Assembly: GCA_014730275.1 (NCBI GenBank)
Contig: WJIL01000016.1
Coordinates: 124,001-188,000, forward strand
Length of the DNA: 64,000 nucleotides
From: Candidatus Lokiarchaeota archaeon
Lineage (GTDB): Archaea > Asgardarchaeota > Thorarchaeia > Thorarchaeales > Thorarchaeaceae
Direction: 5' to 3'
In this document: in pieces, positions 1-64,000 of the stretch
Numbering within the stretch: the stretch's first letter is position 1
Layout: the number at the start of each line of letters is the position of its first letter
Made by a program: the position numbers and the translations under genes
The notes under the pieces: model-generated
What the model saw: the letters and a program-made list of their open reading frames with translations, nothing else
Databases searched by the model: none
What the model was told of the DNA's origin: nothing

Positions 1-113
1 GGATGTGGCCCTGGAATAACCCTTGCAACAAACTTGGTCTCCTTTCTTGGAATGGGCCAATGCTTCGGTGCTGGCAAACGTTTCTGGTGTTTTTTCTGTC
101 CGCGACGTGCCAT
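1..113 (-). CDS. rps4e: Ribosomal protein S4e, N-terminal part (runs off the window)
   Basis: The minus strand reads from an ATG at 111-113 out of the left edge. The 37 or so visible residues open with MARRGQKKHQKRLPAP and continue with KHWPIPRKETKFV, the highly conserved archaeal/eukaryotic eS4 N-terminus, rich in Arg and Lys for rRNA contact. The start lies 2 nt after the L24 stop, the usual archaeal L24-S4e order, so it is co-translated with the rest of this ribosomal operon. Only the first sixth or so of the protein is present because of the window edge, not because of a mutation. Confidence 0.93.
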   Translation of the reverse strand, partial: MARRGQKKHQKRLPAPKHWPIPRKETKFVARVIPGPH

Positions 114-115
114 TT

Positions 116-499
116 CTATTCACTCTCCATGCTTCGCATCATTCTCTTCTCTATTCGCTCTTCTCTCTCATCATCCATTTCCGGTTGGAGAAGCATGAGG
201 TTTGAGGGGTGGATCGGCACAGCTATCTCGGTGCCATCTGCTTTCTCAGTCTTTGCACTATCGAGATAGACTCTTACTTCCTTGTAATCGAGCCGTTCAA
301 CAGTGCCCTCTGTCTCTCTGAATCGCCCTCGCATAATTTTGACCAGATCACCTTTCTTAAGTTTCATAGATCTGAGACCATATTCTTCTCTCAGAAATTC
401 ATCTAGTCTTACATTGAACATATTCTTGTGTGAATGTATACTACCCTGATGAATGCGTTTCCGCTGCTTACTCGGTGATTTTGGACTGTCTTTCGTCAA
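116..499 (-). CDS. rpl24: 50S ribosomal protein L24 (uL24)
   Basis: This is the 127-residue archaeal uL24, a large-subunit assembly-initiating protein. The KOW segment around residues 48-75 (KKGDLVKIMRGRFRETEGTV) is the family signature, followed by the extended archaeal part ending in an Arg/Glu-rich tail. The start is a TTG at 497-499 preceded at about 8 nt by GTGAGGT, a good Shine-Dalgarno. The gene lies between L14 and S4e in the standard archaeal order. The acidic/basic C-terminal tail (about residues 105-127) looks helical and charged. Confidence 0.95.
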   Translation of the reverse strand: MTKDSPKSPSKQRKRIHQGSIHSHKNMFNVRLDEFLREEYGLRSMKLKKGDLVKIMRGRFRETEGTVERLDYKEVRVYLDSAKTEKADGTEIAVPIHPSNLMLLQPEMDDEREERIEKRMMRSMESE

Positions 500-510
500 T
501 TGTATCTACC

Positions 511-933
511 TCACACTATCTTGGATGCTATAGCCGCTACTCGAGGCCATTTGAGCGTAACTTCCTTTGCCATTGGACCTCGCAATTCTGAGCCCTGTGG
601 TTCTCCACCTGGCTTCACAAGAACTGCTGCATTGTCTTCAAACTGAATCCACGATCCATCTGGCCGTCTGTAGGGCTTTCGTTGCCGAACGATTACCGCT
701 TGAAGCACCTGTTTTCTGAGTTCTTGCTTTCCTTTGATAACACCGACATTAACCAAATCACCAATGCCAGCCTTGCCAATCTTTCTGATAGTGCCTTTGT
801 ATCCGAAAACAGTAATGATTTCTAATTCTCTGGCTCCTGAATTATCAGCACACAAGACCCGTGCACCGATGGGGAGCCCCCTAGCTATTTTCGGCATGAA
901 TCTCCTGATTCCTCTACCAACTTTTCTCGACAT
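511..933 (-). CDS. rpl14: 50S ribosomal protein L14 (uL14)
   Basis: At 140 residues this is close to the usual archaeal uL14 length of about 132; the extra residues are at the N-terminus. The beta-barrel core with VLCADNSGARELEIITV (about residues 27-43) and the basic KAGIGDLVNVGVIKG segment are diagnostic. It binds 23S rRNA at the subunit interface. ATG is preceded by GGAGGAG. It ends 11 nt before L24 and starts 3 nt after S17, as expected for one operon. Confidence 0.97.
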   Translation of the reverse strand: MSRKVGRGIRRFMPKIARGLPIGARVLCADNSGARELEIITVFGYKGTIRKIGKAGIGDLVNVGVIKGKQELRKQVLQAVIVRQRKPYRRPDGSWIQFEDNAAVLVKPGGEPQGSELRGPMAKEVTLKWPRVAAIASKIV

Positions 934-936
934 TGT

Positions 937-1302
937 TTACTCCTCCTTTCCTGAAATTGGCGATTGTCTTGACACAACAACACAGGAAACATTCTTGCTA
1001 AGTGGTCTACATTCGACTACTTTCACCTGGTCTCCTTTCTTGACTTTGATACAAGGTGGCAAGTGCGCATGCTTCTTTGTTCGGCGACGTTCATATCGGG
1101 AGTATTTCTTGACAAGAGATAGGTAGTCCATCTGGAAGGTGATTGCCTTGTGCATCTCCGTACTTGTTACCACTCCTTCCATGATTCTTCCCCTTACGGG
1201 TAAGTGTCCATGAAATGGACAATGCGGATCATCACAAACCTCCTCTGGAGGTTCTACCCCGGGAATACCGATGTTTCTGACTGCATTTTCACCTTTTGCC
1301 AT
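937..1302 (-). CDS. rps17: 30S ribosomal protein S17 (uS17)
   Basis: This primary 16S rRNA-binding protein has the archaeal N-terminal extension that carries DDPHCPFHGHLPVRGR, then the OB-fold with KAITFQMDYLSLVKKYSRYE. I place the start at ATG 1302 (MAKGENAV), 121 residues. The in-frame ATG at 1311 is only 2 nt from the SD and overlaps the rnp1 stop, whereas 1302 has better spacing from AGGAGGAG. Neighbours Rnp1 and L14 match the archaeal spc-like order. Confidence 0.95.
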   Translation of the reverse strand: MAKGENAVRNIGIPGVEPPEEVCDDPHCPFHGHLPVRGRIMEGVVTSTEMHKAITFQMDYLSLVKKYSRYERRRTKKHAHLPPCIKVKKGDQVKVVECRPLSKNVSCVVVSRQSPISGKEE

Positions 1303-1304
1303 GT

Positions 1305-1589
1305 TTACCATCTCCTCCTGAGCCTCTGTTTCATTCGTTCCTCAGGCCGTCCTTCCAGTAGTTTTCCATCGACTCGAACAACTCTCCCATCTGGAAGTGA
1401 GAAATCAAATACTGCATTACCCTTTGGAATCTTAACAGTACCAGAAGCTATTTTCAGTTCCAACATATTCTTGCTTTCTCTAATGACCTGTCCTTTGTTT
1501 GAAATCTGGGTTGGATCCGTTGATTGTGCTACGTGGGCCTTTAGCCCCACCAGCTCGTGTCTAACGATGTTTTCGGGCTGAATTCTCAT
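1305..1589 (-). CDS. rnp1: Ribonuclease P protein component 1 (Rpp29/Pop4 homologue)
   Basis: A 94-residue protein with the Sm-like barrel of archaeal Rpp29, a protein subunit of RNase P that helps the catalytic RNA mature tRNA 5' ends. It opens MRIQPENIVRHELVGLKA, the family signature, then shows the GQVIRESKNMLEL and GNAVFDFSLPDG strands and ends in an Arg-rich tail. The ATG overlaps the L29 stop (ATGA), so translation is coupled. Archaea commonly keep this gene between L29 and S17. Confidence 0.93.
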   Translation of the reverse strand: MRIQPENIVRHELVGLKAHVAQSTDPTQISNKGQVIRESKNMLELKIASGTVKIPKGNAVFDFSLPDGRVVRVDGKLLEGRPEERMKQRLRRRW

Positions 1590-1798
1590 CGGGGTACCCC
1601 CAGTTCTTCTTCTCGTTCGACTGTAAGAATACGCGCAATCGTTTTCTTCACTTGCCGAATCTGATAGGGATTCTCAGTTCCTCCACCTGTCGCGACTTCT
1701 GTACGAAGACTTGAAAGCTGGTCGTACAGCTCCTCTAGCCTCTTTTTACGTTCCTCAGGTGTGAGGTTTCTGATGTCTTGAGCGGTAAGTCTTGCCAT
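1586..1798 (-). CDS. rpl29: 50S ribosomal protein L29 (uL29)
   Basis: A 70-residue helical protein of the exit-tunnel rim that contributes to the docking site of SRP and translocon. It has the LTPEERKKRLEELYDQLSSL helix and the C-terminal KKTIARILTVEREE helix typical of uL29. It overlaps the Rnp1 start by 4 nt and lies 3 nt after S3. Confidence 0.95.
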   Translation of the reverse strand: MARLTAQDIRNLTPEERKKRLEELYDQLSSLRTEVATGGGTENPYQIRQVKKTIARILTVEREEELGVPR

Positions 1799-1801
1799 TC
1801 G

Positions 1802-2728
1802 CTACTCCTCTTCCTTAGTTTCTTCAGTAGATGGATCGAGCTCATCTAACTCCTCGAGCTCTTCTAGGGTACTGTCGGTTTCTGCTACTGTTGGTTCTTC
1901 ATCTTCTTTTTTCTCTTCTTCAGTAGCTTCGGGTTGCTCTTCTTCTGGAGCTTCTTGAACTGGTTCTTCTTCTACCAGCTCTAGCTCGTCAAGCTCTTCA
2001 AGTTCACGTAATTCTTCAAGGTCAGTGATGCCTTCAGGCACCTCTTCAACTGCTTCCGCCTCTTCTTCCTCTTTTTCTTCCTTGTCTTCTTCAGGTTCGG
2101 CAAGAAGACGTGGTTCTTCTCTCTCTCTGTCTTTTGGTTCTTTTACATGAACTCTGCCAGGAAGTTTGGCGTCTGCTTTCATGATTCTAACTTTGATTCC
2201 AATTGATCCTGGTTTCAGAATCGCAGTATCATCAGCTTCGTCAACGAACGCTCTGGCGGGTTCGCCTGTTTTTGTGATAGTTCCTTTTCGGAACTTCTGA
2301 TAGCGACCACGCCTGCTTGACAGCTTGCCTTTAACAATAATCTCGCAGCCTTCGGCTCCAGCCCGCATAATCCTGTTGATGATCCAGTAGACCATTCTTC
2401 TGAATCTAACACCGCGCTCCATTTGTCTTGCAATTCTGGAGGCCATTACTTGGGCGTTGAGCCATGGGTTTTCTATTTCGCTAACCTCAACTTGCGGGTT
2501 GTCAACCATGAACTGTGTTTCGAGTGTATACGTTAATTCTCTAACATTTGATCCTCTTCGACCAATCACAACGCCTGGTCGAGAGGCGTATATGACGATA
2601 TCAGTTCTCATGGGTCCTTCTTTGATTTCAAGACCCCCGTATCCAGCTGTGTTCAGCTCACGGCTTAGAAACTCGTCAATAGTGAGTTTCCTCGCGTTCT
2701 GTTCGATGAAATGTTTGACAGCAGACAT
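1802..2728 (-). CDS. rps3: 30S ribosomal protein S3 (uS3) with a long acidic C-terminal tail
   Basis: The start is ATG 2726-2728 (MSAVKHFIEQNARKL), 1 nt before the L22 stop; upstream in-frame codons lie inside L22 and are not used. Residues 1 to about 205 are ordinary archaeal uS3: KH domain with VVIGRRGSNVREL, then the C-terminal domain with SSRRGRYQKFRKG and VRIMKADAKLPGRVHV at the mRNA entry channel. From about residue 205 to 308 follows a low-complexity tail of mostly Glu, with repeated blocks such as LEELEELDELD. It is 308 aa in total, about 100 more than a compact archaeal S3. The tail is in frame and the gene is otherwise normal. Confidence 0.95.
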   Translation of the reverse strand: MSAVKHFIEQNARKLTIDEFLSRELNTAGYGGLEIKEGPMRTDIVIYASRPGVVIGRRGSNVRELTYTLETQFMVDNPQVEVSEIENPWLNAQVMASRIARQMERGVRFRRMVYWIINRIMRAGAEGCEIIVKGKLSSRRGRYQKFRKGTITKTGEPARAFVDEADDTAILKPGSIGIKVRIMKADAKLPGRVHVKEPKDREREEPRLLAEPEEDKEEKEEEEAEAVEEVPEGITDLEELRELEELDELELVEEEPVQEAPEEEQPEATEEEKKEDEEPTVAETDSTLEELEELDELDPSTEETKEEE

Positions 2729-2729
2729 T

Positions 2730-3194
2730 TTAGCCAACCTCTTCAAGTACGATTTCGACATGTGCCGTGTGTTCGAAGTACTCTGTACTTCTTCCAAATG
2801 CCCGTTGGATATACTTCTTGTAGGTCCGTCCTTTTTGCGTAGCTGCATGCTTGATTCTGAGGCGGTCTATGTCCAGACCTTTATGATCTGCATTTGCCTC
2901 TGCATTAACTAGGACTTCCCGAATCTTCTTCGATGCCTTAACCGGATGTCCGCCAGTGTGCCATTTCTTCATTCCAGAGTGGTGGGCCCCCTTCTTCTTG
3001 TACTTCTTGTATGGAATCCAGGCCTCTTCGTCTATGACCTTATCAAGAAGGTCTAGAGCGTCATGTAACATCTTTCCCCTGATTTCGTTACATATCTCCA
3101 CACAATGCTTGGGGGAGCATCTCATGTTGCGACCACTAGCCACGGCTGTTTTATCCGGGTCTAGGCCTATTATGCTATATCCGTAATTGGGCAT
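2730..3194 (-). CDS. rpl22: 50S ribosomal protein L22 (uL22)
   Basis: This 154-residue archaeal uL22 lines the peptide exit tunnel. It opens MPNYGYSIIGLDPDKTAVASGR, contains the CVEICNEIRGK helix and the long hairpin region with HATQKGRTYKKYIQRAFGR, and ends HVEIVLEEVG. It is the first gene of the transcription unit visible here. The usual S19 gene is not upstream; a 284-nt leader with a TATA-like box lies there instead. Confidence 0.96.
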   Translation of the reverse strand: MPNYGYSIIGLDPDKTAVASGRNMRCSPKHCVEICNEIRGKMLHDALDLLDKVIDEEAWIPYKKYKKKGAHHSGMKKWHTGGHPVKASKKIREVLVNAEANADHKGLDIDRLRIKHAATQKGRTYKKYIQRAFGRSTEYFEHTAHVEIVLEEVG

Positions 3195-3478
3195 AACGGT
3201 TCACTTCCCGTGTTTTTGACTCCAAAAGGCACACGTCATGTCAACTCGGTGAGCCGACGAGTCATATGGCGCCCTCAACAAGTCACCAATAACCTATCCG
3301 GCAAACGTATACAGGCGGTTCGCGCACGCAGAACAAGCTGCCTGCACTGCTCCTTCGGTTATTCGGTACTTGTATTCCGAGAGCGACACGGTGGTGCGGC
3401 AAGAATCTACTTTTAAAGCTTATCAATTAGCGAAAACCAGACATTTCTAAAATCGGCCACTAATGGAAAAGAATACCT
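3195..3478 (-). other. Leader/promoter region of the ribosomal-protein operon
   Basis: I see no credible protein gene in these 284 nt. On the minus strand a TATA-like GCTTTAAAAG lies at 3411-3420, so transcription would begin near 3390 and leave a leader of roughly 190 nt before L22, unusually long for an archaeon. The leader is GC-rich and can fold locally; for example ACTCG and CGAGT pair around a 9-nt loop near 3244-3262. It may be a regulatory leader or hold a small RNA. I do not recognise an RNA family. Confidence 0.4.
3411..3420 (-). promoter_or_regulatory. TATA box for the ribosomal-protein operon
   Basis: Read on the minus strand this is GCTTTAAAAG, a good archaeal TATA element in an otherwise GC-rich stretch, facing the L22-S3-L29 operon. 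No other strong TATA lies between it and L22. Confidence 0.45.
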
Positions 3479-3868
3479 CTAGGGATTATCTCCGAATTCT
3501 TCGGTGACTCGCCGCAACACACCACTAGGAAGTGAGCTCTCGACCAAATCTATGCCTTTCTGAGTGAGGGTGGCCCTGATGTAGTGTACTCCTGCTGATC
3601 GAATGTAGATAAGCTGTTTTTCCTTTAATCGCTTCAGACTACCTAAGACTACTTGGGTTAATTCTTCATCCGTAAGATTAACGCGCCCAGTCGGGCTTTG
3701 AATTGTCTCTGTCATCTTCAGAATGTTTTTCATGCTACTCAGTTGGCGTCTGTTGTTATCGTATGGATTTGTGAACAACCAGAGCAATACTATGAGATCA
3801 ACTACACCTAGACCTATATGTGGATTCCGTGTGAGCAATCGTTTTGCTACGAGCTCTACCATCGGCAT
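3479..3868 (-). CDS. Hypothetical protein, probable winged-helix domain
   Basis: This is a 129-residue protein I cannot assign to a family. An N-terminal hydrophobic helix (VVDLIVLLWLFTNPYD, about residues 22-37) precedes a region where NLTDEELTQVVLGSLKRLKEKQLIYIRS resembles the second and recognition helices of a winged helix. A wing-like strand, HYIRATLTQKGIDLVESSL, follows. The last motif is typical of small archaeal wHTH regulators (TxKGxxL). It is a single gene between the ribosomal operon and the zinc-ribbon gene. DNA-binding is inference. Confidence 0.6.
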   Translation of the reverse strand: MPMVELVAKRLLTRNPHIGLGVVDLIVLLWLFTNPYDNNRRQLSSMKNILKMTETIQSPTGRVNLTDEELTQVVLGSLKRLKEKQLIYIRSAGVHYIRATLTQKGIDLVESSLPSGVLRRVTEEFGDNP

Positions 3869-3919
3869 TGGTCTTCGTTCTCCTATCCCGTAAGTTGCCT
3901 ATTGAATCAATCGAGTGTT

Positions 3920-4630
3920 CTAGACTAAGCTGATTTTGTTTCTGCTTGGAGCGAAGATATGTCCATTTCGCATTAACTTCTCGAGTGAGGATTCTACTGA
4001 TGATTCCGAAACGTCCTCGGCAAGGAAGTGCTTGATAATCTCGTCCATCCTTGCTGATCCACCCTTGTCTCTAAGCAGCTCCATTATCTCATTAGAGACA
4101 TCTACTTTTCTTTTGTCTGACTTACCTTCGTCCTCAACTCGTCCTACTAGTTTAATAGACCATGGTCTCGGGAAAATGAGAGTGCCCTCGTTAGACATTT
4201 TACTGATTTGTTCTTCAACCCATGGCCATTCCAATTTGTACTCTTCACAGAGACTTTCAATTCGCTCTAAAGGGCATGGTTTCCCTTTGGCCTCCTTTTC
4301 TAACATATTCAGTAATCGGCGGCGTTTTCCCGTTGTTGGTGGCGGTTCTTCATCTGCTTCAAGATCATCTACTGTCAGCTTCTCTGCGGGCATAAGTGCC
4401 TTCACACGTTCTTGTGATTTCTCAACCGCTGCACGAAACTCATCATCTCCCCCAGCATTGTATTCCTTTACAGCTGCTGAAGCCCTATCATGACCATTAA
4501 AGACAGTTTTTGCTGCCTTTCTGATGTTGATTATCTTTCCGCAATAGCTGCATCTTCTTCTTTTTTGTCCAACTGGTGCAAGCGTGAAATTGGTGCATTT
4601 GGGACATGCGAAAACAAAATAGGATTTCAC
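3920..4630 (-). CDS. DUF1922-like zinc ribbon protein with C-terminal winged-helix domains
   Basis: The N-terminal 60 residues (YFVFACPKC...RRCSYCGKIINI) hold two Cys pairs (C9/C12 and C27/C30) and the RKAAKTVFNGHDRASAAVKEY segment, which matches my memory of the short archaeal zinc ribbon family DUF1922 (MTH1184). A charged linker follows. Two helical units then appear: about 100-165, with a conserved-looking LFIPRP/LIFPRPW hairpin, and about 175-236, with MDEIIKHFL...LEKLMRNGHIFAPSRN. The second resembles the winged helix at the end of archaeal MCM-type proteins. The start is GTG at 4630 behind GGAAGGAG. A role in nucleic-acid binding is inferred. Confidence 0.7.
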   Translation of the reverse strand: MKSYFVFACPKCTNFTLAPVGQKRRRCSYCGKIINIRKAAKTVFNGHDRASAAVKEYNAGGDDEFRAAVEKSQERVKALMPAEKLTVDDLEADEEPPPTTGKRRRLLNMLEKEAKGKPCPLERIESLCEEYKLEWPWVEEQISKMSNEGTLIFPRPWSIKLVGRVEDEGKSDKRKVDVSNEIMELLRDKGGSARMDEIIKHFLAEDVSESSVESSLEKLMRNGHIFAPSRNKISLV

Positions 4631-4920
4631 TGAAATGTCTCCTTCCTAGTAGTTTCTTCTATTCCTTTCAATCTATCTCTTGGGAAGACAATGGTCTTCA
4701 TTATTGTTGCGAGAGAGCTCTAACAGAATCATTGAAACTCCATGCATGAAAGCGTGAGATAACACCAAGATTTACTCTAAGTACTACTCTGATGCCGGCT
4801 GGGGAAAGGCTGAAACACAGAAGTTTCACACAGTTGTTAAAGATGTAGGAAACAGGCTATGATATTGCATGAATAGCGTTATATCTCCAACCAAGTTTCT
4901 CTCAAATGGAGAACTCTTAG
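4631..4920. other. Divergent intergenic region, no gene seen
   Basis: These 290 nt separate the minus-strand zinc-ribbon gene from the plus-strand ferredoxin. I see only promoter-like AT-rich stretches and a small hairpin (GAAAC-acagaa-GTTTC near 4820). No tRNA or credible short ORF was found. Confidence 0.4.
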
Positions 4921-5142
4921 ATGCCAAAGCATGCAAAGGAAATTGTTATTGATGAAGAGCTATGCAAAGGCTGTCATATCTGTATCTCCGTGTGCCCTAG
5001 AGATGTCTTAGAAAAAGCCGAAGAGGTAGACAGCAGAGGGTTCTTTATTCCTGTAGTTAAGGACTTGGAATCTTGCGTTGTTTGCAGATTGTGTGAGATG
5101 GAATGTCCAGATTTTGCTATCTCGGTTGTTGAAGACAAATAG
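4921..5142 (+). CDS. 2[4Fe-4S] ferredoxin-type protein (KorD/PorD-like)
   Basis: A 73-residue protein with two cluster motifs: CKGCHICISVCP (about residues 15-26) and CVVCRLCEMECP (about 49-60). The spacing and the sequence between (LEKAEEVDSRGFFIPVV) match the delta subunit of 2-oxoacid:ferredoxin oxidoreductases. No alpha, beta or gamma subunit lies beside it, so it may be a free electron carrier or a subunit encoded away from its partners. ATG follows TGGAG at about 10 nt. Confidence 0.85.
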   Translation: MPKHAKEIVIDEELCKGCHICISVCPRDVLEKAEEVDSRGFFIPVVKDLESCVVCRLCEMECPDFAISVVEDK

Positions 5143-5209
5143 CCGGAAATGTATCGGAAGCCGTCACTTATTGTTTCATAATACATTACTAGCTCCATAG
5201 ATTTCTTAG

Positions 5210-6031
5210 ATGAATGTTATAAGAAACCATGTTATTGAAGCAAATATGACCGATGTACAAGTGCTTGCCACCGAATTCACCTCTAAGGGTGAAACTATAC
5301 GGGGCAATTTCGTTCTCCCCACCACTAAAGGGCCGTTTCCAGGTGTCTGCAAATTCCATGGTCTTCCAGGAGGACCTGACCAGGTCAGTGGAGTGGCAAC
5401 AAGGCTTGCTGAGGCAGGGTTTGCAGTTCTGGTGTTTGATTTTAGGGGGTTTAGAAAGAGCGATGGATTGTTTAGCCTGTCTGGAGAGATAGCTGATGCA
5501 AAAGTAGCAATCACTCATCTTATGCAATCAGACTTTGCGAGTGACTCTTGGGTTGGCGTGTATGGCGCAAGCTATGGTGCTGCAGTTGCAGTCTGTACAG
5601 CTGCATATGACAAAAGAATCGATACAGTTGTTCTGCGGGCACCAGTTTACGATACCCTCTGGTTTGCTAAGTCTCCAATGATTCAACCGGCTGTTGAAAA
5701 TATAATCAAAACAGATCCCAGCCAAATAAATCGAATTGAAGATCCTAAGATTCGAAAAAGAATCCTTCAGAGAATGATTGATGATGCTAAGATTCACAAT
5801 CCGATGGATGAAATAGCGAAGGTTTCCCCCATTCCTCTTCTTATTATCCACGGAGCTCAAGATACCGCTATCGATTTGGCTGGTGTGAAGAAGCTCTATG
5901 AACGAGGCGGTGAGCCAAAAGAATTTATCTTGGTAGAAGGTGCAGATCACGAGCTCTCTGACAATACTGCGTATGAAAGAACGGTACACAGTGTTGTCAA
6001 GTGGTTTTTGAAACAATGGAGAAACACATAG
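5210..6031 (+). CDS. Alpha/beta hydrolase (dienelactone hydrolase / acyl-peptidase-like)
   Basis: A 273-residue alpha/beta hydrolase. Visible features are the oxyanion-loop strand FHGLPGGPDQ (about 49-58), the nucleophile elbow GASYGA (Ser about 120), the strand before the acid PLLIIHGAQDTAID (Asp about 215) and a late His in EGADHEL (about 246). The catalytic triad therefore looks complete. The substrate is unknown; esters or short peptides are usual for the group. It stands alone, 67 nt after the ferredoxin. An ATG at 5246 is an alternative start. Confidence 0.82.
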   Translation: MNVIRNHVIEANMTDVQVLATEFTSKGETIRGNFVLPTTKGPFPGVCKFHGLPGGPDQVSGVATRLAEAGFAVLVFDFRGFRKSDGLFSLSGEIADAKVAITHLMQSDFASDSWVGVYGASYGAAVAVCTAAYDKRIDTVVLRAPVYDTLWFAKSPMIQPAVENIIKTDPSQINRIEDPKIRKRILQRMIDDAKIHNPMDEIAKVSPIPLLIIHGAQDTAIDLAGVKKLYERGGEPKEFILVEGADHELSDNTAYERTVHSVVKWFLKQWRNT

Positions 6032-6183
6032 TAGTACTGAAAGCTGCCAGAGGGAACATAGCGCTCGAATTGTAACGCATAGGCCCTATTACCGAATTAC
6101 TCGGCCTCAATGCCCTAATATTACTCCATCTGATATATTCATTAGTAGTACTATTCCCTTTGTATATTAGGCAGGTGCTCATA

Positions 6184-6762
6184 TTGGCAGAACGTGATGT
6201 TCAAGCTCTTCTTGACCTCAAAAACGAACTTGAAGAACAGCTCGCTGAGGCAAAGGAAAATGTTAAGCGGCTGAAATCGTACCTGAAGGCAGTTGATGCT
6301 GTGATAGGAAAAGGAAGCTTTGCAACGGCTGCATCGGCATTCACTAACAAAGAAGCCGCCTCTGAAACCCTTGAAGAAATGGAATCGGCACCAGCAACTG
6401 AAGAGGAAGAGTTTCGGACAATTGAAGTGATGAATAAGGCCGGAGACAAAGACCTTGCCACGATTGAAGTAAAAGGCAATGTGTTGGATATTCTTCCAGC
6501 TGAACACGCCCTTTATGATATAAAGAAGGGTGCATTTGCTCGATTTTTTGTTGAACGAATCTTGGGTCAGTTTCAACAAAGCGACAGGAAAAAAGTTGAA
6601 GATGGTGAGCTAGAATGGGAGGAGGCATTCGATTTTGAGGTACATGCTGACGATGGTATTCTCGAGGAGATTATCATACGCAATTATGGTGATAAGAGCC
6701 GACTTGAAGAGATAAAGAACACTTTGCGATGGGCACTTGAGAAAATCTACCGACCCCGATAG
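6184..6762 (+). CDS. Hypothetical coiled-coil protein
   Basis: I choose TTG 6184 because AGGTG at 6173-6177 sits 6 nt upstream; this gives 192 residues. Residues about 5-42 form a coiled coil (LLDLKNELEEQLAEAKENVKRLK). A low-complexity Ala/Glu linker (about 50-75) follows, then a compact alpha/beta region with ILPAEHALYDIKKGAFARFFVERIL and a C-terminal EIKNTLRWALEKIY helix. No family is recognised. It lies between a hydrolase and a convergent membrane gene. Confidence 0.7.
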   Translation: MAERDVQALLDLKNELEEQLAEAKENVKRLKSYLKAVDAVIGKGSFATAASAFTNKEAASETLEEMESAPATEEEEFRTIEVMNKAGDKDLATIEVKGNVLDILPAEHALYDIKKGAFARFFVERILGQFQQSDRKKVEDGELEWEEAFDFEVHADDGILEEIIIRNYGDKSRLEEIKNTLRWALEKIYRPR

Positions 6763-6844
6763 CTGTTTCTGTATATGAGTACGATGCTCCAATTCCTCCT
6801 TTTTCATACTCCGTTTTTGTATGGGCCGACTGACATTCAAGAGA

Positions 6845-7906
6845 TTACATAATTGCAAAGGGGCCTACTACAAATAGGACATAGTATTCGCATAGAATCA
6901 AGACAATTATGGAGATAATGATTAGTACCGTCGAAACCGTTTTTCTTTTTGCCGAAGTTTCTACTGTGAATGAGGATACGGCCTCTTGAAACCGGGTTGG
7001 TAGATTGCGATCCACAATTGTTCTTGCTACGGGCAGCTCTTCGGATAGTTTGCTTCGAAGAGCATTCACGCTTGCCTCATGGAATCTTGTCAGGTAGATA
7101 AGTGTAATGATGACTATTGTACCACTACTAAGCAGAATGAAGTGGAATACGAAGTAGATTCCAGTAACATACCAATTAGTCAGAAAACCAGCCTCACCCT
7201 CGAATGCCAGCTGATAACAAACATCCAGCCCAAGAATCAGACCACCTATTCCTATGAGTTTTCGTAAAAGGCCTTTGTTCATGTCTTCTCCAACATCGTG
7301 AATGAGACCGTTTTCATCCGTGTATCTAATGAGAGCGTCATTCAGAACCCAATTGAAGGGAACAAGCCCGGATATGATGAGTGGAATCAATTGCATGACC
7401 ATCATTGAGAGGAAAAGGGCATCATTGCCGGACAATTCGGGAGGAAGCACGTAGTTGAGACCAAATGCAGCAATGAAAGTGAGACCAATATTGGCGGAGA
7501 TTCCGGAGAGAATCTTCGTCTTGAATATCTTCCAAATGTCATTTAGATCTGTGGGGTTCGTTTCTGCCTCCAAATAATGGTCAGAAAAGCGACGGAAGCC
7601 AAGGAGAAAACCAGAAACCTTGTTCCATACTACAGGTGCTATGAGAATCACCAAGATATTGGGAACAATCAAACCGAAAATCTGTTCATCTACATGGAAT
7701 GAAAACGTAGCCCACTCAGGCAGTATCAGTGTATCCACATAATCGACTAATACTAGAATGTAGCCTAAGCTCATCATTAGGGCGATAATGAGGTACACAA
7801 TCAATCTTCCACTATCCGGTTCTTCTACTGTGAAAGTTACTGAACCCTGATCTATGGATCCGTCTTCAGGTGTATGACTCCGAATGTCAGCTTCCTCCTC
7901 ATTCAA
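6845..7906 (-). CDS. Polytopic membrane protein of unknown function
   Basis: 353 residues with an acidic soluble N-terminus (about 1-32) and roughly seven hydrophobic segments at about 33-55, 75-97, 135-152, 163-185, 222-238, 248-275 and 325-350. A charged cytoplasmic loop lies between the sixth and seventh (EASVNALRSKLSEELP...). I see no transporter signature, catalytic motif or cofactor site. The start is ATG 7906 behind GGAAAGAG. It is monocistronic, convergent with the coiled-coil gene. Confidence 0.7.
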   Translation of the reverse strand: MNEEEADIRSHTPEDGSIDQGSVTFTVEEPDSGRLIVYLIIALMMSLGYILVLVDYVDTLILPEWATFSFHVDEQIFGLIVPNILVILIAPVVWNKVSGFLLGFRRFSDHYLEAETNPTDLNDIWKIFKTKILSGISANIGLTFIAAFGLNYVLPPELSGNDALFLSMMVMQLIPLIISGLVPFNWVLNDALIRYTDENGLIHDVGEDMNKGLLRKLIGIGGLILGLDVCYQLAFEGEAGFLTNWYVTGIYFVFHFILLSSGTIVIITLIYLTRFHEASVNALRSKLSEELPVARTIVDRNLPTRFQEAVSSFTVETSAKRKTVSTVLIIISIIVLILCEYYVLFVVGPFAIM

Positions 7907-8110
7907 TCTCTTTCCGCTCCATTTCTTGTATAATAAACGCCCTTTCTTTTCTTCTTTTCCCCTTTATTACTACATTAATGAATGATTTACTCAGTCTCGA
8001 AGGAAAACGCGCCTTTTAACTCACCCTCCGTTTCCATTCGAAAGCCATATTAGTTTGCAGCAGGATTTCTGGAGTGAGGAGCCATCAGAGCCACTCGGAG
8101 TTCCAGTAAC

Positions 8111-8734
8111 ATGTATCGCAGTGAAGACAGTCAGCTCGTGGTAAGCCCCCAGGAAGTAGTTCAAACAATCCGGGATGCCAATGAATTCTTTGCAGAATCA
8201 CGAGTTGATGAACGCTATGGCAACATGGCCTTGGATTTGATTCGGCGATACATTTCTGAAGAGGGTATGCCTCGGGAGCTTGACCCATTCTTCGCGGCCG
8301 CACTCTATTTGGTTAGCCGTCATCCTTGGAGTCATCCGAACCCCCTAACCAAAAACGAATTTGCTGGCAAGTTTCGTATGAAGGAATCCAGTTTGGAATG
8401 GTATACCGAAAGCATTGTTGAGAAGCTGGATTTCATTATCTTGCACGACAAGAATCACTTGCCCTTTTTCATTGATTCACAAGGGACCATCTGTAGTGTT
8501 ATGGATTCAATTGTGAAAATGAGTGTGGGAGAAGCTGTTGTCAAGAGTATCGTTCGTGGTAGTCCTATTTCGTCACACGAACTAACTGAGCGAATTGTGG
8601 ATCAGCTGTGTGATGTAGTGAAAATCATACCCCCCGCATTTCAGCATGAGCTTCGAAGTGTTGTCAGAAATCGAATTGAAACTGAAAGTGAGCGATTGAT
8701 TGAGAAGCTGGGCGGGAAAGACGGAGTTTTCTAA
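8111..8734 (+). CDS. Orphan cyclin-fold (TFIIB-like repeat) protein
   Basis: 207 residues. The stretch from about 35 to 115 reads like a single cyclin box: ALDLIRRYISEE, then DPFFAAALYLVSRHPWSHP, then LTKNEFAGKFRMKESSLEWYTESIVEKLDF. These match the helices of TFIIB/cyclin repeats (AAALYxASR; KEIAxxFxVSExSLRxxYxEI). There is no zinc ribbon and no second clear repeat; the C-terminal 90 residues are helical and unassigned. The start ATG follows GGAG. A role in transcription or regulation is inferred from the fold only. Confidence 0.6.
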   Translation: MYRSEDSQLVVSPQEVVQTIRDANEFFAESRVDERYGNMALDLIRRYISEEGMPRELDPFFAAALYLVSRHPWSHPNPLTKNEFAGKFRMKESSLEWYTESIVEKLDFIILHDKNHLPFFIDSQGTICSVMDSIVKMSVGEAVVKSIVRGSPISSHELTERIVDQLCDVVKIIPPAFQHELRSVVRNRIETESERLIEKLGGKDGVF

Positions 8735-9027
8735 CTGTCTTCAGGCTCAACCTCGACATCTTCAACAAAATGCTCTCCTGCTACAACCTGATCGATTGAG
8801 TGGATGACTGCACCGGCTTGTTCAAGGATTTCCTTGATTGTATCATAATCAAGGTCGTTTCCTTCAAGCGTTATTGATATGCTCTCCGTATTTTGGTCAA
8901 CTTCCTTGACTGTGATATTCGTCCCTTTCACACGCTCTTCACGGGCAAGCATCATCGCCAAATCAGTAACTCTCGGCGTGTGAGGTTTCAGCACGTCTAG
9001 AACTATTCTACGTACACCTTGTGGCAA
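8731..9027 (-). CDS. DUF211 family protein
   Basis: This 98-residue protein matches the archaeal DUF211 family: VRRIVLDVLKPHTPRVTDLAMML at the start, then ITVKEVDQNTESISITLEGNDLDYDTIKEILEQAGAVIHSIDQVVAG. The fold is ferredoxin-like, resembling the ACT/PII-type small regulatory modules. Function is unknown. The start codon appears to be TTG at 9027. The 3' end overlaps the convergent cyclin-fold gene by 4 nt. Confidence 0.88.
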   Translation of the reverse strand: MPQGVRRIVLDVLKPHTPRVTDLAMMLAREERVKGTNITVKEVDQNTESISITLEGNDLDYDTIKEILEQAGAVIHSIDQVVAGEHFVEDVEVEPEDS

Positions 9028-9277
9028 TCTTCTTTCAAACCCCGATAATGACCGTTCAAGGTCAATTGTATCGTTGCGACTATCCGTAGTCGCACCTGTT
9101 TAAAAGTTTACTACAGTTGCATATTTGTTGAAATAATCTCTCTATTTTTCATAACAGGGGTGGGAATTATGGCGCGGTATTAGTAGACGGGTGCCAATTC
9201 TTATAATCATTTGAAACCCAAGTAGTATCTACACCTAGTCTCAAATTTCGCCGGGAAGAATCGAAGAAGGGACCATC

Positions 9278-9598
9278 ATGAGTCAGCAACATAAATTGAC
9301 AGACAAATCTATTGACAGCCAAGAAAAAGGAGACTATTCAGAGACAAAAATTGCTCTTGAGAAAGAGGTTCAATCAGCTCGTCTTGTTGATATAGATCTC
9401 ACCGATTTCAAGAATCATCCCCTATGGACGATTCTAGTGGAAACCGCACAAAGAAATCCCATGTACAGCGGGTTATGCGGTTACATCCGCAACACCATAC
9501 TTGAAGAAGAGCCGAATATTGGCGTTCGTGAATTGGCTAGTCGCTTATCCATATCCATTGGGGAATCCCTCGTAATCCTTGACGAGGTTCGGAAGTAA
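9278..9598 (+). CDS. Small hypothetical protein with C-terminal helix-turn-helix-like segment
   Basis: 106 residues. The first 45 are charged and probably disordered. The rest is helical: DFKNHPLWTILVETAQRNPMY, then VRELASRLSISIGESLVILDEVRK, whose spacing resembles a helix-turn-helix. No family is recognised. ATG follows GAAGAAGGG and a promoter-like stretch near 9100-9125 precedes it. Confidence 0.6.
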   Translation: MSQQHKLTDKSIDSQEKGDYSETKIALEKEVQSARLVDIDLTDFKNHPLWTILVETAQRNPMYSGLCGYIRNTILEEEPNIGVRELASRLSISIGESLVILDEVRK

Positions 9599-9678
9599 AA
9601 TTTAACCCCCTTCTCAATGTAGTCATCTAACGAACTATAAGCCCCCGCACAACAGTCTTTCCATCGAAGGAAGCTGTC

Positions 9679-10764
9679 ATGTTAGAACAATCCAAATTCA
9701 GGGATCGCAGATACGCCGATGTTGTTCTGAAGGAGATTGAACGTTTAAGCTCAGGAGAGGACATCAGGATTGTTCATGTCTGCGGCACTCATGAACACAC
9801 AATCACTCACAATGGAATCCGTACAATCCTTCCAGATCACATCGATTTGGTGGCAGGTCCCGGATGTCCTGTTTGTGTCTGCGCAGCTGAGGATATTGAC
9901 AAAGCTATAGAATTGGCAAGACGTGACCACATAATCACTACTTTTGGAGACATGATACGAGTACCTGCTACTGATTCAACACTGGCGAAAGAACGTACTG
10001 CTGGTGCGGATATTAGAGTGGTCTATGGACCAAATGATGCAGTGGAAATTGCAAGAAAGAATCCTGATAGAGAAACGATATTTGTCGGAGTTGGCTTTGA
10101 AACCACCGCTCCTACAATGGGAGTGGAGATACTGAAGGGCCCCCCGGACAACTTCTCGATACTGACTTCCCTTAAGTTGATACCCCCGGCTATGCATCTA
10201 TTGGTTAATTTGGAGGGTTTTGATGTAGATGGTTTCATAACTCCGGGTCATGTCTCAACTATTATCGGAACTGAAGTATACCAGAATATTGCTCATGATT
10301 ATAGTGTACCATGTGTTGCAGCGGGTTTCGAACCATTGGATGTTCTGGAATCAATTAGAATGATTCTGCTTCAGATTCAAGAAGGGCGGGCGGAATCGGA
10401 GAACGAGTATTCGCGAGTAGTTAGACCGGAAGGAAACCCTGCAGCTCGAAAAATCTTGGATGAGGCATTCAAAATCGATGATGCTCCTTGGCGGGGGCTT
10501 GGGGAGATAGAAGATTCGGGTTACTTCTTACGGGACGAATTCTCTGAACACGATACCCGAGAGCAATATGATTTTCCCGAGATGGAATCTGTTGATATTC
10601 TCCCCGGCTGTCTCTGTCACAAAGTGATTTTGGGTATGGCCAACCCGACTGATTGCAGCCTTTTTGGCAATAGATGTACACCCGATGATCCGTATGGCCC
10701 GTGTATGGTGGGACATGAAGGAACTTGTAGGATTAGGGCCGAGGGCATGGATCTTGAACAATGA
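9679..10764 (+). CDS. hypD: Hydrogenase maturation protein HypD
   Basis: 361 residues, full length for HypD. HypD carries a [4Fe-4S] cluster and redox-active Cys pairs and forms, with HypC, the scaffold on which the Fe(CN)2CO unit of [NiFe] hydrogenases is built. Visible signatures are HVCGTHEHTITHNGIR, LVAGPGCPVCVC, FVGVGFETTAPT, and the C-terminal cluster region PGCLCHKVILGMANPTDC...GNRCTP. No other hyp gene is adjacent. Its client in this window is the MvhADG hydrogenase at 47.9-50.7 kb. Confidence 0.96.
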   Translation: MLEQSKFRDRRYADVVLKEIERLSSGEDIRIVHVCGTHEHTITHNGIRTILPDHIDLVAGPGCPVCVCAAEDIDKAIELARRDHIITTFGDMIRVPATDSTLAKERTAGADIRVVYGPNDAVEIARKNPDRETIFVGVGFETTAPTMGVEILKGPPDNFSILTSLKLIPPAMHLLVNLEGFDVDGFITPGHVSTIIGTEVYQNIAHDYSVPCVAAGFEPLDVLESIRMILLQIQEGRAESENEYSRVVRPEGNPAARKILDEAFKIDDAPWRGLGEIEDSGYFLRDEFSEHDTREQYDFPEMESVDILPGCLCHKVILGMANPTDCSLFGNRCTPDDPYGPCMVGHEGTCRIRAEGMDLEQ

Positions 10765-10780
10765 ATCTTGGAAATGAGAA

Positions 10781-11389
10781 CTACTGTTTTTCCAGTTGAC
10801 GTAGTTCTTCTCTTGTGTTTGCATTCTTGAAGCTGTCCAAATACGGGTCTACTTGTCTTAGGATTTCTACAGAGATGAAAAGTACATCTTCCAGTGCGTT
10901 CACAAGGTTCCTCATTTTGAGAGACCGACTGGCAAGCAGTTTCTTTGCTGCAGGTATCGCTGATGCTGTCTTGTATAGTGAATGGAGCGGCTCGATGTAA
11001 CCAGAAGACCAGCGTGGTACGACCGCATCATGATTGTTGTGAAGTTTGAGAACTAGTTCAACGAGAGCCGGTTTGAGCAGCGGTGTGTCAATTGGGAGCA
11101 AATGACAGAACTGTTTCTGACAGGCTTTGAAGGCAGCTAGAGATGCAGTGAGTGGGCAGCTAGGGTAACCCTTTGGATCAAGAACTGTCGGAACATTTCC
11201 AATAAGTGGCTGGATTTGCTGCTTCTGTTCATTATTCGATACGACAACAAATACTGAATTGGAGGTTTTTCTTGCAATTCCAATCATATGTGAGATGAGT
11301 GGTTCTTCGTGAAATTCCGCTAATGACTTATTGCTACGAAATCTATTGGATTGTCCTCCACATAGTATTGCAAGACAAATATCTTCCAT
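10781..11389 (-). CDS. mobA: Molybdenum cofactor guanylyltransferase-like (MobA) nucleotidyltransferase
   Basis: 202 residues from ATG 11389 (SD GGGGGAA 6-7 nt upstream; an upstream GTG at 11413 is less likely). The N-terminal LAILCGGQSNRFRSNKSL is the MobA version of the NTP-binding LxGGxSxRxGxxK loop, and LPIDTPLLKPALVELV carries the metal-binding Asp. MobA adds GMP to molybdopterin. In an organism with tungstoenzymes it may instead modify the tungstopterin. It is convergent with hypD and upstream of hdrA on the same strand. Confidence 0.82.
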   Translation of the reverse strand: MEDICLAILCGGQSNRFRSNKSLAEFHEEPLISHMIGIARKTSNSVFVVVSNNEQKQQIQPLIGNVPTVLDPKGYPSCPLTASLAAFKACQKQFCHLLPIDTPLLKPALVELVLKLHNNHDAVVPRWSSGYIEPLHSLYKTASAIPAAKKLLASRSLKMRNLVNALEDVLFISVEILRQVDPYLDSFKNANTREELRQLEKQ

Positions 11390-11507
11390 TTTGGTTCCCC
11401 CGAGTTGGAGCACAATCAGTCATTGATTGAATGTACGGATTTAGATTAAGGCACATTTCCTGGGTATCTAAGAGAAGCGATTATCTTCCTTATATTTTCC
11501 TCCGGGG

Positions 11508-13472
11508 TTAGTCTCGGGCTGTAAGGTATTCATCTATCATAGCTGAGATTTGCCCATCGGTATAGTGCTGTGAGGTTATGGCTCCATTTGGGCATGCCGC
11601 TGTACAGGTTCCACAGCCTTTGCAGAGTGCAGGATTCACTTCTGCATGGTTTCTTTCATTTGCTGCTATTGCATTGTATGGACAAACTGAAATGCACATG
11701 TGGCACCCTGCGCATTTATCTTCATCAACAACGGAGTAGTACGGCTCTAGAGTTATCTTGCCCCTCCCCATAAGTGCCATTGCTCCAGAAGCAGCTCCCT
11801 TTGCCTGTGCTACCGTATCTGGAATGTCTTTTGGTCCCTGCGCCATGCCTGCAATGAAAATCCCGTCACCAAAAGTCTCCACGGGACGTAGTTTCGGATG
11901 TGCTTCCAGAAGGAATCCATCAGGCGATCTACTCAGGTTCAGCGCCTTGGCGACTTTATCTACGGATTCGGGTGCGACGATACCCGTTGATAGGACTACC
12001 AAATCGATATCCTCGAGTTCCATTGGTTTGCTGAGGAGAGTGTCTTCACCCCGAACTATCAGGTTGTACGTCTCATCATCTTGCTGAATTTCTCCTACAC
12101 GCCCACGGATGAAATTTACTCCTGCTTCAGCAGTTTCTTCATAGAATTCTTCATAGCCTTTTCCAAAGGTTCGCAAATCGATATAGAAGATGTATATGTC
12201 GGCTCCAGTTTTGTCTCTAAGCATCCGTGCCTGTTTGATAGCAGTCATACAGCAAACTCGAGAGCAGTATTGGTTTGTTTGTTGATCCCGACTCCCGACG
12301 CACTGTATGTACACAATCTTTTCTGGCTCAGCCAAGTCAGATGGCCGGACAACATGTCCTTGGGTAGGGCCTGAGGAGCTTAGCATCCGCTCGACTTCCA
12401 TGATGTTGACAACGTTGGGAAACTCCAGATAGCCGTATTCTTGCTTCTGAGTCGCATCGAATACATTGTATCCCGTTGTTACGACGATGGTTCCCACCGT
12501 AAACTCAATCAGTTTCTCTTTGTCATCATAGTTGATAGCTTCAGCTTCACATTCGTCCTGACACTTTCCACATCGCACGACATCTACTCCCAGACAGCTA
12601 TCCATATCTAAAACGTATGCAGAAGGAACAGATTGTGCGAAGGGAACGTAAATCGCATTCCTATATGTTAGATTAGCATCAAAATCTGCTGGAACATCAA
12701 CTGGACAAACTTCCGCACAATCTCCACATGAGGTACATTTCTCAACATCAACATATCTTGGCCTTTGCTTCACAGTTACCTCAAAGTTGCCTACATAACC
12801 ATCAACCTTCTCAACTTCAGCCATCGTGATTAGTTCGATGTTCGGATGTGCTTCTACCTCGGCCATTCTGGGTGTGAGAATGCAGGAGGAACAATCAAGC
12901 GTTGGAAAGGTTTTATCTATTCTTGCCATGTTTCCGCCAATGCTGGGTTCTTTTTCAATCAAGTAGACCTTGAATCCACCGTTGGCTAAATCTAGGGCGG
13001 CTGATATCCCTGCGATGCCGGCTCCAACAACCATTGTTGCTTTCTCGATTTCGACCTCGGGTTCTTCCAATGGTTCAAGGAGTCTATCTCTGGCTATAGC
13101 CATTCTCACGAGATCTATAGCTTTCTCTGTTGCTGCTTCAGGCTCATCAGCATGTATCCAGCTATTATGTTCCCGAATATTCGCTATTTCCAGCTTGTAA
13201 GGATTGAGGCCTGCGTTTCTCATGGTCTCTCTAAAAGTACGTTCGTGCATTCTTGGAGAACACGCTGCTATGACAACCCGGTCAAGCTGCTCTTCCTTTA
13301 TCCGGTCCGTGATGATTTTTTGCCCCGGCTTAGAGCAAACATACTTGTAATCTTCAGCGTGGACTACATTTGGTAGATCCTTGACTTCCTCTACGACCTT
13401 CTCGACGTCCACAACACCGGCAATGTTGCTACCACAATGGCAAATGAATACTCCAATTCTTTTCTCAGGCAT
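11508..13472 (-). CDS. hdrA: Heterodisulfide reductase-type subunit HdrA (FAD, Fe-S)
   Basis: 654 residues from ATG 13472 (MPEKRIGVFICHCGSN), chosen because GAGGAG lies 6 nt upstream; an in-frame ATG at 13520 is the alternative. Order: N-terminal Cys-containing domain (FICHCGSNI, CSPRMHERTFRETM), FAD domain VVGAGIAGISAALDLA at about 152, DCSSCILTPRM, ferredoxin insert CTSCGDCAEVCP, then C-terminal clusters CAGCHMCISVCP and CKGCGTCTAACP. HdrA performs flavin-based electron bifurcation with MvhD in the Mvh-Hdr complex. HdrB and HdrC are not in the window. All Cys are ordinary Cys; there is no in-frame UGA. Confidence 0.95.
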   Translation of the reverse strand: MPEKRIGVFICHCGSNIAGVVDVEKVVEEVKDLPNVVHAEDYKYVCSKPGQKIITDRIKEEQLDRVVIAACSPRMHERTFRETMRNAGLNPYKLEIANIREHNSWIHADEPEAATEKAIDLVRMAIARDRLLEPLEEPEVEIEKATMVVGAGIAGISAALDLANGGFKVYLIEKEPSIGGNMARIDKTFPTLDCSSCILTPRMAEVEAHPNIELITMAEVEKVDGYVGNFEVTVKQRPRYVDVEKCTSCGDCAEVCPVDVPADFDANLTYRNAIYVPFAQSVPSAYVLDMDSCLGVDVVRCGKCQDECEAEAINYDDKEKLIEFTVGTIVVTTGYNVFDATQKQEYGYLEFPNVVNIMEVERMLSSSGPTQGHVVRPSDLAEPEKIVYIQCVGSRDQQTNQYCSRVCCMTAIKQARMLRDKTGADIYIFYIDLRTFGKGYEEFYEETAEAGVNFIRGRVGEIQQDDETYNLIVRGEDTLLSKPMELEDIDLVVLSTGIVAPESVDKVAKALNLSRSPDGFLLEAHPKLRPVETFGDGIFIAGMAQGPKDIPDTVAQAKGAASGAMALMGRGKITLEPYYSVVDEDKCAGCHMCISVCPYNAIAANERNHAEVNPALCKGCGTCTAACPNGAITSQHYTDGQISAMIDEYLTARD

Positions 13473-13615
13473 TGCATTCTCCTCGTCTGCGTATGGGCAA
13501 GTTCTGTTACGATCAGACATTATCCTTTAATCATGTGGCTATCTTGCCACTCCCAGATTATCAGCGTTGGATTGACTTTAGATAATAAATTGTTACGGAT
13601 TGGGGGCCTACAAAA

Positions 13616-13625
13616 CCTATAAAGG
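13616..13625 (+). promoter_or_regulatory. TATA box of a probably leaderless gene
   Basis: CCTATAAAGG is centred about 28 nt before the ATG at 13649. With the usual archaeal TATA-to-start distance of about 26 nt the transcript would begin at or next to the start codon, and there is no clear SD. Confidence 0.5.
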
Positions 13626-13648
13626 AATTTGAAAGAAATTACGGAATC

Positions 13649-14266
13649 ATGAACGACTATCAATTGATTGGCCCGCTCATTCTGTTCTTCTCGGCTGCCG
13701 ATTTGCTTCTGCATATTGTACTGGATTTCAGGAAGATGCAAACGCCTCGGAGGTACAGTGATACAGCAAACGATGTTGAAACTCCAAAAACAGCTCTTGG
13801 CGCTGCAACATTATCCACACTTCTTTTGTTTTCCATCGTGTTCTTGCTTTCCGTTGGGTGGTTCGTTCTTCCAGTCAATGATTTTCTCGGTTTGATTCGT
13901 TTCATTCGACCCGGGCTGATGCTGGAATTCACAGGTCTGTTTCTGTTTTGTGGAGGTGTCCTCCTCAATGGTTGGTCGCGGTTTGTACGGAAAAATATGG
14001 CCTCCTCGTGGGACATGACTGATAATCACCGTTTGGTTACGACAGGTCCATATGGGTGGATCCGTCATCCATCCTATAGTTCGTACCTGATTTGTATCCT
14101 AGGTGTAAACTTCCTTCTCCCCTCTGTATTGTCAATCCTGCTTCTTATAGGCATCCCAGCTTACTATAGTATCTCACTGCACGAAGAGGAACTTCTAATC
14201 TCGCAATTTGGAGATGAATACCGCCAATATATGCAACAAACTGGGCGTTTCATACCCCGTGTATAG
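13649..14266 (+). CDS. Isoprenylcysteine carboxyl methyltransferase-like membrane methyltransferase
   Basis: 205 residues with about five hydrophobic segments (residues about 5-25, 53-80, 88-115, 150-175). The C-terminal signature is LVTTGPYGWIRHPSYSSYLI followed by LHEEELLISQFGDEYRQYMQQTGRFIP. This is the SAM-binding RHPxY and late EExxL/Y motif of ICMT/PEMT-type membrane methyltransferases. The substrate is unknown; in archaea it could be a prenylated or lipid-linked molecule, which fits the neighbouring GGGP synthase. A paralogue lies at 39029. Confidence 0.88.
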   Translation: MNDYQLIGPLILFFSAADLLLHIVLDFRKMQTPRRYSDTANDVETPKTALGAATLSTLLLFSIVFLLSVGWFVLPVNDFLGLIRFIRPGLMLEFTGLFLFCGGVLLNGWSRFVRKNMASSWDMTDNHRLVTTGPYGWIRHPSYSSYLICILGVNFLLPSVLSILLLIGIPAYYSISLHEEELLISQFGDEYRQYMQQTGRFIPRV

Positions 14267-14357
14267 AGTATTAACAATTGATAAGGTGTTTCTGAATACC
14301 TTTTATCCGCCACCAAAGAGATAAAAAGAGTGCATTATGCCGAAACTTTGAGCTACG

Positions 14358-15131
14358 ATGCCCGGCAAGGTATGGACCTATATTTCTGAGAAGCTGGACA
14401 CTGAAGGCGCCCTTCACTTCTCACTACTCGATCCAGATCCTCTGAAGATGACAACCGAGAAATGCGTTGAATTGGCGACAATTGCTGAGGATGCAGGTAC
14501 CGACGCGATAATGATTGGTGGCAGTACCATATTTGGATTGGTCGACCCGGCTGTGAAAGCCATAACCGAATCCATAGACATTCCTACAATTCTCTTCCCG
14601 GGTAACATTACTGGCGTATCCGAATATGCCGATGCGATGTTTTTCATGAGCCTTCTAAACAGTACAAACCCGTACTGGATTATAGGGGCGCAGGCATTGG
14701 GTGCTGGTAAAGTCAGATTGTCTGGTATTGAGACCATTCCTATGGGTTATCTTCTCATCGAACCTGGAAAAACTGCGGCGTGGGTCGGTGATGCCAAATG
14801 CTTCCCCCGTGATAAACCGAAACTCGTCCTGATGTATGCATTAGCAGCCCAGTTCATGGGTTTCAAACTGGTATACCTCGAGGCCGGAAGTGGTGCAGAA
14901 GGTGGAGGCGTACCATCTGAGGTAATTCAAACTGTTGATCAGTATTGTGAACTGCCAATCATCACTGGTGGTGGTTGCAATGATGCAGAATCAGCAGTAA
15001 GACTGGTAGAAGCTGGTGCATCAATTGTCGTCCAAGGCACTTACATCGAAGAAAACTGCCCTGAAGACGGCGGTGAAGGACTAAGTTCAATCATCGATGC
15101 CCTCAAAAATGCAGCTTCGGACCGGGTATGA
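14358..15131 (+). CDS. Geranylgeranylglyceryl phosphate synthase
   Basis: 257 residues, full length. The enzyme makes the first ether bond of archaeal lipids from sn-glycerol-1-phosphate and geranylgeranyl diphosphate. The TIM-barrel signatures are LLDPDPLKM near the N-terminus, DAIMIGGSTI, ILFPGNITGVSEYADAMFF, YLEAGSGAEGGGVP and the phosphate loop ITGGGCNDAESAVRLVEAGAS. Lipid-binding residues in MGYLLIEPGKTAAWVGDA match the family. A TATA-like GATAAAAAG lies at about 14319-14328. Confidence 0.96.
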   Translation: MPGKVWTYISEKLDTEGALHFSLLDPDPLKMTTEKCVELATIAEDAGTDAIMIGGSTIFGLVDPAVKAITESIDIPTILFPGNITGVSEYADAMFFMSLLNSTNPYWIIGAQALGAGKVRLSGIETIPMGYLLIEPGKTAAWVGDAKCFPRDKPKLVLMYALAAQFMGFKLVYLEAGSGAEGGGVPSEVIQTVDQYCELPIITGGGCNDAESAVRLVEAGASIVVQGTYIEENCPEDGGEGLSSIIDALKNAASDRV

Positions 15132-15204
15132 GGTTCAAGCTGGTCATACTTAAATACCGTGAATATGTGAAACAATCCCAGATGCATCGGGAGGATTCAG
15201 AAGC

Positions 15205-15597
15205 TTGTCTGCTAAGACCGAAATGCTCAGAGAACTGCTCGAGGACTTAAGCCGTGCCTCCCAAGGCAATATTGAAGCTAGCACTATCATTTCTAGATCC
15301 CAGGGGCTTCCCATTTACAGTTGGTTCCCGGAGGATCCGCCTGATAACGTACCTGCAGAAGATGTCATTGCTGGGCGATCTATGCAAATCCAGATGGAAA
15401 CCCGAAAGGTGTTCAAAGAACTGGAACGCGGCTCCCTTGTACGAATGCTTATCGAAGGTGATAATGGCTATACTATCATCTGTGGAGCGGGCGATGACGC
15501 GATTCTGGCCGTGTTGACCAATAAGAGGGTCAATCTTGGATATCTATTCTTCATGATGAGTCGAATAGCAAAAGGAATAGAATCAGCCCTTGCATAG
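15205..15597 (+). CDS. Roadblock/LC7 domain protein
   Basis: 130 residues that fit a single roadblock/LC7 fold: an N-terminal helix (MLRELLEDLSRAS), a strand EASTIISRSQGLPIYSWF, a middle helix region DVIAGRSMQIQMETRKVFKEL, strands SLVRMLIEGDNGYTIICGAGDDAILAVLTN, and a last helix. Such proteins act as regulators or scaffolds of small GTPases and are strongly expanded in Asgard archaea. No GTPase gene is adjacent. The start is TTG 15205 with GGGAGG about 10 nt upstream; ATG 15223 is possible. Confidence 0.85.
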   Translation: MSAKTEMLRELLEDLSRASQGNIEASTIISRSQGLPIYSWFPEDPPDNVPAEDVIAGRSMQIQMETRKVFKELERGSLVRMLIEGDNGYTIICGAGDDAILAVLTNKRVNLGYLFFMMSRIAKGIESALA

Positions 15598-15674
15598 AAA
15601 ACCCTATTCCGCAATTCTTTAATTGCAAGTACAAGCTTGTTTTCTGTAAGTCGACTTCTTGAACGGTGGCTATT

Positions 15675-16622
15675 ATGTCAGAAGAAGAAAAGAGTAATGC
15701 AAATCAGAAGGAGGAACAGGAAGAGAAAGAGGAAGAGGACGAGTGGGCTAAGTGGAAAGAAGCTGGGATAGTGGCCAGAGACGCTTTAGACATTGCTCGT
15801 GACATGATTGAACCCGGTGCAAAAGTGCTTGATATTGTAGAAGCTGTTGAAGGGCACATTTTGAAGCATGCCAGCGGTGTATCTTTCCCATGTAACGTAG
15901 CCATCAACAATGTAGCTGCCCACTACACTTCTCCTCTGGAGGATGAAACCGTCATAGAAGAAGGCGATCTTGTTACGGTCGACTGTGGAGCGCACATCGA
16001 TGGTTGTATCTCGGATTCTGCTTTCACGGTAGCACTGAATCCCGACCATGATGATTTGGTTCAGGCTTCAGTGGATGCCACCAATACTGCTATCAAGATG
16101 TTTCGACCAGGTGCCAAGCTCAATAGCATTGGGGCCCTCATCGAACAGACGATTGAGGATGCAGGTTTCAAGCCTGTGAAGCAGCTGACAGGACATCAGC
16201 TGAGAGAATATGAGCTCCATGCTGAGAAGCAGGTCCCGTGTGTTTCAGGGAAATCCGAGGTCAAAGTTGAAGCAGGAGAAATGTATGCAATAGAAACTTT
16301 CGCGAGTACGGGAGCTGGCAATGTCACTGATGGTCCTGATGCCTACATCTACCAGCTCTTGCCAATACGTGTCCCTGTACGGTTCCGTGGATCCAAGCAA
16401 TTCTTGGCAATCGCACGTCGCGACTATGGCGAGTTCCCATTCGCAAAACGCTGGTTGGCCAAAGAAATGAAGCATGCAGCTCTTGAGATGGCAATCAGAG
16501 AACTGGAGAAGAATAATGTGCTCATTGGTCACAATGTTCTATCTGAGAAAGAAGGCGAACTTGTTTCTCAGCATGAACATACTATAATCGTGACTGAGGA
16601 TGGCTACATACAAACCACCTAG
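15675..16622 (+). CDS. map: Methionine aminopeptidase, type II
   Basis: 315 residues from ATG 15675 (GGTGG 5 nt upstream). After an acidic Glu/Lys-rich N-terminal segment of about 25 residues comes the pita-bread fold. The metal ligands are visible: two Asp in VTVDCGAHIDGCISDSAF, His in LTGHQLREYELH, Glu in AIETFASTGAG and Glu in QHEHTIIVTEDG. The long insertion typical of type II (eukaryotic/archaeal) enzymes is present. It removes the initiator Met. The acidic N-terminal extension is unusual for an archaeal enzyme and recalls eukaryotic MetAP2 only in composition. Confidence 0.95.
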   Translation: MSEEEKSNANQKEEQEEKEEEDEWAKWKEAGIVARDALDIARDMIEPGAKVLDIVEAVEGHILKHASGVSFPCNVAINNVAAHYTSPLEDETVIEEGDLVTVDCGAHIDGCISDSAFTVALNPDHDDLVQASVDATNTAIKMFRPGAKLNSIGALIEQTIEDAGFKPVKQLTGHQLREYELHAEKQVPCVSGKSEVKVEAGEMYAIETFASTGAGNVTDGPDAYIYQLLPIRVPVRFRGSKQFLAIARRDYGEFPFAKRWLAKEMKHAALEMAIRELEKNNVLIGHNVLSEKEGELVSQHEHTIIVTEDGYIQTT

Positions 16623-16643
16623 CCTCTCAAAAAACCTGGCATC

Positions 16644-16676
16644 AGAAGATATCCTCTTGTTCTAGATATCACTTCT
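16644..16676. repeat. Inverted repeat between convergent genes
   Basis: AGAAGATATC (16644-16653) and GATATCACTTCT (16665-16676) pair as a hairpin with a 2-nt bulge and an 11-nt loop. It lies in the 171-nt gap between the ends of map and the aIF1 gene and could act in transcript end formation. No T-run follows directly. Confidence 0.35.
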
Positions 16677-16793
16677 ACAAGAATGGCTACGCATGCCATT
16701 ATCTTCCGGTGCATGCTGGCCCATCAGGTCTTTCAAAACGGCCGCAATCCAGCTTCAGCTGAATCGTTTGCAGAGACTATCTGAAATGTAGAG

Positions 16794-17153
16794 CTAGCGT
16801 CTGCCTGGCCTGTTACTCCAGTCTATTTTTATCATCTCGGGCGGGAACCCCAGATCCGAAAGCACATCTTCAATCCTACCTCGATGATCACCTTGCAATT
16901 CAATATGACCATGTTTGGCAGCACCTCCACACGCCAACTTACTCTTTAGCTGTGAAGAAAGATCGTCGAGATCAACTGCCTTATCAAATCCAGACAGCAC
17001 CGTATACATGCGACCCCATTTTCGTCGCTCGACATCTACTTTGATTTGTGCCTCTTCTTGTGCAATGGTTTCGCAAACGCACAAGTCTCGAGGGAGCCCA
17101 CAATTCGGACATATACCGCCTTCGTCTTCGCTCAGTAAAAATTCCACCTTCAT
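16794..17153 (-). CDS. sui1: Translation initiation factor aIF1 (SUI1/eIF1 family)
   Basis: 119 residues from ATG 17153 (MKVEFLLSEDEGG). The N-terminal segment has CPNCGLPRDLCVCE, a small zinc-binding-like knuckle found in many archaeal SUI1 proteins. The SUI1 core follows: GRMYTVLSGFD, LDDLSSQLKSKLACGGAAKHGHIELQGDHRGRIEDVL. aIF1 promotes start-codon fidelity on the 30S subunit. In-frame upstream Met codons lie before the TATA-like CTTATATGGG near 17197-17206 and are unlikely. It is divergent from the radical SAM gene. Confidence 0.93.
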   Translation of the reverse strand: MKVEFLLSEDEGGICPNCGLPRDLCVCETIAQEEAQIKVDVERRKWGRMYTVLSGFDKAVDLDDLSSQLKSKLACGGAAKHGHIELQGDHRGRIEDVLSDLGFPPEMIKIDWSNRPGRR

Positions 17154-17230
17154 TGTTAGGTTCTTATTCAGTTGTGTGTTTACGCGTAACCCTCCCATAT
17201 AAGTGCTACCAACTACTAAAGGTACTACCC

Positions 17231-18817
17231 ATGACTGACAGGATTCTGATTGCTGATGCTCTAGCAGCCGGGTCCGGAAAACGGACAAGTTCACGGGATT
17301 CTATAGGCTGCGGCCCGAGAGCAGTTGCAGGGGTGTTTGAGAAACACAGTATTCCCTGCAGGATCATGCGTGCTGAGGATTTACTTCAGAAACCGTCTCG
17401 GATGAAGAGATTTTCTCATTTTGCCATTTCTGCCATGACCATGGATTTGCCGGCTACAGAGTCTCTTATCGGATTATGGCGGTATCGACAACCAGAAGGC
17501 AAGGTCGTCTTGGGGGGGCCCATTGCACAGGGAAAGGAGAGTATCCTCGAATCCCTGAAACCTGACGTGTTGGTCCTAGGAGAAGGTGAAGCCACACTTG
17601 ATACACTGCTCTCCGCTGGATTCCTTGAGGATTCGGTTTCATTATCGTCGATACAGGGAATCGGCTATGTGGACGAAAGCGGGCCATTCCTCACAGAGCA
17701 ACGACCTCCCCTTTCTGAGCGAGATTTATCCGAAACATATACTCCTTCGACAGTGCGGATAGTTGACTACGAAACCTATCCAGCCGCCAAGGTCTACGTA
17801 GAGACAATTCGCGGGTGCTCCAACTTCAATCGAGCCCGGATTCAACTTCCAGATGGCAGAAGATGTTCTGAGTGTGGGAACTGTGCTTCGGAGAACTTAC
17901 AGGATCGAATGTATTGCCCTGAAGATATCCCACCCGGGTGCGGATTTTGTAGTGTACCTTCGGTATGGGGGCCTCCTAGGAGCCGGTCGATTGACGCGAT
18001 AGTGCAAGAGATTGAGGAGCTGCTTGATCTGGGAGTTCATAGGATTGTTCTCGAGGCTCCTGGCTTCTTGGACTATAAGCGAGGCAGCTACCCGCTAACA
18101 AATCCATGTAGTCCACCACCGAATCTCGAGGCTATATCCGAACTTCTGACCCGTTTAGCAACCCTTCAACAGTTTGAGAATGGGACTGCTCACCTGAGTA
18201 TTGAGAACATCAAGGCTTGCCTGTTTGATGAAGAGGTTACAGAAGTTCTTGCGCACACGGTTCCCGAAACTTCTCCCAATATTGGGCTTGAGACTGGTTC
18301 CGAAGAACATCGGCAGAGAATCGGTAAATGCGGCACAGTATACGGTGTACTTCGCGCTGTTGAAACAGCTTCTGAATATGGCCTCAATCCGTATGTTTAC
18401 TTCATTTACGGATTGCCCGGCGAAACGGAAGAGACCGTCAGAGAATCAATCCGGATTATGCGCAAGCTTCACGAGGCTGGAGCGCGTCGAATTATTCTCT
18501 ATGGTTTTCGTCCCTTGCCTGGTTCAGCTTTTGAATCCTTTTCAGGACCGCAAATGGATCATTCATTAACAAGGGAACTCAGGAAAGAAGCTGCTCGAAT
18601 TAACAGGAGCGAAAAGAAATCCTATGTGGGGAAGACTGTCCGTGGGGTTGCGGCGGAACCCTCATGGTCACGTCATGGTTTCACCATGGTCTACCCTCTT
18701 GGCGAGGGGCCAATAATGACTGTGCAGGGTGGATTCACTTCTGGGACGGTTCTCGATGTGAGAATCACAGAAATACTAAGTGAGAACCTTTTGGCTGGAG
18801 AAGTAGTGCGTTCTTAG
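17231..18817 (+). CDS. B12-binding radical SAM protein with C-terminal TRAM domain
   Basis: 528 residues from ATG 17231 (MTDRILIADALAAGSGKR); earlier in-frame codons overlap the divergent aIF1 promoter and gene. Residues about 1-150 resemble a Rossmann B12-binding-like domain (VVLGGPIAQGKESILE, LVLGEGEATLDTLL). The radical SAM part has Cys-rich inserts: RGCSNFNRARIQ, CSECGNC and CPEDIPPGCGFCSVP. The cluster motif is therefore expanded from CxxxCxxC to a spaced Cys set ending CGFC. Later come GLETGSEEH, YFIYGLPGETEETV and a TRAM-like tail (VGKTVRGVAAEP...GTVLDVRITEI). Related archaeal proteins have unknown substrates; the TRAM domain suggests RNA modification. Confidence 0.85.
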   Translation: MTDRILIADALAAGSGKRTSSRDSIGCGPRAVAGVFEKHSIPCRIMRAEDLLQKPSRMKRFSHFAISAMTMDLPATESLIGLWRYRQPEGKVVLGGPIAQGKESILESLKPDVLVLGEGEATLDTLLSAGFLEDSVSLSSIQGIGYVDESGPFLTEQRPPLSERDLSETYTPSTVRIVDYETYPAAKVYVETIRGCSNFNRARIQLPDGRRCSECGNCASENLQDRMYCPEDIPPGCGFCSVPSVWGPPRSRSIDAIVQEIEELLDLGVHRIVLEAPGFLDYKRGSYPLTNPCSPPPNLEAISELLTRLATLQQFENGTAHLSIENIKACLFDEEVTEVLAHTVPETSPNIGLETGSEEHRQRIGKCGTVYGVLRAVETASEYGLNPYVYFIYGLPGETEETVRESIRIMRKLHEAGARRIILYGFRPLPGSAFESFSGPQMDHSLTRELRKEAARINRSEKKSYVGKTVRGVAAEPSWSRHGFTMVYPLGEGPIMTVQGGFTSGTVLDVRITEILSENLLAGEVVRS

Positions 18818-18959
18818 CCTCATTGCTCCTCTTCTCAGAGCCTCTTCTGTGTAACGCTAAGCAAAACTTCATATGTGCTCAATTAGCTATTCAGATTGTA
18901 GTTACCAGCGGATAGGTGGTACTGCATTTCATACAATTGCACAGGAGATTCAAAATCGC

Positions 18960-19103
18960 ATGGTCTATGTCTGTCATAAATGTAAGAAAGAAGTCACAAC
19001 CGAAGGTCTTGAAACCTTGCCGGGTGTCAAATGTCCATATTGCGGTAGCAGAATCCTGTACAAGGTGCGCCCTCCGGTAGTTAAACGCGTCAAGGGTGTA
19101 TAG
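18960..19103 (+). CDS. rpoP: DNA-directed RNA polymerase subunit P (Rpb12-like)
   Basis: 47 residues from ATG 18960 with AGGAGA upstream. It is a small zinc ribbon: VYVCHKCKKEV, then VKCPYCGSRILYKVRPP, with the two CxxC pairs of RpoP/Rpb12, ending in a basic tail. The upstream in-frame extension lacks homology and lies before the SD. A T-run directly after the stop (19108-19117) probably terminates the transcript. Confidence 0.93.
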   Translation: MVYVCHKCKKEVTTEGLETLPGVKCPYCGSRILYKVRPPVVKRVKGV

Positions 19104-19105
19104 AT

Positions 19106-19118
19106 TCCTTTTTTTTTC
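19106..19118 (+). terminator. Poly-T terminator after rpoP
   Basis: TCCTTTTTTTTTC begins 2 nt after the rpoP stop. Runs of T on the coding strand are the main archaeal intrinsic termination signal. Confidence 0.55.
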
Positions 19119-19151
19119 TGCTTATCTATGGTTTGAATATGAGATAAGCAG
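19118..19151. repeat. 10-bp perfect inverted repeat
   Basis: CTGCTTATCT (19118-19127) and AGATAAGCAG (19142-19151) form a perfect 10-bp stem with a 14-nt loop. It lies just after the rpoP T-run and across the 3' end of the small membrane-protein gene, between convergent transcripts. It is probably involved in RNA end formation or stability. Confidence 0.45.
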
Positions 19152-19224
19152 CTGCAACTACAGATGCCAGAAATAGCAGGACAAAACACAATGACATTAA
19201 TTTCCGTTTAAGACTATACCTCAT
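19126..19224 (-). CDS. 32-residue single-span membrane protein coupled to Get3
   Basis: A very short gene whose ATG overlaps the stop of the Get3/ArsA gene as ATGA, a classic sign of translational coupling. The product has a basic N-terminus (MRYSLKRKL), one hydrophobic span of about 20 residues (about 10-30, CFVLLFLASVVAAAYLIF) and a short KP end. This looks like a minimal single-span protein, with the span at the extreme C-terminus as in tail-anchored proteins. Get3 delivers tail-anchored proteins, so this could be a client, a membrane receptor piece or a regulator. These roles are inference. The 3' end overlaps an inverted repeat at 19118-19151. Confidence 0.6.
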   Translation of the reverse strand: MRYSLKRKLMSLCFVLLFLASVVAAAYLIFKP

Positions 19225-20186
19225 GAAGTCTTTTCCTCCGATGCAAGGATCTTTCCGATTTTCCTGAGATCTTCGATACCTCTGATTTCTTCTTGGAAGA
19301 GGCGTAACTCTGTTATGTCCATATCATGAAAGAGGTCCCTAATATCAGCTAGGTTCCTTTGCTGCATTTGGCGACGATGATTGCAAAATGTACAATCTGG
19401 GTTTGGAGGTACGATCTGATTCACTATTATGTTATTTGCGGGAATATCCCACGCATCCAAGCTCCCAAGCAGGCGTTGAGTTTCAAAAACAGCCATTGCT
19501 TCAGGAATCATGACGACGACAAACTGAGTTATATCGGGGTTAGATAGTTCATCCCGGGCCAGCTTGATTTTCTCTTTTGTTTGTTGAAGCATCTGCCATG
19601 ATGTATCCTCTTGTTCTTGACTACCGAACATGGACTTGAAACCCGACATCATTGAACTCAATCGTTGTCTGAGTGTGAGGATCCGGCCTAGCCAGCTATC
19701 CAACATATCCGGCAATTCAAGGAGTTTCAGGGTGTGTCCAGTTGGTGCCGTGTCAAAAATAACCCTGTCATAGGATGCATCTTCTACGAATTCTAGGATT
19801 TTACCAAATGCCATTGCCTCGTCGGATCCCGGTGGTGACATACCGCCCATGTCGCCCATAAGCTGAGATGCCATCTGGCCTTCAGCACCAGCAGCCCCAG
19901 ATCCTAACATGTCTTGGAACTGATTCATGCCCTTCTCGGTATCTATTTCCATGCCCCACAACTTCTCCACCCCCTCGATAGGTATGACCTCACCCCCTGA
20001 GAGATTCTGATTGAAGCTGTCGCTTAGGCTATGGGCTGGGTCTGTCGATATAACCAATGTACGGAAACCATGTTCTGCCGAAAGAACGGCCATTGCTCCC
20101 GCGCAAGTGGTTTTACCAACACCACCCTTCCCGCCAGAGAGGATGAATCGAATTGTATCATTGTAAATTATGTCATGCAGGGTCAT
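19221..20186 (-). CDS. get3: Get3/ArsA family ATPase
   Basis: 321 residues. The P-loop is the deviant GGKGGVGKTT (about 18-27); switch I is STDPAHSLSDSF and switch II is FDTAPTGHTLKLL. A Met-rich, Gly-rich hydrophobic segment (about 90-120, with MASQLMGDMGGM) is consistent with the client-binding groove. A CxxC pair (CTFC, about 268-271) is the zinc dimer site of Get3. Archaeal members target tail-anchored proteins to the membrane rather than expel arsenite; no ars genes lie nearby. SD AGAGGA precedes ATG 20186. Confidence 0.92.
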   Translation of the reverse strand: MTLHDIIYNDTIRFILSGGKGGVGKTTCAGAMAVLSAEHGFRTLVISTDPAHSLSDSFNQNLSGGEVIPIEGVEKLWGMEIDTEKGMNQFQDMLGSGAAGAEGQMASQLMGDMGGMSPPGSDEAMAFGKILEFVEDASYDRVIFDTAPTGHTLKLLELPDMLDSWLGRILTLRQRLSSMMSGFKSMFGSQEQEDTSWQMLQQTKEKIKLARDELSNPDITQFVVVMIPEAMAVFETQRLLGSLDAWDIPANNIIVNQIVPPNPDCTFCNHRRQMQQRNLADIRDLFHDMDITELRLFQEEIRGIEDLRKIGKILASEEKTS

Positions 20187-20355
20187 CGGGGGTCCTCTTG
20201 GAAGCTGGTGTATAGTGGTCTATTAATTCTTCCATAATTGCTATTCTCTCTGCGCACCTCTCATTCTCTACATCTCCGTTTTAGGTAACCTTTAAGCCGG
20301 GCCATATCACCTCATTATCCCGACAACAGCTCGAAAAGAAAAGAGGAAACACCTG

Positions 20356-21078
20356 ATGTCGTTCCCGCAAGTCAGAACAAATCCACCGGAATTTACATCT
20401 ACACTTCTCAGACTTCTGAAAGTGGAAGTGCCGGATTTTCTGCCATTTCCTAATCCTAACCTGATGGAACGATTCAATCCCAGCTCAATTTTCTTTATTA
20501 TGATTGATAACTTCGGCCTATTTGAAGCGGTCGTTTACAAACCTGAGGCCCTCATCAAGAAGCTTGAAGCCGTAGCGGTTCTAGAGACCGATGAGCCCTA
20601 TGCTATACCTCTCATTAACACGATTCTAAATGGCCCAGAAGAGGAGAAGTTCAATCTCCTGCAGCATATTGATGATAGTGGCAAGGTCGTACAGGCGATT
20701 TGCCGAGATGAAGATCAAAGGCAATTTGGTCTCGACCAATCATTCACGATGACGGTTCGCAACGATATGGCAGTCTACGTGGAATCGACCAAACATATTG
20801 CTCGCAGCGAGTTCCTTTATCTGCACTTTCTCGATTTCGAAAGCCTATACGCTCAATATGGACATCGGACCCCTCCAAAGAAACTTTTGGAAAAGATTGT
20901 TCGTCGAACGGATAACTGGATTAAGGTCTTCTGCAGGCAGGCCAGAAAGGATACTCTTTTCGTGGTGGTAGGGAATCACGGAAGAACAAAAATTCCGCTT
21001 GATTATGAAGGCAAACTAGCGGAATGGCGGAAGGCTAATGCACCAATAGCCGTGATGTTCCAGAAGCGCACTAAATAG
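20356..21078 (+). CDS. Hypothetical protein, possibly a reduced alkaline-phosphatase-superfamily fold
   Basis: 240 residues. SIFFIMIDNFGLFEAVVYKPEAL near residues 49-71 sits where the alkaline phosphatase superfamily has its first metal-binding strand (I-D-G/N-x-G). LYLHFLDFESLYAQYGHRTP resembles the D-x-x-G-H region, and DTLFVVVGNHGRTKIPLDYEGKL matches the late D-H-G strand, here N-H-G. It is about half the length of a normal member and lacks an obvious nucleophile. It may be a divergent or non-catalytic relative, and the assignment is tentative. ATG follows GAGGAAACACC; the 3' end overlaps uppP by 8 nt, convergent. Confidence 0.6.
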   Translation: MSFPQVRTNPPEFTSTLLRLLKVEVPDFLPFPNPNLMERFNPSSIFFIMIDNFGLFEAVVYKPEALIKKLEAVAVLETDEPYAIPLINTILNGPEEEKFNLLQHIDDSGKVVQAICRDEDQRQFGLDQSFTMTVRNDMAVYVESTKHIARSEFLYLHFLDFESLYAQYGHRTPPKKLLEKIVRRTDNWIKVFCRQARKDTLFVVVGNHGRTKIPLDYEGKLAEWRKANAPIAVMFQKRTK

Positions 21079-21868
21079 CTGCCAGGATTCCAGGTAAGCC
21101 GAAGGCAATCGCGATAATCCCAAGGAAGAGACAGAGTTTCCAAAAGCTGATTTTCTTGGCCAATCTGAGCAGAGTTTCCATTGATGCCAGTCCCACGATG
21201 AATACGATGATTTCGGTGGCTGCCAAATCTAGTGGTGTCATCTGTGGTGGTAAAGAGGTACCAGTAAGCATCTCGATAACAAAAATCCCGATAACCGCTG
21301 GGACACTCATTAGGAAACTGATTTTCATAGCAGTTTCTTTGTTGACCCTCTGCATGAGCAAAGAAGAGATTGTGAGACCCGATCGGCTGAGTCCTGGTAA
21401 AACAGCAAATCCTTGCACTAATCCAGCCACTGCAGCTTCCTTGATAGATGGCTCCTTAGTAGTCATATTTCCGATTCCTGTTCTCGTAGGAAGATAAAGT
21501 ATGATTGCTGTGAAGACCAAGAGCATACCAACCATGGTATTCAAGGTTTCACCATGAAAGGTAGAAAGACTGGATTTGAGTAGCAGATACAAAGGAATTG
21601 CAGTAACGGCGGTACATCCAGTGGCTACTAGCAGAAGCTTGAAGAGTTGCTTGTCCTGAATAGTTAGAATCTCCAGTATTTCTCTTGGGTATCTGACGAT
21701 AACTGCAAGGGCCGTACCTAGATGAAGCCATACGATGAGTGTAAGAAGACTTTCTGCCGGGAACGTGGCAAAATTGTAAACAAATAGCATTGTTTGCCCT
21801 TCACTGCTTATGGGCAACCACTCGATGAGCCCTTGTAGTAGTGCTGCAATGACCTGCCATGGTTCCAT
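21071..21868 (-). CDS. uppP: Undecaprenyl/dolichyl-diphosphatase UppP (BacA family)
   Basis: 265 residues with about eight hydrophobic segments. Both inverted-repeat signatures are present: LLQGLIEWLPISSEGQ near the N-terminus (catalytic Glu and Ser) and LVQGFAVLPGLSRSGLTI at about 158-175 (catalytic Arg). The enzyme dephosphorylates polyprenyl diphosphate to recycle lipid carriers for glycosylation, on the outer face of the membrane. The usual SSSGH is SSEGQ here. A glycosyltransferase lies at 24.5 kb. Confidence 0.93.
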   Translation of the reverse strand: MEPWQVIAALLQGLIEWLPISSEGQTMLFVYNFATFPAESLLTLIVWLHLGTALAVIVRYPREILEILTIQDKQLFKLLLVATGCTAVTAIPLYLLLKSSLSTFHGETLNTMVGMLLVFTAIILYLPTRTGIGNMTTKEPSIKEAAVAGLVQGFAVLPGLSRSGLTISSLLMQRVNKETAMKISFLMSVPAVIGIFVIEMLTGTSLPPQMTPLDLAATEIIVFIVGLASMETLLRLAKKISFWKLCLFLGIIAIAFGLPGILAAI

Positions 21869-21904
21869 CGGGTGAATCCTCTACTTCGAAGCATCTGGCG
21901 AAGA

Positions 21905-21912
21905 CTTAAAAG
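21905..21912 (+). promoter_or_regulatory. TATA box for the DUF47 gene
   Basis: CTTAAAAG is centred about 30 nt before GTG 21939. This would make the transcript leaderless or nearly so, supporting the GTG rather than ATG 21954 as start. Confidence 0.4.
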
Positions 21913-21938
21913 CTCCTCTAAACCTGCCGACCCTGAGA

Positions 21939-22616
21939 GTGTTGGTGCGTAGCATGGTTCTCGACAATGGCCGATTTCTAACTCAAGAACTGGCTAATAT
22001 AACCCAGATGCTTGAGGAACACTTCAGGTATGCTCTATCCGCGAACAAGATTGTGACAACCAGTCTCAATACATGGCTTGATGATGGAAAGAAGGTTGCT
22101 CCTGAAAAGCTGGATGAAATCACGTCAATAGAAGAAAAGGCAGACAAGCTAAAACGATCCATTCTCAACGAACTTGCAAAGGCCAACTCACTCATACAGC
22201 GCGAAGACCTTGTTCGACTTATTCATTACAACGATAAGCTCATCGATGGGGCAGAAATTGCGTGTTATCATTTGGCTGCTGTTGCAAGTAAATGGGAGCC
22301 CAGTGATAAACTCAAGAAGACTGTTTCAACTATTGGCGAGAAGATTATTGCCACTGTAACAGAACAGAAAGAAGGAGTACGATTCCTCTCAATAAACATG
22401 GAAAAATCTATGGAGAAAGCAAACCAGATTTGCAGCATTGAGAAGGAAATCGATATCCTCCAGCGGGAAGCTATAAGCATGCTCTATCCTGCAGAATTGG
22501 ATTTAGCCATTCTGCTGAGATTCAGAGATTTTCTCAACACCCTTGAGGAGATAGCCAATCTTAGCGAAGATGCCGCTATTACAATACGGTCCCTTTCTCT
22601 TACCTTGCGAACCTGA
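21939..22616 (+). CDS. PhoU-like DUF47 family protein
   Basis: 225 residues, all helical. This matches the TIGR00153/DUF47 family of PhoU-like proteins: SIEEKADKLKRSILNELAKA and SIEKEIDILQREAISMLY are the two E-x-x-x-D metal-binding repeats that bind iron or other metals. The family is often linked to low-affinity phosphate transporters (Pit), but none is adjacent here. Start GTG 21939 is favoured by the TATA distance; ATG 21954 is the alternative. Confidence 0.88.
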   Translation: MLVRSMVLDNGRFLTQELANITQMLEEHFRYALSANKIVTTSLNTWLDDGKKVAPEKLDEITSIEEKADKLKRSILNELAKANSLIQREDLVRLIHYNDKLIDGAEIACYHLAAVASKWEPSDKLKKTVSTIGEKIIATVTEQKEGVRFLSINMEKSMEKANQICSIEKEIDILQREAISMLYPAELDLAILLRFRDFLNTLEEIANLSEDAAITIRSLSLTLRT

Positions 22617-22627
22617 AATTACTACAA

Positions 22628-23209
22628 GTGAGTTGTGTGACTGTGTCAGACCCCTCAAATGAGACTGTAGAAGGTCAGCTAGTCACTGACCGAACTATCG
22701 TCTGGAATCCTGATCACAGCAGCATGCTCTACAGAATGGGCTACTTCGGTCAACCTGTGGGAATCAGGAAGCCCAAATCACCTGATTTTGACAAACCACT
22801 AGAACTATCATTGCTGGAAAGCATCTACCTTAGTGAAGAGGGTATATTGGTTGTCAAGCGGGCTGAAGACGGTCAGGTTCTTGAGAAAGAGGCCTTGATT
22901 CAAATTGGTTTGAAGAAAACGCCTGAATTCAATGTTCGCTACAGAGTATACTCAGAGCTTCGCAGACGCGGATATGTAGTACGGCCTGGTCTCAAATTTG
23001 GTACTGATTTTGCTGTATATGAAAAGGGGCCGGGAATTGATCATGCACCCTTCATGGTTCATGTTATTCCTCAGAAAAAGGGTGTTGACCCACTTGATAT
23101 TGTCCGAGCTAGCCGCTTGGCAACGAGTGTGCGAAAGAAATTCATAATAGCAACAGTTGAAGAACGCGGGGAAATCGGCTATTACTCCTTTGAATGGTTT
23201 AGACCATAG
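22628..23209 (+). CDS. endA: tRNA-splicing endonuclease EndA
   Basis: 193 residues, the size of the homotetrameric archaeal enzyme. The catalytic triad is visible: Tyr in LKFGTDFAVYEKG, His in DHAPFMVHV and Lys in SVRKKFIIATV. The N-terminal domain has GYFGQPVGIRK and LSLLESIYLSEEGIL, as in the family. It cuts the bulge-helix-bulge of pre-tRNAs and pre-rRNA. The start is one of several closely spaced GTG codons (22628, 22637, 22643); 11 nt separate it from the DUF47 stop. Confidence 0.94.
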   Translation: MSCVTVSDPSNETVEGQLVTDRTIVWNPDHSSMLYRMGYFGQPVGIRKPKSPDFDKPLELSLLESIYLSEEGILVVKRAEDGQVLEKEALIQIGLKKTPEFNVRYRVYSELRRRGYVVRPGLKFGTDFAVYEKGPGIDHAPFMVHVIPQKKGVDPLDIVRASRLATSVRKKFIIATVEERGEIGYYSFEWFRP

Positions 23210-23341
23210 TTTTGGAGTAGATACGTAGCTACTGCCTTAGTATGTTTATATCTTGGAAGAAACAACATTGCAATGAGCAAGACAAATAAAGGGCCAACCT
23301 AATGATTTCCTTAAGTTCACAGTCTAATAGGGTGATATTCA

Positions 23342-23659
23342 ATGCCAGACAAAGCGGAAAATGCAAAGACCTTCGGCAAGCTGCTCGCAGAGGCCTGGGA
23401 AAACACGCCTAGTTTCATCTGCAGTAATGACGACTATGCATACTGTTTGTATCCTGCCGACAAAACCAAGGAGAAATGGATTGAGGGTTCTCTTACGTTT
23501 CCGGATGGGTTTTTTGACAAGAAGGAAATTGCACCCAAGAAGGCTATTGCCCTGCTAATTGAAGAACTGAAGGTTCTCCCCTCGTATGGTGCAGAGACCA
23601 TAGTCAACACGAAGGCGAAGTTTGACGACCTCGTTGCTAGACTTGCAGAGCTAGCATAG
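23342..23659 (+). CDS. Small hypothetical protein
   Basis: 105 residues, mostly helical with a Trp- and Tyr-rich middle (SNDDYAYCLYPADKTKEKWIEGSLTFPDGFFDKK) and a C-terminal helix FDDLVARLAELA. I recognise no family. A strong SD, GGTGAT, lies 6 nt before the ATG, which supports it as real. It is a single gene between endA and a coiled-coil gene. Confidence 0.65.
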   Translation: MPDKAENAKTFGKLLAEAWENTPSFICSNDDYAYCLYPADKTKEKWIEGSLTFPDGFFDKKEIAPKKAIALLIEELKVLPSYGAETIVNTKAKFDDLVARLAELA

Positions 23660-23714
23660 TTCGTTTCTCACTCTTTCTCTTGAGAAGGGGGACCCTCCAG
23701 ATGGGGGGCTAATC

Positions 23715-24341
23715 TTGATTGATTACGAAGACATTTTTTCAGATTTGAACGAGGAATCCCGTGAGGCATTGATTTCAAGGGCAGAACAAATAGTGTTGGA
23801 TCGCGAGCTTGATAGACTCACAGAAGAAATCGTGGCAACGCGGCAGGCGCTTCAGCTGGAGAATGCTGACAAGATGCTACTTGGTACTAGGGCTAGAACC
23901 CTTGCGACCAGACTCAAAAACATCAGGAAAAAACGAAAGAGTTTGGCTAATGTGGATATCAAATTGCGTATTGAGATACTCATTGAAGCTGTGAGAAAAA
24001 CCTCCCAAACAAGATTGGAAATACCCCCCGCTTCTAGAAGAAACAAGGATTCGGAAACGCTTAGTACATATGACATCACCAAAATGGATTCTTCTACAAT
24101 CAAACAGCATCTGAAACAGGAAGTAGAAACCCTGGAGCAATGTATTCATCGCATGGCTAATGCTATTCAAAACCTAAGAAATGAAGAAACTGAACTCCGT
24201 GCACGATACGACATAGACTCTCTAGCTAGATTCCACTATTTTAGGCAACGTGACGAAATTCGAAGAGAAATTGAAATCCTAGAAATCTGCAGGGAAATAG
24301 CGGAACAAAGCATCGCACAAGCCAATGAGGTACTTCCCTAA
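23715..24341 (+). CDS. Hypothetical coiled-coil protein
   Basis: 208 residues with long heptad-like helices at about 30-90 and 130-205 and a short Ser/Asp-rich linker (RRNKDSETLSTYDI) between them. Charged residues alternate in the pattern of a coiled coil, and no catalytic motif is seen. The start appears to be TTG 23715. Function is unknown; a structural or tethering role is possible. Confidence 0.65.
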   Translation: MIDYEDIFSDLNEESREALISRAEQIVLDRELDRLTEEIVATRQALQLENADKMLLGTRARTLATRLKNIRKKRKSLANVDIKLRIEILIEAVRKTSQTRLEIPPASRRNKDSETLSTYDITKMDSSTIKQHLKQEVETLEQCIHRMANAIQNLRNEETELRARYDIDSLARFHYFRQRDEIRREIEILEICREIAEQSIAQANEVLP

Positions 24342-24482
24342 AGAAGGCATGCCTATTCTGACTTGAGTGGCCTCAAGTGTGATTTTTTGGTGATATGACA
24401 GGTTTTCGAATGGTTTATGAGTTAAGTGAATTTTGAGACACTGCATGAGTTTCTAAGCGATGTCGATAACCACACTTGATTC

Positions 24483-25364
24483 TTGGCGAAGGTGATGTTA
24501 CTGAAATCTCGTTATACAGTATTGACGAACGTGTATAATGAAGAGGATAGAATTCCTAGGCTGTTTGATGAAATCGAGAAACAGACGTTACTACCAGCTC
24601 ACTGGGTATTGATTGATGACGGTTCAACTGACAACACAGCTTCGATTATTGAAACCCTTTCTTCAAGAAGCCCTGTCGATATCATCTCTATACAGATGCC
24701 GCAAAAAACCAAGCCCGATATCAATACTGTGGGTAGATCTTATGAGAAGGCTCTTCCAGTTCTCAAGGACTTGAGTTCGGATTATGGGGCTCTCATGGAT
24801 GTTGACGGAAGAATTCCTTCCAACTATTTTGAACGTATGTTATCGTGGTTGGATAATCATCCTCGCATCGGAGTGGTTGCTCCAAAGAATCCTAAGAATC
24901 CTGCTCTACGAACTATGCCTTCGGGTGGCGGTAAGGTTTTTCGATGGGCTATTCTCCAACAAATCAACTCAGTTTGGGATCTTCACCCTGACACTTTCTT
25001 GAACATTATCGCCTTGGCGAGCGGATACAAAATTGCCATCCGTTATGATATAGAAATACTTGCACCACCAACATTTCTTTGGTCCAAAGAGGGTCATTTT
25101 AGGCGAGGAAGACGCAGTTACTACGTTTCGCGCAATCCTTTGCTCGTCATTGCATCTGCTATTACAAGTGCACTTCGTATGGGTCCCGCCCATGGATCTG
25201 CTTTACTAAGAGGATACTGGCAAGAATGGGTTCGCGGCTCTTGGAATTGTAATATTCCTGTGGTTCGCTATTACTACAGCCTAACTCGTCTTCTAAGGAA
25301 GATTCTTCAGAGAGAAAAAGATGTTGTTTTCATTGAGAGCCAGCGTGGTCACCGTTACCGCTAG
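24483..25364 (+). CDS. Family 2 glycosyltransferase
   Basis: 293 residues with the GT-A fold of family 2. LTNVYNEEDRIPRLFDEIEKQT is the opening strand and helix, WVLIDDGSTDNTASI binds the nucleotide sugar, and ALMDVDGRIP holds the DxD metal motif (Asp about 99 and 101). The C-terminus is basic with a weakly hydrophobic stretch (NPLLVIASAITSALRMG). Substrates are unknown. The start is TTG 24483 with ATG 24495 as alternative. Together with uppP it suggests lipid-linked glycan or S-layer glycoprotein synthesis. Confidence 0.9.
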   Translation: MAKVMLLKSRYTVLTNVYNEEDRIPRLFDEIEKQTLLPAHWVLIDDGSTDNTASIIETLSSRSPVDIISIQMPQKTKPDINTVGRSYEKALPVLKDLSSDYGALMDVDGRIPSNYFERMLSWLDNHPRIGVVAPKNPKNPALRTMPSGGGKVFRWAILQQINSVWDLHPDTFLNIIALASGYKIAIRYDIEILAPPTFLWSKEGHFRRGRRSYYVSRNPLLVIASAITSALRMGPAHGSALLRGYWQEWVRGSWNCNIPVVRYYYSLTRLLRKILQREKDVVFIESQRGHRYR

Positions 25365-25492
25365 GCCCTTTGATAACTCAGTCCTCTGCAGGATTCTTCT
25401 CCTTAAGTGCCAGTCCCACAATGCCTATAAGCAGCTGGCTAGAAAGCTCACAAAGACGGTGAAGAGAAGTGCTAGATAAGGTCCGCCCGGAA

Positions 25493-25594
25493 ATGAGGGC
25501 TTTGATTTATTTCATGGTTGCCCTGTCACTTATTGGCATAGGGTTGTTACTGGGACAAAGGGAGTTCGCGCTTGATTTCTTAGTACCACCGTGA
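25493..25594 (+). CDS. Possible 33-residue membrane peptide
   Basis: A short ORF with one clear hydrophobic span (MRALIYFMVALSLIGIGLLL), then a short charged part ending LVPP. There is no convincing SD. It lies in the 267-nt gap between a glycosyltransferase and the AIR-synthase-like gene. The opposite strand also shows coding-like hydrophobic sequence, so one of the two may be chance. Confidence 0.25.
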   Translation: MRALIYFMVALSLIGIGLLLGQREFALDFLVPP

Positions 25595-25631
25595 GTGCCT
25601 TCTAGGTACCAAAACCTCCGAGAGGATTTGA

Positions 25632-26630
25632 TTGTCCCGTCTTGATGATATCGTGGACATGTTGCTTTCATTCAATGGAATCTCTCGGAAATTCGTGCTT
25701 CCCAGCATAATAAGTCGTCTTCGAAAGTCTTCTTACAATGGTGATTTTCCGCATACATTGGGCGAGGATTCAGCTGCAATAGAGACTAGCTGTGATGAAT
25801 ACGTTCTCTTGACTACTGATTCTATCGTCGAAGAGTTGTGCCTTTACCACCCTCGAGCAGCTGGCTTCAATGCCATTTTGGCTAATGTGATGGACATTTA
25901 TGCCGCAGGAGGTAGACCCACATCACTGGCTGTTGCGTTATCCTATTCTGACGAAGATGTGGGCGAGCAATTACTTGAAGGGCTTATTGATGGCTCACAC
26001 AAGTTTAGAATCCCCTTGGTTCGTGGGCATACAAATTCGCAATCTCAATCAACTTATGTTGTTGGATCTGCTACTGGAACTGTAGAGAAATCGAACCTGT
26101 TGACCGCGGGAGGTGCACATTCTGGCGATCATCTGGTTTTGCTTTTCGATAAGAATGGTAAGGTTGGTGCGCATTATAAGCTGGGCTGGGATTCAGTAAC
26201 TGAACAAGACTCGGATGCAGTTATTCAACGTTTATCTACAATGAATGAACTTGCAGAGCTTCACTTGGTACATGCATCCAAAGATGTTTCAACAGCTGGA
26301 ATGGTTGGAACAGCAGGGATGCTCCTCGAATATTCTGGCAGAGGAGGACACCTAGATCTGAATGCAGTAAAATCGGAGATTCCTAGTACGGTTTCTCTCG
26401 AAGATTGGCTGAGAATGTATATCTCACTTGGCTTTCTGGTTGCAGTTAGCCCCGAGAATCATTCCAGAGTGTCGGAAATATGTACGAAACATGGTATGGA
26501 ACATGTAGTTGTGGGCGAAGTGGATGATAGTGAAGAACTTAGACTTCGCTTGGCCAATCGCGAGAAAGTGATTTTTGACTTCTCTCACGGCCCAGTTCTT
26601 ACTCCAGAAAATAGACTTCAGAATGACTGA
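25632..26630 (+). CDS. AIR synthase-related protein (methanogenesis marker 2-like)
   Basis: 332 residues with the PurM/ThiL/SelD/HypE fold. ATP/Mg-binding Asp-rich motifs are present: GEDSAAIE, LLTTDSIVEEL, FNAILANVMDIYAAGGRPTSLAVAL. The later domain has GDHLVLLFDKNGKVG and KDVSTAGMVGTAGMLLE. The overall order resembles the archaeal family called methanogenesis marker protein 2, which also occurs outside methanogens. It is not SelD: the N-terminal Sec/Cys-Lys loop is missing. It is not HypE: it lacks the C-terminal PRxC. The start is TTG 25632 behind GAGAGGA. Confidence 0.8.
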   Translation: MSRLDDIVDMLLSFNGISRKFVLPSIISRLRKSSYNGDFPHTLGEDSAAIETSCDEYVLLTTDSIVEELCLYHPRAAGFNAILANVMDIYAAGGRPTSLAVALSYSDEDVGEQLLEGLIDGSHKFRIPLVRGHTNSQSQSTYVVGSATGTVEKSNLLTAGGAHSGDHLVLLFDKNGKVGAHYKLGWDSVTEQDSDAVIQRLSTMNELAELHLVHASKDVSTAGMVGTAGMLLEYSGRGGHLDLNAVKSEIPSTVSLEDWLRMYISLGFLVAVSPENHSRVSEICTKHGMEHVVVGEVDDSEELRLRLANREKVIFDFSHGPVLTPENRLQND

Positions 26631-26667
26631 TTTTCAGAGATAGGCTGATTTCTATTCTCTCTATTCA

Positions 26668-26943
26668 ATGCCTGCGAGAGCGGAAATCATTATAATGATA
26701 TCCGAAATTGCCCATTCAGAAGTGACAAATTTGGCTGATAAGACATGCAGCATCGTGGGTTGTGATAAACCTGTCAAGCGATCTTTTCCAACAAAGCGAA
26801 TAGCTAACAGCATTCGAAAGGCAGGACTAGAAATGGAAACTTCTCGCTATAGGCGCACATATCTCTGTCGACGGCACTGGAAAATCGTAAAAAAGGAATT
26901 CAAAAAGAAGCGAGATGTTGAACGTCTTCGATGGGGTCCCTAA
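26668..26943 (+). CDS. Small basic zinc-finger-like hypothetical protein
   Basis: 91 residues. CSIVGCDKP and YLCRRHW give a C-x4-C ... C-x2-H set that could bind one zinc. The C-terminal half is strongly basic (KIVKKEFKKKRDVERLRWG), suggesting RNA or DNA contact. An internal ATG (residue 10) could be the real start. No family is recognised. Confidence 0.65.
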   Translation: MPARAEIIIMISEIAHSEVTNLADKTCSIVGCDKPVKRSFPTKRIANSIRKAGLEMETSRYRRTYLCRRHWKIVKKEFKKKRDVERLRWGP

Positions 26944-27007
26944 TTTACAATAGCTCTGTTTAATACTGATGAAATCCAAAGAGTGCATGCCCTAGGAGGC
27001 ATGTCTC

Positions 27008-27364
27008 TTGTCTTCAAGTGATGAAGTTCTTGCCAAGGTTGCACCCGAATGGAAACTGTGGTTGGAATATGATGGAGAGTATGTTTTCGGTCCTGGTGCA
27101 TATGCCATACTCAAAAGCATCGACGAAGAGGGTACAATAACAGCTGGCGCAGCGGCTCTAGATATGTCATATCGTTACGCGTGGGGGATAGTAAAAGACA
27201 TTGAGAAGAAACTTGGTGTCAGAATACTAGAAACATATCGGGGTGGAAACGTTGGCGGCGGAGGAGCAAAGATAACTCCAGAAGGCAGGAAGCTCATGAA
27301 TCTTTTCGCAGCTGCGAAGAATAAACTGGAATCTGCCACTGCTGATTTTCGTAATGAATCATAA
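27008..27364 (+). CDS. ModE-like winged-helix transcriptional regulator
   Basis: 118 residues from TTG 27008, supported by AGGAGG 7 nt upstream. The LysR/ModE-type N-terminal domain is clear: GPGAYAILKSIDEEGTITAGAAALDMSYRYAWGIVKDIEKKLG, then RGGNVGGGGAKITPEGRKL, the wing with the Gly-rich turn typical of ModE. The molybdate-binding C-terminal domain is absent. It may sense oxyanions indirectly or regulate the tungsten/molybdenum genes; that is inferred from the family. Confidence 0.87.
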   Translation: MSSSDEVLAKVAPEWKLWLEYDGEYVFGPGAYAILKSIDEEGTITAGAAALDMSYRYAWGIVKDIEKKLGVRILETYRGGNVGGGGAKITPEGRKLMNLFAAAKNKLESATADFRNES

Positions 27365-27427
27365 TCTGTATGTTCTATGTTCTCCTCAATATCGCCTCAT
27401 CAATATACTAGATGAATAGCTTGCCTC

Positions 27428-28480
27428 TTAGAGGAATCTAATCTCGATTGCACCATTTGGACAGTGGCTTTTGCATTCAAGACACATGATACAGTCAGGA
27501 CTATGCATATGCTGGTACGGAAAACTGCGAATCCGGATATTCATCGGACAGACCTCCTCACATACCGTACATGTATCAGGAGTACAGCGTGCAGGATTCC
27601 TTCCTATTCCAATGAGCGCATCTCTGGAAAATACACCATACAGCCAGCCTGCTGGACAGAGCCATCTACAGAACCACCGTGGGAACCAGTAGGAAATTGC
27701 AAGAATAATCCCAATGAATACAACCTGTAACCAGAACACAGGTTCCCATGTTAAGAGAAGCCAGAGGTTATCTAGCCCACTAGGCCAGGTCTGTTCAGGG
27801 AAAAGCACGAACAAAATGTATGCTGGATTGAGGGGATCGAATGCTGCTCTGGCAAATGGTCCGAGAACTCGAACTAGATTTTCTTCAGACCCCTGTAATC
27901 TGCTTATTCCCACCCAGACGACTAAGAACATCACAATGACGAATATGTAGGCTTTAATCCGTCGCAGTTCCTCCTCTGCGCCATGAGAAGGATGAACCGT
28001 TGTCCTATTAGGTAGATTTGCGAAGTCTTGAATAGTTCCAATTGGGCAAATCCATCCACATGGTGCTCGTCCTATTACTATCAGAATGAGAATCATGGCA
28101 CCAATGGTAAAGAATGGAAATGCACCATTTGTAAATACCCTCTGCATGACATCAAACGATCCCGCAATCATTGCAAAGGGCGCCTCCAGCGGTGCTATTA
28201 TTGGCAACGTTGGTAGAATCTCGTGAAATGTGTCCCAGAATTGAAGTATTTGTTCTTGACCAAACCAGGCAGTGAAAACATAGGCATTGATTCCCAGTAA
28301 GAACAAGATCTGTACCACACGACGGAGCATTCTTACATTTATGAAACGACCAACTAATTCGCGGGCATCAAAGCCCCTCGAAGAATCATCTGAGGCAGAT
28401 TCTTGTTTTGAAACTGCTTCGTCTTCTTGAGATTCGTGTGGTTTTTTGCTCTCATCGGCATTGTCTGCCATGGCATTCAT
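27428..28480 (-). CDS. Membrane 4Fe-4S protein (NapH/CcoG-like)
   Basis: 350 residues. A charged, probably disordered N-terminus of about 45 residues is followed by about five membrane spans. Two Cys pairs of the NapH type face the membrane surface: GRAPCGWICPIGTIQDF and CRWLCPAGWLYG. The C-terminus has two ferredoxin motifs, CTVCEEVCP and CIMCLECKSHCPNGAI. Such proteins pass electrons between the quinone or membrane pool and soluble Fe-S partners, or act in metal-centre assembly. The partner is unknown. SD GAGG precedes ATG; an in-frame ATG 9 nt later is an alternative. Confidence 0.88.
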   Translation of the reverse strand: MNAMADNADESKKPHESQEDEAVSKQESASDDSSRGFDARELVGRFINVRMLRRVVQILFLLGINAYVFTAWFGQEQILQFWDTFHEILPTLPIIAPLEAPFAMIAGSFDVMQRVFTNGAFPFFTIGAMILILIVIGRAPCGWICPIGTIQDFANLPNRTTVHPSHGAEEELRRIKAYIFVIVMFLVVWVGISRLQGSEENLVRVLGPFARAAFDPLNPAYILFVLFPEQTWPSGLDNLWLLLTWEPVFWLQVVFIGIILAISYWFPRWFCRWLCPAGWLYGVFSRDALIGIGRNPARCTPDTCTVCEEVCPMNIRIRSFPYQHMHSPDCIMCLECKSHCPNGAIEIRFL

Positions 28481-28572
28481 TCCTCGGCTGGAACAATGTT
28501 GGCGTGCCTTGGCAACGTTAAAAGGATTATGTTGAAAACGTGTACCATAGACGAAAACAGATGGCTACGCGG

Positions 28573-28983
28573 CTATTCTTGATGGTTGAAACTGAGATGA
28601 ACCACCTCATCAACTAGTCTTATCGTTAGCACATAGTTTCCTCTTCCTTGGAATCCCGTGGATAATAAAGAATGACTGTATGTGTGTGGCCACGAACCGA
28701 CTATCTCGCCATCTTGAGAATATGTGATAGTTAGCTTGTTGTCTTGGACCTGAATGGCAAACCCTTCAGGGGCGTTGAATTGGACAGTAGTTCTGTTTGC
28801 TTGCTCCATATCGATTTCTTCAGTCGCGTTATGTATTTGGTTGGCTGCCTGTTGTGCCATTTCGAAACGGGTGGCCCCCGCCATAAGATTGACTGCATGC
28901 ATCAGCAGAGGTACCCCGACAATAACCGCACTTGATAGCCCAACCGCAATGAGCAACATCTTTTCCAGTGATCTGGAAACCAT
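28573..28983 (-). CDS. Secreted/membrane-anchored protein with type IV pilin-like N-terminus
   Basis: 136 residues from ATG 28983. The N-terminus MVSRSLEKMLLIAVGLSSAVIVGVP is a short basic head followed by a hydrophobic helix, as in archaeal pilin or archaellin-type anchors. The rest is an extracellular beta-rich domain (FAIQVQDNKLTITYSQDGEIVGS...YVLTIRLVDEVVHLSF). A TATA-like TTTATTGG about 29 nt upstream suggests a leaderless transcript. It could be a minor pilin; no pilus genes are adjacent. Confidence 0.6.
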   Translation of the reverse strand: MVSRSLEKMLLIAVGLSSAVIVGVPLLMHAVNLMAGATRFEMAQQAANQIHNATEEIDMEQANRTTVQFNAPEGFAIQVQDNKLTITYSQDGEIVGSWPHTYSHSLLSTGFQGRGNYVLTIRLVDEVVHLSFNHQE

Positions 28984-29098
28984 ATCTTGTTTAATGCATC
29001 CTACCCAATAAACCACTCGAATGGAAGCATACGAGTATGTGAGCTTCGCCTTTTGTGATAACGTTTTAACTGATGATACTCACTGACTTCTTGGGAGT

Positions 29099-30499
29099 GT
29101 GACCTTGCAAAACCTGATTCCCGTACATGTGGGACTTGTAGGCCACATAGACCATGGCAAAACAGAATTGGCGAAATGTCTTAGTGAAAAAGTATTCACA
29201 GCTGGCCTTGATAAGCATCCCCAGTCAAGAAAGCGCGGAATCACAATCGATTTGGGCTTCAGCATGTTTTCTTCCGACAAATACCTTGTGACCCTTGTTG
29301 ATGCTCCGGGTCATGCTGATTTGATTCGAAGCGTTGTAGCTGGTGCCAGTATCATTGATGCCGCTATTCTGACAGTTGCAGCTGATGAAGGCGTGCAGAT
29401 ACAGACCATCGAACATGCCACTGTTCTCAAGGCGATGGCTATAGACAAATTGCTTGTTGCCATTACGAAAACCGACCTTGTTGAGAACAATCAAGTGAAG
29501 CAGGTTTCAAGAGAAGTTGAAGGAATCGCAAAGCGATTGAAACTGGAGCCAGTTGATTATATCCCTGTCTCTGCGGAAACAGGTACTGGCATCCAGAAGC
29601 TGCGTGAGATACTGGTAGATTCACTTACTTCCCCCAACCGAGAGGATGAAGGCCCCCTTCGCATACCTATAGATCACGCATTTCCCGTTACTGGTCATGG
29701 AACTGTATTGACTGGCACTATTCTTAGGGGGTCTCTATCTACTGGTGATGCGGTACAATTGGTGCCAGGAGGAAGTCGAGCAACAGTACGTACGATTCAG
29801 ACCTTCGGACAGGAACGAGAGTCAGCAACCGCAGGTGATCGCGTGGGTGTGAATGCTCCAGCATTTGATCATAAACGCATTGAGCGTGGAAACTATCTCT
29901 GCACTCCTGATAGCATGAAGACTGCAGAATCCCTTCTAATAGGAGTCGAACTCAATCCGGGGTATGAGGGCCGTATTACTGCACGGATGGTTGTGAATGC
30001 AACGATTGGAATGTCGAGCGTTACTGCAGAAATCGTACCTTTCAGAGAGATGGATGGACGACGAATTACCGTCGAAGAACCTCAGGAGCGAGTATTCGAA
30101 GCTGCGCTGTTGCTGAAGGAGAAAGTACCTGCAGAAATAGGAAATCGTGTCCTACTCATGCGAACCGATATGCCTGTAACAAGTATGCGCATCGTTGGTT
30201 GTGGAATCATTGGTGACCTCATGAATGTAGTAACACTACACCACGTGCGGACGAGAAATGGAGAAATCAGTAGAATTCGAGATGAGGATGTACTGATAGA
30301 GGGCCTTGCCCGAAGCAAGCAAAAAGCACAATCACTGAAGGGACAAACCGTCCGTAGTGAAAATGGAGCTAAAGGAAGAATCTTGGATGCGTTTGGAACC
30401 CGTGGTGTCGTAATAGTGACATTTGAAGATGAAGTGGAACTCAAAGAGGAAGTCGTATTGGAGGACTACATAGAGGAGGAATACCGTTTTGGCAGATGA
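29099..30499 (+). CDS. selB: Selenocysteine-specific elongation factor SelB (archaeal/EFSec type)
   Basis: 466 residues. The GTPase domain has GHIDHGKTELAK, the effector/switch region KRGITIDLGFSMF, DAPGHADLIRSV and TKTDLV. Domains II and III follow, then a fourth domain with VRSENGAKGRILDAFGTRGVVIVTFEDEVELKEEVVLEDYI. The SelB-type insertion and lack of the bacterial C-terminal winged helices match archaeal SelB and eukaryotic EFSec. It carries Sec-tRNA to the ribosome. It overlaps the SepSecS start by 11 nt and is followed by tRNA-Sec. The start is GTG 29099 or TTG 29105; the latter has better spacing from GGGAG. Confidence 0.95.
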   Translation: MTLQNLIPVHVGLVGHIDHGKTELAKCLSEKVFTAGLDKHPQSRKRGITIDLGFSMFSSDKYLVTLVDAPGHADLIRSVVAGASIIDAAILTVAADEGVQIQTIEHATVLKAMAIDKLLVAITKTDLVENNQVKQVSREVEGIAKRLKLEPVDYIPVSAETGTGIQKLREILVDSLTSPNREDEGPLRIPIDHAFPVTGHGTVLTGTILRGSLSTGDAVQLVPGGSRATVRTIQTFGQERESATAGDRVGVNAPAFDHKRIERGNYLCTPDSMKTAESLLIGVELNPGYEGRITARMVVNATIGMSSVTAEIVPFREMDGRRITVEEPQERVFEAALLLKEKVPAEIGNRVLLMRTDMPVTSMRIVGCGIIGDLMNVVTLHHVRTRNGEISRIRDEDVLIEGLARSKQKAQSLKGQTVRSENGAKGRILDAFGTRGVVIVTFEDEVELKEEVVLEDYIEEEYRFGR

Positions 30500-31820
30500 G
30501 CCTATTGACCGATTTGAAGCACTTGTACCTCATAACATGAAAGAACGGGGGCGAATTACGCTTGAGGCATTGCTTTCACCAGTTCGTGATGTGATAAATC
30601 GAAGACAATTCCCGAAAGAACCGCTCTCAGAAGAACAGGTCGATTTACTGCTACGACTACTTTCATCAATGGATACAGACAAAGATCCAGATGCAGCAAG
30701 AGTGGGTGAACGAGAAGGAAGGACCGCTAGTCCAATGATACAGAAGCTGGCGGCAGGATTTAATCATGGCATTGGGCGCAGTGGCCATGTGACAGCTCCT
30801 CAGCCAAAGGCTCCGGGAGCATCTATAATGCAGAGAATAGCCAATTCTGTTGCCCTTGACGCCATTCGTGAGTTAGGCTTGCCCAATGTCCGAGCTGGTT
30901 TGGTTACTCCCCTTTCTACCGGCATGACACTAGCACTGGTATTCGGGGCATTTCGGAGGGAAATTGGCACACGAAACGTCATTTATCCACGTATTGATCA
31001 TACCTCACCTAAGCGGGCAATTCAACTTGCCGGACTAAACGAGAAGACTATACCCACTGTTCTGGATGGAGATGCAGTTGTCCCCGATATGAACGAATTT
31101 GAGAAGTGTTTGCAGGATGCAAAAAACGCAGCCGTTTTAGCAACAACCACCTTCTTCCCCCCACGTGAATCTGATCCTGTCAAAGCAATCGCCAAGCTAT
31201 GTGAAGAAAAACAGATACCTCTGGTGATCAACAACGCCTATGGTGTTCAATCGAAGCGTGTTATGAGCGAGATTCGTTCTGCAATTGATGCTGGCCGAGT
31301 TGATGCAGTTGTGCAGAGTAGTGACAAGAACTTCTTGGTGCCTGTTGGTGGTTCAATCCTAGTATCTCCTCGTGATGACATCATTGAACAGGCTGCTGAA
31401 ACGTATGCTGGGAGAGCAACGGCAGCACCAGTCGTTCAAACATTAGCCGCTTTGCTAGTTCTCGGACTGGAGGAATACAGCAAGTTACAGGAGGCACAGG
31501 TAAATAACCTCAATTTTCTGGAGGATGAGATGGCATCTATTGCCGATTCTGTTGATGAGCGCTTATTGTCGATTTGGAACCCAGTGGCATGTGCGATGAC
31601 TATTGACGGATTTGACGCAAAAAAGATTGGAGGGCGGCTCTATAACAGAAGAGTTACCGGTCCCCGAGCTGTACCTAAGAACGGGAAGGGAGCTTCAATC
31701 GATGGTTACCCACACAGCTACTTGGTGATGAATGCCGCCATCGGAGCAAGTCGTACAGACGTTAAACAAGCTACTACTAGACTATATAAGGAATTAACCG
31801 AATGGTTAAAGAAGGGTTGA
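30489..31820 (+). CDS. spcS: O-phosphoseryl-tRNA(Sec):selenocysteinyl-tRNA synthase (SepSecS)
   Basis: 443 residues, full length. This PLP enzyme converts Sep-tRNA(Sec) to Sec-tRNA(Sec) with selenophosphate. Visible family features are GFNHGIGRSGHVTAPQPKAPGAS, NVRAGLVTPLSTGMTLALVF, VLATTTFFPPRESDP, VINNAYGVQS and the PLP-lysine region VQSSDKNFLVPVGGSIL. The start is TTG 30489 behind GAGGAGG, inside the end of selB, so the two are translationally coupled. Confidence 0.96.
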   Translation: MADEPIDRFEALVPHNMKERGRITLEALLSPVRDVINRRQFPKEPLSEEQVDLLLRLLSSMDTDKDPDAARVGEREGRTASPMIQKLAAGFNHGIGRSGHVTAPQPKAPGASIMQRIANSVALDAIRELGLPNVRAGLVTPLSTGMTLALVFGAFRREIGTRNVIYPRIDHTSPKRAIQLAGLNEKTIPTVLDGDAVVPDMNEFEKCLQDAKNAAVLATTTFFPPRESDPVKAIAKLCEEKQIPLVINNAYGVQSKRVMSEIRSAIDAGRVDAVVQSSDKNFLVPVGGSILVSPRDDIIEQAAETYAGRATAAPVVQTLAALLVLGLEEYSKLQEAQVNNLNFLEDEMASIADSVDERLLSIWNPVACAMTIDGFDAKKIGGRLYNRRVTGPRAVPKNGKGASIDGYPHSYLVMNAAIGASRTDVKQATTRLYKELTEWLKKG

Positions 31821-31836
31821 AGGAGGCTTCTCCTGT

Positions 31837-32487
31837 ATGGAAGACTTGGAAAATCAGCCTAAGGTCAAGCGCACCATAACCTATGATCGTCCACAATCCT
31901 CAACCATATTCAGAATTTCTTGGTTCGCAATTGGATTGAAACCCGGGGCGATGCTCAACGAGTATAGTGAAGGGGAGGGCAAGCTGTTCAAGGGTAAGGC
32001 TATGTTTACAGTCCCTCTAGATGATACTAAGACGCAGGTCCGCTTGTGGGTGGAAGAAGCTCAGCGCTCTATCGAATTGACAGCTTGGGGTCCCGATAAG
32101 GAGATGCTGAATGACTACCTAGATGAAGTTGTTTCACGTTTGGAGACCTACATCGGCAAGTACTTGGAGCTATCTGATGAAGATAGACAGAAAGTCCGCC
32201 GGGCATTAGTTGCAAAAACATGTTGGGATCGCGTAGTCTATGAAATCCTGAACAAGGCGCCACTTAGTTCCATCTATGTTCAAGTTGCTCATGGCAGAGA
32301 AATGATGATCAAAGCAACCGAGGGCGAGGATATTCATCCACTAGCTTTGACGACGAGCGGATGGTTGACGAAAATCGAAGAACTCCCTCAAGATGAACCT
32401 CCACCATCTGATGTTGCGGAGAACCTTGCCAAGAAAACAGTAGAATGGAAGAAAGAAACACACGGCGTCATAGGAAACTATCTCTAG
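31837..32487 (+). CDS. Unknown protein in the selenocysteine operon
   Basis: 216 residues, 16 nt after sepSecS with a perfect SD (AAGGAGG), and 95 nt before tRNA-Sec on the same strand. The N-terminal half is a beta-rich region (TITYDRPQSSTIFRISWFAIGLKPGA, KGKAMFTVPLDDTKTQVRLWVEEAQRSIELTAWG). The rest is helical (LNDYLDEVVSRLETYIGKYLEL), then a short beta part with SSIYVQVAHGREMMIKATEGEDIHPLALTTSGW and a charged tail. It is not L7Ae, SBP2, SelD or SerRS. Position suggests a Sec-related role, such as SECIS binding or SelB assistance, but this is inference. Confidence 0.75.
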   Translation: MEDLENQPKVKRTITYDRPQSSTIFRISWFAIGLKPGAMLNEYSEGEGKLFKGKAMFTVPLDDTKTQVRLWVEEAQRSIELTAWGPDKEMLNDYLDEVVSRLETYIGKYLELSDEDRQKVRRALVAKTCWDRVVYEILNKAPLSSIYVQVAHGREMMIKATEGEDIHPLALTTSGWLTKIEELPQDEPPPSDVAENLAKKTVEWKKETHGVIGNYL

Positions 32488-32582
32488 ATGATCTGTTATC
32501 ACTGAACATCCTTCAGAAATCATTTGTTACTACCCGGGAACTTAAGTCCAAATCCAGCTGCATTCTAGCTTGATTCAAACAT

Positions 32583-32674
32583 GGCCCCCTCTAGGGACGG
32601 TGGACTGTCCCCGTGGGCTTCAAACCCATGAGTTCGCTAAGAACTAAGAGTTCGATTCTCTGGGGGGGCCGCCA
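32583..32674 (+). tRNA. tRNA-Sec (anticodon UCA)
   Basis: The cloverleaf can be drawn by hand. A 9-bp acceptor stem pairs GGCCCCCTC (32583-32591) with GGGGGGGCC (32662-32670). The D arm is GGGAC/GTCCC. A 6-bp anticodon stem CGTGGG/CCCATG encloses loop CTTCAAA, giving anticodon TCA at 32620-32622. The long variable arm is AGTTC-gctaa-GAACT. The T arm has only 4 bp, AGAG-TTCGATT-CTCT. Discriminator G at 32671 is followed by an encoded CCA (32672-32674). The 9+4 architecture, long variable arm and UCA anticodon are diagnostic of archaeal/eukaryotic tRNA-Sec. Confidence 0.96.
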
Positions 32675-32711
32675 CTTTTCCATCTGAAAGATTGGGCAGA
32701 AGAATACCACT

Positions 32712-33389
32712 ATGAGACCGGAAGGAAACAGAAACCCCAGTTACAGCTATTCAACCTTTGACAGACTGGCGGAGCGATACGATTCTTGGTTTGAACAAGC
32801 TGGCAGACTGATATTCTCAACTGAAGTCAGGGCTTTTCGTAGCGTCCTTCCAATGTTGCCTGAACCATGGCTTGAAATAGGTGTGGGGAGCGGCCGTTTT
32901 GCAAGGGCATTGGGCATTGATGTTGGTATTGATCCCTCTAGACAATTGCTTGAGATGGCGAAACAAAGGGGCATCGATGTCGTTCTTGCACGGGGCGAGG
33001 ACGCGGTATTCAAGAATGAAACCTTTGGTACTGTGTTTCTGATTGTCACTATATGTTTCCTAGATAATCCCATGAAGGTATTACACGAGATCCATAGAAT
33101 CCTCACACCGGAAGGCAGGGTTGTTCTTGGCTTGGTATTGTGGGATAGCCCTTGGGGAAGCTACTATCGAGAAAAGAAGGCTGAGGGCCATCCATTCTAT
33201 GATTATGCGACCTTCTTCAGCATGGATGAGATGTCGAAACTGCTTGAGGAAACTGATTTCACGATTGAGAAAACTGTCTCAACACTCTTCCAAGAACCGG
33301 AGAAGGTGAAACATATAGAAAAGGCACGCAAAGGATATTCTGCAAATGCGGGGTTCACTATTCTACTTGCTAGAAAAACAGGATGCTAA
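32712..33389 (+). CDS. Class I SAM-dependent methyltransferase
   Basis: 225 residues. FDRLAERYDSWFE near the start, then motif I WLEIGVGSGRFARALG, VGIDPSRQLLEMAKQRG (motif II), and EDAVFKNETFGTVFLIVTICFLDNPMKVLHEIHRILTPEGRVVLG. This is the UbiE/type-11 small-molecule methyltransferase layout. The substrate is unknown. It begins 37 nt after tRNA-Sec on the same strand, so it may be cotranscribed, but nothing ties it to selenium chemistry. Confidence 0.88.
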   Translation: MRPEGNRNPSYSYSTFDRLAERYDSWFEQAGRLIFSTEVRAFRSVLPMLPEPWLEIGVGSGRFARALGIDVGIDPSRQLLEMAKQRGIDVVLARGEDAVFKNETFGTVFLIVTICFLDNPMKVLHEIHRILTPEGRVVLGLVLWDSPWGSYYREKKAEGHPFYDYATFFSMDEMSKLLEETDFTIEKTVSTLFQEPEKVKHIEKARKGYSANAGFTILLARKTGC

Positions 33390-33463
33390 ATGTCGGTAAC
33401 GTACGGACGTGACGAAATGAGGATACAACACCTAAGGACCGCAGGAATGTTTAAACATCATGA

Positions 33464-34270
33464 GTGGCCACTCAAAATCCCAGCAACCATTCAGGGCAAC
33501 AGTCGTCAGACGTGATTGAAGTGATAGTAATGCTCCTTTTGCTTCTTGGAATCGGGTTCGCATCAGGCTTTATCAGTGGCCTCCTAGGTCTAGGCGGTGG
33601 TTCGATCAGAATTCCCCTTCTGAATTTGATAGGTTTCCCCCTGATTTTCGCTTATGGAATGAACTTTTTCACAATCCCTGTCTCCTGTTCGATGGGGGCC
33701 TACACCCAACGGGAGAATTTCGATTCCACATTTGGTTCTTCCATGGCTATCGGGGGGTCTATTGGTATGCTTATGGGCACTGCTGTGACCTTCTGGTTAT
33801 CAGCGTCAGCGCTAAGTATGGCAATCATGTTTGTTGTGGTCTCGATCCTGGCCGTAGTCGGCATGAATCTGAACCATATTGCACCTCACCTATCCAACGA
33901 ACTATCACCCTCAAGACGCGTTGTTGCGCTCGCAACATTCGGTGCTAATACGCTAGCTGCGATGAAGGGTGGTAGTGGTGCTTCACTATACGGCCCCCTC
34001 CTCAAGACCTTCAAAGTCAACATCCACAGAGCAATTGCTACTTCTCTCTTCGTTGCGACAATTACCTCAACAATTGGGGTGTTCCTCTATTGGAGCCAGG
34101 GCCAACTCCTATTGATCGAGGGACTAGCTGTTCTTGTGGGTTCACTGCTCGGCTCACGGGTTGGCAGCTTGCTCTCTCTTGATACTGAATCCAAATGGCT
34201 GGAAGTTGGGCTTTCTGTTGCTGTTGTTGCCTTAGCATCCATAACCTTGCTGAAAGCTTTATTCGCATAA
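33464..34270 (+). CDS. TauE/SafE family anion permease (DUF81)
   Basis: 268 residues with about eight membrane spans arranged as two halves. The repeat signatures are FASGFISGLLGLGGGSIRIPLL near the N-terminus and FGANTLAAMKGGSGASLYGPLLKTF in the second half, the G-x-G-G-G and polar loops of the TauE/SafE (sulfite/sulfoacetate exporter) family. Transported anion unknown. Its place between two Sec genes makes sulfur- or selenium-oxyanion movement conceivable, but there is no direct evidence. The start is GTG 33464. Confidence 0.85.
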   Translation: MATQNPSNHSGQQSSDVIEVIVMLLLLLGIGFASGFISGLLGLGGGSIRIPLLNLIGFPLIFAYGMNFFTIPVSCSMGAYTQRENFDSTFGSSMAIGGSIGMLMGTAVTFWLSASALSMAIMFVVVSILAVVGMNLNHIAPHLSNELSPSRRVVALATFGANTLAAMKGGSGASLYGPLLKTFKVNIHRAIATSLFVATITSTIGVFLYWSQGQLLLIEGLAVLVGSLLGSRVGSLLSLDTESKWLEVGLSVAVVALASITLLKALFA

Positions 34271-34319
34271 CTTTCACTGCTTCAGATAAACTCCGAGCAA
34301 GGCCATCATTCGCAGCAAG

Positions 34320-35099
34320 TCAGCGTTCTTTGGTCCCTACTCCTCTTTCTCTCGAGCTAAGCTTCTCCAACTCCGTTCTTAGTCGTGCCTTGGTAGCTCC
34401 AACGGTCCATTCATCGAGCAAGGCCTGCTGCAGTATTTCTCTCCTAGTCAAATGAACACGTTCATCCGGCCCAAGGTCTGGATTGTCTTCCAGAAAATCT
34501 GATACTACCCCCCTGGTTGCCACATCTAGTTGGTTGTTCTCCGTCTTCGCAACATCCTGTGGTTGTTCCTCAGCTTCTGCCTTTCGGAGGGCTTCAAGAA
34601 TTTCAATAGCCTCCTGAGTAGCGCTTTTCCTACTCAAATCAACTGTTGCCAGTGGCTCATCCCAAGCATATTTCTTTCCAGGAATGTCTAATCGATCATC
34701 GATTCTGTGAATGACGTGCTCTGGGACAATCATTCGGCGTTTTTTGTTCCATTTGAGAGCTACTTCAAGGGGTGTAGTAACGAACACGGTTCCATATACA
34801 CAGGTGTGGTTCAGCGCAATTTCGCGGATTTCGTGTCTCATACTTGCATAGTAGTTCGTATCGTCATGGACCACCGATAATCCGCTATCAGCTAAATCCC
34901 TTGTTCTCTCAAGCGCTTTTCTTCGTACTTCGTTCTCTTTCTTCGGCGAAAAATCTGCGTAGAATGCTTCGTCTCGCCAGTGATCTGTACTGACAAGTTC
35001 TACCTTTGATGGGTACAAATGATGGTGAATGATTTGCCGAGCTAAGGTTGTTTTTCCTGAGGCGGGTATACCGCAAAGAGCGACAACGAATTGTTTCAT
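34320..35099 (-). CDS. pstK: L-seryl-tRNA(Sec) kinase (PSTK)
   Basis: 259 residues. The kinase domain has P-loop CGIPASGKTTLA, LVSTDHWRDEAF, and the PSTK signature VHDDTNYYASMRHEIREIA. Then come RRMIVPEHVIHRIDDRLDIPGKKYAWDEPLATVDL and a helical C-terminal domain beginning ATRGVVSDFLEDNPDL that contacts the tRNA-Sec D arm. It phosphorylates Ser-tRNA(Sec) for SepSecS. The match to the Methanocaldococcus enzyme runs through the C-terminal domain, which separates it from Kti12-like relatives. It is encoded opposite to selB-sepSecS-tRNA-Sec, 1.6 kb from the tRNA. Confidence 0.92.
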   Translation of the reverse strand: MKQFVVALCGIPASGKTTLARQIIHHHLYPSKVELVSTDHWRDEAFYADFSPKKENEVRRKALERTRDLADSGLSVVHDDTNYYASMRHEIREIALNHTCVYGTVFVTTPLEVALKWNKKRRMIVPEHVIHRIDDRLDIPGKKYAWDEPLATVDLSRKSATQEAIEILEALRKAEAEEQPQDVAKTENNQLDVATRGVVSDFLEDNPDLGPDERVHLTRREILQQALLDEWTVGATKARLRTELEKLSSRERGVGTKER

Positions 35100-35174
35100 A
35101 CTGCACTATCGCCTACCTGACCTACGGCATACCGTCTCTTCTTACAGATCCTTTCTCTGATGCTGAATGTATGA

Positions 35175-36122
35175 TTACCGTCGAATCCTGATATTCAGGT
35201 CGTTAGCAAGCTCCTTGTACCTATTACGGACTGTGACCTCGGTCACGTTGGATGCTTTGGCGATTTCTCTTTGAGTTCGCCGGTCATCCTCAATAATTCC
35301 CGCAATATACAACGAAGCTGCTGCAATACCTCCTGGGTCTTTGCCTGCGGTTATCCCCTTCTTCTTGGCAGCATTAATTATCTTGGTCGCTGTCTGTACC
35401 GTTTTACCGCTCATTCCCAAATCTGATGAAATGCGAGGCATCAAGTCATTAGCTGACGGAATCGGGATATGAACATCGACATGTCTGATGATAAGTCGGA
35501 CACAGTGGGCCAGTGATTTTCTGTTGACCCTTGCTTCACCGACCATCTCATCAAGCTGTCTTGGAATCTTGTGTATTCGGCAAGACAAGTAGATGGCAGC
35601 AGATACCATTCCTTCTATACTTCTTCCCCTAACAAGACGCTTGTTCAAGGCTTTTCTGTAGATTAGGGCTGCAGTCTCCTTGGTTTCCCGAGGGATGCCA
35701 AGCTGGGAACAGAGCCTGTCCATCTCACTCATAGCAAGACTCAGATTTCGGTGCTGAGAACTATGAGCAAGCGTGCGAATCTGCCATTTCCGCATTCTGT
35801 AAATCGCAGCTCGCCTACTGCCTTTGATTGACCGTCCGTTAGCGTCACGGTTGCCCCAACTGATAGTGGTTGCGAGTCCTTTGTCTGCCATTGTTAGACT
35901 CATTGGTGATCCTGTTCGAGCTCGTGCGTTTCGCTCTTCCGCGGTAAATGCTCTCCACTCAGGGCCAGTATCCATTATGTGATCGGATAAAACGCAGCCA
36001 CAATTAGTGCAGATGCTTTCACCACGCTTAGAATCTTCATAGAAATCGTTACCGCCACAGTTGCTGCAAACCTTTTCCTTTTCTTCGCCTTTTTTCATAC
36101 TGTGTGCTGGTTTATGTGACAT
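35175..36122 (-). CDS. tfb: Transcription initiation factor IIB (TFB)
   Basis: 315 residues, full length. The N-terminal zinc ribbon CSNCGGNDFYED...CTNCGCV is followed by the B-reader/linker (GPEWRAFTAEERNARARTGSPMSL) and two cyclin repeats. These start near LSLAMSEMDRLCSQLGIPRETKETAALIYRKAL and VQTATKIINAAKKKGITAGKDPGGIAAASLYIAGI, with the recognition helix REIAKASNVTEVTVRNRYKEL binding the BRE. It recruits RNA polymerase to TATA promoters. Confidence 0.97.
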   Translation of the reverse strand: MSHKPAHSMKKGEEKEKVCSNCGGNDFYEDSKRGESICTNCGCVLSDHIMDTGPEWRAFTAEERNARARTGSPMSLTMADKGLATTISWGNRDANGRSIKGSRRAAIYRMRKWQIRTLAHSSQHRNLSLAMSEMDRLCSQLGIPRETKETAALIYRKALNKRLVRGRSIEGMVSAAIYLSCRIHKIPRQLDEMVGEARVNRKSLAHCVRLIIRHVDVHIPIPSANDLMPRISSDLGMSGKTVQTATKIINAAKKKGITAGKDPGGIAAASLYIAGIIEDDRRTQREIAKASNVTEVTVRNRYKELANDLNIRIRR

Positions 36123-36553
36123 GGTTGACTACCAATCCTCCTCCTCTCAATTTGCGTCACTATTTTCGTGACACAAGACCGACATGGGCTCGTCGGCGAG
36201 GGAGGTGTGATTTGTTGTCTGGTTCCCACGAATACCACCGTTTGGTATACGCGGGGTCATTTGTTGAACGATGTACAGATTTGGTCAATCTGCGGAACCC
36301 TTCGCTCAGGAATGCAAATAAATCCTTGGTCTGGACAGATATTTGGTTATACAAAACTTGATTGTATTTTTCGCTGGTAACCAATTTTTTCGTGTGGATA
36401 AATGAGTAATGAGAAAATAATCACTTTAGCTTTCCAATTCATGATTTTTCATAATTTGGCATTAAAACGCTACCAGGCATGGACCCACAATTCATTTATC
36501 AACTGGCCCTCACTATCGAATTTGCACGGTTGCAGGGGTTCTTGATAATAGAA
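36123..36553. other. Divergent promoter region between tfb and the roadblock-like gene
   Basis: No gene is convincing here. Near tfb there is a small hairpin, GTCAC (36156-36160) and GTGAC (36168-36172). The right half, from about 36340, is AT-rich with several TATA-like elements; the best for the rightward gene is ATTAAAACG near 36462-36470. Confidence 0.4.
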
Positions 36554-37780
36554 ATGACTGTAGACCCATCAACACTCTCCAATGAAAAAGTGCTATTCCT
36601 CCTCAACAAATCTACTGGAATGGCCCCCTATTCTCATGAGTTTGTTATGGGCGGTATTGACACTCAGGTGCTTTCAGGCTTCGTTTCTGCAATGGGCAAT
36701 TTCATGGGTGAAGTGACCGGCGACGAATTCTCGCGATGGAAAACCCACTATGGTTCAGATCATGTTTTCATAGTAGAGGGGGGCGAGTGGGTCGTTGGAG
36801 TCCTCGCTGTGTCCCGAGAAACCAATGAAGTGAGAAGCAAACTGCGGCGTGTGGTCAACGAATTTGAAGAAGATTTCGCTTTCTTAAGAAATGCTGACGC
36901 AATTGAAGGTAATATGTTCGACGAATTCGATCATTATGTAAGGCGGATTTTTCTTGGAGACCGCCTATCTAAACGATCCATCATTATGAAGCGGCCTGAT
37001 GCTGAAGTAGACTCTGAAATCTACTCCTTACCAAGTACCGCCTTCAGAGTCGCAAAAATGATGCATCACATTGGAGATGGAATAACGCTTGGCAAACTGG
37101 CCAGACAGCTTAAACTCGACCTAAAAGAAGCCAAAGACCTTGTTTCAAGAGCCTTCTGGCGACATGCTATCTACATTCTCTATGTTCCTGCAGATGATGA
37201 TATCCTTGTTATGTCTGAGCGATCTTCAAGTATATTGCTGAGCAAAGAAAACCCCCTTAATATTTCCCCTCGCACAATCAGGATTGTGGCCTCTTTAGAT
37301 GGTCGTACTCCCCTCTCTTCATTTCTTTCCGAAGTGCCACTTGAATATGTCGATCAGGTTCTCTCTGAAATTGCAGATTTCATCAACATGGGTTACATCC
37401 AACGTATTTCACTGGAACGAAAACTGGTGTTGATAGAGGAATGCGTATTGCGCGAGGTTTTGAATGTCAGTGCTGATATCCTTGGTAGTGAAATTGTTTC
37501 TAAGTACTTGCAGAAGGCTTCCAAAGAAGGTATAGAACTGCACCCATGGATTGCTCGAATTGATGTGTCTAGCGAATTAGAGGTTGAATCTAAGTTCGAT
37601 GTAACCATGACTCCCGCAGATTTTGACGAGATGGATGAAGCAATTTCTTTCGTTATTAACCGATTGACAGAGCAAGTTGGCACCCTTCTCGAGGAAGGTC
37701 AAGCCGACTCCATCTTCCGATTCGCACGAAAGAACTGCCGCAAAAGGTGGAAGCGATATTTCACTGACGTAACAATCTAA
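36554..37780 (+). CDS. Protein with roadblock/longin-like N-terminus and helical C-terminal region
   Basis: 408 residues from ATG 36554; an in-frame ATG at 36479 lies within about 15 nt of the TATA-like ATTAAAACG and is unlikely to be transcribed. Residues about 10-125 look like a longin/roadblock-type sensor fold: VLFLLNKSTGMAPYSHEFVMGG, then VLSGFVSAMGNFMGEVTGDEFSRWKTHYGSDHVFIVEGGEWVVGVLAVS. Two winged-helix-like helical units follow (about 190-240, with KLARQLKLDLKEAKDLVSRAFW; about 260-320), then a helical tail. This layout is common among uncharacterised Asgard proteins near GTPase systems. The function is unknown. Confidence 0.72.
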   Translation: MTVDPSTLSNEKVLFLLNKSTGMAPYSHEFVMGGIDTQVLSGFVSAMGNFMGEVTGDEFSRWKTHYGSDHVFIVEGGEWVVGVLAVSRETNEVRSKLRRVVNEFEEDFAFLRNADAIEGNMFDEFDHYVRRIFLGDRLSKRSIIMKRPDAEVDSEIYSLPSTAFRVAKMMHHIGDGITLGKLARQLKLDLKEAKDLVSRAFWRHAIYILYVPADDDILVMSERSSSILLSKENPLNISPRTIRIVASLDGRTPLSSFLSEVPLEYVDQVLSEIADFINMGYIQRISLERKLVLIEECVLREVLNVSADILGSEIVSKYLQKASKEGIELHPWIARIDVSSELEVESKFDVTMTPADFDEMDEAISFVINRLTEQVGTLLEEGQADSIFRFARKNCRKRWKRYFTDVTI

Positions 37781-38283
37781 TTTGAAAATACGTATCTTGG
37801 ACGCAAAATTGATACTTCATTTTTCTTGGGTACTTGAAAACAGAATGGGTAGTTTGAAAGCACAGGACTTCCGCGGCCCCTTACCTCCGTCCTCACGGGG
37901 TTGACATTATGACGAAATCATTAGAGAGGAATGAACGAGAACTGCTTGCAAAATCCTTGGTTCCATTTTTCTCCTGCCCTGACCTAGATATCCCGCCTTT
38001 GGTGGTGGTGAGATTTCTGCATCTTTTACCCTTACAAGGTTTTCATCACTCGGCCTAGTCCGGTCTTCAAAGCCGGACAGAACCAGTTGGACAAAGCAAA
38101 CAGCCACAGATTCTTATGAACCTGACGAAGCTCCTTGTGTGGGGAAGGAGGATTTCTGTTTGGAAGAATATACACTCCTTCTAATTCTGGGTACCGTGCT
38201 TCATGCCAGTCATTAGTCCACTTGCCTTGTTCTACTGGAACCGTATTTCTTGGTGAGTTGTTAAACTCACCTTGATGCTTGGA
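37781..38283. other. 503-nt gene-poor region with possible gene remnants and two hairpins
   Basis: No intact gene is convincing. A hairpin GTCCGG-9 nt-CCGGAC lies at 38058-38078, and a perfect 8-bp hairpin GGTGAGTT-gtta-AACTCACC at 38252-38271. A strong SD (GGAAGGAGG, 38142-38151) precedes TTG 38160, which opens MEEYTLLLILGTVLHASH and then stops at 38214-38216. Another frame continues SPLALFYWNRIS. Together they resemble the first helix of an EamA/DMT transporter that has decayed. A 49-codon ORF at 37909-38058 has no recognisable match. Confidence 0.35.
38252..38271 (-). terminator. Hairpin after the 38284 gene
   Basis: GGTGAGTT (38252-38259) and AACTCACC (38264-38271) form a perfect 8-bp stem with a 4-nt loop, 12 nt beyond the stop of the minus-strand gene. 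It could terminate or stabilise that transcript; no T-run follows it on the minus strand. Confidence 0.35.
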
Positions 38284-38859
38284 TTATTCCAAGCACGTCA
38301 TTTCCCTGACTACAGCTTCGGGGATGATATTGATGTTTTCGAAATACTCTTCACCCGAGTCCAGCTTTGTTTTAGATCGACCAATTTTTACAAGGCCATC
38401 GCTTTTGCCTAATAGATAACCCGCGATGTATTGGAGCGGCACCTGATGCTTGTCTGCCTCTTCCTTGCTCATAGCGCAACACTCGACACCTGGACTTTCG
38501 AATACAATCTCCACCATTTCATGCTCATGGCAGTGATCGATTCGGTTTAACTCCCGCATTCTCTGGAGGTGTTTCTCTCCTTGAATCCTTTGCACTAATG
38601 ACCCATCATAGTGGAATGGATCATCCTTCATCTTGTGGATTGAAGGCGCAAGGTATACTGTTCTATCTCTCACCTCATCAACACCATCGTTGCCTGAGTC
38701 CACAAACCGCTTTTCATCACTTTCACCAATGACATAGCGGACATGGTAGTGTTTTGCATCTACCATTCTGTCTTGTTCGTCTTCAGTATCTTTCACACGG
38801 AGACGAGTGTCTGCTTCAATTTCTATTGCTGAAAATGGATTTTTCTGAACTTCACTCAT
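38284..38859 (-). CDS. Hypothetical protein
   Basis: 191 residues from ATG 38859 (MSEVQKNPFSAIEIE). GGTGAT sits 4 nt upstream, so the ATG at 38871 is probably not used. The sequence is charged and soluble: acidic N-terminus, KHYHVRYVIGESDEKRFVDSG, a His/Glu-rich segment IDHCHEHEMVEIVFESPGVECCAMSKEEADKH, and a C-terminal GYLLGKSDGLVKIGRSKTKLD part. The clustered His and Cys could bind a metal. No family is recognised. AT-rich promoter sequence (TAATTTAATATAG) lies upstream. Confidence 0.65.
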   Translation of the reverse strand: MSEVQKNPFSAIEIEADTRLRVKDTEDEQDRMVDAKHYHVRYVIGESDEKRFVDSGNDGVDEVRDRTVYLAPSIHKMKDDPFHYDGSLVQRIQGEKHLQRMRELNRIDHCHEHEMVEIVFESPGVECCAMSKEEADKHQVPLQYIAGYLLGKSDGLVKIGRSKTKLDSGEEYFENINIIPEAVVREMTCLE

Positions 38860-39028
38860 TGCAATCACCATAATTAACTATATTAAATTAACAATAGTAC
38901 AGTAATAAACTTTTCGGGCGGCCCATTTCATATAACTTTCGAGGACCAACCGCAGAAAACCCCCGAAAGGTATAGGACAACATGAAGTGTTATTATGGTT
39001 CTTGTAAGATTGACCGGGTGGTTTGGTG

Positions 39029-39619
39029 ATGCAAGATCTACTGAGAATCGGTTTTGGAGTGCTTGTTTTTGGTCTTCAACACAGTGGGTTGTCAGCCTTG
39101 AGAATCAAGCACGCAATCATAGATCGGTTTGGAAAGAGTGGATATCACAATATCTTCACAGGAACTGCAATTCTGGCGTTTATCTTTTCATTCCTGATGA
39201 TTGACTTCTGGGATTGGCTGTACTTCATTTTGCGGCCTGAGAACATTCAAATTCCTCTTTTTGCTGCAGGCATTATCTGTGGAGCTATTGGTCTCTGGCT
39301 TGCGAAGAAAGCTTCAGCTGTGATATCGGTGAGTACTGTAGCAGATATGCGGGATGATAGGACGCCTGAGCTCATCACAGAGGGTCTTTATGGAAGCATT
39401 CGCCATCCACTCTACTTGGCTACCCTTCTGCTGTTCTCAGGTTTTGCTTTGCTCTACCCGTTTCTACCTGTGGTAATCTACTCAATACTCATGAACACCT
39501 ATCTTCTCATTGGAGCGTTCTTGGAAGAGCGGAAGCTCATCATCTACTACGGTGAGGAGTATGAACAATACAAGAAGAAGGCTGGATTCATTCTTCCTCG
39601 ACTAGGCGGGAATGAATGA
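39029..39619 (+). CDS. ICMT/PEMT-like membrane methyltransferase
   Basis: 196 residues from ATG 39029 (GGTGG upstream; TTG 39023 is also in frame). About five hydrophobic segments. The C-terminal signature is ELITEGLYGSIRHPLYLATLLLFSGF followed by FLEERKLIIYYGEEYEQYKKKAGFILP. It shares the RHPLY and EE...Y motifs with the gene at 13649, so the window has two such enzymes. The N-terminal part (FGLQHSGLSALRIKHAI) is reminiscent of NnrU-type members. The substrate is unknown. Confidence 0.86.
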   Translation: MQDLLRIGFGVLVFGLQHSGLSALRIKHAIIDRFGKSGYHNIFTGTAILAFIFSFLMIDFWDWLYFILRPENIQIPLFAAGIICGAIGLWLAKKASAVISVSTVADMRDDRTPELITEGLYGSIRHPLYLATLLLFSGFALLYPFLPVVIYSILMNTYLLIGAFLEERKLIIYYGEEYEQYKKKAGFILPRLGGNE

Positions 39620-39636
39620 GTTTCAAATGGCCTATG

Positions 39637-40092
39637 TCAACCCTTATCGAACATCTTCTGGATTTTGGAAAGGTGTCGTGCTCTTTTCACGGCTTTCGGC
39701 GATATCTGATGAACCTTACCTCTCTCAACCACATAATGGTCAGTCTCTACATCTGGTGTGAAGTGCCGTTTGATATCCTCGATTACAAAGTGAAGCTGCA
39801 CACAGTGGGGGCTGCCATCAACAGTAAGTGCTACGACCTCCTCTAGATTAGAATATCGCACAATAGAGCCGATTTTGAAACCTGCTTGATTCACATGAGT
39901 TTCCTCCAAACAAACTTGGAGAATCGCATATCCTCCCTTTCTTTTTACGTGCTCCTCAACAATCTCAGGATATCGGCTCATCATACACGAGCCAACCAAA
40001 AGAAGCCTGCCCTTTTCGCGTATCATTCTATCCCCTACATTTATTCGCATCAGATGCAGGATGTTTGTACCATCAAAAGCCACAGCTACCAT
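39637..40092 (-). CDS. Hypothetical protein coupled to the aspartoacylase-like gene
   Basis: 151 residues. The ATG overlaps the end of the upstream gene (TGGTAG region), so the pair is translationally coupled. The protein is alpha/beta: RLLLVGSCMMSRYPEIVEEHVKRKGGYAILQVCLEETHVNQAGFKIGSIVRYSNLEEVVALTVDGSPHCVQLHFVIEDIKRHF, then a basic tail (KAVKRARHLSKIQKMF). CVQLHFVIEDI with scattered Cys and His is the most distinctive part. I recognise no family; its function is presumably shared with its partner gene. Confidence 0.65.
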   Translation of the reverse strand: MVAVAFDGTNILHLMRINVGDRMIREKGRLLLVGSCMMSRYPEIVEEHVKRKGGYAILQVCLEETHVNQAGFKIGSIVRYSNLEEVVALTVDGSPHCVQLHFVIEDIKRHFTPDVETDHYVVERGKVHQISPKAVKRARHLSKIQKMFDKG

Positions 40093-41021
40093 TTCCGTCT
40101 GTACTTCGAGGTATGGTTGCTCTTTTCTGTTTCGGATTGGCTTACAAGCGGCAAGGCCACACGAGCGACGATATCTCCTTCAAAGACGTAGTTCATTCTG
40201 CTAAGGGAAACAACCTTCCCTTCATAGCGGGTTGTTATTTCGCCTTTGTCTTCAACCTTCCCGATGATATCACCAGGTCGTACTGAATCACCTAGGCTGC
40301 AATTTGGTACGAAGAACCCCTCATCTTCAACATTCACATGCTGTAATCTACCCGTCAGCGTGTTGGATACTTCCATCGAATCTCCTGGAATCATATCCTT
40401 AATCCGAAGGAAGTTCAGAATACCCTCACGCACCTCAACAGCGGCCTGTGGTTCGATTTCTCGTGCATTCCCTCTCATTTCTATGGTTGCCACAGGAACT
40501 CCATCATGTGCCGCCTCTGTAATTAGAGATCCCCGCTTACCATCACTCTCAACAACAATGGGCAAAGAAATCTGTGAAGCAAGGTTTCTTACATGAATAT
40601 ACTCGCGGTGCATTGCCTTCACGTAACTCAGGCACTGCTGGGTTCCTGTTTGCACGTTGAGCACGTACTCTGCTTTCGAAACTCTTCTCCATATCTCCCA
40701 AGCGATTCTTTGTGTTATTGTACCATGTTCGTCTCCTGGAAATACAGAATCTAGGTTCTTCGAATCCAATGGTGATACCATAGTCCCTAGTCGGAACGCA
40801 AGAGGATTCGCTACTGGTAAGATGGTCACCGAACCATCTATTCGCTTTAGACTTTCAAGGTGTTTCAATACAAGGTAGGTAGCATAGACACAGCTTGCGG
40901 AAGATCCGTCCATACCTGACAGCAGTAACACATTGGGTCTATCATCACCAAAAGTATAGAAACCAATAGTGGAACCCGTTTTTGGGTCTATATCAATAGC
41001 ATGAACCTTCGCTTCAACCAT
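40086..41021 (-). CDS. Succinylglutamate desuccinylase/aspartoacylase-like protein lacking zinc ligands
   Basis: 311 residues from ATG 41021 (GGGAGG upstream; GTG 41036 also in frame). The fold of the M14-like AstE/AspA family is suggested by NVLLLSGMDGSSASCVYATYLVLKHLE, the ILPVANPLAFRLGTMVSPLDSKNLDSVFPG segment and a C-terminal barrel with SLGDSVRPGDIIGKVEDKGEITTRYEGKVVSL. The normal G-x-H-G-x-E zinc motif reads GMDGSS and the D-L-H-T motif reads NVQTG. All three expected metal ligands are therefore replaced and the protein is probably not a zinc hydrolase. The partner gene downstream overlaps its end. Confidence 0.75.
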   Translation of the reverse strand: MVEAKVHAIDIDPKTGSTIGFYTFGDDRPNVLLLSGMDGSSASCVYATYLVLKHLESLKRIDGSVTILPVANPLAFRLGTMVSPLDSKNLDSVFPGDEHGTITQRIAWEIWRRVSKAEYVLNVQTGTQQCLSYVKAMHREYIHVRNLASQISLPIVVESDGKRGSLITEAAHDGVPVATIEMRGNAREIEPQAAVEVREGILNFLRIKDMIPGDSMEVSNTLTGRLQHVNVEDEGFFVPNCSLGDSVRPGDIIGKVEDKGEITTRYEGKVVSLSRMNYVFEGDIVARVALPLVSQSETEKSNHTSKYRRKW

Positions 41022-41098
41022 CAGCAGACCTCCCACTGACTGCCATGATAAGAATCGAATATGTCAATATGAAATAATGTAACACATGAAAATCCGCA

Positions 41099-41743
41099 CT
41101 ACTTCATGCAGTTGAAAAGGTAGATGTCTGTCCTGAAATTCTCCTCCAAGAAGCTGTCATGACGCCCCAATGCATATTCACAGTCGGATTTGACATGGGG
41201 CTCCTCCAAAATACCTGAATGGACTGCACAGCTATCCGGGTCACCGATCCAAATGAGAGGATATCCCTTTTCCACAATCCTCACGCCGATATCTGAGTAG
41301 AATGGCTCCCATGAAACTAGAACAAGTGCGGGATCATATTTTTCAGCAGCTTCCAACGCATCTAGCTTCTCAACCCATTTGGGATGCGCAATGTCACTCC
41401 GCCGTGTCTTCGCATCGGTTGCTATGACTCTTCTCTCAACAAAAGGTTGCAGGAACTGTGTTAGTTTGCCATTGCCAGCCATTATCTCCAGAATTGGGTT
41501 CCTGCTTTTTGCTCTCTCTAGACAGTCCACTATTTTGCTGGCAAGTGTCTTGATGAACTCCTTCGAATAGAACTGGAAGAACCATCGACCGCTCCGATTG
41601 GATCCATTGCAGTACTCTTTGATATCTGATTTTTGTTCTATCTTCTGTAGAAACAACAGGACTTGACTATATGGAAGCAGCTCATAATGAAGATCCATCT
41701 TAAGGTCGACATGCTTTGTTTCTTCTGAAATCTGAGAATCCAT
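41099..41743 (-). CDS. SAM-dependent methyltransferase-like protein
   Basis: 214 residues. A Rossmann motif I is visible as NPILEIMAGNGKLTQFL, then RRVIATDAKTR, and DPALVLVSWEPFYSDIGVRIVEKGYPLIWIGD. The preceding GRWFFQFYSKEFIKTLASKI segment resembles small methyltransferases with unknown substrates. The motifs are partly degenerate, so activity is uncertain. A single gene on the minus strand, upstream of and divergent from leuS. Confidence 0.7.
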   Translation of the reverse strand: MDSQISEETKHVDLKMDLHYELLPYSQVLLFLQKIEQKSDIKEYCNGSNRSGRWFFQFYSKEFIKTLASKIVDCLERAKSRNPILEIMAGNGKLTQFLQPFVERRVIATDAKTRRSDIAHPKWVEKLDALEAAEKYDPALVLVSWEPFYSDIGVRIVEKGYPLIWIGDPDSCAVHSGILEEPHVKSDCEYALGRHDSFLEENFRTDIYLFNCMK

Positions 41744-41967
41744 GTTCTTGCACCGCTGATTATACTACCACAAGTGTACGAATGTCACTATCTACGAAAG
41801 CCATTAGTCAACCGTCTTTGACCATAGCTCTAATAAGCAACCAGTTATCCACTCAAACAGTGAGCCACAATGAGGTATTGCGTTCTCAGTTGGTAAATTG
41901 AGCTCTTTTTACGAGAATTTTATAGACCATACCTTCTCTGGCTCCTCACACAAACCAATGCGAGTCG

Positions 41968-44883
41968 GTGGTGTCTTTATTGAGTGATTACACCAAGATT
42001 GAGACAAAATGGCAACAACGCTGGGAAGATGATGGTATTTTTGAGGTCGACCCCGACCCGTCGAAACCGAAATTCTTCGTGACGGTTCCTTATCCATATA
42101 CAAATGGAGCACTGCATATCGGGCATGGTCGAACATATACCGTAGGAGATCTTATCGCTCGTTACAAACGTATGAAGGGCTACAATGTTCTGTTTCCAAT
42201 GGCGTCTCACATGACTGGCACTCCGATTCTAGGGATGTGTGAGCGAATCAAAGAAGGCGATCCAGATGCTATTGAGCAATACAAGCGAGACCTGCGTCTC
42301 TATCTGGACTCAGAAGAAGAAGTAGAAGAGCAAATCCAAGAATTCACAAATCCGTGGACTACAGCGAAATTCTTTGCTGATGTCATACACAAGGACTTCA
42401 AACGGCTTGGATATGGAATTGATTGGCGTCGGAAATTCACTACTGGTGATGATATCTACAACCAGTTCGTCACGTGGCAGTACCATAAGCTCATGGATGA
42501 AGGATACATCCGCAAAGGTTCTCATCCTCTCCTTTATTGTCCAAATTGTGGCAATCCTGTAGGCGAAGATGACCTGTTGGAAGGAGAGACCGCGAAGATA
42601 AAGGAATTCACAGCCATCAAATTCGGTTTCAAAGATGGCTATCTGGTACCTGCCACTCTGCGGCCAGAGACCGTATTTGGCGTTACAAACATGTGGATTA
42701 ATCCAAATGCCACCTATGTCTGGGCGAAAGTGGATGGTGAGAAGTGGGTTGTATCCAAAACCGCCGCCGAGAAGATGAAACTGCAGGACAAAGATATTGA
42801 GATAATCGAAACCTTCCCCGGTTCAGAAATCGTTGGCAGGGATGCAAAAGCTGTCCATGATGAACATGATATCCTCATTCTTCCCGCTGATTTTGTTGAT
42901 CCAGCTAACGCAACAGGAGTTGTTTATTCTGTTCCAGGCCACGCTCCCTTTGACTATGTTGCGTTGAAAGATTTGTGGGAGAACCCATCCAGTCTAGAAG
43001 AATATGGAATCAGTGCTGAAGATATTCGAGCTGTTGAACCTATCAGCATGATTGAGATAGAAGGATATGGAGAACTACCAGCAAAGGAAGCTGTTGAGAA
43101 ACATGGTATCGATTCTCAGAAGGAGGCTAAGCATCTAGAGGAGGTTACCCAGGAGGTCTACAAGGCTGAATTCTATGATGGTGTCATGAAGGAAAATTGC
43201 GAGCAGTTTTCAGGCCGTCCTATCAAGGAAGTAAAAGAAGATGTCATCGAATGGATGAAATCCAATAACAGAGCTGATGTATTCTACGAGCCAGATCAAC
43301 GTCCTGTTGTTTGCAAATGCGGCACTGATGTACGAGTGGCTGTTCTAGCCGGTCAATGGTTCTTGGATTATGAAAGTCCGGGGTGGAAGAAGGAAGCCTG
43401 GAAAGCTCTGAATGAGATGTGCATCTTACCTGAAACATTCCGAAATCTGTTTGAAGCTACCTTTGACTGGCTTGCTCAGCGTCCATGTGCTAGAAAGCGG
43501 GGTATAGGCACAGAGCTGCCCTTCGATGATGAATGGATAATCGAAGCGCTTTCCGATTCCACGATCTACATGGCTTTCTATACCATTGTCAATACCATCA
43601 AGGAGGAAGACTTGGATCCAGAGCAATTGACAGTGGCTTTCTTCGATTATGTCTACCTTGGTGAAGGCGATAAGAATGAGCTGTCCCAAGAGACTGGCAT
43701 ATCCGTTGAGCTCTTGGATTCCATGCGTGATGAGTTCTTGTACTGGTATCCAAATGATCAGCGACACACAGCCCCTTCACATATTTCAAACCACCTGAGT
43801 TTTGCCATCTTCCATCATGTTGCAATATTCCCTGAGAAGCACTGGCTCCAATGCATCAGTTTGAACGAGCACGTGATTATGGAAGGATCCAAGATGTCCA
43901 AGAGCAAGGGGAATGTCATACCTCTGGTTGAGATTCCCAAGAAGTATGGTGCGGATGTCTATCGGATATATGCAATCTCCGCAGCTGAGCCTGGTAGCCT
44001 GATGGACTGGCGAGAAAGTGATGTACCTGCCGTTAAGAACCGATTGCGGCAGTTCATGAACATCATAGAACGCTTTGGACGTACTGAGACGGTCGAATTT
44101 GAGGATCCAGAAGATTTGGCTACACCAACGCGATGGTTGTTGTCGAAGGCCAATTCTGCTGCTGCAAAATGCGGCGAATTCATTGACAACCTGAAGCTGA
44201 GAGACTATTCTATTCGTGTTACTTCAGATATGATTCGGACCGTTAATGAGTACTTGAATCGGTCGGAGGTACCTTCCAAAGAACGTGATGACGTGATGGC
44301 GTATGTATCTGATATTTGGGTCCGATTGATTGCACCTTTGGCTCCGCATGCGGCTGAAGAAATGTGGGAGAACATGGGGCATGATGATTACATATCACTT
44401 GCTTCTTGGCCAGAAGCTGATAATCAACTGATTGACCCAACGGCTGAACAGGCTCATGAGATTGTACAACGAGCTATCGACGATGTAGAGGAAATCCAAA
44501 AACTGCTCAAGGATGAAACTCCTGAACAGGTCCATGTGTACGTATCTCCTCAGTGGAAATTTGATGCGCTTGATAGCGTTGCGGAAGCGGACCTGCCAAT
44601 TGTTACTGGCAAGCTCATGGGCCACCTGATGTCGAAGGAGCAATTCCGAGAGCATGGTGGGGACGTTAAGAAGATTGTCGACAGAATCCTGAAAGAAAAC
44701 GGCGTCTGGGACTACTCAGACAGTGCCAAACAGGAGCTGGCTGTTTTCAATGATGCTGAAGATTACATGTGCGCAGCTCTAGACCTAGAAGTCCATGTTC
44801 ATGATGCAGCGGACCCTGAATACGATCCAAAGGGCAAAGCCACATTTGCCTTGCCAGGACGCCCCTCTCTCTACTTGGAATAG
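41968..44883 (+). CDS. leuS: Leucyl-tRNA synthetase (archaeal/eukaryotic type)
   Basis: 971 residues, normal for archaeal LeuRS. Class I motifs are GALHIGHGRTYTVGD and KMSKSKGNVIPL. The inserted editing domain carries FKDGYLVPATLRPETVFGVTNMW and the later TGVVYSVPGHAPFDYVAL. The C-terminal anticodon and tail domains follow. GTG 41968 and TTG 41980 (MSDYTKIETKWQQRW, better spaced from GGTGG and matching the family N-terminus) are alternative starts. A TATA-like TTTTATAGA lies near 41919. Confidence 0.97.
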   Translation: MVSLLSDYTKIETKWQQRWEDDGIFEVDPDPSKPKFFVTVPYPYTNGALHIGHGRTYTVGDLIARYKRMKGYNVLFPMASHMTGTPILGMCERIKEGDPDAIEQYKRDLRLYLDSEEEVEEQIQEFTNPWTTAKFFADVIHKDFKRLGYGIDWRRKFTTGDDIYNQFVTWQYHKLMDEGYIRKGSHPLLYCPNCGNPVGEDDLLEGETAKIKEFTAIKFGFKDGYLVPATLRPETVFGVTNMWINPNATYVWAKVDGEKWVVSKTAAEKMKLQDKDIEIIETFPGSEIVGRDAKAVHDEHDILILPADFVDPANATGVVYSVPGHAPFDYVALKDLWENPSSLEEYGISAEDIRAVEPISMIEIEGYGELPAKEAVEKHGIDSQKEAKHLEEVTQEVYKAEFYDGVMKENCEQFSGRPIKEVKEDVIEWMKSNNRADVFYEPDQRPVVCKCGTDVRVAVLAGQWFLDYESPGWKKEAWKALNEMCILPETFRNLFEATFDWLAQRPCARKRGIGTELPFDDEWIIEALSDSTIYMAFYTIVNTIKEEDLDPEQLTVAFFDYVYLGEGDKNELSQETGISVELLDSMRDEFLYWYPNDQRHTAPSHISNHLSFAIFHHVAIFPEKHWLQCISLNEHVIMEGSKMSKSKGNVIPLVEIPKKYGADVYRIYAISAAEPGSLMDWRESDVPAVKNRLRQFMNIIERFGRTETVEFEDPEDLATPTRWLLSKANSAAAKCGEFIDNLKLRDYSIRVTSDMIRTVNEYLNRSEVPSKERDDVMAYVSDIWVRLIAPLAPHAAEEMWENMGHDDYISLASWPEADNQLIDPTAEQAHEIVQRAIDDVEEIQKLLKDETPEQVHVYVSPQWKFDALDSVAEADLPIVTGKLMGHLMSKEQFREHGGDVKKIVDRILKENGVWDYSDSAKQELAVFNDAEDYMCAALDLEVHVHDAADPEYDPKGKATFALPGRPSLYLE

Positions 44884-44928
44884 AATAACTCTTACTTGGT
44901 ACAGGCAAATGACCTCCCTGCACATGAC

Positions 44929-45186
44929 CTACATGGGTCTAACTACTATTCTGCCTCGTGACTTTGGAGTCCATAATCCTGTAAGAATGTCGAGTGCAGT
45001 TACAACCATTATGACAGCTATTCCAAGAGGAATGTAGGAAAATATTGCAGGCATACCAAGCGATTCTGCTTGTCCAAGGGCATTCAATCCCAGAAAGGTT
45101 GCAATGGCTGCGAAAACCAGAAGAATGAGGAATATTCCACATCGCTGGGTCATTGGGAGTTTCTTTTCATGCTTCTTCGGTGACAT
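44929..45186 (-). CDS. Small two-span membrane protein
   Basis: 85 residues from ATG 45186. A basic N-terminus (MSPKKHEKKLPMTQR) is followed by two hydrophobic helices (about 17-37, GIFLILLVFAAIATFLGL; about 47-68, IFSYIPLGIAVIMVVTALDIL) and a basic tail (KSRGRIVV). The positive ends place both termini in the cytoplasm. No family is recognised. It is convergent with leuS. Confidence 0.6.
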   Translation of the reverse strand: MSPKKHEKKLPMTQRCGIFLILLVFAAIATFLGLNALGQAESLGMPAIFSYIPLGIAVIMVVTALDILTGLWTPKSRGRIVVRPM

Positions 45187-45324
45187 GACTGAGAACATCA
45201 GCGCTTTTCTTTTTCAACAAACCGCATATGATTCCTCATCTTGCAATTGCATACCGTTACAGCCGAGCCTCCGTGTGCGCAATGTTCCAAGTCTCTTTGT
45301 ACCCCAATAATTCCTATCCAATCA

Positions 45325-45334
45325 CTTTTATAAT
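45325..45334 (+). promoter_or_regulatory. TATA box for the hemerythrin gene
   Basis: CTTTTATAAT is centred about 37 nt before TTG 45367. Transcription would begin near 45356 with a leader of about 10 nt; GAGGT at 45354-45358 is close to that start. Confidence 0.45.
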
Positions 45335-45366
45335 GTTATTAACTATAGTAAACCGAGGTAAAAGCG

Positions 45367-45912
45367 TTGGTGCAACCAATTGGCCCGTTGATGATAGAGC
45401 ACAGGCTGATCGAGCGGATGATTTCTGCAATGAAAAAGGAAACCGAACGGATTGCAGAAGGTGGAGAACCCGATCCATCTTTCATTGAAACCGCCGTAGA
45501 TTTCATTCGCATCTATGCAGATGCCTGTCATCATGGAAAAGAAGAGGATATTCTGTTCAGAGATCTGGAATCGGTCGAAATGGATGATCGTGATGAAAAA
45601 ATCATGAATGAACTGATTGCGGAGCATAAATGGGCAAGAAACAAAACTGCAAACTTGGTCAAGGCAAAAGAGGATTACATCAAGGGAGACGAAGATGCCG
45701 TCGGGCGTATCATTGCAATCATGGAGGAGTTGGCTGAATTCTACCCGAAGCACATCGAGAAAGAGGACAAGGATTTCTTCCGATCTGCAATGGAGTATCT
45801 CGACGAGGATGAACGAGACAAAATGCTCGAAGAGGAGTACGAATTCGATAGAAAATTCATCCATGCACTCTACGAAGATGTAGTCTCGGATGCCGAAGAC
45901 CGGTATGAGTAG
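45367..45912 (+). CDS. Hemerythrin HHE domain protein
   Basis: 181 residues, all helical. The di-iron ligand pattern is visible: LMIEHRLIERMI, then ADACHHGKEEDILFRDLE, then ELIAEHKWAR and FYPKHIEKEDKDFF. These His and Glu residues are spaced as in the HHE family, which senses or detoxifies O2 or NO or stores iron. The start is TTG 45367 with GAGGT 8 nt upstream. An anaerobe could use it for oxygen protection. Confidence 0.9.
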   Translation: MVQPIGPLMIEHRLIERMISAMKKETERIAEGGEPDPSFIETAVDFIRIYADACHHGKEEDILFRDLESVEMDDRDEKIMNELIAEHKWARNKTANLVKAKEDYIKGDEDAVGRIIAIMEELAEFYPKHIEKEDKDFFRSAMEYLDEDERDKMLEEEYEFDRKFIHALYEDVVSDAEDRYE

Positions 45913-45923
45913 ACAACCAAGAT

Positions 45924-46925
45924 TTAGGCTCCCCGGTTGAGAATATCTTCCTCTTGTGTCAGGAGTATATCGAGTGCTATGTTGTCCGCATGATCTCCAA
46001 TCCGTTCAAGATTGCGTAACGTCTCAACATAGACAGTATCTGCCTCTGGTTGACATATTCCCTGAGATATTCGCTCGTTATGGGCTTGGCGAAGCTTCTT
46101 CTCTAATATGTCCACTTCATCTTCCATTTCGATGGTGTTTCTTGCAACATCCGTATTCTTTGTTTTGAGCGCTTTAATGCCCTGCTGATACGTATCGGCA
46201 ACCAAATCAAACATTCCGCCAATATCTTCACTCGCTTGCTCTGAGAACGCAATTCCGTTACTCATCCGCTCTAGGGCAAATTCACCAATATTCTCGCAAA
46301 GATCTCCTACTCTTTCAATATCTGTGAGTAACGCCAGTAGCTTCATTCTCCATATAGCATCTTCTTCGTTGAGTTCCTCCTCAGGTATCTTGTCCAGAAA
46401 AGTCTCTGTTGATCTGCACCTCTCATCTACGTCATCCTCCATCAACAGCACCTGTTTCGCATCATCTTGGTTTCTTTCAAGAAGTGCATTTTTTCCGAGT
46501 ACTATCATTTCTGCGGTGGCTTCAGCAATCCTGTGAATCTCTCTTTCAGCTTCCCGTAATGCCGCCTGGGGCATATTCAGCATTTCATCATCGAAGAAGT
46601 GTTGACCAATGATTTCGCCCTCCTTCTCAGGAATAAGGCGCTCACAAAGCTTGACGAGGGGACCTACAAGCGGTACGAACATTAGACTAACAATAACATT
46701 GAATATTGTGTGAGCGTTAGCGATTTGTCGTGGCAAGGAGGTTGCAGTTGTTGTGACTAAATCGGTGAAGGGGCCTAGGAATGGGAAGAACACCGCCACT
46801 CCGATGATATTAATCAGTGATTGAGCTACGGCAGTCCTTTTTGCAGGGGTTGTAGCACCAAATCCTGCAAAGAGTTCAAGGAAGCAAGTTCCGATATTTG
46901 CGCCCATCACCATAGCTATGCTCAT
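45924..46925 (-). CDS. Na/Pi cotransporter, C-terminal part (second half plus PhoU domain) of a frameshifted gene
   Basis: This frame is open back to about 47041, where it encodes the second QSSS repeat (TTQSSSATTSLVIALGGAGLIGL) just before the nominal ATG 46925. It then continues MGANIGTCFLELFAGFGATTPAKRTAVAQSLIN, several membrane spans and a PhoU-like helical domain from about residue 110 (EREIHRIAEATAEMI...LLTDIERVGDLCENIGEFAL...NLERIGDHADNIALDI). The matching first half lies at 47030-47569 in another frame. Together they equal a normal 550-residue PNaS-type cotransporter with PhoU tail. A single-base indel near 47030-47041, real or sequencing, separates them. Confidence 0.85.
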   Translation of the reverse strand: MSIAMVMGANIGTCFLELFAGFGATTPAKRTAVAQSLINIIGVAVFFPFLGPFTDLVTTTATSLPRQIANAHTIFNVIVSLMFVPLVGPLVKLCERLIPEKEGEIIGQHFFDDEMLNMPQAALREAEREIHRIAEATAEMIVLGKNALLERNQDDAKQVLLMEDDVDERCRSTETFLDKIPEEELNEEDAIWRMKLLALLTDIERVGDLCENIGEFALERMSNGIAFSEQASEDIGGMFDLVADTYQQGIKALKTKNTDVARNTIEMEDEVDILEKKLRQAHNERISQGICQPEADTVYVETLRNLERIGDHADNIALDILLTQEEDILNRGA

Positions 46926-47029
46926 ATCCAGCCCTATCAGTCCTGCCCCACCAAGGGCGATAACGAGACTCGTCGTTGCTGAGCTACTCTGTGTTGTACC
47001 AGCTATGAGTGTACCTATTAGAATTCCAA

Positions 47030-47569
47030 TCAGCGGTATTGCGCTATATACCTATTGATGGCCTCCACAAAGAACTGATTTTCTGGATCTTCAATGATGG
47101 CTGATGCTCCCCCCTTCATGAATTCCATAGCAAGGAAAATGAGGCCCAAACTGAATATCACTTTGAATACATGCTTTAACCTATCGCTCCGTGAGAATGA
47201 CATCCCAAAGAAACCAATGGCAAGTAATGGCCAGTAGAGGAAGCCGATGTCGAACGAAACGATTTGCGCTGTCAAGGTAGTTCCGATTTCAGATCCAAGC
47301 ATAACATTGACTGCTTGACGGAACGACATCATTCCTGCGTTGACAAAGCCAATCAGCGTAAGTGCTGTTATACTGGAGCTTTGGGTCATAAACGTTGTAG
47401 CTGCTCCAGTCCCCATTCCTCTGATTGGGTCGTTACTCACTTTCTCTAAGGTACGGACAACTCGCTTGCCAGATAGTTTACCCAGCGTTTCCCTGAGCAT
47501 AGTAATGGCAAACATGAACGTTCCGAGTCCGCCAATTATGATGAGCAAATTTTCAATGAGCGTTGCCAT
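47030..47569 (-). CDS. Na/Pi cotransporter, N-terminal part of a frameshifted gene
   Basis: 179 residues. IGGLGTFMFAITMLRETLGKLSG is the first span, and the first QSSS repeat is GAATTFMTQSSSITALTLIGFVNAGMM with GSEIGTTLTAQIVSF. The frame ends at a stop directly after NRYIAQYR, while the rest of the transporter continues one base out of register. A healthy gene would run 45924-47569 without interruption. No slippery heptamer is evident, so a mutation or assembly error is likelier than programmed frameshifting. Confidence 0.85.
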   Translation of the reverse strand: MATLIENLLIIIGGLGTFMFAITMLRETLGKLSGKRVVRTLEKVSNDPIRGMGTGAATTFMTQSSSITALTLIGFVNAGMMSFRQAVNVMLGSEIGTTLTAQIVSFDIGFLYWPLLAIGFFGMSFSRSDRLKHVFKVIFSLGLIFLAMEFMKGGASAIIEDPENQFFVEAINRYIAQYR

Positions 47570-47792
47570 TCTACTTGTTTCACAAAACCCTCACTATATG
47601 AAGATTAGCTCAGTTCACGGCCCAGATCAGGAATCAAGCTTGTACTGTTAGCGATATATCATTGGAGAATGAAACATTACGAAAATGTAGTAAATTCATT
47701 TCCATCGAAGAAAAACTAACCTCATGATGACTTACGCTAATCACACTCCGTATTCGGGTTGCTAGGAATGCTCAGAGGTGTGGTATTCTAAG

Positions 47793-47880
47793 GAACTTGA
47801 CCAGCGAGCCCTTGCGGGGCTCGTCAGGTTGGGCCCACAGGTTTACGGCCCGACCGTCATCCGCCGCTGGTCTGCAGTTC
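47793..47880 (-). promoter_or_regulatory. Eukaryote-like SECIS element over the vhuU stop codon
   Basis: On the minus strand the RNA forms a long hairpin. The outer stems are GAACT/AGTTC and GACCAGCG/CGCTGGTC. The core has AUGA (47857-47860, overlapping the vhuU stop) opposite UGA (47824-47826). Between them a helix GGTCGGGCC / GGCCCAACC (one mismatch) closes an apical loop GTAAACCTGTG with AAA at 47842-47844. AUGA, 12 nt, AA in the loop, and UGA on the 3' side is the eukaryotic SECIS layout (tandem G.A quartet), not the compact archaeal GAA-A form known from methanogens. A smaller hairpin (CGAGCCC/GGGCTCG) could compete with the outer stem. Confidence 0.78.
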
Positions 47881-48015
47881 CTTTCTTGCTATCTCGCGAC
47901 CCTCATCGTCGACAACGACTAAATGAGCGCCGCATGATAGTCAGCAGTCATAGCACCGCACAACCATCTCAAGGAGGTTGAGCAGGCCTTCATCGATTTG
48001 TTCTGTTTGTGTCAT
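47857..48015 (-). CDS. vhuU: Selenoprotein VhuU: Sec-containing C-terminal piece of the [NiFe] hydrogenase large subunit
   Basis: A 52-codon gene read on the minus strand from ATG 48015 to TGA 47857-47859, with one in-frame UGA at 47941-47943 (codon 25). With UGA read as Sec (U) the core is LLNLLEMVVRCYDCULSCGAH, and U-x-x-C-x-x-H matches the C-terminal Ni ligand motif of hydrogenase large subunits, Sec taking the first Cys position. The preceding gene (mvhA) ends 12 nt upstream without this motif. GGTGAT is 3 nt before the ATG. About 20 residues (LVVVDDEGREIARKELQTSGG) follow the His and may be removed by the maturation protease. An adjacent SECIS-like hairpin and the Sec machinery at 29-35 kb support UGA recoding. 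Confidence 0.9.
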
Positions 48016-48027
48016 TGTATCACCGTT

Positions 48028-49341
48028 TTACTTGATCATAGGATCAGGTAGGTTCAAGTTTTCGTGCTCTTTGTTCTCGAACACTTGTTTGGCTGCTTTC
48101 ATCAGGCTTTTCTCAATGCCGCCTATATTGTTATTGGTCGCGACCACGAGGTTTGTTTTCGTTACTATCCCTTTTTCGTCTGTCCAGTAATGATGAAGCA
48201 GCGTTCCTCGTGGGGCTTCCACAACACCCACGCCATTGCCTTTCTTGGGTTCAACATCACTGAGTTTCACATCTGTGCTGACAATCTCGGGATCTGTAAG
48301 CAGTTTCTCCATTTCTTCAACTGCTTGTATCATCTCAATGACCCTTGCCCAATGATAAGCGAATGTAGCATGGGTAGGTCTTCCGAGTTTCTCCCTAAGC
48401 TCCTCAAGCGCTTCTTGCGCCAGCGGAGTAGGCATCTTATCAGCTACATTGATTCTAGCGAGGCTGTTTGCCCGCCAGACCCCCTCTGGATACCCAGCTG
48501 GTTTGTAGTAGATATGAGTGGCATAGGAGTGATCAGGGACGTGCTCGCCATAGTACTTTCTGTATCTCTTAGCAGGAAAGTTTTCAACGATTTCTCCTTC
48601 AGGATTCATAACACGCAGGCGACCATCATAGATTTCATAGTTTCCGCGGTAATGCATACCAAGATAGTATGTTGGCACAACCGCAAAATTCTCGATAACG
48701 TCCCAGTAATCATCAACAACCTTCTTTGCGAGCTCCACAGTATCAGTTGTCCATTCCTTCAAGTCTTCCATTCTTTCGAGGAAGTTGTCTCTGTGTTCCT
48801 CCGAAAACGGGTTCAGCATACCGCCTGGAGTTGCGGTAACAGGATGGATTGATTTTCCACCTATTGCGGAGACTAAATCCTGGCCGTATTCCATGACTTG
48901 GAGAGCAAGCTTGCCTACATCTGGGAGCGACTTGATTATGTTGACAACATTCCGTTGTGACGGGTCCGCAAATGGCCCTGCGAGAAAATCAGGGGCAGCT
49001 AGCGCGAAGAAATGAAGTCCATGAGAGGATAGTTGTTTGGCGTTCAAGAACAGCCTGCGAACTTTCTCTGCTGCGGATGGCGGATTCACGTCCCATGCGG
49101 CTTCCACCGCTTTCACTGATGCGAGAAGGTGTGGGACCGGGCAGATACCACAAATTCGCTCTGCTATTCTTGGTACCTCTTCAGCCAAACGCCCTTCCAG
49201 GAACTTCTCGAAGAAACGGGTGCTGGAAATGTTGAACTGAACGTCCTTTACCTTTCCGCCTTTGCCCAGCTTGATTGTGAGTTCTCCATGTCCCTCAAGC
49301 CGGGTAACAGGTTCAATCCGAATTGTCCTCTCGTCTGTCAT
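48028..49341 (-). CDS. mvhA: [NiFe] hydrogenase large subunit MvhA/VhuA, lacking the C-terminal Ni motif
   Basis: 437 residues. The N-terminal nickel motif is RICGICPVPHLLASVKAVE (about 62-80; R-x-C-G-x-C-x-x-x-H), followed by the usual helical core. The protein ends LNLPDPMIK and a TAA stop, without the D-P-C-x-x-C-x-x-H motif that normally closes the subunit. The missing motif is supplied by vhuU 12 nt downstream, as in the split VhuA/VhuU of some methanococci. Start ATG overlaps the mvhG stop (TAATG). It is the catalytic subunit of the H2-oxidising Mvh (group 3c) complex that feeds HdrA. Confidence 0.93.
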   Translation of the reverse strand: MTDERTIRIEPVTRLEGHGELTIKLGKGGKVKDVQFNISSTRFFEKFLEGRLAEEVPRIAERICGICPVPHLLASVKAVEAAWDVNPPSAAEKVRRLFLNAKQLSSHGLHFFALAAPDFLAGPFADPSQRNVVNIIKSLPDVGKLALQVMEYGQDLVSAIGGKSIHPVTATPGGMLNPFSEEHRDNFLERMEDLKEWTTDTVELAKKVVDDYWDVIENFAVVPTYYLGMHYRGNYEIYDGRLRVMNPEGEIVENFPAKRYRKYYGEHVPDHSYATHIYYKPAGYPEGVWRANSLARINVADKMPTPLAQEALEELREKLGRPTHATFAYHWARVIEMIQAVEEMEKLLTDPEIVSTDVKLSDVEPKKGNGVGVVEAPRGTLLHHYWTDEKGIVTKTNLVVATNNNIGGIEKSLMKAAKQVFENKEHENLNLPDPMIK

Positions 49342-50252
49342 TAGCTCTCCTCCTTGTTCTTTCGAGATGTTATCTTCGAGAGATATGAACTAGCATAATC
49401 TGTGAAGTAGAACGAGCCAATCGTATCTGGGAAGTGTTCTCGAAGTTCTTCAGCATCCATATCCACCACTGAACCGAGCGCAGAGATTATTTTTGCTCCG
49501 TGATCAATCACACCTGGTGGAGGGCCGAAACACCCTTTGCATGGTGTATTAACCTTCGGACATTGGGCTCCACACAAGCTGATAGTAGCAAAACCAAGGC
49601 AAAGGTAGCCCTGATCCAGAAGGCATCGGTCTGGGTCTATTTTTCCTTCATGAGTGCGGTGGAACTCCGTTATCGTCTTATGTTCACGCTCTTTGGGACA
49701 CTCATCACAGACTGTCTTGTTTGGAAGTTTGTACTCCTTCCCCTGCAGCAAGGCTGTAAGTCCTTCAAGGGTATTCTCAGGTGTGGGAGGACAACCAGGA
49801 ATCCTTAGCTCGAATGGCACGATTTCGGTGTTGGCCTTTACGTGGTCTGTGAAACCTGGCATGTTTTCCTCAGGAATCCGTCCATTCGTAACAGTATCGG
49901 CTGTCTTGAATTTGCGTTCCATGAGCTCATCTATGCTCCACTGGTTTCCAAGACCTTGAACGCCTCCATAACATGAGCAAGACCCCCATGCAATCAGGGT
50001 TTGACTCTTTTTCCTCATCACTTTGAGGAGATGTTCATCTTCCTTTGTTCTACAACTTCCTTCAACAAAGCCGAACTCGATAGATTGGTCTGACAGATTC
50101 TCAAGGTCTTTCAACTTGTAATCTACAACCGCTGGCCAGTAGACGATTTCCAGTTCAGGAATCACGTCCAACAGACCCAGATGCAAATCAACTAACGATT
50201 GGTCACAGCCCCAGCAAGAACTCAGCTGCGTGAATGCAACGCGCTTTGCCAT
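49341..50252 (-). CDS. mvhG: [NiFe] hydrogenase small subunit MvhG
   Basis: 303 residues. Fe-S ligands include SSCWGCDQSL (proximal cluster), AWGSCSCYGGVQG, IPGCPPTPE, CDECPKERE and CLGFATISLCGAQCP...CKGCFGPPPG, giving the three clusters of the group 3c small subunit. It passes electrons from MvhA to MvhD. It lies between mvhD (2-nt gap) and mvhA (1-nt overlap), so the three are one operon. Confidence 0.95.
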   Translation of the reverse strand: MAKRVAFTQLSSCWGCDQSLVDLHLGLLDVIPELEIVYWPAVVDYKLKDLENLSDQSIEFGFVEGSCRTKEDEHLLKVMRKKSQTLIAWGSCSCYGGVQGLGNQWSIDELMERKFKTADTVTNGRIPEENMPGFTDHVKANTEIVPFELRIPGCPPTPENTLEGLTALLQGKEYKLPNKTVCDECPKEREHKTITEFHRTHEGKIDPDRCLLDQGYLCLGFATISLCGAQCPKVNTPCKGCFGPPPGVIDHGAKIISALGSVVDMDAEELREHFPDTIGSFYFTDYASSYLSKITSRKNKEES

Positions 50253-50254
50253 TC

Positions 50255-50707
50255 TCAGTCACTCTTTCCGGCTGGATTTGGTCCCAGCTTTTTGATTCGC
50301 TTGACCATCTGCTTGACTCCTTCAGCAAAAACATCACCTTCAGCGGCACTTGCCCATTGCAGATGAACCCGTTCCGGGTTTATTCCAGCTTGGTCTAGAG
50401 CATCCTGAAGGAGAGTATATCTGGCTTTCATTTTGAGATTGCCACTCGTATAATGACAATCACCTGGATGACATCCTGATATGAGCACTCCATCAGCACC
50501 CTGACCAAGAGCTTTCAGGATAAAACTCGGATCTACACGCCCGGTACAATTCACGCGGATAATACGCACATTTGGGGGCATCTGCATTCTGCTGGTTCCT
50601 GCAAGATCAGCCCCTGCGTAGGAACACCAGTTACAGCAGAAGGCCAAAATTTTGGGCTCGAAGCTCTCTTTATCGCTCCTGTCAGCCTTCACTTCAGTTT
50701 TTGCCAT
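50255..50707 (-). CDS. mvhD: Hydrogenase delta subunit MvhD (2Fe-2S)
   Basis: 150 residues from ATG 50707, with GGTGA 5 nt upstream; longer upstream frames are not needed. The signature is [55 protein letters not shown], conserved Cys binding the 2Fe-2S centre. MvhD links the hydrogenase to HdrA in flavin-based bifurcation. In some archaea this family has Sec in the CNWC region; here the codons are ordinary Cys. It is the promoter-proximal gene of mvhDGA-vhuU, with TATA-like TGTTAATAATCC about 70 nt upstream. Confidence 0.94.
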
Positions 50708-50865
50708 TGAGTTCACCTTTGCAGATGTCAAGTCACGGGGACCTCCGGCCAGTTCTTGGTGTCTTTGTCTGAGGATTATTAACATTCCTGATTGCGGCCG
50801 ACCAGTTTCACGTCTTCATTCCTTTTTCAGAGGAGACAAGAAGTCTGAGAACTGATGAAGATACA

Positions 50866-50874
50866 GTTTATATG
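50866..50874 (+). promoter_or_regulatory. TATA box for the Lrp-type RAM protein gene
   Basis: GTTTATATG is centred about 57 nt before GTG 50927, with GGGAGAG between, giving a leader of about 30 nt. Confidence 0.4.
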
Positions 50875-50926
50875 CTGTAAACGGCAATTCTTAGTATTGA
50901 GATAAAACCATCAGGGAGAGATTGCT

Positions 50927-51163
50927 GTGATTGTTGCTTTTGTAATGGCCAAAGTAGATTCAAAGAAAACACGTGATGTACTTGAGAAAGTGAAGAAGTT
51001 CGACCAGGTTGAAGAAGCATACGTCATTTATGGGGCGTATGATCTCATAATCCAAGGCAGCTTCGAGTCACCTGAAGCACTCAGCTCATTTGTTGTCGAT
51101 GATCTTCGCCGTATTGACGGTGTGAAGGACACCGTAACCAATGTCGCTGCTTCATCTACGTAG
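50927..51163 (+). CDS. Stand-alone Lrp/AsnC ligand-binding (RAM) domain
   Basis: 78 residues from GTG 50927. The whole protein is one RAM/ACT-like domain: IVAFVMAKVDSKKTRDVLEKVKKFDQVEEAYVIYGAYDLIIQGSFES, ending LRRIDGVKDTVTNVAAS. There is no DNA-binding helix-turn-helix, so it probably acts as an effector-binding partner or oligomer. It is divergent from mvhD and convergent with the first AOR gene. Confidence 0.88.
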   Translation: MIVAFVMAKVDSKKTRDVLEKVKKFDQVEEAYVIYGAYDLIIQGSFESPEALSSFVVDDLRRIDGVKDTVTNVAASST

Positions 51164-51280
51164 TGCACGCATCAATATCTCTGGCCCAAGAAGTGCTGTT
51201 ATCTGACGAATCTCACTTGGAAGCTTGAGTCCGTATGAACAATATGTGAACCCGGGTGGCATATATTCAAAGAAATGACA

Positions 51281-53164
51281 TTACCAAAGCCCGGTTCTTT
51301 TCATCTCTTCTTCGAGAGACAAACGCCTTAGAGTTTCCTTGGTGGGCAAGCCACTTTCCAAATTCCATCCTCGTTCCTCGTAGTACTCTTCCAGCATATC
51401 ATCAAGTTCTACGGTCTGTCCCTTTGACGGTCCAGTCGGCGCGGCTTGCTGTGTAAGTCTCTTAGGCAGACTATCGTCCTTTCTCGTTATGCCGCGCATG
51501 GCATTGAACAGTCTATTGATATTGACTATTCGCTCTCCTATTTCTTTCAGTTGTTTCTCTGATAGTTCTATACCGTTGTGAATCTGAATGGCCTTGGATA
51601 CTGCAGGGTAATAGAACTCTGGGGGGATCTGTGTTCCGTATTTGCAGAGCCCGACACTTTCCACGACTACCATGTAATCCTCGCACTCTTTGACCATGAT
51701 GCCCTTGTACTTGGGATTGAGCCTATCAGTCATTTCAGGTAGATATTCCTCGCCAAATCGTTCTCTGATTTCATCATCGAACCCGGCTTCGTCGAGGACC
51801 GGAAATGCATAGAGATGGTCCGCACCCCTTGCCGCAGTGGCAGCCGCAAGACCCATGGATTTCTGGGCACGGGGTTCCTGACCGGCTATTTCCTGTTTCT
51901 TCACTGCCATGACGAATTTTTCGGTTCCTCTCCCAATCTCCTCTGCAGCTTTCGCGCTCCCTTCTGCTAAGAGATCTCCAAACCCTTCTCTGTGAGCTAT
52001 CATCTTTGTAAGCTCGATTATGGCTTCAGCATTCCCCCAGGAGAGGTCAATTCCTTCAGTATCCTCTTCTGTTAGAAGTCCTTCGTCCCATGCTTCCATC
52101 GCCCAGGAGATTGTTCCACCGAGAGAGATTGTATCCATGCCATATTTGTTTGCAAGGTGATGACCGAACAGAACTGACTCCACATTGTCGTTTCCGCATC
52201 TGGAACCTAGAGAAGACTGTGTCTCGAACTCGGGTGCTCCTCCGGTATACTTGTATGGTCCTTCACGAACCGTAGTCACTCGACCACACCGCTGCAAACA
52301 ACACCAATCTGCCCTCGCTTTTACGAGGTGCTCGTCGTAGATTTTCTGGCCGCTTATCTTCTCATATTCATCAAATACCCCTTGTCGGAAGTTGTAGGAT
52401 GGCAGTCTCCCGATTTCCTGCATCATTTCCACAAGGTTCGTTGTTCCATATTTTGCACGTTCAGGAGTAAAGGGGTTATCGAGCATCCTCTTGTGGAACC
52501 GATCCATTTCCTTGAGATAGTTGTCTGGGTCTGCAACATCGATTTTTCCGGTTCCTCGCACACTGATTGCCTTGACTTTCTTAGAGCCCATGACTGCTCC
52601 AAGACCTGATCTCGCTGATGCGCGGTCTCTGTCGTTCATGATGGCGGCGAATCTAACGAGGTTTTCTCCTGCCGGTCCAATTGAAAGTATTCGACATTTC
52701 TTTCCGTGTCGCTTGTGAAGCAATTCGTCGGTTTCGAAAACATCTTTCCCCCAGATATTTTTTGCATCGACAAGCGCAACATCATCGTCTCGGATGTTCA
52801 GGTATACTGGTTCGGGCGAGATTCCTTTGAAGATGATAGCATCGTATCCAGCCATTTTCAGCTCTGGGCCCCAGAACCCAGCTGCATGGCTTTCTCCCCA
52901 TATTCCTGTTAGGGGGGACAAAGCCGCAACCAGATGTCTAGATGCCTGAGGAAACATCGAACCTGTTAGGAGACCAGTTGCTATTCCCAAAACATTCTCT
53001 GAAGAGAGAGGGTCTGCATCTGCTGGGATGTGATCGAAGAGAACCTTGGATAGGAATCCAGCTCCGAGAAGGAATTTCCTTACCATCGATTCTTCAATCG
53101 GCCGAGCATCAATCTCTTGCTCTGTGAGGTCGATCCAAAGTATTTCTCCACCTACTCCCTTCAT
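51281..53164 (-). CDS. aor: Tungsten-containing aldehyde:ferredoxin oxidoreductase (AOR family), copy 1
   Basis: 627 residues. AOR signatures are GILWIDLTEQE-like opening strand, PLTGIWGESHAAGFWGPELKMAGYDAIIFKG, GPAGENLVRFAAIMNDRDRASARSGLGAVMGSKKVKAI, and QEPRAQKSMGLAAATAARGADHLYAFP. The Fe-S motif, normally C-x2-C-x3-C, reads DWCCLQRC, so the first Cys position is Asp; the fourth ligand is in VGLCKYG. It oxidises aldehydes to acids or reduces acids, with ferredoxin. Start ATG overlaps the upstream ferredoxin stop (ATGA). A paralogue lies at 59167. Confidence 0.93.
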   Translation of the reverse strand: MKGVGGEILWIDLTEQEIDARPIEESMVRKFLLGAGFLSKVLFDHIPADADPLSSENVLGIATGLLTGSMFPQASRHLVAALSPLTGIWGESHAAGFWGPELKMAGYDAIIFKGISPEPVYLNIRDDDVALVDAKNIWGKDVFETDELLHKRHGKKCRILSIGPAGENLVRFAAIMNDRDRASARSGLGAVMGSKKVKAISVRGTGKIDVADPDNYLKEMDRFHKRMLDNPFTPERAKYGTTNLVEMMQEIGRLPSYNFRQGVFDEYEKISGQKIYDEHLVKARADWCCLQRCGRVTTVREGPYKYTGGAPEFETQSSLGSRCGNDNVESVLFGHHLANKYGMDTISLGGTISWAMEAWDEGLLTEEDTEGIDLSWGNAEAIIELTKMIAHREGFGDLLAEGSAKAAEEIGRGTEKFVMAVKKQEIAGQEPRAQKSMGLAAATAARGADHLYAFPVLDEAGFDDEIRERFGEEYLPEMTDRLNPKYKGIMVKECEDYMVVVESVGLCKYGTQIPPEFYYPAVSKAIQIHNGIELSEKQLKEIGERIVNINRLFNAMRGITRKDDSLPKRLTQQAAPTGPSKGQTVELDDMLEEYYEERGWNLESGLPTKETLRRLSLEEEMKRTGLW

Positions 53165-53652
53165 GGTGTTTCCTCCTTTCCATATAGAATGTCTGCATGT
53201 TCATCATGGAGAGATAGTATTTCTCCATCGGGGTCCGTTTCTTGAAGCTTCTCACGAGTTGTAATTTGAAGGGCATCAACTGGGCACCGACTAACACATT
53301 CGCCACATTGAATGCATTTGATTGCCTTCCCTGTATCTGGGTTAATCTTTATCGCAGCGTACGGGCAGGCTTCCACACAATCTCCAGTACCTGTGCACTT
53401 TGCTTCACTGATTATGACGGTCCCCTTCTTAGTCCGTCGAATAGCGCCCTCTGGACAAGCGTCAATACAAGGTGCATCCTCACAGTTCCTACAGAAGAGT
53501 GGGAAATCTAGAGCAGGTTCTATTCGTAATACTCTTGCACGAGATCTTGCGGGGCTTATCGTCTTGAAGAAGCGCATGCTACATACGTTAACACATATCA
53601 TGCAACCAGTACAAACCCGAGGATCCCCTATCACAAATTCTAGCTCAACCAA
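53161..53652 (-). CDS. Polyferredoxin partner of AOR copy 1 (four 4Fe-4S motifs)
   Basis: 163 residues. Cys motifs are CTGCMICVNVC, CRNCEDAPCIDACP, CTGTGDCVEACP (one Cys of the cluster shifted) and CIQCGECVSRCP, the HycB/DMSO-reductase-B pattern. It resembles AorA, the electron-carrier subunit of AorAB-type aldehyde oxidoreductases. The start is TTG 53652 with GGAGG 8 nt upstream; it overlaps the amidohydrolase stop by 8 nt and the AOR start by 4 nt. The C-terminal 30 residues are charged and unassigned. Confidence 0.9.
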   Translation of the reverse strand: MVELEFVIGDPRVCTGCMICVNVCSMRFFKTISPARSRARVLRIEPALDFPLFCRNCEDAPCIDACPEGAIRRTKKGTVIISEAKCTGTGDCVEACPYAAIKINPDTGKAIKCIQCGECVSRCPVDALQITTREKLQETDPDGEILSLHDEHADILYGKEETP

Positions 53653-55027
53653 TATGTGCTCCTCCTAGATTTTTATTTGATAGTCCCATCTGCTGGAATT
53701 CTCCGTGGCCTGGTCTGATGGTTGTCCTGTTCTCTTTGAAAACCATTTCACCCCTAACGAATGTCATTTCTGGAGCTCCAGTCATTTCAAGACCATCATA
53801 CAGTGTCCATCCGCACTTCGAGAACATCATTTCGGGGTTTATCTTCTCCTTCTTGGTTGGATTGATGATAACCAAATCAGCATCAGATCCAATTCTTAGT
53901 ACTCCCTTCTTCGGATAAAGGCCGAATATTCTTGCTGGATTTCTGGAAGCAACATGCAAGAGTGTGGAATAAGGCAACCTCCCCCTATTGATACCCTCTG
54001 ATAGAAGCACACGTAGGATCATTTGTGTTCCATCTACACCTGCCCAGGCCTCTCTGATGTCATGTGTTCCTGCTTCTTTCTTTTCTATTGGACAGGGTGC
54101 ATGATCGCTCACGGTAATATCAATTGTTCCCCTAAGTAATGCTGACCAAAGCGCTGATTTATCACGTTTGGTTCTCAGAGGGGGATTCATCTTGCTCTTG
54201 ACTCCGAGCCTGTTCATCTGATCTCTATGAAACATCAGGTGATGAGGACAGACTTCCGTTGTGACCATCACCCCATCTTTCCTCCCTCTTTCGATTTCCC
54301 TGACGCCTACCTCACTAGTCACATGTGCTATATGCAAATGCCCTCCTGTTCTTTTCGCAATATCTACAAGCTGAGAAATCGCAAGCTGTTCAGCAATCAC
54401 TGGCCGTGAAAGTGAATGGCTTATCGGGGCGTCCCATTCTCCTTCCATGTCACTTGAAAACTCTCTGAGGACTCCCGGGTCTTCTGCATGCACAGTGATT
54501 TGAGCTCCATATTCGGAGGCTTCACTGAGCAATCGTACCATTACTCCAGCATCGGCTGGAAACGGTTCTCCGGTAAAGGCTTTGAAAGCAGCTATTCCTT
54601 CTTCGAGCATTGGCCTGACTATTTTGACATTCTCGGAGTACATCATTCCCGCAGTAAACGAGAAATCAATAATGGACATCGATTTACCCGCTTCCACTTT
54701 CTTCTTGAGGGCGTCTGGTGTATCGACTTGGCTTACAAGTGGCATATCAATGACCGTTGTAACCCCTCCTGCAGCAGCTGCCCGTGAACCTGTGGTGAAA
54801 TCTTCATGGCTCAGCATGTCAGAATCATGGATATGTGCATGAGCATCAATCAAACCCGGCATCACTATGTTTCCTTCGGCATCAATAACCTCTTTACCTT
54901 CTGGAAGATGCTCATCTGTTGCTATGGCGGAAATCTTGCCATTCTTTACTGCAAGGCCCCCTCTTACCAATCCCGATTCTAAGAGAAGGCGGGAATTTCT
55001 GATTACTAGGTCGGCCTCATTACTCAA
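53645..55027 (-). CDS. Dihydroorotase/allantoinase-family cyclic amidohydrolase
   Basis: 460 residues. The metal site is complete: HAHIHD near residue 62, the lysine to be carbamylated in AFKAFTGEP, HAEDPGV and HIAHVTSE, and the last Asp in ITVSDHAPCP. The N- and C-terminal beta domain and the KIGSDADLVII-like strand (RIGSDADLVIINP) are typical. It hydrolyses a cyclic amide; dihydroorotase, allantoinase and hydantoinase are all possible. Its place in the AOR operon is unusual and hints at a shared pathway. The start is TTG 55027, 10 nt after GGAG. Confidence 0.88.
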   Translation of the reverse strand: MSNEADLVIRNSRLLLESGLVRGGLAVKNGKISAIATDEHLPEGKEVIDAEGNIVMPGLIDAHAHIHDSDMLSHEDFTTGSRAAAAGGVTTVIDMPLVSQVDTPDALKKKVEAGKSMSIIDFSFTAGMMYSENVKIVRPMLEEGIAAFKAFTGEPFPADAGVMVRLLSEASEYGAQITVHAEDPGVLREFSSDMEGEWDAPISHSLSRPVIAEQLAISQLVDIAKRTGGHLHIAHVTSEVGVREIERGRKDGVMVTTEVCPHHLMFHRDQMNRLGVKSKMNPPLRTKRDKSALWSALLRGTIDITVSDHAPCPIEKKEAGTHDIREAWAGVDGTQMILRVLLSEGINRGRLPYSTLLHVASRNPARIFGLYPKKGVLRIGSDADLVIINPTKKEKINPEMMFSKCGWTLYDGLEMTGAPEMTFVRGEMVFKENRTTIRPGHGEFQQMGLSNKNLGGAHIG

Positions 55028-55034
55028 CTTGCTT

Positions 55035-55343
55035 TCACTCCATGCTTCTTTGTACTAGAGATGTTCCACCGCCTACCGGTGGGAATACAGCGACACGGTC
55101 ACCATCCTCGAGGTGAGTATTATACCCATCGAGAAGCTCGATTCTTTTCCCGTTTATCATGCATGAATAGAAACGTTTGAGGCGTCCGCTTTCCTCATCA
55201 ATTGCAACCTCTTGGAACCGCGCCCCAAATTTCTGCTTCAGCTTCCGGATGAGGTCATCGATGGTATCTGCTGTCATCTCTACAGTTCCGGTACCTGCTG
55301 CTTCTCGAACCGTAGCAAAGAGTTTGACTGTCACTTTCGCCAT
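55035..55343 (-). CDS. moaD: MoaD/ThiS-like ubiquitin-fold sulfur carrier with an extra C-terminal tail
   Basis: 102 residues from ATG 55343 (MAKVTVKLFATVREAAG). The beta-grasp fold is clear, with INGKRIELLDGYNTHLEDGDRVAVFPPVGGG. MoaD normally ends with Gly-Gly, which becomes the thiocarboxylate for molybdopterin (here probably tungstopterin) synthesis. Here GGG is followed by TSLVQRSME, nine residues that must be removed or that prevent activation. The gene is 7 nt before the amidohydrolase start and heads the AOR module. Confidence 0.85.
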   Translation of the reverse strand: MAKVTVKLFATVREAAGTGTVEMTADTIDDLIRKLKQKFGARFQEVAIDEESGRLKRFYSCMINGKRIELLDGYNTHLEDGDRVAVFPPVGGGTSLVQRSME

Positions 55344-55439
55344 TGGTACCATCCATCTTCTAGCCCTCGAAATAGATGATTTTAACAGTTGCTGATTGAC
55401 ACTTTCTCTCAGTCCCCTTCATCGTAGGAATGACCCTTC

Positions 55440-56318
55440 ATGGAATTGACAGTTGTCGGCCATCTCAGCAGGGATCTTATCATCACACCAGAAATCAAGA
55501 GAGAGGTTATTGGGGGTGGTACTGCATATGCTATGCTTGCCCCCTCAATTGGAACCCATACTCGTATAGTCAGCAAGATTGGTCATGATTTTGACGAGTA
55601 CCTGAGTGTATTGCAGGATTCTGGTTTGAACTTGTCAGCGCTTCACCGCACATCGGGGCAAACAACGAGGTTCGTCAACAGATATGACAGTGAAGGCAAC
55701 CGGAGTCAATCTGTGGAAGCAGTGGCACCTGACATAACAGGGGCTGATGTTGATGAAGCGGATGTTTCGGGTACCATTGTACATTGCTGCCCCCTTCTTG
55801 GCGAAGTGAATGTGTCATTTCTTGAGAAGGCAGCGCAGCATGCTTCATTTGTATCGCTTGATATACAGGGATATCTTCGTCAGATTCATGACCAACAAGT
55901 ACAATTGACGGAGTGGAACGAGAAGGCGGACATTCTGCCTTTTGTGGATCTCGTAAAGGCTGATGAACGAGAACTGCAATATGCAACAGATAGTGTTGAA
56001 GAAGAACAAGCTGCAGAACACATCATGGAACTGGGACCATGCATCCTTCTTGTTACACGTAATCGTCGAGGATCAACCATCTATACTCCTGCAGAGAAAG
56101 TGGATATTCCAGCAATCCCCCCGAAAGAAATCGTAGATGTCACAGGTTGCGGAGATACCTATTCAATTGGTTTCCTTGTGGAATACTCACGAACAGGTGA
56201 TTTGCCTGCTTCCGGGGTTTTTGCAGCCGGATGCGCATCATTCAATCTGGAAACAATTGGCCCCTATGGTATGCCGTCACGGTCTGAGGTTGAATCACGT
56301 ATCACAGGTTATCTGTAG
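55440..56318 (+). CDS. PfkB-family carbohydrate kinase
   Basis: 292 residues. VVGHLSRDLI opens the substrate domain, GGGTAYAMLAPSIG is the Gly-rich loop, and the C-terminal signature DVTGCGDTYSIGFLVEY contains the catalytic Asp (the usual GAGD is GCGD). A ribokinase/adenosine-kinase type fold; the substrate, a sugar or nucleoside, is unknown. ATG follows AGGA at 9 nt. Divergent from the moaD gene. Confidence 0.88.
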   Translation: MELTVVGHLSRDLIITPEIKREVIGGGTAYAMLAPSIGTHTRIVSKIGHDFDEYLSVLQDSGLNLSALHRTSGQTTRFVNRYDSEGNRSQSVEAVAPDITGADVDEADVSGTIVHCCPLLGEVNVSFLEKAAQHASFVSLDIQGYLRQIHDQQVQLTEWNEKADILPFVDLVKADERELQYATDSVEEEQAAEHIMELGPCILLVTRNRRGSTIYTPAEKVDIPAIPPKEIVDVTGCGDTYSIGFLVEYSRTGDLPASGVFAAGCASFNLETIGPYGMPSRSEVESRITGYL

Positions 56319-56377
56319 GCTAATCAGAAGTCTTTTCATATTGTCTACTAGTGACCATTTCGCAGCGGTGAGATAGG

Positions 56378-57565
56378 TTGCTCGAAGACTTGGACAAACT
56401 AATGGAAGACCGTGATATTGATGCACTTATTGCCAAAGGAAACGCATTCGAAATTCCAGATATCTTCTGGTTAACAGGATTTCGCTCCCCTGATTCAATC
56501 ATTTACTTCAAACAACATGATCAAGATGGCGTTGTTGCAGCTGCAGCGAATACACTGGAGCGAATCAAAAAGCAAAGCTTCATTGAAGCAACCTATGACC
56601 TCACTGAGACCTACACAGAGATGATGAAAGAGGGCAAAAGACCATCAAACGAACCAAAACAAATCTTTGGCGAGATTTTCGACAAACTCTTTGATGGCGA
56701 TGTTGTAGGTGTACCAAACCACTTGCCCAGTAATGCATTGGTTGCGCTGCAAGAAATCGGTTTGGATATCAAGGTAGTCCCAAATCTGCTGAAGAACGGA
56801 CGTGCAACCAAGAACGCCGACGAAATCAAGGCAATACGAAAAGCTGGTGAAGCTACGGTTGCAGCCTTCAAGGAAATAGTACAAACTATCAAGGATGCTG
56901 AGATAGGTGAGAATAGTAGATTGATGTCTGAAGGGAAGCCGCTTACAGTACGTGACATCAAGTTAGAGCTTGAACACGCACTCCTGGATCGCAGGGCGGA
57001 GTTGGCCGAGGATTCCATTGTTGCTGTTGGTCAGAAAGGATTCGATTGGCACTATCTTGGCAATCTAGACGATGTTCTGAAAGCAGGTGAACCTATCATT
57101 ATTGATGTGTTCCCCCGACTCAAAGAGGATAGATACGTGGCGGATGTAACCCGAACTATAGTGAAAGGCGAGGTTGATGATGAACTGCAAGCGATGTTCG
57201 ATGCCGTCGTGGATGCACTACATGCTGTTGAGGATACCCTTGCGGCAGGAGCAATGATTGACGAGGATGTGAATATGGCTTGCTATAAGACACTAGAAAA
57301 ACATGGCTTCAAGTCATCTCGCTTGGACCCTGAAGCCAAAGAGGGGATGACACATGGCCTGGGTCACGGAATCGGTCTTGAAGTTCATGAATATCCTTTC
57401 CTCTATGACCGCGAAAGCGCGTTTGAATCAGGGAATGTTGTAGCAATAGAACCTGGTGTATACATCGAATCAGTGGGCGGCGTTCGGATTGAGAATGATT
57501 ACGTTGTTACTGATCAGGGAGCGGAACGCCTAACCACCGGACTTGACGATTTATTGTTCCTGTAA
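56378..57565 (+). CDS. M24 family peptidase (Xaa-Pro dipeptidase/aminopeptidase P-like)
   Basis: 395 residues. The N-terminal creatinase-like domain is followed by the pita-bread domain. The metal ligands are Asp in IIDVFPRLKEDRYVADVTRT, His in MTHGLGHGIGLEVHEYP, and two Glu in VVAIEPGVYIESVGGVRIENDYVV. It should cleave X-Pro bonds. The start is TTG 56378 behind GGTGAGA. The first Asp-Asp pair is spaced as in the family, with DVFPRLKEDRYVADVTRT holding both. Confidence 0.9.
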   Translation: MLEDLDKLMEDRDIDALIAKGNAFEIPDIFWLTGFRSPDSIIYFKQHDQDGVVAAAANTLERIKKQSFIEATYDLTETYTEMMKEGKRPSNEPKQIFGEIFDKLFDGDVVGVPNHLPSNALVALQEIGLDIKVVPNLLKNGRATKNADEIKAIRKAGEATVAAFKEIVQTIKDAEIGENSRLMSEGKPLTVRDIKLELEHALLDRRAELAEDSIVAVGQKGFDWHYLGNLDDVLKAGEPIIIDVFPRLKEDRYVADVTRTIVKGEVDDELQAMFDAVVDALHAVEDTLAAGAMIDEDVNMACYKTLEKHGFKSSRLDPEAKEGMTHGLGHGIGLEVHEYPFLYDRESAFESGNVVAIEPGVYIESVGGVRIENDYVVTDQGAERLTTGLDDLLFL

Positions 57566-57572
57566 AATGGTC

Positions 57573-58664
57573 CTACTCGAAACTCAGCGCCCGTACCGGG
57601 CAAACGGAAATACACATTCCACATTGCTGGCATTTCTCTGGTGAAATACGGACATCACCATCTTCTCGACTGACAGAGATTGCATCGTATACACAGGTTC
57701 TTTCACACAATCTACAGAACGTGCAGGTATCAATATCTACAACTGGAGGTTGTTGTGGAGTCGCTCTCTCGATTTCCTGTAGAGCCATTCCATGAATATC
57801 CAAAACCGAATCGTAGTTGTGTGCATTCAGCCATTCGTCGATTTCCTCAACTATCTTTCCATAAACCTGAGGACCACCGAGTATAGCCGCTGTACAGACT
57901 TCAATCGCTGATGCTCCTGCCATGAAGTACTCGATGGCATCCTCCCCACTAGTTACTCCTCCAACCCCAATAACCGGGATATCTACCGCTTGTGAAATAT
58001 CTGCGACACATCGAAGGGCTATCGGTTTCAGAGCTGCACCACTCATCCATCCATAACCATCATCACTTCCGAGAAGCGGTCTGCCTGTTTCAATATCTAT
58101 ATGGAGACAAGGTCCGTAGGTGTTGATTGCAACAATCCCGTCTACGTATGGTTCAACTGATTTTGCTACTTCTGCCACGTCTACCTTTGGACTCAGCTTG
58201 GCAAAGATTGGAATGTCCACTGCTTCATTTAGTGTCTTGGCGATTTCCTCATGCCCTCCAACATAATGGGTACTGAATTCTATGCCATGAACTCCTACTT
58301 CTTCTACTTGGGGCGCTATCTTGGCTACTTCTTCCGGCGTATATCCAATACTCGCTATCAACGGGAGCTCTGCTTCTAGTGCCCTCGAGTATTCTACCCG
58401 CAACCAGTCTTCAAGTGGTTTCTCACTCCATAATTCAGCATTGAGTAGTCCTTGTTTAGAACCACGAATACCCCTTCGAATAGCTGCGATATTTGGTTTT
58501 GGCACCTCAGCTGCTTCCATACTTACTGTCTTTGCGACGAGTCCACCAGCACCACCCCGTGCCGCTTCGAGAAGCACATTTCCGCTTCGCGAATTGGGTC
58601 CAGCAGCTGTTAAGACTGGATTCCTGAGCTCTAAATCTCCCACGTTGGTTTTCAGTACCGCCAT
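57573..58664 (-). CDS. Dihydroorotate dehydrogenase-like protein with C-terminal 2[4Fe-4S] (PreA-like)
   Basis: 363 residues. The FMN barrel opens LRNPVLTAAGPNSRSGNVLLEAARGGAGGLVAKT and has IFAKLSPKV, VAINTYGPC and IPVIGVGGVTSGEDAIEYFMAGASAIEVCTA. A C-terminal ferredoxin domain carries CTFCRLCERTCVYDAI and CQQCGMCISVCPVRAL. This is the arrangement of the PreA/dihydropyrimidine dehydrogenase subunit rather than a biosynthetic PyrD. It may work on pyrimidine-like substrates with the amidohydrolase at 53.6 kb, which is inference. Confidence 0.9.
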   Translation of the reverse strand: MAVLKTNVGDLELRNPVLTAAGPNSRSGNVLLEAARGGAGGLVAKTVSMEAAEVPKPNIAAIRRGIRGSKQGLLNAELWSEKPLEDWLRVEYSRALEAELPLIASIGYTPEEVAKIAPQVEEVGVHGIEFSTHYVGGHEEIAKTLNEAVDIPIFAKLSPKVDVAEVAKSVEPYVDGIVAINTYGPCLHIDIETGRPLLGSDDGYGWMSGAALKPIALRCVADISQAVDIPVIGVGGVTSGEDAIEYFMAGASAIEVCTAAILGGPQVYGKIVEEIDEWLNAHNYDSVLDIHGMALQEIERATPQQPPVVDIDTCTFCRLCERTCVYDAISVSREDGDVRISPEKCQQCGMCISVCPVRALSFE

Positions 58665-58683
58665 AGGTATGCTATTGCGCGTG

Positions 58684-58723
58684 TTGAAATAAGATTTCCT
58701 GCAGTTTCACTGCTTTATTTCAA
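58684..58723. repeat. 9-bp inverted repeat in a divergent promoter region
   Basis: TTGAAATAA (58684-58692) and TTATTTCAA (58715-58723) are perfect complements with a 22-nt spacer. They lie between the PreA-like gene (minus) and a hypothetical gene (plus). It could be a regulator site or a chance AT-rich palindrome. Confidence 0.35.
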
Positions 58724-58798
58724 AAACGGAAACACAAGAGAGACGAAACAGTTATCAATGGAAAGATTCCCCTCCACCACCCTGGGGATTGGAATACT

Positions 58799-59161
58799 AT
58801 GAGGACCAACCGTAAACCACCACAGACAGTTGCAGATACCATTGATAGTCTACTCCAAAGTGGCTTTTCAGAAAGTGACGCTAAGCTTTGTAGAGACACT
58901 ATTGACAAGGCGTGGTATATCTGTGAAGAGCGGAATGGTGGCTACCACTCCATAGCACAGGAGCTATACGGGCTGTTGAATTTTCTGACTGATAGGATTC
59001 TTCCAGCAATTCGATGCCATTCCCATGAGACTTCATTTGTACGTCAGTGGCTTGAAGAGTATATCGAGGAAAATCTTAGCCAAGAAGCATTGGATTATGT
59101 TGTTGAACATCGCACATTCTCTAGGCCTTCAGTTAAGCTAGACGCAATAGGCTCAATCTGA
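58799..59161 (+). CDS. Hypothetical helical protein
   Basis: 120 residues, helical, with NRKPPQTVADTIDSLLQSGFSESDAKLCRDTIDKAWYICEERNGGYHSIAQELYGLLNFL and LPAIRCHSHETSFVRQWLEEYIEENL. I recognise no family. It is convergent with AOR copy 2, 5 nt apart. The His/Cys pairs (RCHSH) are the only possible metal site. Confidence 0.6.
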   Translation: MRTNRKPPQTVADTIDSLLQSGFSESDAKLCRDTIDKAWYICEERNGGYHSIAQELYGLLNFLTDRILPAIRCHSHETSFVRQWLEEYIEENLSQEALDYVVEHRTFSRPSVKLDAIGSI

Positions 59162-59166
59162 ATCTC

Positions 59167-61101
59167 CTAGTAGCTTTGCATCATTCCTCGCCTGGCAAGG
59201 TCATGATATACATACTCGAGTCCAAGTTCGCGGAGTTTGTCCTTTTTCGGTAGTCCTGTTTCTTTGTCACATCCTCTCAGCTCATAGTATTCATCGAGCA
59301 TGTAATCCAAATCAGGAAGACCACCTTTCGCAGGTCCTGTGGGCATGGGCTCCTTGAGCAATCTTCTTGGGAGTGTTTCTTGTTCGCGAGTTATTCCGAG
59401 CCTGTGGTTGTATGCCCTTCTGAGATGACATATCCGTTCGGCCGCTGTTCTAACAAATTCAGGGTCTCCCCACTGGCTCATTCCAGTTAAGGGGGGAATC
59501 ACATTGGTGAAGGTGTCGAAGTAGTATATTGGCGGCCACATTGTACCGTATTTGCAAATGACTGCTGAGTCAACCAGTGCGTACAGGTCTTCGATATCTT
59601 TGATAACCTCACCTTTGTGCACGGGAGATGTTATTTTGCTGATTTCTTCGAATTTCTCCTTTCCAAATCTGGCATTGATAACTTCAGGATACCCCAGTTC
59701 TTCCAAGCTTGACAGACTTCTCAGATGATCCGCACCCCTCACATTGGTCGCGTACGTGAGTCCAACCGACTGATGTGCACGCGGATCTTGTCCCGATGCT
59801 TCTAACCCCTTGACATGAACTGCATATTTCCACGCATCATTACCTATTGCCTTTGCGGCTTGTCGAGTGCCTTTTGAAAGAAGTTCACCAAAACCTTCCC
59901 GACTAGCAATCATCTCCACAAGTTGAATCATCGCATCAACGTTGCCCCATGAAAGATCTAATCCACCTGTGTCTTCTTCGTCAATGATGCCTTTTTCCCA
60001 GAGCTCCATTGCGAAACCAATCGTCTTGCCCGCAGAAATCGTATCCATGCCCAGTAGGTCACATCGCGTTCCCAAGTGGAAGATGGATTCTATGTCGTTA
60101 TTCAAACAGTTGCTGCCAAAAGCCATGAGTGTTTCATACTCTGGCCCACCTGTTGGTCCCCGAGAGAACCTCCCCTCTTTAACACGAAAGACATACTTGC
60201 AACCTATTCCACAGCCATAACAGGCTTCTTGATTGATTCGATACTTATTTGCGATTACTTCTGGCCCAATATCATCAGCATCTTCATAGAACCCAGTCCA
60301 GTGATTCTTGGTAGGCAACCTGCCTATTTCATTAATCATCGCAACTAGGTCGGTGGTACCATACTTACGCAAGGACGCGATTGAGCTCTCCCACAGCTCG
60401 TCGTTGACCTTCGCCAGTTCTTCCTCATTGGCTTCCAGATATGCATCCATATCATGTGCTTCTAGACCTAGAGCACCACTGGCCGCGATTGCCTTAACAT
60501 TCTTCGAGCCCATCACAGTTCCGAGTCCTGTACGTCCGGCAGCTCTGTAATAATCGACTATGATACATCCATAGAGGACTCCATTCTCACCAGCTGGGCC
60601 GATGGTGGCAGTCTCAATCGACGGATCCTTGTGTTGTTCACGAATCATATCCGTTGTAGTGTCTGTTTCCCGCCCCCACATGTCTGACGCATCTTTGAGC
60701 TCCGCGTCGCCATCATTGAGATACAGGTATACAGGGTTTGGTGAACGACCATTGAGTATGATGAAATCGAATCCAGCGTATTTCATCTCAGGACCGAAGA
60801 AGCCTCCAGAATGGCTTTCAGCCCATATCCCTGTCTGTGGACTCATTCCTGAGAACATGAACCGCCCTGAAGGTGAGAACATGCTTCCTGTTAGGGGTCC
60901 GGTACCTACAATCAGGATATTATCAGGTGAAAGCGGATGTGTCTCTGGACCTGTTCTATCCCATAGTATCTTTGATGAAATACCAGTACCGCCCAGATAC
61001 AAAAGGGCCCACTCTTCTTCCATGTCCTTGATGTGGACCTTACCTTTGTCAAGATCCACGTCGAGGTATTTACCCGCATATCCTTTGTATCTAAATCCCA
61101 T
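59167..61101 (-). CDS. aor: Tungsten-containing aldehyde:ferredoxin oxidoreductase (AOR family), copy 2
   Basis: 644 residues. The Fe-S motif is canonical, EACYGCGIGCKY, and the fourth Cys is in VDSAVICKYGT. Other signatures are GIWAESHSGGFFGPEMKYAGFDFIILNG, GPAGENGVLYGCIIVDYYRAAGRTGLGTVMGSKNVKAI and DPRAHQSVGLTYATNVRGADHL. It shares the overall pattern with copy 1 but the two have clearly diverged. ATG is 2 nt after the ferredoxin stop with GGGAGGAGG upstream, so the two are one operon. Confidence 0.93.
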   Translation of the reverse strand: MGFRYKGYAGKYLDVDLDKGKVHIKDMEEEWALLYLGGTGISSKILWDRTGPETHPLSPDNILIVGTGPLTGSMFSPSGRFMFSGMSPQTGIWAESHSGGFFGPEMKYAGFDFIILNGRSPNPVYLYLNDGDAELKDASDMWGRETDTTTDMIREQHKDPSIETATIGPAGENGVLYGCIIVDYYRAAGRTGLGTVMGSKNVKAIAASGALGLEAHDMDAYLEANEEELAKVNDELWESSIASLRKYGTTDLVAMINEIGRLPTKNHWTGFYEDADDIGPEVIANKYRINQEACYGCGIGCKYVFRVKEGRFSRGPTGGPEYETLMAFGSNCLNNDIESIFHLGTRCDLLGMDTISAGKTIGFAMELWEKGIIDEEDTGGLDLSWGNVDAMIQLVEMIASREGFGELLSKGTRQAAKAIGNDAWKYAVHVKGLEASGQDPRAHQSVGLTYATNVRGADHLRSLSSLEELGYPEVINARFGKEKFEEISKITSPVHKGEVIKDIEDLYALVDSAVICKYGTMWPPIYYFDTFTNVIPPLTGMSQWGDPEFVRTAAERICHLRRAYNHRLGITREQETLPRRLLKEPMPTGPAKGGLPDLDYMLDEYYELRGCDKETGLPKKDKLRELGLEYVYHDLARRGMMQSY

Positions 61102-61103
61102 CT

Positions 61104-61445
61104 TCAGGCCTCCTCCCGTACCAAACCATATTTCTTGGCTAGGTCGCCTACTCCTTGTGCTCGCTCTCTTAGCCCATCACCGTCTAATGTGACCACGCTG
61201 ATGGCATCATACTCACATGCTTCTACGCATGCAGGGTTTCCTCCACATAAATCACACTTTATCGCTTTGAGGGTAATGGGGTCTATCGCAATACCTCCGT
61301 AAATGCACGCGTTGACACAATTCCCACATCCAATACAGCTGTTTGGATTCACCGTAAGAATTTCTTCTTCGTTACGATGGATTGCTCCAGTTGGACATGC
61401 TTCTTGACACAGTGGATTCTCGCATTGGAGACAAACCACTGGCAT
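61104..61445 (-). CDS. Polyferredoxin partner of AOR copy 2, in-frame C-terminal part
   Basis: From ATG 61445 this gives 113 residues with CLQCENPLCQEACP, CIGCGNCVNACIYGGIAI and CDLCGGNPACVEACEYDAI. The reading frame stays open upstream of the ATG for about 60 codons and encodes RCTGCRNCELACSVEHTQTF, the missing first cluster of the HycB/AorA fold. The real gene therefore starts further upstream (see 61446-61639). As it stands the fragment lacks the first motif. It is the electron-transfer subunit for the AOR beside it. Confidence 0.9.
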   Translation of the reverse strand: MPVVCLQCENPLCQEACPTGAIHRNEEEILTVNPNSCIGCGNCVNACIYGGIAIDPITLKAIKCDLCGGNPACVEACEYDAISVVTLDGDGLRERAQGVGDLAKKYGLVREEA

Positions 61446-61639
61446 AATGATGTCTCTCTTCTCCTTTTTTAGAACTTGAATGCGTGAACGCCTCGGATTG
61501 AACGTTTGAGTATGCTCAACAGAACACGCAAGTTCGCAGTTCCTACAACCCGTGCAGCGACTGTTGTCGATAGCTAGAGCTTTTTTCAGTATTGACGACC
61601 CCTTTTTTTTGGGTATTCCCGCCTCTCTCTTTCTGTCAA
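61446..61639 (-). pseudogene. 5' part of the AOR copy 2 ferredoxin gene, separated by an A8-tract frameshift
   Basis: The frame of the downstream ferredoxin continues upstream as LAIDNSRCTGCRNCELAC and on to GIPKKKGSSILKK, then meets a stop with no ATG, GTG or TTG. A TTG at 61637-61639 lies about 25 nt from a TATA-like CATAAATAAAA and is preceded by AAAGGAGGA, but in the neighbouring frame. The two frames join in a run of 8 A (61603-61610). One more A, or a minus-one slip, would give a complete four-cluster protein. It could be a sequencing or assembly indel, a mutation or programmed slippage. Confidence 0.6.
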
Positions 61640-61821
61640 TCCTCCTTTAAGTTGTTTTATTTATGAACCGGTGTAAACCATCCAACTCATCTTCATGTTG
61701 TTTCTATTTAGAAAAGGTAGCTGTTTAGCTATATGGCAAAGTATTATTGATAGTGTCTGGCTGTTCCAAATTGCCTACGGTATCCTAAACTCTATAGACG
61801 GCATAGGAAGATGCATACGCA

Positions 61822-63627
61822 ATGTCAAATGAAACGCGTCGTTACAGACCGATTGCTAAAGCCAATATGGCGAGTCTACGAGAAATCATGGAGAATCAGG
61901 CGCTTCCAGCCGCCGAGATTGATACCGATTTCAGACTAATCTGGGCAAACAAATCCGGTAGAAAACTCATTGGAGTCAGTAACGATACAATAGAAGAAGG
62001 AATCACACTCAACCAGTTCGTTCCCAAGGAATACCGCGATTTGACAAATCGTGCATTGATGCGAATTGCACAGGACAATGCAGCCCCATCACTTTCTCTG
62101 CGAGTGATACGTCCCAATGGTGTGAATATCCCCGTGGAAGCTTCTGCTCAAAGAATCATAGATGATGGTTCGTTGGTTGGTTTCCTTTTGTATGCTGTAG
62201 ATATGTCCCAGTGGGAACACAAGACCTTGGATACCCCCAATAGCAATCTGCTTGAACTGGTCGTCGAGTATTCTCCCTCAGGCATTGTTGTGCTTGATGA
62301 AAACTATACCTTCGAATATGTTAACGCACGTCTTTGCAATATTCTGGGCCGTACTCGGGCTGAGATTATAGGACATGATTTCAGAGAATTTCTGCATCCT
62401 GATAGCATAACTCTTGTCTCAGACAGATATGCACGCCGACAACGCGGGGAAGATGTTCCAACCACGTACGAATTCAAAATAGTGAGAGAGGATGGAACTA
62501 TCAGAGATGTAGAAATAACAAGTGCAACAATGAAAGACGAGGATAACTCGATACGAACTGTCGCTCAGATTCTTGATATCACCGGCAAGAAACAAAGTGA
62601 ACAAGCTCTCTATGAAAGCGAACGAAGATACCGCTCTCTTGTGGAAGGCATGGTTTCCGGTCTCGGAATGGATGATGCTGATGGACAAATCGTGTACGCG
62701 AACCAAGCTCTTGCTTCAATGCTAGGGTATTCCCTAGATGACCTTCTGGGAATGAATGGAGCAGACATTCTTCATGGTCATTCCAGAGACGATGAAATCG
62801 AACGGAAGCGACGCAGAAGACAGGGTGAGATTGACCACTACGAAGCTGATTTGCTGAGAGCTGACGGTGATTTATTGCCTGTTCTCATTTCAGCATCTCC
62901 TCTTCATGGTTCTGACGGTGAATACTTGGGTAGCGTGGCCATATTCACTGACATTTCTGAGCTTAAGGAGAAAGAAGCAGAGGCACGATTTCTTCTTGAT
63001 TTGTTACTGCATGACATCGGAAACCAGCTTCAGTTGATTATAGCTGGTACTGGCTTCTGCGATCCGGAAACCCATCCAGATATGGTGGATGAAGGGCGGC
63101 AATATGTGCTGGATGGCGCTAAGAGATGTTTGGAGATAATCTCCAAGATTCGGCAATCCGAGACTGGTAAAAGCACCTCTTCCCCTACAGTAGATTTCTC
63201 TTCAATTGTTGTATCACAAGTCAATATCTTAAGGAATCAGTATGACGTCGAAGTTGAACTAGACGGGTTCGAGCAGGAAATCCCACTTGTAGCTGATAAA
63301 GCCGTATCCAGTTTGGTCTGGAATCTTCTTGAGAATGCTGTGAAACATAATCCCCACAAGAACAAGAAAATATGGGTCGAAGGATTTAGAGAAGGATCTA
63401 CGTTCGTTTTCAAGATAGCTGATAATGGTATTGGGATGAAAGAAGAGGGAAAGAAAGAGCTCTTTGAGTTAGGCAGGCAATTTGGAGGTGTTGGACTGTA
63501 TCTAGTAAGACGGCTGGCAGCCAAATACGGTGCTCATCTTTCTGTTTGTGACAGAATAAAAGGAAATCCTGGTGAAGGCTTGGAGGTTTCTATACGGTTT
63601 AAATCGGCAAAACAGATGTTGAAATGA
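61822..63627 (+). CDS. PAS-domain sensor histidine kinase
   Basis: 601 residues. Three PAS units are recognisable: about 25-130 (ALPAAEIDTDFRLIWANKSG), about 150-260 (YSPSGIVVLDENYTFEYVNARLCNILG, with the PAC end VAQILDITGKK) and about 270-385 (GLGMDDADGQIVYANQALASMLGY, VAIFTDISELKEK). The histidine box is LLLHDIGNQLQLI (His about 398). The ATPase domain has NLLENAVKHNPH, IADNGIGM and GGVGLYLVRRLAAKYGA. No membrane span is seen, so it is cytosolic and senses an unknown internal signal. No response regulator is adjacent. AT-rich promoter sequence lies at 61640-61821. Confidence 0.93.
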   Translation: MSNETRRYRPIAKANMASLREIMENQALPAAEIDTDFRLIWANKSGRKLIGVSNDTIEEGITLNQFVPKEYRDLTNRALMRIAQDNAAPSLSLRVIRPNGVNIPVEASAQRIIDDGSLVGFLLYAVDMSQWEHKTLDTPNSNLLELVVEYSPSGIVVLDENYTFEYVNARLCNILGRTRAEIIGHDFREFLHPDSITLVSDRYARRQRGEDVPTTYEFKIVREDGTIRDVEITSATMKDEDNSIRTVAQILDITGKKQSEQALYESERRYRSLVEGMVSGLGMDDADGQIVYANQALASMLGYSLDDLLGMNGADILHGHSRDDEIERKRRRRQGEIDHYEADLLRADGDLLPVLISASPLHGSDGEYLGSVAIFTDISELKEKEAEARFLLDLLLHDIGNQLQLIIAGTGFCDPETHPDMVDEGRQYVLDGAKRCLEIISKIRQSETGKSTSSPTVDFSSIVVSQVNILRNQYDVEVELDGFEQEIPLVADKAVSSLVWNLLENAVKHNPHKNKKIWVEGFREGSTFVFKIADNGIGMKEEGKKELFELGRQFGGVGLYLVRRLAAKYGAHLSVCDRIKGNPGEGLEVSIRFKSAKQMLK

Positions 63628-63803
63628 CTCGAGTGAAGGATGGATTACCTATCATTACTTGAAAGCGAGTATGACCTCCTAATAGCTTCGATTGTTTCGT
63701 GCCATTACAAAGGGGGCAATATCACAAAGACATATTAAAGCCGAAACGTGCCCTTGCCCTGTTGATAATATACCACTAACTACTCCACCGTTGGACACTA
63801 ATA

Positions 63804-64000
63804 ATGACAAGCCAGCTACCTCAAACCGATTCGCTCACATTCCAGGAGTTCGAACGTTTCAGAGGCATTGCTGACAGTCTCCGATTGGCTGTTCTTGCTT
63901 TTGACGTTGATTTCAACATAACCTACGCAAACAGAGCGGCTTTGCAACTGCTTCATCTAAACAATTCTCAACCTGATATGAATATTAGTGAGGTTGTCCC
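63804..64000 (+). CDS. PAS-domain protein, N-terminal part (runs off the window)
   Basis: From ATG 63804 the frame is open to the window end, giving 65 residues: MTSQLPQTDSLTFQEFERF, then LRLAVLAFDVDFNITYANRAALQLLHLN, the first strands and helix of a PAS domain. It resembles the N-terminal PAS of the kinase before it and is probably another sensor kinase. TATA-like ACATATTAAAG lies at about 63729-63740, 65-75 nt upstream. Confidence 0.8.
   Translation, partial: MTSQLPQTDSLTFQEFERFRGIADSLRLAVLAFDVDFNITYANRAALQLLHLNNSQPDMNISEVV

Follow-up and report, generated by a model that had tools for sequence, protein, structure and literature searches.

In the Asgard archaea, which are the closest relatives of eukaryotes, selenocysteine (Sec) is decoded with eukaryote-like SECIS elements but no SBP2. 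According to the available text of Huang et al. 2024 (PMC11227280), Asgard genomes gave no homologue of SBP2. That text also mentions an Asgard-only hypothetical protein, exemplified by MBD3157761.1, which often lies near secS, efSec and pstk and to which that text assigns neither fold nor function. NCBIfam lists a family NF045535, Sel_Asgard ("putative selenocysteine system protein"), with no fold, mechanism or partner. Separately, the accessible text of Makarova et al. 2024 (PMC10936438) describes Asgard multidomain proteins in which adaptin appendage regions are combined with the C-terminal domain of VPS28 (VPS28-C); its main text does not contain the string "seleno". The text available to us of a 2026 review (PMC13188914) makes no mention of the Sel_Asgard protein. 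Among the titles and abstract beginnings listed for selenocysteine with adaptin, none appeared relevant, and literature searches for NF045535, for selenocysteine with ESCRT/VPS28 in Asgard archaea, or for Asgard VPS28 with UFL1, found nothing.

The stretch of DNA analyzed here (the window, 64,000 nucleotides) carries a 216-codon gene on the + strand, starting with ATG at 31837 and ending at 32487. Its 216-aa product is a full-length member of NF045535, matched over residues 18-212 with 229.1 bits against a cut-off of 132. The first-pass annotation had described an unknown gene 16 nt after sepSecS, with a perfect Shine-Dalgarno sequence and 95 nt before tRNA-Sec. All of these distances are right, with the sepSecS stop at 31820 and the tRNA-Sec start at 32583, and GGAGG is present at 31822-31826. 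The gene indeed had no assigned function, but a family name already existed for it. The hypothetical protein of Huang et al. 2024 very probably belongs to the same family, as it shares the Asgard-only range and the vicinity of Sec genes. While family membership was already known, what is new here is how the Sec-locus protein is predicted to fold, its kinship with appendages and VPS28-C, its signature and its independence from Sec, none of which was found in the titles, abstracts and passages covered by our literature search. Figure 6B of Makarova et al. 2024 (PMC10936438) may show an architecture of the Sel_Asgard type. The features of the locus are as follows.

29099..30499, + strand: archaeal-type selB (EFSec), including domain III (TIGR00475, 266 bits, cut-off 242)
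30489..31820, + strand: sepSecS, the conserved upstream partner (TIGR03531, 448 bits, cut-off 225)
31822..31826, + strand: Shine-Dalgarno sequence GGAGG, 10 nt upstream of the ATG (read from the sequence)
31837..32487, + strand: Sel_Asgard gene, 216 aa, predicted platform domain plus VPS28-C-like bundle (ORF, profile match, model)
31837..32166, + strand: residues 1-110, predicted N-terminal domain with the fold of an adaptin-appendage platform (TBP-like / helix-grip), order b-a-b4-a (model, structure and profile comparison)
32167..32484, + strand: residues 111-216, predicted C-terminal domain, a four-helix bundle resembling VPS28-C (model, structure and profile comparison)
32227..32229, + strand: codon D131, with which the D-Y-R-E signature begins (alignment, pattern scan)
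32275..32277, + strand: codon Y147 of the D-Y-R-E signature (alignment, pattern scan)
32296..32301, + strand: codons R154-E155 of the D-Y-R-E signature (alignment, pattern scan)
32583..32674, + strand: tRNA-Sec (UCA) (ARAGORN 32583-32674; RF01852 32583-32670, 55.9 bits, gathering 47)
34320..35099, - strand: PSTK-like kinase (TIGR03574, E 4e-35, 121 bits, below the curated cut-off of 290)

Elsewhere in the window, a selD-like AIR synthase (25632-26630) reached 53 bits against a SelD cut-off of 125, and its best matches were methanogenesis marker 2 and sll0787-type proteins. The stretch proposed to hold a SECIS (47780-47900) folds better on the + strand, the only strand folded, than 200 of 200 shuffles (z -3.9). 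The ORF near it (48028-49341), presumably hydrogenase-like by its sequence type, lies on the - strand, i.e., opposite to the strand that was folded.

Structure prediction, which had been suggested as a check, was productive: an AlphaFold2 model built from an alignment of 54 sequences reached a pLDDT of 94.2 and a pTM of 0.90. In this model, residues 1-110 are arranged as b-a-b4-a and residues 111-216 as a four-helix bundle. Among the VIA-align matches listed, the best was the VPS28 C-terminal domain (2j9w, an entry whose identity was looked up; Z 12.7, 2.6 A, 100 of 101 residues aligned), followed by the AP2 beta2-appendage platform (Z 10.9, 2.5 A, 95 aligned). A designed four-helix bundle scored Z 10.5 in the same list, and the METTL16 VCR and a small chain of a tRNA-bound KEOPS complex scored Z 8.5-8.7. 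Since bundles and TBP-like folds are common, the fold alone is not decisive, and since platform/TBP-like folds are generic enough to match the METTL16 and KEOPS chains as well, RNA binding is possible. Foldseek searches with the window-protein model gave nothing at E<=0.001 among the matches listed, so the homology to appendages and VPS28 rests on intermediate proteins (see below). A search of the viral structure library gave no match at E 0.001 or better, and a PDB sequence search with the family profile returned nothing convincing (best E 0.017).

On the basis of the model, the window gene encodes a standalone two-domain protein consisting of an appendage platform (TBP-like) and a four-helix bundle related to VPS28-C. 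The bundle is what it has in common with the C-terminal domain of the ESCRT-I subunit VPS28 (PDB 2j9w, 2j9v, 2g3k), whereas the N-terminal steadiness-box core through which VPS28 takes part in ESCRT-I assembly is absent and a b-a-b4-a platform stands in its place; the window protein itself has no sequence match to VPS28 PF03997 (E<=1). With the AP2/COPI appendages it shares the platform lobe, a generic fold, but not the IG-like lobe that precedes the platform. As for SBP2 and other L7Ae-type kink-turn proteins, only a hypothetical role is in common: the window protein matched neither L7Ae nor any other RNA-binding family in Pfam and NCBIfam scans (E<=1), and among other Pfam families at that threshold there were two matches, both far under their cut-offs. 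Its predicted order of secondary-structure elements also differs from that of L7Ae. All 23 rows of Thorarchaeal type (f1, one of the families in our own grouping) are net negative and some other rows are basic; because several f2 rows reach pI 9, charge is a weak argument against RNA binding.

The residues F25, D131, Y147, R154, and E155 are invariant in an alignment of 32 rows. Of the rows taken from the fetched loci, all 99 standalone ones (E<1e-20) and none of the 13 multidomain ones contain the pattern D-(13-18)-Y-(6)-RE, counts that include duplicates. The pattern was also present in homologues from genomes without Sec genes, those of f9, f3, and f12 among them: of the 15 genomes that have the protein without a working sepSecS or selB, the 14 that were read (all but G121) had it. 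Conservation is higher in the bundle than in the platform (mean frequency of the top residue 0.49 versus 0.40). Moreover, proteins of 121-144 aa that consist of the bundle only and carry the signature were identified away from sepSecS in G129, G130, and G131 (f24 and f25, which have Sec genes), and G128 encodes a bundle-only protein besides a full copy. The bundle-only signature proteins are located as follows.

Locus L083, 9779-10141: bundle-only signature protein
Locus L084, 8490-8885: bundle-only signature protein
Locus L093, 9320-9718: bundle-only signature protein
Locus L148, 7254-7685: bundle-only signature protein

Those of L083 (G129) and L084 (G130) adjoin a ribosomal L16/L10e gene, the former also PPDK, and that of L093 adjoins a nucleoside hydrolase. 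A profile search with the bundle retrieved the standalone family at E<1e-10 in 135 genomes and multidomain relatives at about 1e-5 only. As to a split in the tree between Sec-linked and non-Sec homologues, the AU test did not reject a single clade of all Sec-linked proteins (p 0.138).

The intermediates that connect the Sec-locus protein to appendages and VPS28 are longer proteins, mostly of about 790 aa, which carry the same module C-terminally in some f2, f27, and f28 genomes. Four of them are encoded at these positions.

Locus L085, 7180-9558: multidomain protein of about 790 aa
Locus L086, 9500-11863: multidomain protein of about 790 aa
Locus L087, 7198-9549: multidomain protein of about 790 aa
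Locus L088, 9905-12268: multidomain protein of about 790 aa

Pfam identified PCI, DDRGK, and UFL1-like (PF09743) domains in these four, and in all of them (four of the four full ones scanned) VPS28 PF03997 matched above gathering over the second half of the module, with E-values of 2e-5 to 5e-9. The protein of L086 matches NF045535 itself (E 4e-12). The shorter relative L090 had neither a VPS28 nor a UFL1/DDRGK match in Pfam. Profile comparison by hhalign aligned the Sec-locus proteins (32 rows, among them L018 from G025) with the multidomain modules at a probability of 98.6 over 188 columns, and the modules with 13 Asgard VPS28 proteins at a probability of 93.7 (E 1.8e-7). As controls, three pairings were reversed and two pairings had their columns shuffled eight times each; none of these alignments exceeded a probability of 1.5. 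Compared directly, the Sec-locus proteins and Asgard VPS28 gave a weak match (probability 15, E 0.0017); direct profile homology was not adopted, and the kinship was accepted only by way of the multidomain relatives. A model of the module plus the region preceding it (pLDDT 79.5) matched whole two-lobed appendages in Foldseek at E 2e-11 to 1e-9 (COPI 1.6e-11, AP2 beta2 8e-10), and with VIA at Z 11-14 and an rmsd of 4-10 A over both lobes. Three VPS28 C-domain entries scored Z 14.7, 12.3, and 12.3. Because these relatives match both full appendages and VPS28-C, the Sec-locus protein can be read as lacking the IG lobe and consisting of the platform lobe and VPS28-C.

These results place Sel_Asgard as a compact and distinct branch of a larger Asgard pool of appendage plus VPS28-C proteins. 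The building blocks, a TBP-like appendage domain and VPS28-C, are those of the proteins described in the accessible text of Makarova et al. 2024 (PMC10936438). Unlike those, the window protein is standalone, lacks the IG lobe as well as wH/PCI or longin parts, carries the D-Y-R-E signature and lies in a Sec operon. The proteins of L085-L088 combine in a single chain Cys-rich and winged-helix regions (DDRGK, UFL1-like, PCI), an adaptin-type appendage and a VPS28-C bundle. Their profile matches the solved DDRGK1-UFL1 chain 8b9x (E 2e-11), and they are possibly single-chain relatives of the UFM1 ligase. G130 alone has 16 appendage/VPS28-C-like matches (E<=10) in frames of up to 2608 aa, a large repertoire of adaptors.

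The distribution of the family was analyzed in 227 genomes of the phylum, where NF045535 was found above cut-off in 126, SepSecS in 130, and SelB domain III in 118. Genomes were counted as Sec-positive (n=137) if they had SepSecS, over cut-off or as one of four fragments (G032, G036, G193, G203), or SelB. Both the protein and Sec were present in 115 genomes, the protein only in 11, Sec only in 22 and neither in 79 (Fisher p 2e-28, with genomes that are not independent of each other); as the sepSecS of G032 is a remnant, moving this genome to the Sec-negative side gives 114, 12, 22, and 79. By family, the corresponding counts were nine with both, four with Sec only, three with the protein only and 13 with neither (p 0.0095), the Sec-only families being f13, f24, f25, and f26, the last with SelB only. 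Ten of the 22 Sec-only genomes (G010, G020, G036, G055, G140, G143, G174, G180, G186, G191) break at a contig edge, which explains these absences because the contig ends where the gene should be; for G055 this was deduced from its relative G039. Five others have matches below the cut-off (G021, G039, G040, G129, G130), G131 has the bundle-only protein, and a standalone copy was absent in the remaining six (G050, G057, G215, G216, G205, G132). When the bundle search is combined with the Sec table, G032 moved, a standalone homologue is present in 120 of the 136 genomes counted as Sec-positive and in 15 of the 91 others. Within f1, 42 of 46 other genomes had an NF045535 match at E<=0.001; the term Thorarchaeal-type for f1 derives from the fact that named Thorarchaeota loci fall in one clade with it. 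The control Methanocaldococcus jannaschii has SepSecS and SelB and no Sel_Asgard. Sub-cut-off matches to tRNA-Sec RF01852 were discarded as a genome-wide marker of Sec, as they occurred at E<=0.001 in 14 of 14 control genomes.

The first-pass annotation had asked whether the presence of the protein follows selB and sepSecS, and had held that homologues common in genomes without selB would speak against a Sec factor. That objection applies in part: co-occurrence stands, but 15 of 91 genomes without a working sepSecS or selB have the protein, and a lineage with Sec genes lacks it. The standalone protein was found without over-cut-off SepSecS or SelB in eight f9 genomes, in the single-contig genome G038 (f3) and in two f12 genomes. 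Another of the 15, G123 (f4, 73% complete), probably belongs to a Sec user whose genome is incomplete. Proteins of f9 and G038 exceed the cut-off of NF045535, and the "equivalog" name carried by this family is a risk of misleading annotation in such genomes without Sec genes. The neighbours read around the non-Sec homologues are unrelated genes, among them HerA-like ATPase, chloride channel and DUF354/GT4 genes. The f12 homologues are at the following positions.

Locus L079, 8741-9421: f12 homologue
Locus L080, 2190-2867: f12 homologue

In L079, from a genome without SepSecS or SelB matches, the gene stands in a row with DUF354 and glycosyltransferase-4 genes.

Three Thorarchaeal-type genomes appear to have kept the protein after losing Sec. 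In G025 (f1), selB is gone and the sepSecS remnant covers residues 384-435. CSMAG_1051 (L021) encodes the same Sel_Asgard protein as G032; its selB is reduced to residues 3-103, its sepSecS to residues 317-435, and a PSTK fragment is left. G220 yielded no trace of selB or sepSecS. Each of the three has an intact Sel_Asgard gene with the signature. Whether these losses are artefacts was checked by searches for sepSecS/selB remnants, PSTK and tRNA: ARAGORN found no tRNA-Sec in the loci of the three genomes (L012 and L116 are short), and the PSTK search is imperfect, as it returned nothing for the Sec-positive control G029 either. Codon changes on the G025 branch (5 N : 24 S) resemble those of its Sec-positive sister (6 : 17), and so do those on the L021 branch with one outgroup (9 : 11 versus 7 : 9 in the sister); with another outgroup, L021 shows more amino-acid changes than its Sec-positive sister (8 N : 11 S versus 3 : 10). 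Retention after loss of Sec is suggestive of another role, although the losses may be recent and the deletions around an intact gene in these MAGs may be assembly effects. G222 has neither Sel_Asgard nor Sec genes. Conversely, the f13 genomes (G050, G057, G215, G216) have SepSecS (4/4), SelB (3/4) and a PSTK-like protein (2/2 tested), and no Sel_Asgard homologue better than E 0.2 was found in them; this lineage is a natural contrast for comparing types of SECIS. Sel_Asgard is not dedicated to Sec: it also occurs in genomes that do not use Sec, and some Sec users do without it.

Gene order was examined in the 135 genomes with standalone NF045535 matches (long multidomain frames, weaker matches and the second small fragments of G015 and G128 were set aside), 120 of which also have SepSecS. 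In 113 of these 120, Sel_Asgard lies directly downstream of sepSecS, on the same strand and within 1 kb (40 in f1, 58 in f2, and 15 elsewhere). The seven exceptions are genes on separate contigs (four), farther downstream (two) or on the opposite strand near selB-sepSecS (one, G039). By comparison, selB is close and codirectional in 36 of 43 f1 genomes and in none of 60 f2 genomes with a Sel_Asgard match; in the latter it is elsewhere on the contig in 34 and not found or on another contig in 26. Counting above-cut-off matches, tRNA-Sec adjoins Sel_Asgard in 34 of 71 genomes, SepSecS in 20, and lies elsewhere in 17. As the linkage to sepSecS is fixed while the positions of selB and tRNA-Sec vary, the stable unit is sepSecS plus Sel_Asgard, often with tRNA-Sec. 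In five of seven f2 genomes searched (G144, G167, G152, G037, G185), a vps28 gene lies 6.6-10.5 kb downstream of sepSecS and Sel_Asgard on the same strand. This vicinity was not taken as a functional link, since the intervening genes are unrelated in the one locus examined (G185).

We consider the best reading, to which we give a probability of roughly 45%, to be that Sel_Asgard is a SepSecS-associated protein-protein adaptor with a second, Sec-independent partner, and that it is an accessory, non-obligatory Sec factor. An adaptor is suggested because both structural models are themselves protein-protein adaptors, and by analogy with them the protein would have no enzymatic role. Sel_Asgard would be made together with SepSecS and most likely dock, via one of its domains, on SepSecS or on its complex with tRNA-Sec. 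The strongly conserved bundle may bind a partner that is not Sec-specific, and the adaptor could thereby tether or organise the synthesis of Sec-tRNA or its hand-over. The second role would persist once Sec is lost. The earlier suggestion of a candidate new Sec factor holds insofar as gene position and co-occurrence tie the family to the Sec operon, but not as regards a factor dedicated to Sec.

The strongest competitor, which we rate as clearly less probable, is that Sel_Asgard has no role in Sec and is a small trafficking or ESCRT-side adaptor that merely shares the sepSecS transcript. The fold and the relatives are of the trafficking type, bundle-only relatives stand beside unrelated genes, f9, f3, f12, and three genomes of Thorarchaeal type have the protein but not the Sec genes, and the distance to vps28 in f2 would fit as well. 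A mere passenger is at odds with a linkage to sepSecS that persists in 113 of 120 genomes even though selB is displaced and tRNA-Sec switches sides, and with the correlation of presence and absence with Sec genes. In the opposite direction, a more ambitious version would have a coat/ESCRT-type adaptor recruited into the Asgard Sec machinery, where it binds to SepSecS and passes Sec-tRNA on to SelB, the ribosome or the SECIS, takes the place that SBP2 or other factors have in eukaryotes and links Sec to trafficking or to the UFL1/DDRGK-like toolkit; this scenario we regard as unlikely.

Readings that involve direct contact with RNA appear more doubtful still. The binder or adaptor of a eukaryote-like SECIS envisaged by the first-pass annotation, which would bind SECIS RNA or bridge SECIS and SelB and so do the work of SBP2 in Asgard archaea, has improbable standing despite the operon position, the co-occurrence, the absence of an SBP2 homologue reported in the accessible text of Huang et al. 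2024 (PMC11227280) and the platform-fold chains of RNA-bound complexes among the structural matches. Against it stand the lack of an RNA-binding family match, a predicted fold of platform plus VPS28-C type and a fixed neighbour that is sepSecS and not selB. The net negative charge of 23 of 23 Thorarchaeal-type rows, the distance of selB in f2, the retention of the protein in selB-less lineages and its absence from f13, despite SepSecS, SelB (3/4) and PSTK-like protein (2/2 tested), point the same way. The same objections bear on a chaperone of tRNA-Sec or a subunit of SepSecS that would touch the RNA directly and hold tRNA-Sec in the SepSecS/PSTK complex. Although tRNA-Sec adjoins Sel_Asgard or sepSecS in 54 of 71 genomes, the protein is also present where a working SepSecS, SelB and above-cut-off tRNA-Sec were all not found, and we hold this role to be a similarly long shot.

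For the gene that most constantly follows sepSecS, a predicted fold, a kinship, a signature and a likely partner are now at hand, and the SepSecS-associated adaptor reading is therefore directly testable. If Sel_Asgard serves Sec, a trafficking-type adaptor module would have been drawn into the recoding of the genetic code.

Follow-up and report, generated by a model that had tools for sequence, protein, structure and literature searches.

MvhA as encoded at this locus resembles, on its own, a hydrogenase without half its active site, and the question is whether a small frame directly behind its gene, interrupted by one UGA codon, supplies the other half. The window, the whole stretch of 64,000 nucleotides that was analysed, comes from a Candidatus Lokiarchaeota archaeon placed in Thorarchaeia by GTDB (contig WJIL01000016.1). 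The MvhA/VhuA large-subunit gene (48028..49341, minus strand) encodes an N-terminal RICGICP motif with C64 and C67, ends in ...LNLPDPMIK and has no C-terminal CxxC. With a probability of about 95%, the frame behind it is a vhuU-type selenoprotein gene in which UGA codon 25 specifies selenocysteine (Sec), the peptide completes the MvhA active site, and a eukaryote-like SECIS element directs decoding.

A small gene behind a split large subunit

The gene comprises 52 codons and a TGA stop (47857..48015, minus strand) and begins 12 nt past the MvhA stop codon (48030-48028). Its single in-frame UGA, codon 25, lies at 47941..47943 (minus strand) with CUA next, and a Shine-Dalgarno-like GGTGAT, recognized by consensus match, stands 3 nt 5' of the ATG (48019..48024, minus strand). 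Translated from 48015 to 47857 with TGA as U, the product is MTQTEQIDEGLLNLLEMVVRCYDCULSCGAHLVVVDDEGREIARKELQTSGG. A sequence-only reading had proposed a VhuU-type split C-terminus here, citing this frame, its spacing, the UGA, the GGTGAT, the core DCULSCGAH, the missing motif of the upstream subunit, and SelB, SepSecS, PSTK and tRNA-Sec within the window. Re-translation reproduces the frame and its core, the other observations stand as well, and the proposal is supported by the VhuU family, the small peptide of structure 9sfi, a covarying SECIS and the Sec machinery. That reading left the strand unstated; a plus-strand reading of the same interval is broken by stops and was rejected. It also called the gene hidden. 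This is true for standard gene finders, which would miss the gene because of the UGA inside its frame, and standard annotation drops what would be a catalytically essential subunit, but publications on Asgard archaea (PMC11227280, PMC11291895) already include the protein family itself.

NCBIfam VhuU (NF041786) is the best family for the peptide (E 9.7e-15, 54.1 bits, with C put for U); the score is below the curated cut-off of 70, and the peptide is therefore VhuU-like by homology and position rather than an NCBI 'equivalog'. Similarly, the upstream gene matches NCBIfam VhuA (E 2e-147) with 491 bits, below the curated cut-off of 800. The top PDB match of MvhA is chain g of 9sfi, a 418-residue split large subunit (E 1.9e-130), and the 27-residue chain M of the same structure aligns with VhuU residues 7-32. 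The alignment that had been suggested as a check places the UGA opposite an X in 9sfi and opposite the Cys ligand in full-length subunits. The locus has a small separate gene directly 3' of a large subunit without the last CxxC, and its U-x-x-C-x-x-H motif, with the in-frame UGA at the first ligand (ULSCGAH), is kept in relatives.

The insertion, ligation, cleavage and activity that we infer for VhuU-MvhA are as follows. Of four active-site Cys ligands, MvhA would give C64 and C67, and the separate VhuU peptide the other two. In bacterial [NiFeSe] hydrogenases such as HysA, Sec is the terminal Ni ligand and Cys the bridging ligand; by analogy, the terminal role would fall to Sec25 and the bridging role to Cys28. 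HysA differs in being unsplit, in having its SECIS inside the coding region, and in having Pro before Sec. At UGA25, tRNA-Sec, SelB and SepSecS would insert Sec, directed by the SECIS, which overlaps the vhuU stop. Once the enzyme is assembled, a HycI-type protease, of which the genome has one, probably cuts the tail off after H31/L32; the matching end of 9sfi chain M suggests cleavage at this point. Processing of Methanococcus voltae VhuU is treated in the literature (Sorgenfrei 1993, as cited in PMC2933860).

The genes needed for Sec synthesis and insertion are present. SelB (archaeal EFSec; 29099..30499, plus strand), SepSecS (30489..31820, plus strand), tRNA-Sec with anticodon TCA (32583..32674, plus strand) and a PSTK-like kinase (34320..35099, minus strand; TIGR03574, below the curated cut-off) all lie in the window, and a SelD domain in Cys form is found on contig C15 of this genome, cut by the contig end. 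There the N-terminal SelD part (HGMGCACK) is an in-frame fusion with a cysteine-desulfurase-like domain. Between SepSecS and tRNA-Sec sits Sel_Asgard, a putative selenocysteine system protein (31837..32487, plus strand; NCBIfam NF045535, E 4.3e-68) whose annotation names no function; PMC11227280 refers to a comparable protein restricted to Asgard archaea.

Conservation and comparison with known systems

The arrangement is widespread in relatives. Among 59 genomes searched there are 44 strong vhuU matches (E < 1e-9), with exactly one TGA in 42, a TGA plus a TAA in one, and no stop in another. The stop-free homologue, just 3' of MvhA in a genome designated G012 (contig C68), reads DCCLSCSAF, a Cys version. 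It appears to be a natural Sec-to-Cys reversal in which Phe replaces the final His and the AUGA at the stop is gone; as a single Cys homologue it is a weak control. A scan of named genomes identifies 72 split-MvhA loci in Asgard archaea, under labels that include Thorarchaeota, Lokiarchaeota, Helarchaeota, Jordarchaeia, Sifarchaeum and Borrarchaeum, and a Sec VhuU adjoins MvhA in 59 of them (60 under a relaxed check). The nearest relatives with a name carry the label Candidatus Thorarchaeota, which points to a thorarchaeal host. Codons 3' of the UGA stay conserved to the stop across Asgard phyla. The search for the same arrangement in Asgard genomes, also proposed earlier, finds it in dozens of loci, with no motif loss in homologues, and the retention of frame, Sec codon and motif places the frame beyond chance. 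A redundant full-length MvhA had been named as a possible refutation. Cys paralogues with DPCxxCxxH do exist in the genome, but they do not look redundant, since the one that enters the MvhA comparison reaches no more than 41% identity.

Sec VhuU in Asgard archaea has been published. Huang et al. 2024 (PMC11227280) describe FrhA/MvhA/VhuU as a widespread Asgard selenoprotein family, and PMC11291895 names a Sec VhuU of ~50 aa in Freyarchaeia/Atabeyarchaeia. As far as these texts extend, the gene shares with Asgard VhuU the split Sec C-terminus, a similar size, a eukaryote-like SECIS, the AUGA_GA core and the GUAAA loop, and no difference in kind was found. The methanococcal VhuA/VhuU pair (M. 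voltae; 9sfi) likewise has a large subunit that stops before the last CxxC and a small Sec peptide that supplies it. However, methanococcal VhuU has Pro before Sec (DPU) where the gene here has Cys (DCU), and PMC11227280 gives the canonical methanococcal SECIS a GAA_A bulge without the complete eukaryote-like structure. Full-length MvhA (PDB 5odc, 9sw2, 7t2r) belongs to the same large-subunit family and has the same C-terminal element, but as one chain with DPCxxCxxH and Cys in place of Sec. Measured against the open texts, the SECIS junction, the Cys before Sec, the CUA context and the apparent sharing of one peptide between two enzymes, all described below, look new.

A SECIS element that includes the stop codon

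Fold and covariation in homologues predict a SECIS element at 47790..47883 (minus strand). Its outer helix pairs 47883-47876 with 47797-47790, its basal helix pairs 47872-47866 with 47805-47799, and a GC hairpin 3' of the core pairs 47822-47817 with 47811-47806, all on the minus strand. The core AUGA (47857..47860, minus strand) contributes its UGA as the vhuU stop codon. The element sits in a three-way junction with a core hairpin, and the 5' arms of the basal and outer helices lie inside the coding sequence. The window's own sequence folds at -47.9 kcal/mol (z -3.46). Sequence order ATGA ... GTAAA ... GA, as in the Asgard type I SECIS, is found in the window and in homologues; PMC11227280 gives thorarchaeal frhA SECIS elements an AUGA_GA core, an upper stem and a G[U/G]AAA loop, which starts GUAAA in most thorarchaeal frhA genes. 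Neither the GC hairpin nor the basal helix and junction appears in the main text of PMC11227280 as far as it could be searched for hairpin and junction.

Comparisons of homologues support the helices. Across 33 homologues the three helices around the stop have 93.2% of cells paired, versus 83.0% after shuffling, and 12 of 16 SECIS pairs show compensatory changes, a signal that is lost when the partners are slid; this slid control weighs most, as shuffles leave relatedness in place. When 3' arms are swapped between sequences, the basal helix reaches 18.3 against 13.4 (maximum 14.9) for all sequences and 19.2 against 15.3 for the Loki sequences alone; the mixed 'other' group alone gives no significant difference. 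This test uses no hairpin finder, since such a search settles on a rival hairpin in many of the Thor sequences. The Thor outer helix, of the GGAAGGAG/CUCCUUCC-like type, has at least 6 bp in 30 of 31 genes and is absent from the Loki genes in the same comparison. For Sec decoding in relatives of eukaryotes, a covarying three-way junction that begins within vhuU and takes in its stop codon would offer a testable point.

An alternative hairpin competes with the SECIS fold in many Thor genes. In a series of loci (L090-L107), a hairpin such as GGGTGCG-CTGGT-CGCACCT, ~50-85 nt past the vhuU stop, rivals the basal helix, with a pyrimidine-rich stretch behind it; the hairpin might act as a switch or as a terminator. 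A scan of the window sequence finds no terminator 3' of vhuU.

A covariance model of the vhuU SECIS finds one site in the genome. The next match (E 1.1) was rejected as a second copy, as it lies inside an open frame without a Sec-type UGA. In this genome, the copies of SelD, HdrA and MvhD that were found, and the peroxiredoxins, have no Sec-type in-frame TGA, and a UGA in an HdrA frame on contig C16 proved to be the terminal stop. Judged by these four families, to which DsbA-like and AhpF-like proteins do not belong, and by a vhuU-specific SECIS model, VhuU may be the genome's only member of the widespread Asgard selenoprotein families.

The UGA codon, its context and its decoding

CUA directly follows the UGA in 28 of 31 Thor genes and 13 of 14 Loki genes. 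It makes up 12% (Thor) and 7% (Loki) of the Leu codons in neighbouring MvhA genes, and none of the invariant Leu columns of MvhA exceeds 27% CUA. The binomial value for this excess ignores ancestry; the codon counts themselves argue that the UGA-CUA context is probably selected, a second testable point of Sec decoding in relatives of eukaryotes. The constraint on vhuU RNA may be broader than the CUA codon, given that codons are conserved elsewhere in the gene too and that the Thor RNA around the UGA is more stable than synonymous shuffles (mean z -2.0, versus -0.26 for MvhA segments). No clear consensus structure was found around the Thor UGA. CUA after the UGA is not mentioned in the searchable main texts of PMC11227280 and PMC11291895.

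All Asgard Sec versions seen but one, a DNU in Helarchaeota, have Cys directly before Sec; full-length Cys subunits in the genome have DPC at this place, and solved enzymes DPC or DPX. Among 72 distinct sequences the Cys next to Sec is encoded by TGC in 56 and by TGT in 16, and the use of both codons points to selection on the protein. One may speculate that the Cys-Sec pair forms a selenenylsulfide and shields the site. The searchable main texts on Asgard VhuU (PMC11227280, PMC11291895) do not mention this Cys.

Two explanations do without Sec. A near-cognate or suppressor tRNA could read the UGA, with Trp, Cys or Arg as residue 25; in eukaryotes UGA-CUA is indeed known as a leaky stop (PMC4207609 and others), and these genes conserve the context. 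This is very improbable nevertheless, given that tRNA-Sec, SelB and SepSecS are present, that a SECIS with the published core lies 3' of the UGA, and that alignments place the UGA at the X of 9sfi and where full-length subunits have their Cys ligand. That the UGA is a real stop in a decaying remnant of the MvhA C-terminus has a probability near zero: some Thorarchaeia do have a split MvhA without an adjacent VhuU, so vhuU can be lost, but the conserved codons after the UGA, the lone TGA in 42 of 44 strong matches and the covarying SECIS helices are at odds with decay. Codon 25 therefore almost certainly encodes selenocysteine, as far as sequence comparison can tell.

Split MvhA copies without VhuU

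A second MvhDGA cluster lies on contig C102 of this genome (MvhA at 982-2289, minus strand), followed by HdrA-type genes. Its MvhA ends at the same point as the MvhA of the window and no VhuU follows it, although the sequence is intact for ~970 nt downstream. The VhuU in the window is the sole credible one in this genome, which is 99.5% complete; a second candidate on contig C130 (E 0.7) was rejected as a chance frame. A genome of the same genus (G001) likewise has a second split MvhA without VhuU, and one VhuU. Five more (G005, G013, G016, G017 and G019) have such an orphan MvhA and one VhuU that adjoins the other paralogue. Two others, G009 (97% complete) and G035, have an orphan MvhA and SepSecS, and no VhuU was found in either. 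On a quick tree, VhuU presence changes state 5-6 times, at least two of them forced by well-supported branches; MAG incompleteness can give false absences, and one VhuU reading DNULSC was left uncounted.

The simplest reading of the orphans is that a single VhuU, with its Cys-Sec pair, completes both MvhA active sites in trans, in this genome and in several other Thorarchaeia. Sharing is suggested by the C102 MvhA, which has no VhuU of its own, keeps the N-terminal ligands and is under purifying selection, and its odds are tentatively put a little short of even. Alternatively, the orphan paralogues may have lost Ni chemistry and serve only in electron transfer or assembly, with nothing shared. 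The empty positions beside the orphans and the two genomes in which VhuU was not found fit such a loss. It sits less well with the orphans' intact RICGICP and nearly all their invariant residues, with a dN/dS of 0.017 between the C102 MvhA and its G001 counterpart, and with the VhuU beside a second MvhA in all other genomes with a confirmed orphan; loss of Ni binding is accordingly possible, with the odds leaning against it. If VhuU is shared in trans, the split of the large subunit would allow several enzymes to draw on one selenoprotein. The main texts of PMC11227280 and PMC11291895, to the extent that these are searchable, say nothing of orphan MvhA copies.

Neighbouring genes

The cluster continues upstream of MvhA with the small subunit MvhG/VhuG (49341..50252, minus strand) and a Cys form of MvhD/VhuD (50255..50785, minus strand). 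On the other side of vhuU, either a frameshift or an assembly error divides a Na/Pi-cotransporter-like gene (45924-47569, minus strand) into two frames, with the break around 46925-47060. Two large genes at 51281-53652 and 59167-61445 (minus strand) look by eye like aldehyde ferredoxin oxidoreductases, each with a ferredoxin-like gene upstream. The ferredoxin upstream of 61445 was considered as a selenoprotein and rejected; it is an open frame with Cys and no Sec.

Follow-up and report, generated by a model that had tools for sequence, protein, structure and literature searches.

SECIS elements with a eukaryote-like core, overlapping the stop codon of their gene, were reportedly described from Lokiarchaeota by Mariotti et al. 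in 2016. Huang et al. (2024, PMC11227280), in the text portions available, assign eSECIS-like structures to 1224 of the 1439 selenoprotein genes of Asgard archaea, type I predominating for frhA, a family that includes VhuU. The criteria given there for type I are a GA_[G/A]A core, an upper stem of 7-15 bp with at most 2 mismatches, a loop of 8-20 nt and no ministem; G[U/G]AAA loops are reported for the majority of Thorarchaeia frhA genes, and in Lokiarchaeia the stop codons are stated often to overlap AUGA. In the same portions SBP2 is reported absent from Asgard, an Asgard-only hypothetical protein near the Sec genes is pointed out, and the SECIS parts named are core, upper stem, apical loop, internal loop and lower stem only. 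A 2022 review, as far as its available text goes, attributes only one apical loop to the Lokiarchaeota SECIS (PMC9499178), and a lokiarchaeal SECIS is reported, in the accessible part of PMC11881835, to be non-functional in Methanococcus maripaludis. A second relevant class of RNA is the k-junction, a kink-turn variant with an additional helix on the non-bulged strand; Archaeoglobus L7Ae failed to fold two k-junctions, and the authors expect hindrance by the third helix (PMC4005666, PMC10573300, available portions).

The element described here lies in a stretch of 64,000 nt (hereafter the window) from a genome of the Thorarchaeia (G000:C16:124001-188000). It is an authentic SECIS, known in kind, with a third helix that is undescribed as far as our literature searches reach. 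These full-text searches found no report of a k-junction SECIS, of an Asgard SECIS with a third helix or of an element after cysS, and the papers retrieved on SECIS and three-way junctions included none on Asgard by title. The only full-text paper with both k-junction and SECIS was PMC11227280, which, in its available text, cites a k-junction paper for the GA_AA pairing; a third helix was not found in that text (0 occurrences of "hairpin"; figures and supplements lie outside the scope of this statement).

The vhuU locus and the Sec machinery

The gene that the element follows encodes a 52-aa [NiFeSe]-hydrogenase selenoprotein with 1 in-frame TGA in its translation, MTQTEQIDEGLLNLLEMVVRCYDCULSCGAHLVVVDDEGREIARKELQTSGG. 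It lies downstream of vhuA, and genes of the Sec machinery are found elsewhere in the window:

48028-49341, minus strand: vhuA, hydrogenase large subunit, lacking the C-terminal piece found on VhuU (NF041785, TIGR03295, PF00374)
47857-48015, minus strand: vhuU, F420-non-reducing [NiFeSe] hydrogenase selenoprotein subunit with the CYDCULSC motif (translation, NF041786)
47941-47943, minus strand: Sec UGA codon, residue 25 of VhuU (translation; relatives have UGA at the same place)
47857-47859, minus strand: stop UGA of vhuU, within the SECIS core
29099-30499, plus strand: SelB/EFSec (TIGR00475, 266.3 bits, above the cut-off)
30489-31820, plus strand: SepSecS (TIGR03531, 448.5 bits, above the cut-off)
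31837-32487, plus strand: NF045535, Asgard putative Sec-system protein and possible SECIS reader (229.1 bits, above the cut-off)
32583-32670, plus strand: tRNA-Sec (RF01852, 55.9 bits; ARAGORN, 32583-32674, anticodon tca)
34320-35099, minus strand: probable PSTK (best model TIGR03574, 121.4 bits, below the cut-off of 290.5)

VhuU scored 54.2 bits against NF041786 (E 9e-15), below the cut-off of 70, and VhuA 491 bits against NF041785, also below its cut-off, together with a match to PF00374. The two proteins share the frhA model TIGR03295 between them, VhuA matching positions 3-376 and VhuU positions 377-410. The CYDCULSC motif and the frame recur in 38 distinct regions found with a single protein motif search. 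The Sec cluster is compact (29099-35099), with SelB, SepSecS, NF045535 and tRNA-Sec on one strand and the PSTK-like gene on the other, and lies, measured from its near end, some 13 kb away from vhuU. The NF045535 protein matches no Pfam family at E 0.001, and its single-sequence structure model is poor (mean pLDDT 52.7). Sec insertion into VhuU is very likely.

The neighboring VhuD frame (50785-50255) is a Cys form without UGA. Among the matches listed for the source genome of the window (G000), those to the SelD, VhuD/FlpD, HdrA and peroxiredoxin-like queries have no in-frame stop, so vhuU may be the sole selenoprotein gene of this genome, judged from the subset of families tested. The genome also has a second vhuA paralogue (L281, G000:C102:1-1200), with no vhuU visible by eye and no SECIS match reported downstream.

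An element with three helices

The eSECIS-like element occupies positions 47792-47881 of the minus strand. Read 5' to 3' on that strand, the 5' strands of P1a and P1b, formed by the last coding bases, are followed by AUGA, P2, UGAC, P3 and the 3' strand of P1b:

47876-47881, minus strand: P1a, 5' strand GGAACU, coding (pair probability 0.98-1.0; outermost part in relatives, 0/4 pairs double-changed, 77.7% paired)
47866-47872, minus strand: P1b, 5' strand GACCAGC, coding (pair probabilities; 6/8 pairs changed on both sides)
47857-47860, minus strand: AUGA of the quartet, 5' side (AUGA in 37/37 aligned vhuU rows)
47847-47855, minus strand: P2, core helix, 5' strand (9/9 pairs with a change on both sides in at least one sequence)
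47836-47846, minus strand: apical loop GUAAACCUGUG with the conserved AAA at 47844-47842 (two A columns invariant or nearly so)
47827-47835, minus strand: P2, 3' strand (pair probabilities, covariation)
47824-47825, minus strand: GA of the quartet, 3' side, followed by the invariant C (GAC in 37/37 rows)
47806-47822, minus strand: P3, third helix GAGCCC-CGCAA-GGGCUC, abutting P1b without a spacer (pair probabilities; covariation in vhuU, selD and cysS elements)
47799-47805, minus strand: P1b, 3' strand GCUGGUC (pair probabilities, covariation)
47792-47797, minus strand: P1a, 3' strand AGUUCC (pair probabilities)

The first-pass annotation had proposed a eukaryote-style SECIS hairpin with most of these parts, and they were located as described: AUGA overlapping the UGA stop at 47860-47857, its A completing the final Gly codon, AAA (47844-47842) in the apical loop at a distance of 12 nt from AUGA, UGA on the 3' side (47826-47824), and the outer stems GAACT/AGTTC and GACCAGCG/CGCTGGTC, both on the minus strand. 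The helix of 9 bp corresponds to the core helix of 47855-47847 with 47835-47827 and consists more exactly of 8 Watson-Crick pairs and one C.A mismatch. What the annotation overlooked is the P3 hairpin, in which 47822-47817 pair with 47811-47806 around the loop CGCAA. This hairpin directly adjoins the lower stem (spacer of 0 nt) and takes the C-G pair that ends the second outer stem.

Folding of the region 47780-47900 yielded an MFE of -49.7 kcal/mol (z -3.22, 0/200 shuffles equally low), with pair probabilities of 0.94-1.00 for the outer stems, 0.77-0.99 for the core helix and 0.88-0.99 for the third helix. A better fold without apposition of AUGA and UGA would have spoken against the element; in the best fold, AUGA does face GA. 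Within the 64-kb window the bare motif (AUGA, helix, AA, GA) occurs 8 times, while 20 Markov-resampled windows average 8.9, and the vhuU site only ties the top resampled motif score (14). The bare motif is no rarer than expected by chance; the case for a SECIS rests on position and covariation, not on the motif.

Covariation and distribution

The vhuU set comprises 38 distinct downstream regions; they come from a search with a single protein motif that passes over variants such as L038 and L042. AUGA overlaps the UGA stop in 37 of the 38; the exception, L043, in which vhuU ends with TAA and lacks AUGA, was omitted from the MAFFT alignment of the other 37 loci (A1). AUGA and GAC are invariant in all 37 rows, and the three-way structure pairs 87.0% of cells, compared with 34-51% when it is slid by 1-3 columns. 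Compensatory changes, the absence of which in homologs had been named as grounds for rejecting the element, are found in 18 of the 26 pairs, i.e. these pairs changed on both sides: 6/8 in P1b, 9/9 in P2 and 3/5 in P3 (93.3% of P3 cells paired). The outermost four pairs are weak, with 77.7% of cells paired and no double change. An alignment of 42 matches fitted to the covariance model, which leans to the modeled structure and includes degenerate copies, gave 93.0% paired cells and 19/22 pairs changed on both sides. The P3 loop is N-GNRA-like in 27/37 vhuU elements. As to secondary structure, a three-way junction is supported by this covariation, although the complete set of three helices is seen in the single-sequence MFE folds of only 22/37 vhuU, 20/32 selD and 6/10 cysS elements.

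An independent gene, selD, has the same three helices. In 47 genomes of the window's family, 42 had a selD match at the threshold used, with 43 copies in total, of which 36 have 1 TGA. Among 34 of these 36 loci (G011 and G021 were left out), [A/G/C]UGA overlaps the selD stop in 32 (17 AUGA, 14 GUGA, 1 CUGA); at the two loci not caught, the selD region is matched by the covariance model R2. In the 32 loci 94.3% of cells are paired (P1 99.6%, P2 86.5%, P3 96.2%), compared with 32-45% when the structure is slid, and 14/18 pairs changed on both sides, including 5/5 in P3; the P3 loop is N-GNRA in 32/32. Overlap with the stop codon, called unusual by the first-pass annotation, is on the contrary the rule (37/38 vhuU, 32/34 selD), as was already stated for Lokiarchaeia (PMC11227280).

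The Cys homologs served as controls: the element is absent, by eye, from the 3' end of all 6 SelD-Cys loci read (L188-L193) and of 1 VhuU-Cys locus (L090), and no covariance-model match was reported for these loci among the part of the first-look candidates that was scored. The SelD of the source genome is itself a Cys form (GCACK; L282, G000:C15:1-900), preceded in frame by what we take to be the end of a NifS-like cysteine desulfurase, and no R2 match was reported in this genome.

The same data bear on a first rival explanation, namely a plain hairpin of the eukaryotic type with a large internal loop on the 3' side, P3 being incidental or a mere spacer. The descriptions in PMC11227280, whose parts list has no third helix, and in PMC9499178, with one apical loop, would agree with it as far as their available texts go, and P3 appears in 25 of the 37 vhuU MFE folds, not in all. 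However, P3 covaries in three genes (3/5 pairs in vhuU, 5/5 in selD and 2/5 in cysS elements, the last in a fitted alignment) and keeps an N-GNRA-like loop in 32/32 selD, 9/10 cysS and 27/37 vhuU elements, so we regard this explanation as unlikely.

According to another alternative, the distal part pairs otherwise, the strand GCGGCGG of the Gly codons with CCCCGC of the putative P3, either as the stable fold or as a switch. This pairing is the RNAalifold consensus on the raw alignment A1, 94.3% of its cells pair, and the conservation of YGC in the P3 loop would suit it. It is, however, carried by nearly invariant G/C columns under protein constraint, its 10 pairs contain 6 double-change cells, whereas the 26 pairs of the three-way junction contain 87, and it appears in just 2/37 vhuU MFE folds, which makes it very improbable.

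Searches with R1 over 227 genomes of the phylum gave matches in 45, of which 38 are within the window's family. The 8 matches outside the family, in 7 genomes, follow vhuU (4), vhuD-Sec (1), hdrA (1), a peroxiredoxin-like UxxU gene (1) and the gene at L243 (1). P3 can be formed by the sequence in 8/8 of them and appears in the MFE folds of 7/8 (not in L238), and 6/8 have the CGCAA loop; these matches are biased toward P3, because R1 itself contains it. L036, L037 and L040, found by the protein motif alone, also show P3. No second R1 match was reported in the source genome, where 150 of 359 first-look candidates were scored; a different SECIS in the transcript, also named as grounds for rejecting the element, did not turn up in this search. 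As the R1 and R2 genome searches scored part of the first-look candidates, with stricter filters in three of the four, absence in them is weaker than presence. R2 matches of 18-21 bits in six genomes were judged to be noise on viewing the sequences.

Two of the outside loci are of separate interest. At L243 (G162:C37:62900-64900) a SECIS-like three-helix element follows a gene that is possibly an unrecognized selenoprotein, or else it is another element without a UGA to serve. L244:719-1246 (minus strand) is a peroxiredoxin-like frame whose UxxU motif accounts for two UGA codons; another UGA, at residue 4 of the stretch as translated, possibly precedes the start.

An element of this type also follows cysS, a gene without a Sec codon. 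cysS was found in 35 of the 47 family genomes, and its 3' end was read in 34 of the 35 (G011, in which the C-terminus is not covered, was left out). An R1 element lies directly after the stop codon in 9 of these 34 (loci L175-L182 and L252), in G019, G023, G024, G027, G028, G030, G031 and G032 of genus g9 and in G042 of g13; the remaining 25 ends, that of the source genome included, have no R1 match. A tenth copy of the cysS type, in G035 (L183), lies beside an assembly gap, with cysS itself not seen there; it is included in alignments A5 and A6 and excluded from the count of 9/34. An alignment of nine loci (eight cysS and the G035 copy) shows the element conserved and the flanks on either side not. 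AUGA, AAAG and GAC are invariant in 10/10 elements, the P3 loop is N-GNRA-like in 9/10, and 14/22 pairs covary (2/5 in P3) in an alignment fitted to the model.

CysRS was considered as an unrecognized selenoprotein and rejected: 0 of the 35 cysS matches have an internal stop, and eight loci are in frame without UGA before the stop TAA, TAG or TGA (L181 minus its first residues). A small upstream ORF lacks UGA in the 6 loci viewed. The downstream genes, judged by eye, mostly differ; L179 and L182 have in common an ABC-ATPase-like frame, without UGA in the part viewed. A regulatory use of the cysS element may be inferred; its patchy spread within one genus also allows a recent gain or a relic. 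With no UGA to recode, this would be a SECIS that serves something other than Sec insertion.

That the conserved structure is a transcript-end element, i.e. a terminator or 3'-stability hairpin with SECIS-like letters by chance, can be all but dismissed: it does sit at the gene end in vhuU, and several cysS genes lacking the element carry a simple hairpin at the same place, but AUGA, AA and GAC are invariant and the element follows Sec-encoding vhuU and selD while missing from the seven Cys homologs read.

Eight extra copies or decayed pieces of the vhuU tail with SECIS, without an intact vhuU directly in front, were seen in 7 genomes (G019, G024, G025, G027, G028, G031, G034):

L014:4826-4924 and 5392-5489; L016:4982-5055; L030:4828-4922; L034:3042-3140: extra vhuU-tail/SECIS copies
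L185 near 1452; L186 near 2098 and L187 near 3786 (the last two on the reverse complement): extra vhuU-tail/SECIS copies

In L014 the repeat starts at identical vhuU codons in all three copies, between which lie small genes such as a DUF433/DUF5615 pair; a DUF6036-like nucleotidyltransferase lies between the copies in L016 and L034 (Pfam) and in L030 (by eye). From these sequences it looks as if insertion had occurred repeatedly at the vhuU 3' end.

Proposed mechanism and comparison with known systems

The interpretation that we favor with considerable confidence is that the element is the SECIS of vhuU, directing Sec at 47943-47941, and that it is a three-way junction RNA; the k-junction and the reader are parts of this proposal inferred from the layout and from published tests. 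Its support consists of the position after Sec genes, the covarying junction, the invariant quartet letters, the presence of the machinery and the absence from the Cys homologs read. SelB/EFSec with Sec-tRNA-Sec would read the UGA, about 80 nt upstream of the SECIS, as Sec. P1, the outer stem whose 5' strand is formed by the last vhuU codons, and P3, the hairpin with the N-GNRA-like loop, abut and probably stack coaxially, while P2, bearing the AAA apical loop, would leave the junction via tandem G.A pairs of AUGA and GA. The SECIS would thereby fold as a k-junction, that is, as a kink turn whose non-bulged strand carries one more helix. The reader could be SelB/EFSec itself or an Asgard factor such as NF045535 rather than a protein of the L7Ae/SBP2 type, which would then be disfavored because k-junctions did not fold with L7Ae in the published tests as far as available (PMC4005666, PMC10573300); the reported absence of SBP2 from Asgard (PMC11227280, available text) fits this. 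With the stop codon inside the core, every ribosome that terminates would melt the element, which would then have to refold before the next one.

On a wider scale, we tentatively suggest, as a view for which we would claim well below even chances, that Asgard SECIS elements are k-junctions whose third helix closes the site for the L7Ae fold, which would keep them clear of abundant L7Ae and leave them to be read by SelB/EFSec or an Asgard factor; that eukaryotes lost the third helix when SBP2 took over; and that the module was recruited after cysS in some Thorarchaeia, the Sec machinery tying CysRS to the selenium supply. If the Asgard SECIS is a k-junction, one may conjecture that loss of P3 was a prerequisite for SBP2 in eukaryotes. 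The third helix bears on what reads the archaeal SECIS and on how the archaeal signal became the eukaryotic one, and it may bear on the failure of the lokiarchaeal SECIS in a methanogen (PMC11881835, accessible part).

Compared with k-junctions (TPP riboswitch, DUF-3268), as described in the available parts of the published work, the element has in common the G.A tandem, here predicted for AUGA/GA, and an additional helix that sits on the non-bulged strand and abuts the canonical one; the order AUGA/GA, P3, P1, in which P3 runs into P1 with 0 nt in between, matches at the level of secondary structure, on which the whole comparison is based, and the window element differs by the 7 nt that separate P1 from the G of AUGA. 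With the methanogen SECIS (eaSECIS, GAA_A) it shares the position in the 3'-UTR of an archaeal gene and vhuU as a client, but the GAA_A internal bulge between two stems is the methanogens' own: the range 48015-47569 (minus strand) contains 0 GAA_A patterns, in agreement with the first-pass annotation.

With Asgard type I (PMC11227280, available text) the element shares the AUGA_GA core, upper stem, loop size and stop overlap: it has 9 positions with one C.A mismatch and an 11-nt loop, and the gene that it follows contains a Sec UGA in frame. As both a eukaryote-like SECIS, in print there for Thorarchaeia, and the stop overlap are published in that paper, the main claim of the first-pass annotation was already known; the third helix, the three-way junction and an element after a gene without UGA are found here and not in that text. 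The vhuU loci L037 and L040, both from one MAG titled Lokiarchaeota, show P3, in contrast to the single apical loop given for the Lokiarchaeota SECIS in the available text of PMC9499178.

Finally, with the eukaryotic SECIS (RF00031) the element has in common the AUGA_GA quartet, AA 12 nt after AUGA and the lower stem, while the third helix and the overlap with the coding end belong to the Asgard element. Its score against Rfam SECIS_1 (RF00031) is 17.8 bits, below the gathering score of 35, and instead of two stems in a single hairpin it has a third helix with covariation. The quartet/kink-turn plan of eukaryotes, to which the locus had been assigned in preference to GAA-A, therefore holds for the AUGA_GA quartet and agrees with the Sec machinery present, but it is not simply eukaryotic, because the conserved third helix makes a three-way junction, and this helix is a concrete difference between Asgard and eukaryotic SECIS.
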